Virus record (IMG/VR): IMGVR_UViG_3300042691_022333
Coordinates: 1 to 29,283 of that record
Reading direction: 5' to 3' (one strand)
Length of the DNA: 29,283 bases
Origin: a virus
The stretch's first letter is position 1; each line of letters begins with the position of its first letter. The position numbers and the translations under genes are program-made. Under the pieces are notes generated by a model. It saw only the letters and a list, made by a program, of their open reading frames with translations, searched no databases and was not told the DNA's origin. Positions 1-29,283 of this stretch are shown in pieces.

Positions 1-2670
1 GTTATTTTGAACCCAATTAAAGTTTTGAGTATCAAAATCTTCAGCCAATGTTATAATTGTATCATACCAACCAGTTCCATTTGTATTTGATACCAATGTT
101 GATGTACTTAATTCTTTAGTATTTCCACTATATGGCCAGCTTAAAGATGATGATGTATATAAGAAATTTTCAAAACCATCGAATCCACCTAATAATTCTC
201 TTTTTTTAGAATTAAGTCTTTCTATTTGTTTAATACCATCGGCTGAACCTGTATAAGAACCCGAAGGTCCATTTGTATAATTTGTTGATGAACTTACTAT
301 TAAATTATCATAGTTTTCTATCAATTGTACTTTATAAACAAAATTATCAACTCTTTCTTTTGCTGAACTAAAGTGTACAAAGTTATTCCATATAATAGAA
401 CCACTTTCTAATACATCACCATTACCATATTCAATATTTAAATCATCGGTATTTACTAACGAACCACTTAAATATTTTTGAATAAGACTATTAGATGATG
501 TAGACCCACTAAGAATCATATTATCTAACGATTCATAGTTAGTAGATTGGCCGGTAGTAAAATCTATATCAATATTAAAATTAGGGCCTTTTAATGGAGG
601 ACATCCTGGACCAGCTTGCTCAGTAAGAATTACCGTTTCTATTAACGGATTTGTCATCAATTTGGTTATCCAAAAAGTTGAATTTGTAGTTACATTGCTA
701 GGTAATGGTGAATATAATTTTAATATTAATGATTCAACTTCATCTTCTCTCTTAACAAACTGATTACCTAATGAATCCGTAGATTTTTTAGATAATGTCC
801 AATTATCTTTTTCCCAAGAAGAAACTAATATTTGTTCGTTATTTCCAAAATTTATAAGATGCGTTAAATACATACTTTCCTTTTCAGGTTCAACTATGGA
901 TAACTTTTCAGTAAATGCATCAAATATAGCTTTGCCAAAAATATCTTCATCAATTTGTATTGCAGGTAAGATTAATTTAGTAACAACTTCATAATCGTTA
1001 CCAACTAACTCTTCAGCACCGCCTCTATTATAAGGTTTTAATACAATACTAATATTATCACTTCCAGCCCAATTTGGATAAGTTTCTCTTAACTTTTTAA
1101 GGTTAATTTTTAAATTACCATTTGGTGATTGATTATTAAATAATGGAGTTAAACTTCTATCTTTTAATCTTAAAAAAATATCAACTGATGTTGCTGAAAA
1201 TGTTGAATATTTTAATTCGTATTCAATATTAAAATCAGAAAACGATGGAATATCTATTAAATCAGCGTAAGTAGTTTCAGTAATAGATGGATAATCATTT
1301 ACTGCTGTAAATGTTACTAATGCTTCAATTCTATTACCTGTACCAAATCCATTACTTACAGGAACTAATATTATTCTTTTCTGCCCATATACTTCTTGGA
1401 AATCTCTTTGGAAATATATAGTAACTTGTTTATCAGAAGCCGGTACATTTAATGTTTTATCAGGAGATAAATAAACTAATACACTATCTGCTTGTTGTGT
1501 AAAGAATGGTATTGTTATACTTTTTTCAGTATCGGAATCCTTTACTCTAACATCAAATTGAGTGTTATCTAATCTAATAGATGGTTCTGCAAACTTAATT
1601 ACTTTTTCCGCATTTGCAATAATAACTAAACTATTTCTAAGTTTAGATGCTGGTACTGAAAATGCAGTTGGAACATTTGTTAATGCTCCATAATTTATTT
1701 GAGATGGATTACCAATTTGAGAAGCTAATCCGTGATATATGTTTGTAAATGATATACCATCTGGTAGTGAACCATTTATTTGAAAGTTAACACTACCATT
1801 ATCAAGAACATTTCTATCAATAGTACCAATTACATTTGCATTTGATAAACTAATTGTTCCTGTTTTTACAATATCATTTGTTTGAGAAACAATTTGATAT
1901 GACAATGATACCGAATCTCCTAACTCATTTTTAAAATTACTACTAAATACTATTTCAAATTCAGCTAATGGATTTGGTTCGGTAGTTTGAGTACTAATTA
2001 TTTGTGTACCAGACTGAACTGGTTGGCTTATAGAGGATGTACTATCTACATTGAAATTTAATGTAATTGTACCATCAGTAAAGAATAATTTTTGCGTATC
2101 ACCTTCAGACCAACTTCCATTTTGATATGTATATTCTCTGATTACAATTCCTTCTTCATAAAGAGAATCATTTAATGATATTGGTTCAGCTATTCCATAA
2201 TTATAATTCCACTCATATGCGTTAAATCCTGACATATAACCATTTCCATTCATACCACCAAACATTGATGATGCGAAGTTTATAGAAGTTGTATATGGAG
2301 TTGTAACATATGGTTTTGGAAATACTTTTTCAATTGATACTTCAAAGTAACTTAATACTTGTCCATTATTTAATCGTGCAGTATATGTTCGTTTAGAACC
2401 AAATCTAATAGAAGGATTATGTGTCACTCTTGCAGATGGCCCTATTCCTTGCGAAACACCATCTTCTAACCATTCAACAGCAGTTCCATTTTTTGAAACA
2501 AGATTTACTATTAATGGTTTGGATATATCACTTTGTGTATAGCTTGGTGGTACAAATATAGTAGAAACTCCACCACCACCGCCACCACCGACTGCATTTA
2601 GGACATCCAATGGAATACCATCGGTGTTATTTGGTTCTCTTGAAAGGGAATCTATTGGTGCTTCCGCCAT
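1..2670 (-). CDS. Large virion structural protein, C-terminus cut by window edge
   Basis: An open frame of 890 codons starts at the ATG at 2668-2670 and runs to position 1 without a stop, so the C-terminus is missing. The N-terminus is MAEAPIDSLSREP, soon followed by a run of seven glycines (about residues 28-34). The rest is rich in Ser, Thr, Asn, Gly and beta-prone stretches, as in phage fibre or baseplate proteins. I see no enzyme motif. It is the last gene visible in the gp25-gp6 baseplate block. By position it could be a large wedge protein or a tail-fibre-like protein, but I cannot match it to a specific T4 gene. The AT-rich element at 2684-2691 lies 13 bases before the ATG and may be its late promoter. 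Structural role is inferred from context and composition. Confidence 0.8.
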   Translation of the reverse strand, partial: MAEAPIDSLSREPNNTDGIPLDVLNAVGGGGGGGVSTIFVPPSYTQSDISKPLIVNLVSKNGTAVEWLEDGVSQGIGPSARVTHNPSIRFGSKRTYTARLNNGQVLSYFEVSIEKVFPKPYVTTPYTTSINFASSMFGGMNGNGYMSGFNAYEWNYNYGIAEPISLNDSLYEEGIVIREYTYQNGSWSEGDTQKLFFTDGTITLNFNVDSTSSISQPVQSGTQIISTQTTEPNPLAEFEIVFSSNFKNELGDSVSLSYQIVSQTNDIVKTGTISLSNANVIGTIDRNVLDNGSVNFQINGSLPDGISFTNIYHGLASQIGNPSQINYGALTNVPTAFSVPASKLRNSLVIIANAEKVIKFAEPSIRLDNTQFDVRVKDSDTEKSITIPFFTQQADSVLVYLSPDKTLNVPASDKQVTIYFQRDFQEVYGQKRIILVPVSNGFGTGNRIEALVTFTAVNDYPSITETTYADLIDIPSFSDFNIEYELKYSTFSATSVDIFLRLKDRSLTPLFNNQSPNGNLKINLKKLRETYPNWAGSDNISIVLKPYNRGGAEELVGNDYEVVTKLILPAIQIDEDIFGKAIFDAFTEKLSIVEPEKESMYLTHLINFGNNEQILVSSWEKDNWTLSKKSTDSLGNQFVKREDEVESLILKLYSPLPSNVTTNSTFWITKLMTNPLIETVILTEQAGPGCPPLKGPNFNIDIDFTTGQSTNYESLDNMILSGSTSSNSLIQKYLSGSLVNTDDLNIEYGNGDVLESGSIIWNNFVHFSSAKERVDNFVYKVQLIENYDNLIVSSSTNYTNGPSGSYTGSADGIKQIERLNSKKRELLGGFDGFENFLYTSSSLSWPYSGNTKELSTSTLVSNTNGTGWYDTIITLAEDFDTQNFNWVQNN

Positions 2671-2683
2671 TTAATCTTTTATT

Positions 2684-2691
2684 ATAAATAT
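2684..2691 (-). promoter_or_regulatory. Candidate late-promoter element before the large structural gene
   Basis: Reads ATATTTAT on the minus strand in the 22-base gap before the ATG at 2670 (13 bases away). It is one of six gap copies. The opposite strand shows TATAAATA here, but no gene lies on that strand. Confidence 0.45.
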
Positions 2692-2692
2692 C

Positions 2693-4042
2693 TTATAGTA
2701 AATTTTGTATACTCTCTCTATCAACTATATCCGTATCTCCCCCAAATGCTCTACCAGTTTCGTAAAAATCTCTTCCTCCTCCGCCACCTCCACCACCACT
2801 ATAAGCAGGTTGCTCTATAAATGGAGTAGGTTGCTCTATAAATGGTTCAGGTTGTTCTATTTTAGGATTAGGAGTTGGTTCAGGAAATGGCTGAGGAGTT
2901 GGCTCAGGTTGTGGTTCTGGTGTAGGAATTATAGGAGCAGGAGTAGGTCGGTCTATTACCACCGGCTCAATTGTAACTACTCTATCTATTGTTTTTATAA
3001 TTGGTGGTAAATCTCTAACACCCCTAACACCAATATCTACTTTATCAGGCGCATATACATTTCTTTTTATTTCAACTCTTGTTTGAAATCTTTCTAAATT
3101 ATCCTGTATTTGTTTTCTTAATTCAACTACTGCAAATTCTTGCGGTACTTCTTTATAATTAACTACTCTTCTTTTTAATGTTTTAGTATTTGCTGAAATA
3201 CAATTATTTAAAATATTTCTAATTTCTGCTAATAGCAAATTAAAATCATATTGGTCACAATCTATAAAACGAATTTCAGATTGTTTTCCAAAATTTGATT
3301 GTGTAACATCGTAATATTTGTTACTAACCCAATATGTTACACTATTTTTAAAATCTTTAAATATTCTATCTCTAAAGGCATCTAAATCACTTAATCCAAA
3401 ATCCTTTTTTAAAGTAGATTTAAAATCATTTCCAAATTTATTAACTAACGCATCATCAATGGTTGATAAGCTACTAAATTCAAATGTATCTAATGATGTT
3501 AATATATTTTTTTTATAATATTTAAAATCTTTACTTAAATTATGAATATTTTTAAATTCTTTATTTGTAAGTTGATTTATTGTATTATCTTTAGTTTTTA
3601 AAGGGAGTATGCGAATTTCTTCTCTTGATGGAGATATTTCTTGTATCCAAACTCTTGTCAAACTATCATCTGTACCTACCTTTGTTCTTACAAAGTTTAA
3701 ATTTAATTTAAGTATACCATTTGTAAAACCTAATTCTTTCAAAAGTTTTTCAGCATCAATTGCTAATTCTTGCTGTCCACCTTTGTTAGTAAGATTATAT
3801 AAATAATTTTTAATATCACCTGTCTTTATATAAGCAACATTATTACCTGATTTATTTGGAAGTAAATTACTATTAACATCGTAAACAGATACTTCCATAA
3901 CATCATATTTACAATCACCAAAATCGGTTTCTTCTATTTCCGTTTTAGACACAATGAACAAGTCATCCTTTTGTAGAAATTGTCCTTTATTCTCTACTTT
4001 AGAATCTATTTGCTCAAAATTTGTATATTTTTTAATACTCAT
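2693..4042 (-). CDS. Baseplate/tail-associated structural protein with Pro-rich and poly-Gly C-terminus
   Basis: A 449-residue protein. The N-terminal ~150 residues form a mixed alpha/beta region containing RVWIQEISPSREEIRI, a pattern I associate with structural proteins of marine T4-like phages. The middle (about 170-350) is charged and helical. The C-terminal ~100 residues are low complexity: a proline/glutamate run (repeats of PTPEP and IEQPxPF type), then eight glycines, then a short RDFYETGRAFGG tail. The Pro-rich part probably forms an extended stalk. It lies two bases downstream of the coiled-coil gene and 22 bases before the large structural gene, whose N-terminus also carries a glycine run. 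No catalytic motif is seen. The function is inferred from its place in the baseplate block. Confidence 0.75.
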   Translation of the reverse strand: MSIKKYTNFEQIDSKVENKGQFLQKDDLFIVSKTEIEETDFGDCKYDVMEVSVYDVNSNLLPNKSGNNVAYIKTGDIKNYLYNLTNKGGQQELAIDAEKLLKELGFTNGILKLNLNFVRTKVGTDDSLTRVWIQEISPSREEIRILPLKTKDNTINQLTNKEFKNIHNLSKDFKYYKKNILTSLDTFEFSSLSTIDDALVNKFGNDFKSTLKKDFGLSDLDAFRDRIFKDFKNSVTYWVSNKYYDVTQSNFGKQSEIRFIDCDQYDFNLLLAEIRNILNNCISANTKTLKRRVVNYKEVPQEFAVVELRKQIQDNLERFQTRVEIKRNVYAPDKVDIGVRGVRDLPPIIKTIDRVVTIEPVVIDRPTPAPIIPTPEPQPEPTPQPFPEPTPNPKIEQPEPFIEQPTPFIEQPAYSGGGGGGGGRDFYETGRAFGGDTDIVDRESIQNLL

Positions 4043-4044
4043 AA

Positions 4045-5178
4045 TTAAAAGCTATCAGGGTGATTTTTAGTTAATTTAGTTGGGTATGACCTATCTTTTG
4101 AACTACCATCTGAACGAGTGATTACAATTTTCACATTACCACCTGTATAATCAGCACTTTTTGAATAAGCAGTCTTACCCTTTTTACTATCCACATTGGC
4201 GGCTCCTCCTTCATTTATTTTAAAATCAACATCCGTACTAGCTCCAGGTCCAACTGAAAAAGATGTTTGGGATGCAGTTAACCATCCTATTCCAGATGGG
4301 TTAGCTATTTGAATTGAAACTTGAATTGGTTGCTTATCATTATTAGTGATAGATACACCTGTTCCATTTATGAATTTGTTTCCACCCTTCGAATTTATTT
4401 TACCATATATAGCAGGTTGGTTTGCATCTGCTTTGGTTTTTATTTTAACAATCGCAACTTCATTCACAACATCTGCACCAGCCGCTTGTGCTTGTGCTTG
4501 TGTACCTTGTACAATTGCTTGTTGATTCTGAACTGCTCCTAATTGAGATTGTAAACCTTCAATGATTGAGTTTAATGAATCGATTTGTTTAATTAAGGCT
4601 TCAATTTGTGCTTTAAATCCAGTATTTTGTGCTTGTAAAGATGTTCTTAAAATAGATTCATCTACGGATTTTTGAACTGCTGTTTGTATTTGTAAAGCAA
4701 ATTCATCAATCGTTTGAGTTAATGTTTGCAATTGATTTACTAATGCATCATTTGTTTGTTCAATAGTTAATCTACTATTAATTTCGGTTTGAACTTGCCC
4801 TTTTAAATCAGTTATTTGTACATTTAAATCAACTACTGTTGCTGTTAAATCAGTTACCTGTTTTCTTAAATCTTCATTCTCAACAACCTTTTCATCGTAC
4901 AATGGTTTTGGAACTAAATCCAAATTGGCTGTTGGGATATCCGGTTTCAACTCCGTTACTACTACATCTACTGCTTTCAATAATTCAGTAGTATCGTATT
5001 TGTTTTTATTTAATTCTTTAAATACTAACGATGATGCTACATTTGATTCTTCAACAACAGTAATTCCATAATTATTTTTAGCAATAGCTTGAGAGCCAGA
5101 TATACTAAGAATTGATTCTAATTTATTCTGTCTTTCTTGTTGTAATTTTTCTGCTATTGCTTCTAAGCTTGTTGCCAT
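4045..5178 (-). CDS. Coiled-coil virion structural protein
   Basis: A 377-residue protein with an N-terminal head (about 1-95), a long heptad-rich coiled coil (about 95-225, with repeats such as LTATVVDLNVQITDLKGQV), a Gln/Ala-rich linker, and a C-terminal beta-rich domain (about 240-377) rich in Gly, Ser and Lys that may be immunoglobulin-like. This rod-plus-tip layout resembles whisker or short tail-fibre proteins, which trimerise through coiled coils, but no diagnostic motif lets me name it. It abuts the DNRLRE-domain gene upstream (one base gap) and the Pro/Gly-rich gene downstream, so it is translated with the baseplate block. Confidence 0.75.
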   Translation of the reverse strand: MATSLEAIAEKLQQERQNKLESILSISGSQAIAKNNYGITVVEESNVASSLVFKELNKNKYDTTELLKAVDVVVTELKPDIPTANLDLVPKPLYDEKVVENEDLRKQVTDLTATVVDLNVQITDLKGQVQTEINSRLTIEQTNDALVNQLQTLTQTIDEFALQIQTAVQKSVDESILRTSLQAQNTGFKAQIEALIKQIDSLNSIIEGLQSQLGAVQNQQAIVQGTQAQAQAAGADVVNEVAIVKIKTKADANQPAIYGKINSKGGNKFINGTGVSITNNDKQPIQVSIQIANPSGIGWLTASQTSFSVGPGASTDVDFKINEGGAANVDSKKGKTAYSKSADYTGGNVKIVITRSDGSSKDRSYPTKLTKNHPDSF

Positions 5179-5179
5179 T

Positions 5180-6259
5180 TTAAACTATTTCAAATGTTGT
5201 TTTATCATCTATGATATAATCTATACCACTTTGAGTTATTTTTATTTTAAGTAGATACACTCTATTAATTGGTAATGCATTTAAATCCATAATAAAATAA
5301 TTACCATTTGAATCGCATTGTAATTTAGTAAATTCTCCAAAAGGGAATATAACTTCACCTGTTACATAATCTTCTAATTGATAATATGATGTTCTAGGTA
5401 AATAATTTGTATTATCATAATCAAATGTTCCAGAAAATGTTCTTAATGGGTATAATTCTCTACCTTTAATTCTAACCTTAGCTCTACTATTTTTTTGATA
5501 CTTTGATTTAAGATTTGTAAAGGATATTTTAAAATTCTCTTCAGGTATCGGAGTTAATGAACCTGTTGTAAAAGTTACACCATCCCAAACTACTTCTAAT
5601 TTTGGTTCGTATATCGTATGAGTTTCTTTTGAAAAGAATTTTAATAAACCATAATCATTTGTATCATTTTCGGCTGTTAAACTATGTCTAATTACAAATC
5701 CATTGTTTGGTATTGAACCACTATTCCAACGAGTTACTATATTTGTAACATCCATCCTAACATCATCAGATTCATAAGAAAATGATTGAGATGCCATAGA
5801 TGCGGTGTACCAAGTACCACCACCACCATTCGATATAGAACCTGTATCTGAACCGCTTACATATGAATTATAATATCCAGCTACACCACTCATCCATTCG
5901 GTTTGACCATCTCTATAATACCAACTAACCCCTTCGGTTGTTATATTATCAAATTTAGTACCAATACCCATTTCCCAAGTTTGAGAAACTGCATTTGCAT
6001 ATATTGTATACTCTAAAGGAATTTCTTCCGATGTAGATGAATGTAATACTAAGTAAGCTTTCCAGCTTCCACTAATATCTCCACTTGCAATCGATTGCGA
6101 AATAGGAGTGTTATCAAATTTAATTAACGCTCTATGGATATCTTTAGTAGCCCCATAATAAAGTTTACCAACTTCCAATATCTCATCTCTACCAGAGTTT
6201 TGATTTGGTTGTTGTAAGTAAATACTAGCATCGTATGATGATGTGAAAAATTTATGCAT
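5180..6259 (-). CDS. DNRLRE-domain (carbohydrate-binding-like) tail/baseplate protein
   Basis: A 359-residue protein. Residues ~5-235 follow the DNRLRE pattern: the opening SYDASIYL, then RALIKFDNTPI, a W-rich middle (SQTWEMG, GVSWYYRDG), VTNIVTRWNSG, NNGFVIRHS and LKFFSKE, closing with PKLEVVW. This domain is a beta-sandwich linked to polysaccharide binding in bacterial secreted proteins. Residues ~236-359 form a separate beta-rich C-terminal part. The start overlaps the last base of gp6 (TAATG type), indicating tight coupling. Inference: it is a virion protein that touches host surface glycan. No signal peptide is seen, as expected for a phage structural protein. Confidence 0.75.
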   Translation of the reverse strand: MHKFFTSSYDASIYLQQPNQNSGRDEILEVGKLYYGATKDIHRALIKFDNTPISQSIASGDISGSWKAYLVLHSSTSEEIPLEYTIYANAVSQTWEMGIGTKFDNITTEGVSWYYRDGQTEWMSGVAGYYNSYVSGSDTGSISNGGGGTWYTASMASQSFSYESDDVRMDVTNIVTRWNSGSIPNNGFVIRHSLTAENDTNDYGLLKFFSKETHTIYEPKLEVVWDGVTFTTGSLTPIPEENFKISFTNLKSKYQKNSRAKVRIKGRELYPLRTFSGTFDYDNTNYLPRTSYYQLEDYVTGEVIFPFGEFTKLQCDSNGNYFIMDLNALPINRVYLLKIKITQSGIDYIIDDKTTFEIV

Positions 6260-8274
6260 TATAAAGCCCTCCCTTTTATGTCTTTGTTAGGATATTTTAC
6301 TTCGAAGATACAAGGGTCTAAAGATGGATAAACTATCTTTCCTTTTGTAGCTTCGTCTATATTGTAATCATTAGCCGAATAAGAACCATCTACTCTACAT
6401 AAGTTACCAATCTTTACAGATGGAACACTCATTACACCTTCTACATTAGCTAATATCAATTCCATTTCTGAAATGTTTATTGGTTTATTAAATGTCCAAT
6501 TATCTATTTCAAAATATGATTGTATTTGTGTTAAACAATTTGTAAGTACTTCTCTTTTGTTATAGTTTGAATAACATATTATTTCAAAATCTACACCAAT
6601 ATTAACTACATACCCATCTATTATATTAACAGCGTCAGTCATCATTCTATATTCACCTAAATAGGTTTTAAGATTTTGCTTAACTGCTTGGTTCAATGTA
6701 GTTAATTTTTTATTACCATCGTATCCCAATACATACATATTGATTGCGAATGGATTATTAACTTCATTTAAAGATGTCTTTTTGTTTGCTAAAAACTTAA
6801 CTAATTCTTTTTGTATATCAACCTTACTACTATTTTTTAAACTATCTACTAAGTTTGTAAACTCAGCTAATGTATTCGGATTAGCAAGAATAGATGAAGG
6901 TGAATTATTATCTATTTCACCATCTTGGGAAACATATACTTTAGCAACACTACCATATCTTTCTGGCATACTCATTGCTCTAACAACATAATCTTGTTTA
7001 GTTACTGCTCTATTTTGAGAACCAAAGTTTGCTAAAGCGTTTTGTCTAATTTCTTCAATTGATTCAGCTCCTCTTCCTCCAACAGCTGCTTCTAAATTTT
7101 CAACTGCTACCGATTGTTTCATAGTAGAATAAAGATTTAAATCAGCTACTGATAATAAATCTTCTTCAAATTCTACTCTACGAATTGTGGTTAAATCTCC
7201 TTGATTAACATTCGATTCTACCCCACCTCCAACTAAATATTTAATAGTTAATGTTTTATTTGCAGGCGCTACTCCTAATGTGTTTGTCTTTAAAAAGTTA
7301 GATGGGTCTATTCCTTGATTTAATCTAGTTACCGAATTAGCTAATCCTAACCCTACATTTTTTGTATTTGGTAATAATGTTTCATCTCCTGTAATAGATT
7401 TACCTGCTCCAAATTGTATATCAATAGTGTTATCTGAATTAACTTTTACTGAAAATCTACGAGGTACTTTTTGTACTTCTAAGATATATGGAACAGTCGA
7501 TGAATATGATGATAATTCACTATTTGATTCAGTATTTGGTTTTTCAACAAATATACTTTCTTGTGCCAAATAAGGAACTTCATAATATTTGTTAGAACCT
7601 TCCATTAATGATGTAATCTGAATTATATTTGTATCACTAATTGTTACACTTGGATAATCAGTAGAATCCGAAAGCGTTGCAGTTGTTTCCTTTTGTGTTG
7701 CGGAAATAGCTTTTACTTTTTTAGTTATCAAATAAAGGGTTGGTTCTCCCGTTGATGTGTTTCTTTCATATACATCAATTTCTCTATCGGTTTCGTTTTC
7801 AAAATCAATAGAATCAACAGTTCTAAATGTTATGCTAGAATTTGTAGTAGATGTGATTTCCATACCATCTTTTATTTTAAGATAATATGAACTATCCGGC
7901 GTATTGTTTACACCAGTTCCAATTGATGGAACTAACTGATATACAGTCATAGTAGTTACAGCAGGAGAAGTTACTTTTGGCTTATACCCCATCGATTGTG
8001 CCAACGATACAACATTTTTCCTTTCACTAGCATACGCTAACATTGATTCTTTTAATTGCGTATCTTGGTAAAACGATAACACATCTCCAATTGCTGCGGC
8101 CTGTTCTATGAACACCATACCAGGCGAAGCTTCATTGAAATCTGAATATGTATCTGGGAAATATGTCTTAGTAAAATCTACAAGATTCTGCTTTAAAGTT
8201 GAAAAATCCTTTCCAACATAATTTAAGTTCTTTGTATCACTACCCCAACTTTTATTTAAAGGTTTAATGGCCAT
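6259..8274 (-). CDS. T4 gp6-like baseplate wedge protein
   Basis: At 671 residues it is close to T4 gp6 (660). The N-terminal segment at about 20-75 (VGKDFSTLKQNLVDFTKTYFPD, then NEASPGMVFIEQAAAIGDVLSFYQD) is the signature of T4 gp6 / baseplate J-like wedge proteins. A Gly/Glu-rich region, AVGGRGAESIEEIRQNA (about 395-410), is the conserved J-like core. In T4, gp6 forms the inner ring of the baseplate that clamps the sheath initiator gp25. It follows the gp25-like gene by two bases, the usual order in T4-like phages. Length and both conserved segments argue for an intact functional protein. Confidence 0.93.
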   Translation of the reverse strand: MAIKPLNKSWGSDTKNLNYVGKDFSTLKQNLVDFTKTYFPDTYSDFNEASPGMVFIEQAAAIGDVLSFYQDTQLKESMLAYASERKNVVSLAQSMGYKPKVTSPAVTTMTVYQLVPSIGTGVNNTPDSSYYLKIKDGMEITSTTNSSITFRTVDSIDFENETDREIDVYERNTSTGEPTLYLITKKVKAISATQKETTATLSDSTDYPSVTISDTNIIQITSLMEGSNKYYEVPYLAQESIFVEKPNTESNSELSSYSSTVPYILEVQKVPRRFSVKVNSDNTIDIQFGAGKSITGDETLLPNTKNVGLGLANSVTRLNQGIDPSNFLKTNTLGVAPANKTLTIKYLVGGGVESNVNQGDLTTIRRVEFEEDLLSVADLNLYSTMKQSVAVENLEAAVGGRGAESIEEIRQNALANFGSQNRAVTKQDYVVRAMSMPERYGSVAKVYVSQDGEIDNNSPSSILANPNTLAEFTNLVDSLKNSSKVDIQKELVKFLANKKTSLNEVNNPFAINMYVLGYDGNKKLTTLNQAVKQNLKTYLGEYRMMTDAVNIIDGYVVNIGVDFEIICYSNYNKREVLTNCLTQIQSYFEIDNWTFNKPINISEMELILANVEGVMSVPSVKIGNLCRVDGSYSANDYNIDEATKGKIVYPSLDPCIFEVKYPNKDIKGRAL

Positions 8275-8276
8275 TT

Positions 8277-8714
8277 TTAATTATTTACATTTATCGTTAC
8301 TGATTCTCCTAAGTTTCTATTTGATTTTAATGAAAACTTTAAATCCAACGATACAGTGTTATTATCTATATCATTCTCATCATAATCAAATATTATTTCA
8401 TCTATATTCAAATACGGCAACCACATTTCAACTGCATCTAATATAGATGCTTCTATTTTTTGTTCAATTTGTCCTTCTATTATTGGTTCAAAAAGAATCC
8501 TCCAAATATCACATCCAAATTCAGGCTGCATTAGTCTTTCACCTTTTCTTGTTAAAATTAGATTAACTAAACTATCTTTAGCTTGGTTTAATGTAGTATA
8601 GTTAACAGCAAATGCGCCTCCACTATCGGATGTTTTATTGATACCAATTCCAAGTATCTTATAATCATTTTCCGTTAAATCTACTACATTAACTTTACCA
8701 AGCTCTATTGCCAT
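8277..8714 (-). CDS. T4 gp25-like baseplate wedge / sheath-initiator protein
   Basis: A 145-residue protein of the gp25 / GpW family (T4 gp25 is 132). The key region is about residues 35-80: FAVNYTTLNQAKDSLVNLIL, TRKGERLMQPEFGCDI and WRILFEPI. The pattern 'T(R/K)xGERxxxPxFG' is the family hallmark. These proteins nucleate sheath polymerisation and join gp6 in the wedge. It lies between the 167-aa gene and gp6 with two-base gaps. Confidence 0.93.
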   Translation of the reverse strand: MAIELGKVNVVDLTENDYKILGIGINKTSDSGGAFAVNYTTLNQAKDSLVNLILTRKGERLMQPEFGCDIWRILFEPIIEGQIEQKIEASILDAVEMWLPYLNIDEIIFDYDENDIDNNTVSLDLKFSLKSNRNLGESVTINVNN

Positions 8715-8716
8715 TA

Positions 8717-9220
8717 TTAAAATCTTTTAACTAATTCCGAATAATCTCTTGTCAATGCCTTTGTTAATGCATCTAACCCAGCATTATCACTCACAGGTAT
8801 TTGATGGTCAGGCATCATATCGGTTGAATAATTCATTGTTTCCCAATCTTCCTCCATTGTTCTTTGAGGTTGAATTGCATCTAATATACTACCACCTCCA
8901 ACGCCATTCATTGAACCTTCTGCTCTATGAGCGGCTGTAAATGGTTGAGTTGCATTTAGAATTTCGTTTATCATAGGGTCTTTTGTAAATTCCCTTTGAG
9001 GTGCTTTTCTTTGTTGAACTTGTTGTACAGGTTGTTGCTTTCTAACCTGTGTTGTTGGAACTTCTGTTAATTCTCTTAATGATGGTGTAGAAGTTTTCTT
9101 TTGTGAGTTCAATGTAACCACACCAGATTTGATAAGTTTAGCAAGTTCTTCTTTAACTTGATTCTTAACTTCATTTTTTACAACTTCCTTAATTAAAGTT
9201 ACTAAAATTTCTGATTTCAT
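8717..9220 (-). CDS. Unknown protein of the baseplate block, helical N-terminus
   Basis: A 167-residue protein. Residues 1-32 form a charged helix (VVKNEVKNQVKEELAKLIK). The middle is Gln/Pro/Arg-rich and likely disordered (QQPVQQVQQRK). A conserved-looking stretch, FTKDPMINEILNATQPF, sits at about 78-95, followed by a Gly-rich turn and a helical C-terminus. Similar genes sit beside gp25 in marine T4-like phages as I recall them, without a defined function. The candidate late-promoter element at 9243-9252 lies 22 bases upstream, so this gene may start the transcript that carries gp25 and gp6. Probably virion-associated or an assembly factor. No domain recognised. Confidence 0.7.
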   Translation of the reverse strand: MKSEILVTLIKEVVKNEVKNQVKEELAKLIKSGVVTLNSQKKTSTPSLRELTEVPTTQVRKQQPVQQVQQRKAPQREFTKDPMINEILNATQPFTAAHRAEGSMNGVGGGSILDAIQPQRTMEEDWETMNYSTDMMPDHQIPVSDNAGLDALTKALTRDYSELVKRF

Positions 9221-9242
9221 AAAAATTATTGTTCTGTTTGTT

Positions 9243-9252
9243 AATAAATATT
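9243..9252 (-). promoter_or_regulatory. Candidate late-promoter element before the 167-aa/gp25/gp6 genes
   Basis: AATATTTATT on the minus strand, 22 bases before the ATG at 9220, in the 44-base gap after the 415-aa gene. Same core as the other gap copies. No TAnnTTTG box here. Confidence 0.5.
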
Positions 9253-9264
9253 GAAACTTAAAAT

Positions 9265-10512
9265 TTACCCAATTATACTATATGAACTCCATTGTAATAT
9301 TGCTGGAGCAGGTGGAGCGGGTGGTGGGTATTGTGCCATTATTGACATTGTTCCACTCGTTCCTAATAGATGTAGTTTTGCTACATTTACAAATGGACCT
9401 ATCATTATATTGGTAGGTTCTGAGAATACCAATGTTGGTGGTATAAACCATATATTTGGAATATTAGGTATTAATCCATTTATAGCATCATATGCCATAG
9501 CTTCTATTTCTTCCTTTGTTGGTATTTTACTTTCTACTTCTTTTTTAATTTCTTCCTTTGTTGGTATTTTTGGTATCGATATACCTGGTAAATCTATCTT
9601 AGGTATGGCACCATTTATTGTATCTTTTACAAATTCTTTAACTTCTTTTTGAGTAGGTTTTGGATTTGGAATTGATTCAGATAAAGCTACTGCGGTTTGG
9701 ATTACTGCGTATATTGGCTGTAATATAGTTTCTTCAATCGGTTTAATTAATTGTTCTGTAATTATCTTAACCGCTTCTTCTAATGCTTTTTTTCTAGCTT
9801 GCTCTATTAATTCTTTCCTTTTAGGTAATTCGGGAAATGGAAATTTAATAGATGGTTTAAATTGAGAACCAATTGATGGTTTTTTCTTTTTAGCTTCTTT
9901 TAACTTTGCAACTATCTCCTTCCCTGCTAAAATAGCTGGATGGTTTTTAATTTCCGGTGCTAGTTCTTCTTTGTTTTGAATCTTTTGGATAGTTTCGTAA
10001 ACATTTACAGTTAAAGATGGAGCAGGAGCAGGTAATGGAATCTCTATTGTTTTACTTTTAAGTGCATCTTCTAATGCTTTAAGAGCTTCTACTTCAGCTT
10101 TATGTTTTGCTGCTGAGATGGCTAATGATATAGGACTAGGTCCTAAGTTCATAATTGTTCCCGGCGCAGGTGGTGTCATTTGCCACCCCAATGGTTTTAA
10201 CAATGGATTTGGTATTGGTGCCATTTCTGCTCCCAACCAATATGCATCGAATGCCGATGGATATATTTCTTGTAAAATATTGAAATTCTCACCATCCGAA
10301 TCAGTTCCTTTTTTTAATGCTCGTTTGATAACATCAGCCATACCCTTAACATTCCCATTTATAATAGGAACTCCATAAATCATATCACCACCTCTTTTAA
10401 TACATTTATCATATTCATTTGCATAAAATTCAGCAAATGAATCCGGGTCTTTTGAAAATTGACCTGTAATCATTGATTTTAAAACATTAACTTTGAATAT
10501 AGTCCAAGACAT
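9265..10512 (-). CDS. Unknown tail/baseplate-block protein (415 aa)
   Basis: Starts MSWTIFKVNVLKSMITGQF. The N-terminal ~125 residues look globular, with FAEFYANEYDKCIKRGG and many aromatic residues. The middle (about 140-280) is Lys/Glu/Ala-rich helix with EALKALEDALKSK and RKKALEEAVKIITEQ. A tandem IPTKEEI motif occurs at about 320-345 (IPTKEEIKKEVESK, IPTKEEIEAM). The C-terminus is Pro/Ala-rich (PPPAPPAPA). No enzyme motif or membrane segment is seen. The start overlaps the end of the spike gene by one base, so it is probably a tail, hub or assembly protein. Function is not recognised. Confidence 0.7.
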   Translation of the reverse strand: MSWTIFKVNVLKSMITGQFSKDPDSFAEFYANEYDKCIKRGGDMIYGVPIINGNVKGMADVIKRALKKGTDSDGENFNILQEIYPSAFDAYWLGAEMAPIPNPLLKPLGWQMTPPAPGTIMNLGPSPISLAISAAKHKAEVEALKALEDALKSKTIEIPLPAPAPSLTVNVYETIQKIQNKEELAPEIKNHPAILAGKEIVAKLKEAKKKKPSIGSQFKPSIKFPFPELPKRKELIEQARKKALEEAVKIITEQLIKPIEETILQPIYAVIQTAVALSESIPNPKPTQKEVKEFVKDTINGAIPKIDLPGISIPKIPTKEEIKKEVESKIPTKEEIEAMAYDAINGLIPNIPNIWFIPPTLVFSEPTNIMIGPFVNVAKLHLLGTSGTMSIMAQYPPPAPPAPAILQWSSYSIIG

Positions 10513-11732
10513 TATGACTTACTTAAATAATTTCTTGCTGAAAGAATTGTGTTTAATCTACCCTTAATTGCTTCAAATTCTGCTCTATTAACAGGTCCAG
10601 CTGGTGTAGGTCCTACTGGTGTTGCATATATTTGTTTATTTATAGCAGATATTAAATCTTGTAATATTTTTACCAATTCACCACCCAATACCATTTTTTG
10701 TACATCTGCACCTGCGGCACCTTCGCCAGTATCTTTACCTAAATAAATTTTACCACCACTATCTGAATTAAGGAATATCTTATTGTTTCCTTTAGAATGT
10801 AGTGTTATAGTTTTATCCGTATGTAGGTAAATATCTTTTGCAGAATCAACTGTGAATCTACCATCGGTTATAATACCGGTATTCTTTTTACCAAATATAA
10901 TAAATTCGTTTGCCTTTGCTGATAAAACTATTCTATCGGAATTTACAAATAATTGGTCACCTTTTAAATCAGATGATGATGGATATTCGGTAAATGCTTT
11001 CTTTTCCTTTTTAATCGTTTCTAAGAATGGAACTTTTACTTTATTAGATACCATATAAATGGATGTACCATCTTTATTGATATCTTCATCAACCAATTCA
11101 CCAATCTTCTTAGAATCTAATTCAGGGTTTTGTTTATTTCGTAGATAAATGCCAGGTGAAGATGTTTTACCATCCTCTGTTAAAAAAAACTCACTAAAAC
11201 GAATAGTGTTACCAACTCTACCCTGTAAAATAGTATCTCCTTCTTTTGGATTTAAAAACTTAATCTTTTCTTTTACTTCGTATGGTTTTTTTTCAGATTC
11301 GGTTTGAGTAGCAGGTTGATTTGGTGTTCCTGTTTTTTTAGTTTCTCCATAAGCTTTATTGCTAGAACTATCTTTAGATTTTGCTACTTCCTTTTCTTTT
11401 GAAACTTCTGATATTTTATAATCTTCTCTATAATTGGGATACTGGGTAATTGAATATGGTAACCAATAGTAATCTTTACCAATATTTAAAATTAAAACTG
11501 TTTCACCTAATATCGGATAAGTTAAATTGTTTTTATCAAATGGAAACGCATATGCTTCTTTTGAAATAGTAGATTCTCTTTTAAATTCTACTGCACCTAA
11601 AAAACGAATATCATTATCATCAAAATTAGAATTATCATTATATTTTTTTATAAAATCATTTTCTTTATCTAATTTCTTATCTGATTTAAGATATACTTTG
11701 GTTACTACCGCTAGAAATGTTTCCTCAATCAT
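10512..11732 (-). CDS. gp5-like baseplate central spike protein without lysozyme domain
   Basis: 406 residues. An N-terminal OB-fold-like part (about 1-100) is followed by a charged linker. Then comes EGDTILQGRVGNTIRFS (165-180), the pattern found in gp5/VgrG-type spike proteins of marine T4-like phages. Residues ~265-345 are short beta repeats (GRFTVDSAKDIYLHT, KTITLHSKG, KIFLNSDSGGKIYLG), consistent with a spike beta-helix. The C-terminal ~60 residues are helical. T4 gp5 carries a lysozyme domain between OB fold and helix; none is visible here, so cell-wall digestion must come from another protein if needed. It abuts the 134-aa gene and overlaps the next by one base. Confidence 0.75.
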   Translation of the reverse strand: MIEETFLAVVTKVYLKSDKKLDKENDFIKKYNDNSNFDDNDIRFLGAVEFKRESTISKEAYAFPFDKNNLTYPILGETVLILNIGKDYYWLPYSITQYPNYREDYKISEVSKEKEVAKSKDSSSNKAYGETKKTGTPNQPATQTESEKKPYEVKEKIKFLNPKEGDTILQGRVGNTIRFSEFFLTEDGKTSSPGIYLRNKQNPELDSKKIGELVDEDINKDGTSIYMVSNKVKVPFLETIKKEKKAFTEYPSSSDLKGDQLFVNSDRIVLSAKANEFIIFGKKNTGIITDGRFTVDSAKDIYLHTDKTITLHSKGNNKIFLNSDSGGKIYLGKDTGEGAAGADVQKMVLGGELVKILQDLISAINKQIYATPVGPTPAGPVNRAEFEAIKGRLNTILSARNYLSKS

Positions 11733-12137
11733 TTATATCTTAGTTTTAATTTCTTCTATTTCAATTTGCAAGTCAACCAATTTTTCATCTGCTTTCTTTT
11801 CAAATTCATTGACCGTATCTTCTAAATCGGTCAATAGTTGTGCTTTTTCATGCTCACTTAACCAACCATCTTCTCCAATTCCCTTTGCTTCCGCTTGTGC
11901 TAATCTCTGAGCAATTGTTGCTAGTTTAATTAAGTGGTCATCGTTTTTAATAGATGAATCAATTAAATCTCTAATTATAGGAGCAAGTACAGTTGCTTCT
12001 CCTACATTTTTAATCAACTTACGAAGTGATTCAATCATTTCTGAAATATTCTTCTTTTTTACTTGTTGATTATCGTAAATATCTTTAAATAATGATGATA
12101 AGTTTTTACCATCAAATAATTGAAATTCTGAACTCAT
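11733..12137 (-). CDS. Small helical virion-associated protein, function unknown
   Basis: 134 residues, almost entirely helical. The N-terminus MSSEFQLFDGKNLSSLFKDIY is followed by ISEMIESLRKLIKN and VLAPIIRDLIDSSIKNDDHLIKLATIAQRL, then a Glu/Lys-rich coiled coil to the end. The pattern matches small proteins next to the spike gene in marine T4-like phages as I remember them; no role is assigned there. The start ATG overlaps the stop of the 65-aa gene by one base (TAATG), so translation is coupled. It may be a chaperone or connector for spike assembly, which is inference only. Confidence 0.7.
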   Translation of the reverse strand: MSSEFQLFDGKNLSSLFKDIYDNQQVKKKNISEMIESLRKLIKNVGEATVLAPIIRDLIDSSIKNDDHLIKLATIAQRLAQAEAKGIGEDGWLSEHEKAQLLTDLEDTVNEFEKKADEKLVDLQIEIEEIKTKI

Positions 12138-12334
12138 TATTCTATATCTTTATTAATTAGTTTATTTATTGCTTCTTTATCTTCTGCTGATAGTTGTTGG
12201 AAGAATTCTGGTGCAATGTTTTCCCAAGCTTTAGATTCTTCCATAATTGGCAAATTACTATCATCCGATGGCATTATCCCTAATTCACCTGCCCAACAAT
12301 TAATAGATTCCAATTTAACTAATGGCTTTTTCAT
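12137..12334 (-). CDS. Small unknown protein (65 aa) at head of the spike operon
   Basis: A short ORF with KPLVKLESINCWAGELGIMPSDD followed by an acidic helix ending INKLINKDIE. Two starts are possible: a GTG at 12338-12340 and an ATG two codons later at 12332-12334. I chose the ATG because it is the stronger codon and lies 14 bases after the candidate late-promoter element at 12349-12358. Its stop overlaps the next ATG by one base. The conserved-looking Cys/Trp segment suggests a real folded product. No family recognised. Confidence 0.65.
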   Translation of the reverse strand: MKKPLVKLESINCWAGELGIMPSDDSNLPIMEESKAWENIAPEFFQQLSAEDKEAINKLINKDIE

Positions 12335-12348
12335 AAACACTTGTTTAG

Positions 12349-12358
12349 AATAAATATT
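12349..12358 (-). promoter_or_regulatory. Candidate late-promoter element before the spike/baseplate genes
   Basis: On the minus strand this reads AATATTTATT and lies in the 38-base gap between the sigma-factor gene and the 65-aa gene, 14 bases before the ATG. It shares the ATATTTAT core with five other gene-start gaps in the window. No host-type TAnnTTTG box is seen in this gap. The link to the gp55-like sigma factor is inferred. Confidence 0.5.
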
Positions 12359-12372
12359 CTTATATTATAAAG

Positions 12373-13062
12373 TTATATTCGTATATCTCCTTCATCCATA
12401 AATTGATTATACAACTCCATCTGCTTTTCTCTCATTTTATTAACTACTTTAGTAATATAATGAGTAGGATGTCCTGTCATTTCTCTTATTAATAAGTAAA
12501 GGGATTTTTTATTGAATGATTCTATATATTCAGCTCTTCTAAATAATTCTAATACTGCATCTGCAATCTGAATATCTCTTTTCTTTTGAAAATAGTTTTC
12601 TAAGTGTTCATCCCAATATGCTAACATTCTAGTATTAAATGTACGATATTCATCATTGAGATTTTCTTCTTTCCAATTATTTTCAGTATCAAACGAAGAT
12701 GGCATAGCGGACATTATATCCGTTTCTTTATATCTTTTATAGTTTGCGTTATTAGTAAGAATCAAATAGTTTCTTGCAACAATAGTAAAGTAAGAGAATG
12801 CTTTACCTTTACCGGCTTTATACATATGGATTTTTTCAATCATAAATGTAACAACCTCACTCATTACATCTTTAGGGTCATCATCGAAATATGTAAATTT
12901 CCATTTGTTATAAACTATCTCTGCTAATTTATCAAAGGCAGGTTTAATTCTATCTCTATAAACTCTATCTTTAACATGTTGCTCTGAAGTAAGGTTATAC
13001 TCTATGATAGCATCTTCGGTATCTTTTGTGAAATACTGTTTGTTTCTTGGTTTTCTTGGCAT
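12373..13062 (-). CDS. T4 gp55-like late-transcription sigma factor
   Basis: 229 residues. The segment YFTKDTEDAIIEYNLT near the N-terminus, and GKGKAFSYFTIVARNYLI at about 84-101, match sigma region 2 as it appears in T4 gp55-type phage sigma factors (core polymerase contact and -10 recognition). The C-terminal helical part (about 165-215, with FNKKSLYLLIREMTGHPTHYITKVVNKMR) looks like a helix-turn-helix of the region 4 kind. In T4, gp55 directs host RNA polymerase to a -10-only late promoter with the sliding clamp as activator. It lies directly upstream of the baseplate block it would control, and a distinct AT-rich element repeats before late-type genes in this window. Confidence 0.88.
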   Translation of the reverse strand: MPRKPRNKQYFTKDTEDAIIEYNLTSEQHVKDRVYRDRIKPAFDKLAEIVYNKWKFTYFDDDPKDVMSEVVTFMIEKIHMYKAGKGKAFSYFTIVARNYLILTNNANYKRYKETDIMSAMPSSFDTENNWKEENLNDEYRTFNTRMLAYWDEHLENYFQKKRDIQIADAVLELFRRAEYIESFNKKSLYLLIREMTGHPTHYITKVVNKMREKQMELYNQFMDEGDIRI

Positions 13063-13064
13063 TA

Positions 13065-13304
13065 TTAGATTTCTTTGTAAGCTTCAATAATTTCTTTCAT
13101 CTTATCAAATACGCTTCCAACCTCATCATCTTTTTCAAACATTTGTTTAGTATCCAAATCTTTTAAAGTTGATAATAATTGAATATCCCTTTCTTCTTGT
13201 AAATTGATAAAATCTTCCAATCTTTCTAATTTGTTTAGAAGATTCCATATAGTGTATCCAGCTGCTGCTAAAAATACAACTAAAATTATAATTATTAATT
13301 CCAT
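13065..13304 (-). CDS. Small single-pass membrane protein with coiled-coil tail
   Basis: 79 residues. Residues ~3-24 (LIIIILVVFLAAAGYTIWNLL) are one hydrophobic segment, followed by a charged helix, LNKLERLEDFINLQEERDIQ, and an acidic C-terminus. The topology fits an N-terminal anchor with a cytoplasmic coiled coil. It sits between peptide deformylase and the sigma factor with 1-2 base gaps. It could be a holin-like or spanin-like accessory, but has no cysteine lipobox or other lysis signature. Function unknown. Confidence 0.7.
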   Translation of the reverse strand: MELIIIILVVFLAAAGYTIWNLLNKLERLEDFINLQEERDIQLLSTLKDLDTKQMFEKDDEVGSVFDKMKEIIEAYKEI

Positions 13305-13305
13305 A

Positions 13306-13941
13306 TTATACTATTTCGTATCCTTGTAAAAAATATTTGTTTGCATGTTTGTATTTAACCTCTTCCATATCACCTGTTGGAGATTTCATTACAATCTTAT
13401 CATTTCTACCATAATTACTCTTTTTGGTAACAGTAGTAGAATATACTCTATCTCTGATAGTAATTCCATCCAAATGGTCAATTTCATGCTGAACAATAAC
13501 AGTCATCATTGTTTCTTTAGAAATTTGCTCATTTGCTCTATCTCCATCTGGATTAATTTCAAATGTTAATTCACCTAAATTATCCGTTTGTACAACAACT
13601 TTAGTTGCACGAATAGTTCTAATAGGCTTTGATACAGTTGAAGGAATCGATAAACATCCTTCGAAAAATAAAAATCCTTCTTGGCTTTTTGATACAATTA
13701 TAGGATTTAGTAAGAATAATTCTTCTTCACCAAATTTAATATAACAAGCTCTCTTTTTAATTCCCAATTGAGTTGCTGAAATACCTAACCCTGGATATTC
13801 TGTTAGTCCTTGTTCCAATTGTTTTCTTAACATATCCGCTTCATATTGTTTAAATTCTGTTTTAGGGCATGGGGTTTTTAAATACTCTACAAATTCCTTT
13901 GTTTGTAATCCATTTTTACCTTTGTCTACTATTAGTTTCAT
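13306..13941 (-). CDS. def: Peptide deformylase
   Basis: 211 residues with all three PDF motifs: GLGISATQ (51-58, motif GxGxxAxQ), EGCLS (94-98, metal-ligand Cys96) and QHEIDH (151-156, metal-ligand His152 and His156 with catalytic Glu153). It should therefore be an active metal hydrolase that removes the N-formyl group from new proteins. It is somewhat longer than typical phage forms (around 140-170), mainly through the ~45-residue N-terminal lead-in and ~45-residue C-terminal tail. Phage deformylases are known from marine T4-like phages, where they are thought to keep pace with rapid synthesis of host or phage membrane proteins. Its start is overlapped by the DUF2061 gene end. Confidence 0.95.
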   Translation of the reverse strand: MKLIVDKGKNGLQTKEFVEYLKTPCPKTEFKQYEADMLRKQLEQGLTEYPGLGISATQLGIKKRACYIKFGEEELFLLNPIIVSKSQEGFLFFEGCLSIPSTVSKPIRTIRATKVVVQTDNLGELTFEINPDGDRANEQISKETMMTVIVQHEIDHLDGITIRDRVYSTTVTKKSNYGRNDKIVMKSPTGDMEEVKYKHANKYFLQGYEIV

Positions 13942-14152
13942 TTTTTTTGTTTTTTAATCCGTATTTTATAAATTTATACCAAAATCTTTCATGTAGAAAG
14001 TATTGTATTGGTTTGTATATCAATTCTGCTACCCCAAATGCGGCTCCAACCTTAATTGAACCACTTATCCACCACATTAATAAAAACCCTATAAGCGTAC
14101 TTAAAATACGATATGAGATGGTTTTAGCTATGTGTCTCTTAACTAATGGCAC
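13916..14152 (-). CDS. DUF2061 small membrane protein
   Basis: 78 residues. The opening VKRHIAKTISYRILSTLIGF, the hydrophobic stretch to WWISGSIKVGAAFGVAELI, then YKPIQYFLHERFWYKF match the DUF2061 family (the KR-xxK-xxSYR and HERxW patterns). Two membrane segments are expected (about 15-31 and 33-48). Family function is not established. It overlaps deformylase by 26 bases and the nucleotidyltransferase by 14 bases, so the three are expressed together. Confidence 0.88.
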   Translation of the reverse strand: MPLVKRHIAKTISYRILSTLIGFLLMWWISGSIKVGAAFGVAELIYKPIQYFLHERFWYKFIKYGLKNKKNETNSRQR

Positions 14153-14480
14153 TTTCTCTTAATTTTGTACCACTTATTTGAGCTATTTCTTGTGGTGGTT
14201 CGTGATAAATTACATCATAACCCACTCCTCTACCATAGTTTACTGATTCAATATCTGGAATAATTGAAATTAATAATCTACCAGTTGATAAATACCCTCT
14301 AAGAGCTTCGGTTAATTCTATCATTACTTCATGTGCTGTTTTTGGATTATTTTCATCCCTATTAACATCTCTAATTGCAATCCATACATTTTTACCTTTT
14401 TCAAATTGCTGGTCTATTAACCATTGATGGCCTTTGTGCCAAGTTTGCCATCTTCCAATAAATAATGCGTACTTTTTCAT
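14139..14480 (-). CDS. NMN adenylyltransferase-like (cytidylyltransferase-fold) enzyme
   Basis: 113 residues with both hallmarks of the HxGH nucleotidyltransferase superfamily: GRWQTWHKGH (9-18), the variant of GRFQPxHxGH, and ISGTKLR (102-108), the ISxTxxR phosphate-binding motif. Closest in pattern to NadM/NadR-type NMN adenylyltransferases, which make NAD from NMN and ATP. At 113 residues it is shorter than NadM (about 170) and ends soon after the second motif, so it may be a minimal form. Another substrate of this fold (pantetheine phosphate, CTP-type) cannot be excluded. No second NAD-synthesis gene is in the window. It overlaps the DUF2061 gene. Confidence 0.75.
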   Translation of the reverse strand: MKKYALFIGRWQTWHKGHQWLIDQQFEKGKNVWIAIRDVNRDENNPKTAHEVMIELTEALRGYLSTGRLLISIIPDIESVNYGRGVGYDVIYHEPPQEIAQISGTKLRESAIS

Positions 14481-14483
14481 ATA

Positions 14484-15377
14484 CTATTTTTTTATAAACG
14501 GCAAAATTGCCAATTCTTTTGCTTTTGCTTCAACCATAATGTCCAAATCCAATTCGTATGTATTGGGGAGGGCATTAATAAGATAGGAATGTGCTTGTGG
14601 TTTTTCTTTTGGGTTGTTTTCATGTAATGCTTTAGATTCTGAATAGTGAACTTCTTGTGTAATGCCTTTTGGCCAAGTTGTAGCTGCTAATTTAAGTGCC
14701 TGTTCTTCTGATAAATCGCCTGTGCAAAATTGATGATGATGATAATCAAATACGATTGGAATGCCGGTGTTTTCGTAAATATACATAAGGTCTTTTACGG
14801 AATACATAGAAGCCTTATCATCATTCTCCAATGTCAATCGTTTGCGTACGCTTGGTGAGAGTCTTTTAAAGTTTGTAATCAATCTATCCATAGCAGATTG
14901 TTTATCGCCGTAGACACCATTACAATGAATATTAATATTGTTGTATGGAGTTTTAGATAACCCCATAAGGTCAAATATCTTACCATGTAATTCTAAATCA
15001 GCAAAAGTTTTTTGAATAACTGATTCATTTGGGGATGGAAGTACATTGAAAGGACCTGGATGCGAATTGATACGCATATTATGAAGTTTAGCGTAATCAC
15101 CTGCTTTCTTTAATTCAAACTTAAACTCCTTATAATCTTTTAATTGGGTAATATCGATATTATCACCCCAAGGAACTAAAGCAGATGATAAACGGAAAAA
15201 ATTAATTCCGTTTAATCTATTCCACTCTAATATTTTGATTAAATCTTTAGCATTTGCTAATGCCAACTCCGAAACATAATCCAAGCCTTTGGCATTGAAT
15301 GTTTTCTTCACCATTGAACGATTTGTGGTAACTTTCTTACCCATCGTCATATTAATACATGCATATCCTATATTCAT
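14484..15377 (-). CDS. uvsE: UV damage endonuclease (UvdE/UVDE family)
   Basis: 297 residues, close to bacterial UVDE (~280-310). It carries the family's TIM-barrel motifs in order: GYACIN at the N-terminus, INFFRLSSALVPWGDN, RINSHPGPFNVLPSPN, NIHCNGVYGDK, RLTLENDDK (metal-binding Glu/Asp) and IPIVFDYHHHQFC (metal-binding His). These enzymes nick DNA 5' to cyclobutane dimers and 6-4 photoproducts, starting repair without photolyase. A host-type promoter (TTTG-N20-TATATTTG) lies at 15382-15413, with the ATG only four bases after its -7 box, implying an almost leaderless mRNA. The nucleotidyltransferase follows after three bases. Confidence 0.93.
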   Translation of the reverse strand: MNIGYACINMTMGKKVTTNRSMVKKTFNAKGLDYVSELALANAKDLIKILEWNRLNGINFFRLSSALVPWGDNIDITQLKDYKEFKFELKKAGDYAKLHNMRINSHPGPFNVLPSPNESVIQKTFADLELHGKIFDLMGLSKTPYNNINIHCNGVYGDKQSAMDRLITNFKRLSPSVRKRLTLENDDKASMYSVKDLMYIYENTGIPIVFDYHHHQFCTGDLSEEQALKLAATTWPKGITQEVHYSESKALHENNPKEKPQAHSYLINALPNTYELDLDIMVEAKAKELAILPFIKK

Positions 15378-15381
15378 AATA

Positions 15382-15413
15382 CAAATATAAGGAATTTATT
15401 TTAAAATACCAAA
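15382..15413 (-). promoter_or_regulatory. Bacteroidota-type promoter for the UV endonuclease gene
   Basis: On the minus strand: TTTG at 15413-15410, exactly 20 bases, then TATATTTG at 15389-15382. This matches the Bacteroidota primary-sigma consensus TTTG ... TAnnTTTG. Transcription would start within a few bases of the ATG at 15377. Confidence 0.7.
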
Positions 15414-15417
15414 CTTT

Positions 15418-16488
15418 TTAATAAGTTTTTGTATTTTCTTCTTCGTTAAGCATTTTTGAATAATCTTTTTCTGTACCCCTCTTTGTACTAATCCAATATT
15501 GTACTGCTTTTGGATTGTTTATCCATAATTGCTTCTTAGCCCATGGAAAATCTGGGTGCATGAACTCTTCCCATTGTAAATTGGGTATATTTTCTTCTAA
15601 TATAGGAGTTTCTTCTTCAATTGGTGAATTTTTTCCACTATCTCCTATATTTTGTGAAATATTTTCCACTATATCTTCTTTTGTATCACCATATACTTCA
15701 TACAAACCTAATTTTTGGTCATTTTTCATCATTTCACCTAAAATTCTTTCTCGTTTTTGTTTTTTAGTTTCAATTAAACCATTAAATGCGATAATTAACG
15801 CTACTGCCAGTGGGTCAAACACAATTACAATCAAAAATATGAAGAATTTTACTACATTTTTTAATTCCACACCAAATGCTTCTGCAACAAATCGAAATCC
15901 ACCCACTTCTTTCTCTAAATCTAAGTTTTTTATCTTAATTTCGTTGATTTTTTCGGTTTCACCGGCATTTTGGGTTTGTAAATCTGAAATTTTATTATTA
16001 ATTTTAGCAATTTCTTTATCTCTATTATCGATTGAACGCAAAAGACGAGAGTTTACCTTACCACCATCAATAATTTTACCCTGATTGGTATTAAATTCAG
16101 TAATTTGAGTAGAAAGTTGAGTAATTTGAGCCGTATTTTGGTCAATTTTAGTTTGGTGAACTGCAATTTCTCTATCTACTTGTTGTAATTGAAGTGATTG
16201 TGCTTGAAAAGCGTTTGAAAGGTATCCAAAAATACCTGCTGAAGTGATTAGCATTAATACTGCTACTGATATAGTTAAATACCATTTGTTAAATCCTCCG
16301 ATTTCATCCCATTTTTGTTTGAGATAAGTTGCAGCAACTAATTTAGCTAACTCTAAAGAACTAGCCATCACCATAACAGATATAGATGCTCCCGCAAAGA
16401 GAACACCTAAACCAGTTACGGAGAAATAAGCTGCACAACCTGCTATTATAATAGCAGATAATCCTACTAATATTTTTAGCCAATTCAT
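15418..16488 (-). CDS. Membrane protein with four predicted TM helices and a central coiled coil
   Basis: 356 residues. Hydrophobic segments at about 4-25, 28-55 and 70-92, then a coiled coil at about 93-205 (DREIAVHQTKIDQNTAQITQ), a fourth segment at about 212-240 (VVKFFIFLIVIVFDPLAVAL) with an Asp-Pro inside it, and a polar C-terminus of about 115 residues. Similar proteins (the FDPLAVAL segment with a long coiled coil before it) occur in marine T4-like phages as I recall; their role is not known. It is coupled to the 61-residue coiled-coil gene upstream (one base gap). Possible roles are lysis timing, superinfection exclusion or membrane remodelling, all inference. Confidence 0.8.
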   Translation of the reverse strand: MNWLKILVGLSAIIIAGCAAYFSVTGLGVLFAGASISVMVMASSLELAKLVAATYLKQKWDEIGGFNKWYLTISVAVLMLITSAGIFGYLSNAFQAQSLQLQQVDREIAVHQTKIDQNTAQITQLSTQITEFNTNQGKIIDGGKVNSRLLRSIDNRDKEIAKINNKISDLQTQNAGETEKINEIKIKNLDLEKEVGGFRFVAEAFGVELKNVVKFFIFLIVIVFDPLAVALIIAFNGLIETKKQKRERILGEMMKNDQKLGLYEVYGDTKEDIVENISQNIGDSGKNSPIEEETPILEENIPNLQWEEFMHPDFPWAKKQLWINNPKAVQYWISTKRGTEKDYSKMLNEEENTKTY

Positions 16489-16489
16489 T

Positions 16490-16675
16490 TTATTGTCCCT
16501 CTCTTTCGATATTAACTAATTCGGAAAGTCTTTCTCTAACTTCTTTAGTTTGACTAATAATAGCTAGAATCTCTTGGTTTGATAACCGCATCTGACCTGT
16601 TGCTGTGTTTTCGATAATTCTTAATTTTCCCTCAAGAACTTCTAACAATTCTTGCACTTTCTTTTTGTACATCAT
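16490..16675 (-). CDS. Small coiled-coil protein, function unknown
   Basis: 61 residues, highly charged and helical (KKKVQELLEVLEGKLRIIE then SNQEILAIISQTKEVRERL). Two adjacent ATG codons at 16675 and 16672 give equal starts. It sits one base before the membrane coiled-coil gene and probably partners with it. Upstream lie a host-type promoter, a terminator hairpin and the AATATTTATT element just three bases before the first ATG. No family recognised. Confidence 0.65.
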   Translation of the reverse strand: MMYKKKVQELLEVLEGKLRIIENTATGQMRLSNQEILAIISQTKEVRERLSELVNIEREGQ

Positions 16676-16678
16676 AGT

Positions 16679-16688
16679 AATAAATATT
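16679..16688 (-). promoter_or_regulatory. Candidate late-promoter element before the 61-aa gene
   Basis: Reads AATATTTATT on the minus strand, three bases before the ATG at 16675. Just upstream the minus strand also contains TATAAATA (16692-16685), identical to the T4 late -10 consensus and overlapping the element. A start site this close would give a leaderless message. Confidence 0.5.
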
Positions 16689-16690
16689 TA

Positions 16691-16730
16691 TAAAATAAAA
16701 ATGGGTAAGAACGAAATTGCTCCTACCCAT
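16691..16730 (-). terminator. Rho-independent terminator after the Hsp20 gene
   Basis: On the minus strand the hairpin arms ATGGGTAGGA and TCTTACCCAT (16730-16701) pair around a short loop and are followed by a T-rich tract (16700-16691). It lies 37 bases past the Hsp20 stop. The host-type promoter at 16731-16762 sits directly before it. Confidence 0.75.
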
Positions 16731-16762
16731 CAAAGATACTAAAAATAACTTAAATTACCAAA
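16731..16762 (-). promoter_or_regulatory. Bacteroidota-type promoter abutting a terminator hairpin
   Basis: On the minus strand: TTTG at 16762-16759, 20 bases, then TATCTTTG at 16738-16731. The spacing is identical to the promoters at 15382 and 18355. Transcription would begin in the first bases of the hairpin at 16730-16701 and proceed to the 61-aa and 356-aa genes. Confidence 0.65.
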
Positions 16763-16767
16763 TAAAA

Positions 16768-17208
16768 CTATTTAAATTTTATTTCTAATTTTTTTGGCTT
16801 TTGGTCTTCCTTTTTATCAATAACGATATATAAAAGACCATTTTTGATTTCTGCTTTCGCAGTTAACCCATCAAATTCATCGGTGATTTTGATTTCTTCA
16901 TTGATATCAGTAGTAAACTGACCTATAACTGATTTATCTTCTTTGTTCTTAATTGCTTTGATAAAGATTTTATCAGCAGTTAATTGAACTTCCACATCTT
17001 TAGGATTATGTCCTACAATAGAGAACGCTAATTCTAACTTATCATCTTTCAATTCTACCGCACATTTGTTTGGAGAATATTGAGTTGTTTTAACCGATGT
17101 GTTTGTGCCGGTCCATTTTGGAAGTGGCTCATCTAAAAAAGATTCGAATAGTTTGTTGTAATCAATAATGTACATACTTGTTTTGTTTTGGTTTAAAAAT
17201 AAATTCAT
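16768..17208 (-). CDS. Small heat-shock protein (Hsp20 / alpha-crystallin family)
   Basis: 146 residues. The C-terminal ~95 residues form the alpha-crystallin domain: LELAFSIVGHNPKDVEVQLTAD (the 'vpGfxxedixvxv' strand pattern) and AEIKNGLLYIVI (the AxxxNGxL motif). A C-terminal IxI motif is not evident. Hsp20 proteins hold unfolding proteins without ATP and are common in marine T4-like phages, where they may help virion protein folding. Two starts are possible: ATG 17208, used here, or ATG 17175 (MYIIDYN), which would lose 11 residues. A TAAATTTG box at 17244-17237 lies upstream but without a clear -33 partner. Confidence 0.88.
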   Translation of the reverse strand: MNLFLNQNKTSMYIIDYNKLFESFLDEPLPKWTGTNTSVKTTQYSPNKCAVELKDDKLELAFSIVGHNPKDVEVQLTADKIFIKAIKNKEDKSVIGQFTTDINEEIKITDEFDGLTAKAEIKNGLLYIVIDKKEDQKPKKLEIKFK

Positions 17209-17255
17209 ATAATATAGTTCAATTACTATACCAATCCAAATTTACTGACTTATTT

Positions 17256-17279
17256 TCATATTATTTCTTAGTAATATGA
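17256..17279. repeat. Inverted repeat between HD and Hsp20 genes
   Basis: Arms TCATATTA (17256-17263) and TAATATGA (17272-17279) form an 8-bp stem with an 8-base loop. The T run after it lies on the plus-strand side, so it is not a classic terminator for the minus-strand HD gene. It may stabilise the mRNA 3' end or be a protein-binding site. Confidence 0.4.
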
Positions 17280-17288
17280 CTTTTTGTC

Positions 17289-17954
17289 TTAAATACCTGC
17301 TTTGTATTGTGCTGATTCCTGTCTACAACTCATATGGTCTGCCCAATGTAAAATGTAAGGTAAATCTGTCTTTAAAGAAAAATCTTCCGAATAAGACATT
17401 AAGTATTTCTTATTTGGTTCATTGTATAAACCATCTGCTAGCATAATACCTAACATTTCTTTCTGAGTATATTGAATACCATATTGATTTAATAACCAAA
17501 GTGCTCTATGGGTTACATCAAAGTATTGTAATGCTGGGTTATGAGTAAAATATTCCTTCTTTTTATCTTGTGACCATTTATCATTCTGAGGTAAGTAGTA
17601 TGGTTGATTAGGGTCACCCAACTTTCCTAAATCGTGATGAAATGCTGCAAAGAATAACTCTTCATCAGTAAAATCTACTTTAACTCCACCTTCTTCAAAG
17701 GTCTTTTTCATCTTATAAGCATTTCTAGCCACATTCATAACATGGTCAGCATATCCACCAATATAAGCTGAATGGAAATTTAACTTACCACTAGCTGGTG
17801 CAACAACTAACTCCCTTCCTAATTCATTTTCTGAGTACATATGGAGTAATTTCTCCAATCTATCACCTGAGAATACTTTCTTTAGAGCTGCTATGAAATC
17901 TTCATAACTTTTTAGTAATTCTTTTTCTGTCTTTTGTCTAATCTCTTGTTTCAT
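17289..17954 (-). CDS. HD-domain metal phosphohydrolase
   Basis: 221 residues. The HD signature is complete: His71 (YADHVMNVA), His107-Asp108 (FHHDLGKLGD) and later acidic residues at Asp174 (LADGLYNE) and Asp206 (HWADHMS). These set a mono- or di-metal centre that hydrolyses phosphate esters, often nucleotides or cyclic/signalling nucleotides. Substrate cannot be told from sequence. In a phage it could tune nucleotide pools or remove a host signal nucleotide. A -7-like TATATTTG at 17998-17991 gives a 36-base leader, though its -33 half is poor. Confidence 0.85.
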   Translation of the reverse strand: MKQEIRQKTEKELLKSYEDFIAALKKVFSGDRLEKLLHMYSENELGRELVVAPASGKLNFHSAYIGGYADHVMNVARNAYKMKKTFEEGGVKVDFTDEELFFAAFHHDLGKLGDPNQPYYLPQNDKWSQDKKKEYFTHNPALQYFDVTHRALWLLNQYGIQYTQKEMLGIMLADGLYNEPNKKYLMSYSEDFSLKTDLPYILHWADHMSCRQESAQYKAGI

Positions 17955-17990
17955 TTCTGTCTGCTTTTAAGTTTTAATAATAAAGTACTC

Positions 17991-17998
17991 CAAATATA
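17991..17998 (-). promoter_or_regulatory. Candidate -7 box for the HD gene
   Basis: TATATTTG on the minus strand, 36 bases before the ATG at 17954. The preceding bases (ATTTTTCG) are the same as those before the box at 18355, but the expected TTTG 20 bases upstream is TTAG here, so this is weaker than the other three sites. Confidence 0.45.
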
Positions 17999-18025
17999 CG
18001 AAAAATTTTCCACAATTCCTAATTT

Positions 18026-18349
18026 TTATGAATATATTTCTCGTTTTGTTAATAACTTATACAAAATTTCAACTTCTTCTTCGGTTGTAAGTTCTGGCAA
18101 GTCCTCATCGAAAAGGCGCATAGTATAAATTATTTCACCATTTTCATTGGTAAATTCGGTTGATTCTGAACTCCATAATGCAGGTATATATTCATGCATT
18201 TTCTCAAGTTCTTCGGTATCCACATCGATTAGTGGTATAATATAGCAATGGAAAGTATCGCCCAATTCTTCATCGGCGATATCCATTCTATGACATTTCC
18301 ATTTTTGGAAACTGGCTTCTGTTATGGGAGTTTCTGGTACAATTATCAT
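18026..18349 (-). CDS. Unknown acidic protein (107 aa)
   Basis: A compact protein with an Asp/Glu-rich C-terminal half (FDEDLPELTTEEEVEILYKLL) and an N-terminal part, MIIVPETPITEASFQKWKCHR. No membrane segment or catalytic motif is seen. It has its own strong host-type promoter at 18355-18386, and its ATG is only five bases after the -7 box, implying early, near-leaderless expression. The small size, acidity and own promoter would suit a regulator or host-protein inhibitor, but that is a guess. Confidence 0.7.
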   Translation of the reverse strand: MIIVPETPITEASFQKWKCHRMDIADEELGDTFHCYIIPLIDVDTEELEKMHEYIPALWSSESTEFTNENGEIIYTMRLFDEDLPELTTEEEVEILYKLLTKREIYS

Positions 18350-18354
18350 AGTAA

Positions 18355-18386
18355 CAAATATACGAAAAATTTGTTACAAAACCAAA
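18355..18386 (-). promoter_or_regulatory. Bacteroidota-type promoter inside the end of the radical SAM gene
   Basis: On the minus strand: TTTG at 18386-18383, 20 bases, then TATATTTG at 18362-18355, and ATG five bases later. The -33 half lies within the final codons of the upstream radical SAM gene (stop at 18374), so it separates the 107-aa gene from that operon. Confidence 0.7.
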
Positions 18387-19672
18387 TTATTGTATAATAT
18401 ATCATGCAACCAGGGTATTTCTTTTTCCAAAGAATTATTTCTAATTGAATCCAAAAAAGCAGTATTTACTTTTAAATTATTTAGTTTTTCATAATCCGTA
18501 TTTGATGCTATCATATAATCCATAATACCGCTATATTTGGTTTTTAAATTCGGATATTTTTCAAAAAATAAATTATAAGTTTTAAATATATCCGACTTTG
18601 CATTATCAGGTAATATTTGTATACTCATAAAATCTGGATTAGCTAGTACATGGAATATAGGAGTATTTAAAAAATTATTATAATTTTTACTCATTAACCA
18701 TTCTACTATTTCTAAAAAATTATATATGTTGAATATACTGATTGTAGATGATAGATGGCATTTTAAATTTGGAATATTATATGAATCTATTTTATCTAAA
18801 TTTGTTTCAATATTTTCCCATTTAGATGGATATCTTAAATAATTAGCCATTCCATATATTCCATCAATACTAAATCCTATAAATACTTTTTTAAACAATG
18901 GCCATAGTTGATATAATACATCGGGTATAGCTACTCCGTTTGAGTTATAATCAATTTGAATATTTTTTGCAATATCTAATTTTATACACAACTCTAATAA
19001 ACGAATATGGAATTTATTTATTAAGGGTTCGCCTCCTGTAAAATAGAATCTATCTATATAAGGTAACACTCCTTCTATTTCTTGCCAAAATTTTTCATCT
19101 AAATACCATTCGAAATCATTACTATTTATTTTATATGAACTACCATGTGGCTTTATTTCATAACCATCTTTAAATCCGAACTTAACATCGTTATCGGTAT
19201 GATTTAATTTATTTAATTTAAAATAATCCTCATACCACATTGAACTATCCATCGGCCCACAATATCTACACTTTAAATTACATAGATTGCCAAATCTTAA
19301 ATCAAAATATTTAATTGGAAATTTAGTAGTATCAATTGAACCATCTTCGTTTGTATTATCTATTGCAAAACTCATCTCATTCGGATATTGCTTTGTTATG
19401 CCAATTCTCCTACTTTCAAGTCCAGAACTTTCCTCATCCCAACATAATTTACAAAGAGATGGTTTATTTCCATTTAAAAGTTCTTTTCTTAATTTTTTTA
19501 ATTCTTTTGTATTTCTAGCTTCATCTATTGTATGAGTTTGTATCTTTACAGATTCACCATCGATTTCCATATTACCATGTGGTGGGTGGATACATTGGCA
19601 ACATATTCTAAATCTACCATCTTGCATTATAGATGAATGCATCCAAGGAATAGGGCAAAAAGTCTTACTCAT
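18374..19672 (-). CDS. Radical SAM protein with N-terminal twitch-type Fe-S domain
   Basis: 432 residues. Residues ~1-95 carry an N-terminal auxiliary cluster domain: FCPIPWMH (Cys6), CCQC (24-27) and LCKLCW (Cys74, Cys77), the layout of twitch-domain radical SAM proteins. The radical SAM core follows: CNLKCRYC (Cys131, 135, 138) binds the 4Fe-4S cluster, and FTGGEP (211-216) binds SAM. The rest continues the barrel. These enzymes make a 5'-deoxyadenosyl radical; substrate is unknown but peptides and sugars are both common. It overlaps the glycosyltransferase-like gene by eight bases and ends the ten-gene cassette. Confidence 0.88.
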   Translation of the reverse strand: MSKTFCPIPWMHSSIMQDGRFRICCQCIHPPHGNMEIDGESVKIQTHTIDEARNTKELKKLRKELLNGNKPSLCKLCWDEESSGLESRRIGITKQYPNEMSFAIDNTNEDGSIDTTKFPIKYFDLRFGNLCNLKCRYCGPMDSSMWYEDYFKLNKLNHTDNDVKFGFKDGYEIKPHGSSYKINSNDFEWYLDEKFWQEIEGVLPYIDRFYFTGGEPLINKFHIRLLELCIKLDIAKNIQIDYNSNGVAIPDVLYQLWPLFKKVFIGFSIDGIYGMANYLRYPSKWENIETNLDKIDSYNIPNLKCHLSSTISIFNIYNFLEIVEWLMSKNYNNFLNTPIFHVLANPDFMSIQILPDNAKSDIFKTYNLFFEKYPNLKTKYSGIMDYMIASNTDYEKLNNLKVNTAFLDSIRNNSLEKEIPWLHDILYNNLVL

Positions 19673-20339
19673 TATTTAAATATTTTTTATCAATTTTATT
19701 TAACTCTAATTTGTATTTATCTATTACTAACCCCAATGCAATGCCTTCTCCATTACCATATCTATTACACAAACCTTTGCTGTAACGCAATGTACTATAT
19801 TCTAATAAAGGTTTAATTTTTTCTATTTCTAACATAATATCATCTACAAAATTCATATATGGTAGATATAAACAATTCTCTCTTAATACAATTATATTAC
19901 TATAATCAAAATTAATAAAATCCCAATATGAATATAATTCATTATAATAATCTAACTTTTTATCAATAAATCGTTTCCATACTGGTGAATATGTACCATC
20001 AAATTGCCATTCAGTTCCCCACCAATCATAAAATAAAATTGAACTATCTGATTCAAATTCTTTTACAAAATTATCATTTAAATTAGATAACCAATTATGG
20101 TCTACATATAATATATCACTCTTATTATTACGCATTAGCCTAAAAGTAAACAATAATTTATCTACATAAGAAAATATTTTGTTCTCATACATGTATGTTT
20201 TTCCAATAGAAAATAATTCAGGCTTATCAGTTAAAATATGAACATCCCATCCATTACTTTCAAATCTTTTAATTTGAATTAACATATCTTCAAAATCAAC
20301 ATTCAATGATTTTCCAACACATACAATTGCTAATATCAT
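19665..20339 (-). CDS. GT-A-type glycosyltransferase-like protein
   Basis: 224 residues. The opening MILAIVCVGKS, then WDVHILTDKPE, then SDILYVDHNWLSN (77-86) follow the GT-A pattern, with the acidic YVDHN at the place of the DxD metal and nucleotide-sugar motif (only one Asp is present, so catalysis is less certain). Later it is Trp/Tyr-rich (FYDWWGTEWQF). The size suits a single small GT-A domain of the GT8-like kind. It lies between two radical SAM genes in the cassette, one base after the first and overlapping the second, so it probably acts on the same product. Confidence 0.6.
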   Translation of the reverse strand: MILAIVCVGKSLNVDFEDMLIQIKRFESNGWDVHILTDKPELFSIGKTYMYENKIFSYVDKLLFTFRLMRNNKSDILYVDHNWLSNLNDNFVKEFESDSSILFYDWWGTEWQFDGTYSPVWKRFIDKKLDYYNELYSYWDFINFDYSNIIVLRENCLYLPYMNFVDDIMLEIEKIKPLLEYSTLRYSKGLCNRYGNGEGIALGLVIDKYKLELNKIDKKYLNNE

Positions 20340-20340
20340 A

Positions 20341-21555
20341 TTATTGGTTTTGCAAAAGTTTTAATTGTTCGGGTGAATAATCTATTACTTTGCCAGATTC
20401 AATTAATCCTCTAATTGGAACTAAACTTATAGCGCCTTTATACTCTCCATTTAATTTTGGCCTTAATAAGCTAGTTCTATTTAATATTTTTTGTTTTAGC
20501 TTTACACCTCTTTCAACTGAAGCAGGCGGCACCATTAATTTTATTTCCAACCAATTATCTCCCATAACTTCATCAAAATAATCACATATCACTTTTATAT
20601 TATTAATAAATCGTTCTTCATCTATACTTTCAAAATGAGCGCTCATATTAACGCTATTTAAATATTTAATACATTCTTTCCAAAATTTTTCGGGCATAGA
20701 ACCATTAGTTGTTACATGAGTGTATTGACCATTGCTTTGTAAATATTGCATCCATTCTATAAAATTTGGATGTAATGTTGGTTCTCCTCCACCAAAATAC
20801 CATCGTATTCTACCCCCTTTACCAAATTCTTGAATAACATAATCGATGTATCGTTTTACAACTTTAAAATCTAAATGAGGACTTGTTTTATTATGAGCTT
20901 CTGGCCAGCAATACGAACAACTGTAATTACACCTTCTACCAATATCCCATAGCATTTGATATTCTATTGGATAATTGGTTTCAACTGCTTTATGTTCTCC
21001 AATAGTAGTTGTTAAAGTTTTTTCAAATACTTTATTTTTAGTATTAATTGTAATTAAATCAATATTCTCATCCGATTTAATTTTCGGAATAATTATATCA
21101 GCTCCACATGCACAACTATCCCAAGGACAAGAAAACCATTTATTTGGTATAGAAATTCCATCGTATATATTACCAATGAATCCCTTATACATGTCCATAT
21201 TTTCTTTTGTAAAATCCAATGGTTTATAAAAAGCATCAACCCTTTTAACAAATTCTTTTCGTAAATCAGAGTATTCTTCGTCAGTAAATCCGCCTAATGG
21301 ATTTTTTTCAAACATTGTGTTTTGTTTTATAAATGCATCCCAACTATGTTCATTAAATTTTAGAAGTTTAGTACTAGCCGTATTACATACCCAAACATTT
21401 CCATCATAATCGGTATACAATGCACTTACACCCGCACTACACTTCCAGTCTTTCCATTTATTATATCCTCTAGCTACTGTTTCATCTGTACTTATTCTTA
21501 TATATGAACCGGTTTCATCGTATATTCGAAATTGCTTATTATTATTTTCTTCCAT
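20341..21555 (-). CDS. Radical SAM protein with SPASM-like domain at the N-terminus
   Basis: 404 residues in the reverse domain order of its neighbour. Residues ~15-155 are an auxiliary Fe-S domain: WKDWKC (Cys39), DYDGNVWVC (Cys57), then CPWDSCAC (143-150). The radical SAM core follows: CNYSCSYC (Cys209, 213, 216) and FGGGEP (254-259), ending with IDYSPEQLKLLQNQ. Both ends match internal parts of the 328-aa protein next door, as if the gene had been circularly permuted. The start overlaps that gene's stop by one base. Product unknown; probable peptide or sugar radical chemistry. Confidence 0.87.
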   Translation of the reverse strand: MEENNNKQFRIYDETGSYIRISTDETVARGYNKWKDWKCSAGVSALYTDYDGNVWVCNTASTKLLKFNEHSWDAFIKQNTMFEKNPLGGFTDEEYSDLRKEFVKRVDAFYKPLDFTKENMDMYKGFIGNIYDGISIPNKWFSCPWDSCACGADIIIPKIKSDENIDLITINTKNKVFEKTLTTTIGEHKAVETNYPIEYQMLWDIGRRCNYSCSYCWPEAHNKTSPHLDFKVVKRYIDYVIQEFGKGGRIRWYFGGGEPTLHPNFIEWMQYLQSNGQYTHVTTNGSMPEKFWKECIKYLNSVNMSAHFESIDEERFINNIKVICDYFDEVMGDNWLEIKLMVPPASVERGVKLKQKILNRTSLLRPKLNGEYKGAISLVPIRGLIESGKVIDYSPEQLKLLQNQ

Positions 21556-22541
21556 TATATTAATTTTATAGTTTTTTTGGCATTAGGTATTTTCTTTTCA
21601 CACATAATATCAAAATTGCAATGGCACATATTTTTTGTACATATAGTTGGTTTTGTTGGAAACTGGATATCCATATCTTTTATATTTCCAAATGCTTTTC
21701 CAACTTTACACCAGCCACCCCATATTGAACCATCCATATCTACAATAATTTGTTCCAATCCTATATTACATTCCCATCCTTTCCAATTATTTAATTCCTT
21801 TGAAATATATCCATGTGCGGGCATTAACATAGAGCTACCATCTTTTTTAAACATCTTCATAAGACCTCTATGGTCTGGGAATTTCTTAGTCCATTTAGTT
21901 TTGTTTGTAAATAAATCCCATTGATTATTGAATATATGAAGTTGTTCATCAGTATATTTGTACAGTTCACTACCAAAATCTACTATCAGAGGTTGTAATG
22001 CAAGTGAAACATTATCAATATCAATAACTCTGTTTGCAACATCAATACACCTATCAAACTCTTCCGGCTTCATCATAATATTGACATGTGTAACTACATC
22101 ATCGCTAACGCATTTTACAATATCAATAAATTTATCATCATCCGCTGCTTCACTATGATAACTTACGCATATATGATTAAAATATTGTTTATTTTCTTCA
22201 AAATATCTTAAAGTTCTACTAGCGTTAGTAATTAATCCAACATCAATCCCTTTATTATAACAATATTTACAAACATCTACAAATTCGGGATACATAGTTA
22301 CTTCCCCACCTGTGAATTCAAAGTATAGTTTTTTATCTTTATAATGCGATTGAACTTTATCAATAAATTGTAATATAGTTTCTAATTTAGGCCATCTAAT
22401 ACTACCATCATGCAGACCGGTTGGGCAATAACTACATGCATAACTACAAGTGTTTCCTAAACACCAATTTACAATAAACCAATCTTTATGTGCTGGCAAT
22501 TCATGTTCTAATGATATAAATTGACTCATATCTTCACTCAT
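21555..22541 (-). CDS. Radical SAM/SPASM protein
   Basis: 328 residues in the usual order. The core comes first: CSYACSYC (Cys32, 36, 39; CxxxCxxC) and EFTGGE (75-80). It is followed by a C-terminal SPASM-like domain: WKGWEC (Cys258), DMDGSIWGGWC (Cys278), then CTKNMCHC (301-308) and Cys314, which would hold auxiliary clusters. SPASM enzymes often modify peptides or oxidise sugars and proteins at a Cys or Ser. Its start overlaps the stop of the GT7-LamG gene (ATGA). The 404-aa gene that follows is a probable paralogue. Confidence 0.9.
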   Translation of the reverse strand: MSEDMSQFISLEHELPAHKDWFIVNWCLGNTCSYACSYCPTGLHDGSIRWPKLETILQFIDKVQSHYKDKKLYFEFTGGEVTMYPEFVDVCKYCYNKGIDVGLITNASRTLRYFEENKQYFNHICVSYHSEAADDDKFIDIVKCVSDDVVTHVNIMMKPEEFDRCIDVANRVIDIDNVSLALQPLIVDFGSELYKYTDEQLHIFNNQWDLFTNKTKWTKKFPDHRGLMKMFKKDGSSMLMPAHGYISKELNNWKGWECNIGLEQIIVDMDGSIWGGWCKVGKAFGNIKDMDIQFPTKPTICTKNMCHCNFDIMCEKKIPNAKKTIKLI

Positions 22542-23836
22542 ATATTAACTTTTAAATGGTTATCAGTATCTTTAATAATAGTATATTTTATATTTTCTAA
22601 TCCAGATAAACTATTATTAGTATTAAATTTTATCTGATTTAATCGAGTTTCTTCTATACTCCACTTACCATCTGTAAACCCATTCGTTGGATGCTCTAAT
22701 AATTTAAATAGAGAGTTTCTTCGTTTAGGAGTATGATTGATTCTAAATTTTTCATATTTTAATTCAATATTTTCGCAACCAAATACTTCTATCATTTCTC
22801 CATCAGTCTTATTTAAAATATATCCATCTTTATAATTTTTAAAATCTAAGTTTATAAGTTTGTAATTATTATTCCAAATTTGAAAATTAGTTATCACTCC
22901 ATAAAATTCTTTATCATTATTACCTCTATATGGGTTAGAATTGCCTAAATAAAAATATGGTTCTGTTGAGTAATCTAATAATCGTTTATCAAATATAAAT
23001 TCACCAATAGTTTCTCTATCTTTTTGCATGGTTACTATTGAATCAATTGGGTCTATTTCAATAATAACATTTGTTAATGTGGAATCTTCTATTTCTGAAT
23101 TTATAGAATATACTGTTTTTTTATAATCCCATAACTCAAACTTGTATCTACCAAATGAATTATAGCTTAGAGTTAAATCATAACCAGGCACTGAAAATAT
23201 AGTCCATTCATCATATGGATTAGATGCATCCATAACCTTATTCACATCGAATGTTACTGATATTTTTATAGGTAAGTTGTAATTTATTTTATTTAAAATT
23301 TTTATATAAGATTCTTTCCCATTAAACTTCAAGCCATTTGTAGGTTGTATTCTATTTTTAATTTCTATTTTTTCAGTATTAATACCATTAGAAATACATC
23401 TTCTAAATAATTCATCATCTTCAAATCCCCATCCCCAATAATCGTTTGGATATCCATTTATTTTTCTAAAAGATTCAATTGGAAAAAGATTGACACCACC
23501 AAAATATTTTTGAAATACTTCTTTAGAGTAATCCGAATCAGATACAAAGTTGGTAGCTAAGTGATATACATTTTTAGAATATGAATAATCTACATCAATT
23601 GGTAGCATATCCACATCGTGAAATACAACATAATTACATCCCAATGATTCAGCTTTAATAAATCCTATATTTAATAATTTTCCTCTATTAAATGATTTAT
23701 TATCACATTGTTCAACTACGATGAATTCAAAGGGTATATCTCTATTCTTTAAATAGTTTGTTATACTTTCTTTGAATTGAATTAGATGCGATTCTCTATC
23801 TCTATATGGAACTATAACACCTAATTTATTCGGCAT
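22538..23836 (-). CDS. GT7 (beta-1,4-galactosyltransferase-type) enzyme with inserted LamG-like domain
   Basis: 432 residues. The GT7 motifs are clear: IVPYRDRESHL (8-18), FNRGKLLNIGF (49-59), FHDVDMLP (72-79, DxD), YFGGVNLFP (111-119), NGYPNDYWGWGFEDDELFRR (127-146, the GWGxEDD acceptor motif), and a C-terminal piece, INHTPKRRNSLFKLL with LSGLENIKY (410-418). Between them, about 166-335, is a LamG/concanavalin-like beta-sandwich: LKFNGKESYIKI ... IIEIDPIDSIVTM ... YFYLGNSNPYRG ... FYGVITNFQIWNN. This is a probable sugar-binding insert. GT7 enzymes move galactose or a related sugar from a UDP donor. It overlaps the genes on both sides. Confidence 0.87.
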   Translation of the reverse strand: MPNKLGVIVPYRDRESHLIQFKESITNYLKNRDIPFEFIVVEQCDNKSFNRGKLLNIGFIKAESLGCNYVVFHDVDMLPIDVDYSYSKNVYHLATNFVSDSDYSKEVFQKYFGGVNLFPIESFRKINGYPNDYWGWGFEDDELFRRCISNGINTEKIEIKNRIQPTNGLKFNGKESYIKILNKINYNLPIKISVTFDVNKVMDASNPYDEWTIFSVPGYDLTLSYNSFGRYKFELWDYKKTVYSINSEIEDSTLTNVIIEIDPIDSIVTMQKDRETIGEFIFDKRLLDYSTEPYFYLGNSNPYRGNNDKEFYGVITNFQIWNNNYKLINLDFKNYKDGYILNKTDGEMIEVFGCENIELKYEKFRINHTPKRRNSLFKLLEHPTNGFTDGKWSIEETRLNQIKFNTNNSLSGLENIKYTIIKDTDNHLKVNI

Positions 23837-24017
23837 CGTCTGTATTATTTTTTATTTTGTTGTTATACCATTCAGCTAAATACCATTCAATACGACTTCC
23901 CCATTCATCCTTATCAATCTCTTCAACCCAAAATGTAAGGGAATCTAATGAATTAGCTATTTTCTCTAATGCTTTAACTTTTCTAATTTCTAATAATTCT
24001 TTTTCTGCATCCGTCAT
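23826..24017 (-). CDS. Small unknown protein in the glycan cassette
   Basis: 63 residues: an N-terminal charged helix (AEKELLEIRKVKALEKIANSL), then a Trp-rich segment (LTFWVEEIDKDEW, IEWYLAEWYNN) and an acidic end. It overlaps the GT2 gene (ATGA, 4 bases) and the GT7 gene (11 bases), so it is translated in the middle of the operon. It might be an adaptor or a small substrate peptide for the radical SAM enzymes, but it has no recognisable leader or core motif, and this is only a possibility. Confidence 0.6.
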   Translation of the reverse strand: MTDAEKELLEIRKVKALEKIANSLDSLTFWVEEIDKDEWGSRIEWYLAEWYNNKIKNNTDDAE

Positions 24018-24859
24018 AACGATATTATTTTATTAAGTAATTTATTCCAATTTTTATAATTTTCATAATTTGGAGTTGGACAATATTCCATATCGAAATA
24101 TGGAATATTGATTTTAAATCTACACTTCGCAAGTTGCCTATACATTATCCTATATTCTTCTGAATAAGCATAATATTTATTTGTGTTTGCTACTTCCCTA
24201 ATTCTTTCTCCACAAGTACTATCCCATTTAAAATGATGTACTTGTACATTGTATTCGTTTATAGGTGCAATTAGGGGATGATTCCAACCCTGCCATCTCC
24301 AAGTAGTGTGTCCATCTATTTTTGCATAATGTTGGCCTGGAGTTAATTCAACGCTTCCCTTCATCAAACATATTTTATTTGGATTCGCTCCACTCATTGG
24401 ATATCTGAAAAACCCTGCATATGGAAATTGAGTAAATAAATCTGAATCATTTGTTATAGTAACCATCTCACCATCTTTTCCAATTCTATCTATGAATCCA
24501 CCTCTAACTATTTCCCATCCATTAGTATCGCAATCTGAAAGTATTTCGTATAATGGTTTTGAATATGAATGCAATTCATCATCATCCGAAACTACCCACC
24601 AATCATTAGGATATTCTGATTTAATTTTATTGTATAATTGAGTTACTTTTTCCCAATTAAATTTTTCTGCAATTTCTCTATAAACAATTTTAGCATTTCC
24701 GAATTGATTCACAATTTTAGAAACATCATCATAAGTACTAACTCCTTCCCACTCATATACAACCACACACATCTCATCTACTAAATGAGCGTAATGCTTT
24801 AACATATGATATAGAGTGTTCGTTCTACTGCCTGTTACTGTAACTAATCTTAATTTCAT
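24014..24859 (-). CDS. GT2-like glycosyltransferase
   Basis: 281 residues, GT-A fold pattern: MKLRLVTVTGSRTNTLYHML at the N-terminus, WWVVSDDDELH (87-97) carrying the DxD metal motif, and a later VQVHHFKWD segment. It resembles family 2 / Glyco_tranf_2_4-type enzymes that transfer a sugar from a nucleotide donor. No transmembrane segment is seen, so it is probably cytoplasmic. It overlaps the methyltransferase gene (4 bases) and the 63-aa gene (4 bases). Confidence 0.72.
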   Translation of the reverse strand: MKLRLVTVTGSRTNTLYHMLKHYAHLVDEMCVVVYEWEGVSTYDDVSKIVNQFGNAKIVYREIAEKFNWEKVTQLYNKIKSEYPNDWWVVSDDDELHSYSKPLYEILSDCDTNGWEIVRGGFIDRIGKDGEMVTITNDSDLFTQFPYAGFFRYPMSGANPNKICLMKGSVELTPGQHYAKIDGHTTWRWQGWNHPLIAPINEYNVQVHHFKWDSTCGERIREVANTNKYYAYSEEYRIMYRQLAKCRFKINIPYFDMEYCPTPNYENYKNWNKLLNKIISL

Positions 24860-25596
24860 TTTTTAGTAAGTATTGTTAACCCTGTTGAGGATGTCTTTGG
24901 TGTAAAGGTACGGAAATTTTTTAAATTTACCAAATCCCAATCAACATTATTTCGTAATTCTTCAATAAATTTTACCGGGCCATCAAATGGATGAAAATCT
25001 TTCTTCTCATCTTCAGTAACTATAAATGTAGATTGATACTCACCATCAGTATCGTGAATGGATATGATACCATTTGGATTCATTATAGTAGAATATAGTT
25101 CAAAATCTTTCTTTACTCCTTCATAAGAATGGTCGCCATCTATGTGTAAGTAATCAATTTTAATATCCTGTCTGATAAAAAAATCATAGAATGCCTTTTC
25201 GGATGTTTCTAATATAACTCTTGGATAAAAGTTTGACCTAAAGAATGAATCTTCATTACTAATATCCGAAGGTCCTCCGATTCCATTATCTGCATCAACC
25301 ACATAAGTACATCCAATATCTCCCCAACTAAAATCTGAATTACCACCAAATACTCCCATCTCCCACATATCTCTACGAGCCTGAGTCATTATGCGAGGTA
25401 TGAAGCCGCCTCCTGAACCAATGCATACGCAGGTCTTTGCTCTAATGAATTGGATGAAAGAATATACCAATAACCCATCACCCATCTCTACATCGTTTGC
25501 ACCATGGGTCCAACGATACGGAACTTTGCCTGAATCACCATTGTTGGTAATTGTATTTTTAATTAAATCGGTATTAAGTATGGTTGAAGTAGGCAT
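24856..25596 (-). CDS. Class I SAM-dependent methyltransferase (Methyltransf_24-like)
   Basis: 246 residues. CIGSGGGFIPRIM (58-70) is the SAM-binding glycine motif, YVVDAD (98-103) fits the acidic end of strand 2, and LHIDGDHSYEGVKKDFELY (150-168) with IISIHDT is the hallmark of the Methyltransf_24 / cephalosporin-hydroxylase group. The methyl acceptor is not evident. In a glycosyltransferase operon it may methylate a sugar hydroxyl. It overlaps the preceding gene by 23 bases. Confidence 0.8.
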   Translation of the reverse strand: MPTSTILNTDLIKNTITNNGDSGKVPYRWTHGANDVEMGDGLLVYSFIQFIRAKTCVCIGSGGGFIPRIMTQARRDMWEMGVFGGNSDFSWGDIGCTYVVDADNGIGGPSDISNEDSFFRSNFYPRVILETSEKAFYDFFIRQDIKIDYLHIDGDHSYEGVKKDFELYSTIMNPNGIISIHDTDGEYQSTFIVTEDEKKDFHPFDGPVKFIEELRNNVDWDLVNLKNFRTFTPKTSSTGLTILTKK

Positions 25597-25903
25597 ATGT
25601 TTTTAATTTGGTTTGTAACTTAACGATTCTACTACATATTTCATATCTTTCAATTTCAACAAATCTACTCAATAGGTATTCTAATAGCTGAGGATATTCT
25701 TCTCTATATATCGTTACATAGATTGGAAGTACTTTGTATTTGTATAGGATTATTTCTTTGGCTGCACGATTGGATTTAAAGTTATCTACCTTATCTACTA
25801 AGGACTCTAATTCTTCCGCAGATAGTTTATTTCTCCGAATGGCTGATTTCCAACCCATTCTTACCCATCCCCTTTCCAATTTATTTAATATACTAACATT
25901 CAT
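25574..25903 (-). CDS. Unknown basic/helical protein in the cassette
   Basis: 109 residues from ATG 25903; a longer start at 25948 exists but would run 44 bases into the upstream gene, while 25903 starts one base past that gene's stop, so I prefer it. Sequence: MNVSILNKLERGWVRMGWKSAIRRNK, then EELESLVDKVDNFKSNRAAKEIILYKYKV, a helical basic protein. No domain recognised. By position it belongs to the operon. Confidence 0.65.
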   Translation of the reverse strand: MNVSILNKLERGWVRMGWKSAIRRNKLSAEELESLVDKVDNFKSNRAAKEIILYKYKVLPIYVTIYREEYPQLLEYLLSRFVEIERYEICSRIVKLQTKLKTYAYFNHT

Positions 25904-25904
25904 A

Positions 25905-26621
25905 TTAATTAAGTTTATTTGGTGGATATGGAATTGGGATTTTATCAATCACCCCATCTTCAAATTTTAAATAACTAGCGTAATGGGTATAATCATTATC
26001 GGTTTCTTTTAATGGACAAACTTTATAATCTGATTCATACCATACTACTCCTAATAAATATTGACCTAAAAATACAGCAGTATGTTCATACCAATTATCT
26101 AAACCAATTATCCATTCTCTTAACTTATAATATAATTCTATATACTTTTCTTTAAATGTTTTGTTAGTGAAATATAGTATACCAATATTACCTGAATGAG
26201 GTATGATTTCATCAAATATATTTGGAAATGCGTTTCGTATACCCTTACTTACAAAATAATTGTATGGTACATTATAATGCCATTCCGTAGTAGGGTCTTT
26301 ATAATCTAAGTATAAATCATACCCATTAGGAAGTTCTAAAGGCTTATGTAGGAATAAGTCGGTATCTATTAAGATTTCATTCTCACCCATAATAGTTAAT
26401 AGATGAATTTTTAAATCATCCATAAAAAGAAAACCAGTTGTATCTACGATTCGTTTTTCAACGGTTACATCCTCAAAATGTGAAAGAGATTCTTCATCGG
26501 TATATAAAACGACCTTATGATATTGTTTGGCAGTTTCAATAGATTTGTATACCAACATTTTATAGAAGTCTAATTTAGACCAATCCATAATTTTAGTTGT
26601 AAAGCAGAAACTGATTATCAT
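25905..26621 (-). CDS. GT-A-type glycosyltransferase-like protein, first gene of the cassette
   Basis: 238 residues. The pattern KVVLYTDEES (36-45), ENEILIDTDLFLHKPL (80-95, with DTD as DxD motif), a Trp/Tyr-rich middle, and SGNIGILYF fit a GT-A nucleotide-diphosphosugar transferase of the GT8/DUF6734-like kind. The candidate late-promoter element at 26637-26644 lies 15 bases before the ATG and would drive the whole ten-gene operon. The next ATG is one base past its stop. Confidence 0.7.
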   Translation of the reverse strand: MIISFCFTTKIMDWSKLDFYKMLVYKSIETAKQYHKVVLYTDEESLSHFEDVTVEKRIVDTTGFLFMDDLKIHLLTIMGENEILIDTDLFLHKPLELPNGYDLYLDYKDPTTEWHYNVPYNYFVSKGIRNAFPNIFDEIIPHSGNIGILYFTNKTFKEKYIELYYKLREWIIGLDNWYEHTAVFLGQYLLGVVWYESDYKVCPLKETDNDYTHYASYLKFEDGVIDKIPIPYPPNKLN

Positions 26622-26636
26622 TGTAAGTAACTTTAT

Positions 26637-26644
26637 ATAAATAT
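26637..26644 (-). promoter_or_regulatory. Candidate late-promoter element before the glycan/radical-SAM operon
   Basis: ATATTTAT on the minus strand (within TATATTTATA), 15 bases before the ATG at 26621. It is the only promoter-like site I see in front of the ten-gene cassette. Confidence 0.45.
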
Positions 26645-26666
26645 ATATTACTCAATTCGAAAAATT

Positions 26667-26684
26667 GGGGGTGGGGGAAGGGGG
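26667..26684. repeat. Three-run G tract (C-rich on the coding strand)
   Basis: Plus strand: GGGGGTGGGGGAAGGGGG, highly unusual in this AT-rich genome. On the minus-strand transcript it is C-rich and lies in the 118-base gap between the 84-aa gene and the glycosyltransferase operon. A small inverted repeat, CAATT / AATTG (26653-26667), adjoins it. Confidence 0.7.
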
Positions 26685-26739
26685 CTCAGTCGTTTTTAAA
26701 GAAATTTTTTATATCTCTATTGATAGTTCAGCGTTTTAT

Positions 26740-26994
26740 CTACTTCATTGGGATTGTTATATCCCTTTTGATAGCCGCTTCCACTTCCTCCACAATACTC
26801 TTTTGTAATGCCAATAAGGAAAATGAACTACCACACCCATAGTGAATAAGATAGCGAATCCCAAAACGAATGGAATCATTACCAACGATAATATGATATC
26901 CCTTATGATTCTCACCCTTACTTAGTGTTTTTAGCGTACTTAGCAGCCTGCTCCTCTGCGAATGTTCTCGTAGATTTAATAGAGGATTGAGCAT
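26740..26994 (-). CDS. Small unknown protein overlapping the 350-aa gene
   Basis: 84 residues, ending TIPMK. The ATG at 26994 lies 77 bases inside the upstream gene's end, and I see no later ATG at a suitable place. The overlap is long, so the true start may be a non-ATG codon further in. The C-terminal part (GYHIIVGNDSIRFGIRYLIHYGCG, then SIVEEVEAAIKRD) looks like a folded domain. No family recognised. A 118-base gap with a G-rich tract follows. Confidence 0.5.
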   Translation of the reverse strand: MLNPLLNLREHSQRSRLLSTLKTLSKGENHKGYHIIVGNDSIRFGIRYLIHYGCGSSFSLLALQKSIVEEVEAAIKRDITIPMK

Positions 26995-27970
26995 CCCTTA
27001 ATTGTTTAGCAAGGTTATCTTGCGCAACTCTATCTCCCCTTTGAGCTTCATCCAATTGAGAAGCTTGTTCATCAATTTTTTGTTGTAGGGTTTTAGCATT
27101 TGCTTCAGCTTCATCCGCCAGTTTCTTCGCCTCATCCTGCGATTGAGTAATAGATTGGTTAGTTCTCTCAACCTCCTTAGCTTGGATGGTAGTTCTCTTA
27201 AACACTACTTGCTTTTCTCCATCTGCCTTCTCATCGTTAACGGAGGCAGTTGAGGAAATGATTCGGTAATCCGTAGTAGATGAATTTGGAATGATTCCGT
27301 TATAGTATGTATCCTTAATATTATTTAGGTCATCCCTTAGCTCCGCCAATCGGTCGTTAATGGCCTTTAGGTTTGCTTTAAGGAGTTCTTCATCGATTTT
27401 CTTATCCTTATCCAATGGAATGATTCTTAACCCCTCTATGGAGTAGTTTGCTTTCAAATTCAAATCGGATACGGAAAACTCATCGAATGGTTTATTACTA
27501 TCTCCTAATGTCCAATCTATTTGTTGAAGAAGATTAGCTCGGTTTCTATCAAAGGGCCAGATTAGTTTTTTGACACCAGCCTTATTACACTTACTCTCTT
27601 GAACGGAAGCAAGTGAAGATAAGTTAGTATCATCTATACGAATAATAGGAATACTCTTTCCTATACTAGCGCCTGATATGATATCGTTTTCTAAATAGAA
27701 TAGATGTGGGTTACCCTCATATGAATCCTTTATAGTTTCATATAGGGATGGGGAACATAGGTATTCATCAGTACTAATAAGATAAACAACGATTCCCCTT
27801 ACCATCTCTGATAATATGGGTTTAAGTGGAAGAATCTCCGATGCGTTTATCTTTAGTGGCTTAATCTCTGCTCTTTGTTTAGAAGTGGGATTAACTGGCA
27901 ATGCAGATATCTCCCAACCATCCGGCGTTTTCTTATATCTATCGGGATTTTGATTAACCTCTATCTTCAT
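26918..27970 (-). CDS. Unknown protein with C-terminal coiled coil (350 aa)
   Basis: N-terminal ~180 residues look globular and beta/alpha mixed (EISALPVNPTSKQRAEIKPL, GIVVYLISTDEYLCSPSLY). The C-terminal ~155 residues are charged helix: LLKANLKAINDRLAELRDDL, then QDEAKKLADEAEANAKTLQQ and AQRGDRVAQDNLAKQL, a long coiled coil. No membrane or enzyme motif. It may be a structural or assembly protein. It overlaps the 93-aa gene by 17 bases. Confidence 0.65.
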   Translation of the reverse strand: MKIEVNQNPDRYKKTPDGWEISALPVNPTSKQRAEIKPLKINASEILPLKPILSEMVRGIVVYLISTDEYLCSPSLYETIKDSYEGNPHLFYLENDIISGASIGKSIPIIRIDDTNLSSLASVQESKCNKAGVKKLIWPFDRNRANLLQQIDWTLGDSNKPFDEFSVSDLNLKANYSIEGLRIIPLDKDKKIDEELLKANLKAINDRLAELRDDLNNIKDTYYNGIIPNSSTTDYRIISSTASVNDEKADGEKQVVFKRTTIQAKEVERTNQSITQSQDEAKKLADEAEANAKTLQQKIDEQASQLDEAQRGDRVAQDNLAKQLRDAQSSIKSTRTFAEEQAAKYAKNTK

Positions 27971-28235
27971 TACTATTAACTTTTTTATATATAGTGTGGA
28001 TACTCATACGGGGATGCTTTCTTTTGTACTCCCATACTTCTCTCCATTTGTTTTGGTACTCTCCTTTATCAACCCAATTGGTTATGATTCGATTGAATTC
28101 CCATTCTCTATTCGATACCCGCTTCTCTACTTTATTTTCTATTTTCTTAATATCAATATGATTAAGTATATGTGCTACACCAACTGGTGCGCCAAACTCT
28201 GATGATATTCTTTCGTACACATCTTGCTTTAACAT
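27954..28235 (-). CDS. Small basic protein, function unknown
   Basis: 93 residues, rich in Lys, Arg and Trp: KKIENKVEKRVSNREWEF, then KGEYQNKWREVWEYKRKH. The pI is likely high, so nucleic-acid contact is possible, but there is no recognised DNA-binding motif. It overlaps the 350-aa gene and lies 20 bases after the 112-aa gene. Confidence 0.6.
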   Translation of the reverse strand: MLKQDVYERISSEFGAPVGVAHILNHIDIKKIENKVEKRVSNREWEFNRIITNWVDKGEYQNKWREVWEYKRKHPRMSIHTIYKKVNSNEDRG

Positions 28236-28255
28236 ATCCTTATGGTTTTATCGCC

Positions 28256-28594
28256 TTACGGCTTTGGTTTTAACATTACGGGCTTAGATACTGAATCCGA
28301 AGGAGTTCTTCCAAACAATCTAGAAGAAGGGGTAAAGCTTCGGTTAGAACATCTACTTAGGAAGTCCTCATCTGATTCTCCATCCGCCTGAACACATTCG
28401 GTATCATCCGTTCCCATATCAACATCATATCCCTCACGGTAATCTTTAACCTTTCCTTGTGATGTGTATTGACGAGAAGATGGGAACATATCTTGATTGG
28501 CTACCCTATTGAGATAATCCTCATCGCTCTCATTAGGAAGTCTATCGTACCTTCCTTCGTATATCTTTACCAATAAATTAGTTAAATCTTTCAT
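28256..28594 (-). CDS. Small acidic protein with internal duplication
   Basis: 112 residues with two copies of one motif: ESDEDYLNR...FPSSR (about 22-41) and ESDEDFLSR...TPSSR (about 73-92), separated by an acidic linker. The C-terminus is Pro/Lys-rich (KPVMLKPKP). Not a known family to me. The element AATATTTATT is three bases before its ATG, and the 359-bp non-coding region lies upstream. Confidence 0.65.
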   Translation of the reverse strand: MKDLTNLLVKIYEGRYDRLPNESDEDYLNRVANQDMFPSSRQYTSQGKVKDYREGYDVDMGTDDTECVQADGESDEDFLSRCSNRSFTPSSRLFGRTPSDSVSKPVMLKPKP

Positions 28595-28597
28595 ACC

Positions 28598-28607
28598 AAT
28601 AAATATT
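28598..28607 (-). promoter_or_regulatory. Candidate late-promoter element before the 112-aa gene
   Basis: AATATTTATT on the minus strand, three bases (GGT) before the ATG at 28594, the same spacing as at the 61-aa gene. A start here would give a leaderless message. Confidence 0.45.
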
Positions 28608-28648
28608 AGATAAAATTAAATCGGTTCATTCAGCTTGGGATGGCTAGT

Positions 28649-28661
28649 AGTGTACTACACT
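28649..28661. repeat. Interrupted palindrome AGTGTA-C-TACACT (operator-like)
   Basis: Six-base arms around one central base, 55 bases upstream of the 112-aa gene start. It lies in the non-coding region and is symmetric, like a dimeric repressor site. No matching regulator gene is identifiable in the window. Confidence 0.4.
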
Positions 28662-28682
28662 CTATATCAAAAAGGGTTTCTG

Positions 28683-28748
28683 GCACAAAAAAACCTGGCT
28701 CGTAGCGTGAACGGGTCCGACCGGGCTACAGCTAAGCTCGGCTCTCTG
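28683..28748 (-). other. GC-rich structured island ending in a T tract (candidate ncRNA or attenuator)
   Basis: Over about 65 bases the GC content is far above the surroundings. On the minus strand it contains a stem GTAGC (28729-28725) pairing with GCTAC (28706-28702) with an inner CGG/CCG pair, then runs into TTTTTTT (28693-28687) and GTGC. The final 13 bases, GCACAAAAAAACC on the plus strand, are repeated exactly at 28887-28899. The stem is not adjacent to the T tract, so it is not a simple terminator. It might be a small structured RNA. It does not fold as a tRNA by eye. Confidence 0.4.
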
Positions 28749-28749
28749 C

Positions 28750-28851
28750 GTTACATGAAATTGGTCCATCGGTCACCTTGTTACATACCGTTACATGTCA
28801 TCCGTTGGGGTTACCTTTGTTACATATTGTTACATACCGTTAAATGGTTAG
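28750..28851. repeat. Helically phased GTTACAT repeat array
   Basis: Exact GTTACAT heptamers start at 28750, 28780, 28790, 28819 and 28829, with one-mismatch copies at 28810 (GTTACCT) and 28839 (GTTAAAT). Starts are mostly 9-10 bases apart or multiples of 10. Within it a 20-base unit at 28778-28797 recurs at 28827-28846 with one mismatch. The array lies in non-coding DNA and could be a cooperative protein-binding array such as an iteron, origin, packaging or operator region. Confidence 0.75.
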
Positions 28852-28886
28852 TTAATTAGATAAGCTTCTAACCGTCTCGCGATTGA

Positions 28887-28899
28887 GCACAAAAAAACC
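28887..28899. repeat. 13-bp repeat GCACAAAAAAACC, second copy
   Basis: Identical to 28683-28695. Here it forms the T tract of the terminator at 28891-28921. The first copy adjoins the GC-rich island. Confidence 0.8.
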
Positions 28900-28921
28900 G
28901 ATGAGCTATTACACTCACCGG
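28891..28921 (-). terminator. Rho-independent terminator after the 70-aa gene
   Basis: Minus-strand stem CCGGTGAG (28921-28914) with CTCATCGG (28905-28898), one G-T wobble and an 8-base loop, followed by seven Ts (28897-28891). It lies 32 bases past the stop of the 70-aa gene. Confidence 0.88.
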
Positions 28922-28953
28922 CCTAACCTATGAAAAATGAAAACACAAAATAT

Positions 28954-29166
28954 CTATTTCTTACTCAGCCACTTAGCGTAGTTAGTATATTGTACCATAA
29001 GCTCACTTGCTCTACTATCTACCCTATGTACCCTACTACCTATATTCATAGTCCTACACCACTCTTGAAATTCTATAAGAGATTGTGTCTCCTCTCTCTC
29101 CTTCTCTATACTATGTATCCTATCTATACTACTATATGCTTTTACTATACTATTATTTATACTCAT
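28954..29166 (-). CDS. Small unknown helical protein
   Basis: 70 residues: MSINNSIVKAYSSIDRIHSI, then KEREETQSLIEFQEWCRTM and SELMVQYTNYAKWLSKK. Helical and charged, no membrane segment or recognised domain. The stop is followed by a strong terminator. The upstream neighbour ends 28 bases before its ATG. Confidence 0.6.
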   Translation of the reverse strand: MSINNSIVKAYSSIDRIHSIEKEREETQSLIEFQEWCRTMNIGSRVHRVDSRASELMVQYTNYAKWLSKK

Positions 29167-29194
29167 ACTCTTGCTGTTTTTATTTTACTTAATA

Positions 29195-29283
29195 TTACTG
29201 TCCGCTTAATTCACCTATACTTGCACCCTTCTCATACGATTTGAATAGCTTCATAGCTGTTCTTAACTCTTGCAACCTTTCAG
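29195..29283 (-). CDS. C-terminal end of a gene cut by the right window edge
   Basis: Only the last 28 codons are visible on the minus strand: ERLQELRTAMKLFK, then SYEKGASIGELSGQ and TAA (29197-29195). The start is outside the window. The helical, charged composition resembles the next gene. Too little is present to assign a family. Confidence 0.5.
   Translation of the reverse strand, partial: ERLQELRTAMKLFKSYEKGASIGELSGQ

Follow-up and report, generated by a model that had tools for sequence, protein, structure and literature searches.

Why would a phage genome hold seven or eight copies of one short direct repeat, most of them about one helical turn apart, within roughly 100 bp of non-coding DNA? 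We addressed this question for a GTTACAT array in a 29,283-base virus contig (IMG/VR record IMGVR_UViG_3300042691_022333), the whole of which was analyzed and is referred to as the window.

The GTTACAT array and its genomic setting

The array lies 0.4 kb from the upstream end of the contig, in a gap between two minus-strand genes, and the conserved genes nearby are likewise on the minus strand. An earlier note on this DNA had placed five exact and two one-mismatch GTTACAT copies in a non-coding region and had described a duplicated 20-bp unit containing two of them. These observations were confirmed. The seven copies, with starts from 28750 to 28839, all lie on the plus strand and follow one another at spacings of 30, 10, 20, 9, 10 and 10 bp, and a weaker eighth copy belongs to the second block (Table 1). 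The 20-bp unit TTGTTACATACCGTTACATG at 28778-28797 is repeated at 28827-28846 (19/20 identity) and occurs a third time at 28817 with 85% identity. A 74-amino acid plus-strand ORF spans the array (28635-28859) but was set aside on the grounds that relatives sharing this gene order have no gene here.

GTTACAT reaches the highest number of copies per ~100 bp of all 7-mers in the window. When the window was simulated 60 times with a first-order Markov model, five copies of any 7-mer within 86 bp were never obtained and four copies were obtained in one simulation. Outside the array, GTTACAT is found eight times in 29 kb. As about 5.4 copies are expected in the whole window, the rest of the window is without clear enrichment. 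The repeat is not equally dense elsewhere; equal density without phasing is what the earlier note had named as refuting its inference.

The window represents a T4-like phage, probably of Bacteroidetes. Its baseplate wedge protein shows 40-43% identity to those of Flavobacterium phage immuto and Microcystis phage Mel-JY01, and larger relatives of the window carry a T4-type portal. The Bacteroidetes host is suggested by the immuto match together with TAnnTTTG-like promoter sequences seen in a relative (L130). The window also encodes a UvdE-type UV endonuclease (14484-15377, minus strand; Pfam PF03851, E 2.4e-64) and a peptide deformylase-like protein (13306-13941, minus strand; PHROG 2890, E 1e-19).

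Table 1. Features of the array, the surrounding gap and the adjoining conserved element (window coordinates; L057 is the closest relative).
Feature	Position	Strand	Remarks
Upstream gene, 70-aa protein	28954-29166	-	80% identical in L057
Terminator-like hairpin of upstream gene	28895-28924	-	12 pairs; sequence common to window and L057
Degenerate copy GTTAAAT, block 1	28839-28845	+	One mismatch
Exact GTTACAT, block 1	28829-28835	+	Position kept in L057
Exact GTTACAT, block 1	28819-28825	+	With the 28829 copy forms GTTACATATTGTTACAT, containing TACATATTGTTACA
Degenerate copy GTTACCT, block 1	28810-28816	+	One mismatch; 9 bp to neighbor, likewise in L057
Exact GTTACAT, block 2	28790-28796	+	39 bp to matching block 1 copy; 39 bp in L057 too
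Exact GTTACAT, block 2	28780-28786	+	
Weaker eighth copy GTCACCT, block 2	28772-28778	+	AGGTGAC on gene strand; AGGTAAC in L057
GTTACATGAAATT with last exact GTTACAT (motif A of conserved element)	28750-28762	+	Relatives, gene strand: AGTTWCRTGTARCT
Conserved element, fixed length of ~125 bp	28642-28766	-	Gap-free alignment of 36 non-redundant relatives
Variable spacer of element	between motif A and core		Constant length (22-24 bp)
GGTCGGA core of element	28716-28722		
T-tract of element	28687-28693		
Dyad AGTGTACTACACT of element	28649-28661		
Downstream gene, 112-aa protein	28256-28594	-	

Conservation of the array and the adjoining 125-bp element

The gene order around the array is common to about 30 virus contigs. 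The array itself was found in two contigs, the window and its closest relative, L057. In L057, the block structure is alike: two exact or near-exact copies 10 bp apart are accompanied by a weaker copy 8-9 bp further, with a second block 39 bp on. Repeat positions counted along the array are 0, 10, 20, 29 | 49, 59, 67 in the window and 1, 9, 19, 28 | 48, 58, 66 in L057, so that they agree within 1-2 bp over about 70 bp. Identity between the two sequences is 27/28 for the core bases, compared with 9/18 for the degenerate copies and 13/25 for the linkers. More distant relatives lack the array and keep the last copy alone, inside the 125-bp element. The earlier note had tied the significance of the array to its conservation in close relatives; this holds for the closest relative, positions included, and does not extend to the more distant ones. 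A search for other close relatives sharing the terminator sequence returned none besides the L057 contig. Another site of that contig is located in a non-coding region of 840 bp.

Directly downstream of the array lies a conserved element of fixed length in which motif A, a spacer, the GGTCGGA core, a T-tract and a dyad follow one another. The element was also located in L003-L086 and at L130:1420-1560. The core region is G+C-rich within A+T-rich genomes. One copy per record was found in 10 of 13 records, nine of them without mismatch to the core pattern; the 176-kb genome G003 contains the element once, with two mismatches and with different flanking genes, and the window and L057 hold diverged copies. 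The element separates a block of small genes from the genes further downstream. RNAalifold gave no supported structure for it, and a swap test of the motif-A half against the spacer gave no specific pairing (10.53 native, 10.55 swapped). Constant length without covariation favors a DNA site over an RNA, and the element may serve as promoter, operator or replication site.

The relatives possess further non-coding features. Large non-coding regions at L131 ~2200-2460 (G001:26199-26437), G002:58246-58413 and G007:108203-108447 contain repeated and inverted 18-mers resembling TAACTCGTTGATTATCAA and possibly represent control or replication regions; those of G002 and G007 include ATTATGTTAAAT sequences resembling half a dif site. 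In G003, a repeated sequence similar to Bacteroidetes-type early promoters, CACAAAAAGCTTGACTTT...GTATCTTTA, is present at L130:1630-1680 and 2030-2090.

Flavobacterium phage immuto, an isolated phage with a 40% identical baseplate protein, has neither the box nor the element, and consequently no cultured model was found. The proteins neighboring the array had no match among the isolated phages of the phage collection, and a literature search for papers printing the repeat found none.

The TGTAAC pair in other phages and in bacterial genomes

Read on the gene strand, the core unit of the array is TGTAAC-N4-TGTAAC, and this pair recurs outside genes in other phages. A pattern scan of the viral collection for two copies at 10 bp identified 16 stretches, compared with 35 for the reversed pattern, and over-representation of the pair across all phages was rejected on this count. 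Because the reversed control exceeds the pair in frequency, support for a function comes from context and not from abundance. Fifteen of the 19 collection matches to the pair fall outside ORFs versus 4 of 35 for the reversed pattern, and the free positions of the pair are A[AT] in all 19. Several records contain multiple pairs (six in G014, five in G015, four in G017 and two each in G013 and G027) and no match to the reversed control.

In G015, the distance from the start of the pair to a TATRAT hexamer is exactly 58 bp at all five sites, each with a gene start within ~180 bp; none of 200,000 random quintets had a common distance in four of five. These promoter-like sites (L163:2299, 3000, 5312, 6921 and 7405) form a regulon-like set. 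Half of the G014 sites (3/6) start 28 bp before ACGTTG, inside a longer shared promoter-like sequence, and one of the two sites in the 164-kb phage G013 is located in a convergent gap and not before a gene. In the lineage of the window, no promoter was found at a fixed distance from the blocks, block 2 being 74 bp from the GGTCGG core in the window versus 67 bp in L057. The window has 23 proteins in common with G013 and eight with G014; with G015 the number falls to one, and G017 and G027 share no protein with it. The pair is thus used by phages that have hardly any genes in common, which is more consistent with a binder encoded by the host, or with convergence, than with inheritance of a phage regulator.

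The exact 19-mer of the pair has 24 matches in bacterial genomes, 13 of which precede one orthologous dehydrogenase-like (Gfo/Idh-like) gene and are flanked on the opposite side by a lipoprotein-like gene. The 13 genomes belong to mostly gut Alphaproteobacteria, and every one of these sites lies 50 bp upstream of a -10-like sequence (contigs L105, L106, L108-L111, L113-L115, L117, L118, L122 and L123 of the genome_contigs set).

The pair at 28819-28835 (GTTACATATTGTTACAT) contains the exact consensus of the RstA box, TACATNTNGTTACA (PMC4117788), with TACA half-sites head-to-tail at 10 bp, and the pair at 28780-28796 is one base off this consensus. Similar to the RstA box and other tandem boxes of the OmpR/PhoB family, the array presents two head-to-tail half-sites one helical turn apart. 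Boxes of this type lie at promoters, and the same pair is found at promoter-like hexamers in G015 and partly in G014. In contrast to the RstA box, which is one pair, the array comprises seven or eight half-sites in two blocks. A further difference to RstA-type systems is that no OmpR-type DNA-binding domain (PF00486) is encoded in ten phage records, several of them fragments, and a phage-encoded OmpR-type regulator is a less likely binder than one of the host. Among the repeated operators of phage regulators, the lambda CII site is a direct repeat, TTGC-N6-TTGC. The array shares with it the direct repeat, the 10-bp period and the location in a phage control region, but differs in sequence and in having seven or eight copies.

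A candidate two-block operator and alternative functions

We assign the array, with moderate confidence, to multi-copy DNA operators. On balance, the arrangement of the sites suggests to about the same degree a two-block operator for one regulator that would bind head-to-tail in the manner of OmpR and PhoB. The unit of recognition would be the paired head-to-tail half-sites TGTAAC-N4-TGTAAC, 10 bp apart on the gene strand, with weaker half-sites flanking each pair at about one helical turn. The two blocks, 39 bp apart, would act from directly upstream of the 125-bp element, which marks the beginning of the downstream gene cluster. A single regulator may occupy the half-sites side by side on one helix face, as OmpR/PhoB-type regulators do on tandem sites, and the two pairs, together with the weak half-sites beside them, could provide room for about eight protomers. 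Once bound, the regulator may alter transcription across the gap, which begins with the terminator-like hairpin of the preceding gene, and we infer that it would act on the downstream cluster. The binder is probably a host regulator, given that no OmpR-type domain is encoded in the ten phage records and that the box is shared by phages with hardly a gene in common.

The earlier note had proposed that one protein binds the phased sites and had offered iteron origins, partition or packaging sites and a multi-copy operator as examples. The putative binding by one protein fits all the evidence, and the operator is supported by the constant distance of the core pair from promoter-like hexamers in another phage. 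The iteron, partition and packaging options gained no positive support. As part of a replication origin, the array would offer iteron-like sites from which an initiator opens the adjoining DNA. This is an unlikely function even though iteron origins also consist of direct repeats, in multiple copies, within a non-coding gap, the 840-bp non-coding region holding the second site of the L057 contig is rich in inverted repeats, and DnaA-box-like TTATCCACA/TGTGGATAA sequences occur near two G013 sites. GC skew, a check proposed in the earlier note, tracks gene direction along four relatives and keeps the same sign on both sides of the 125-bp element. In addition, the proteins neighboring the array, on a contig that ends 0.4 kb upstream, have no Pfam or PHROG match naming an initiator, and the pairs in G015 are tied to promoter-like hexamers at 58 bp, a further difference from iteron origins. 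Packaging or partition is a very improbable function. The neighboring composite element does occur once per record where found, but in G003 and G007 a distance of 60-75 kb separates it from the gene for the large terminase subunit, and the records G014, G015 and G017 each contain several TGTAAC pairs.

The array could also be a drifting tandem duplication of the single GTTACAT-like site in the element and itself do little or nothing, consistent with the one site kept by the relatives, the restriction of the array to two contigs and the 19/20 identity of the 20-bp units. We regard this as rather improbable since the core bases are conserved far above the linkers between window and L057, the spacing is kept and other phages also have the pair at positions outside genes. 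Action as RNA, with UGUAAC repeats or hairpins located in a leader transcript, is very unlikely. A long inverted repeat in L057 does have one block in its loop, and the downstream element is richer in G+C than its A+T-rich genome, a frequent property of structured RNAs; however, the window strands fold no better than shuffles (z +1.0 and +1.1), the RNAalifold and swap analyses of the element were negative, and an Rfam search returned no match above chance. A start-stop minigene reading, based on the ATG-TAA in each copy, was considered and rejected, as the conserved position reads CGTGTAAC in many distant relatives and the ATG is therefore not kept.

An operator at this position would be of interest as transcription control in Bacteroidetes T4-like phages is little known. 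Quite tentatively, the array and the 125-bp element may jointly constitute a control locus, so far undescribed, in a large group of T4-like phages. Situated between the small-gene block and the structural genes, it would bring a host regulator together with a phage complex to switch the infection program. The array represents a short DNA bait for catching the binding protein, and the adjoining element, of equal length in 36 relatives, a second, separate experimental target. Phages whose gene contents barely overlap share the box, which points to a regulator of the host that may be exploited by several of them.
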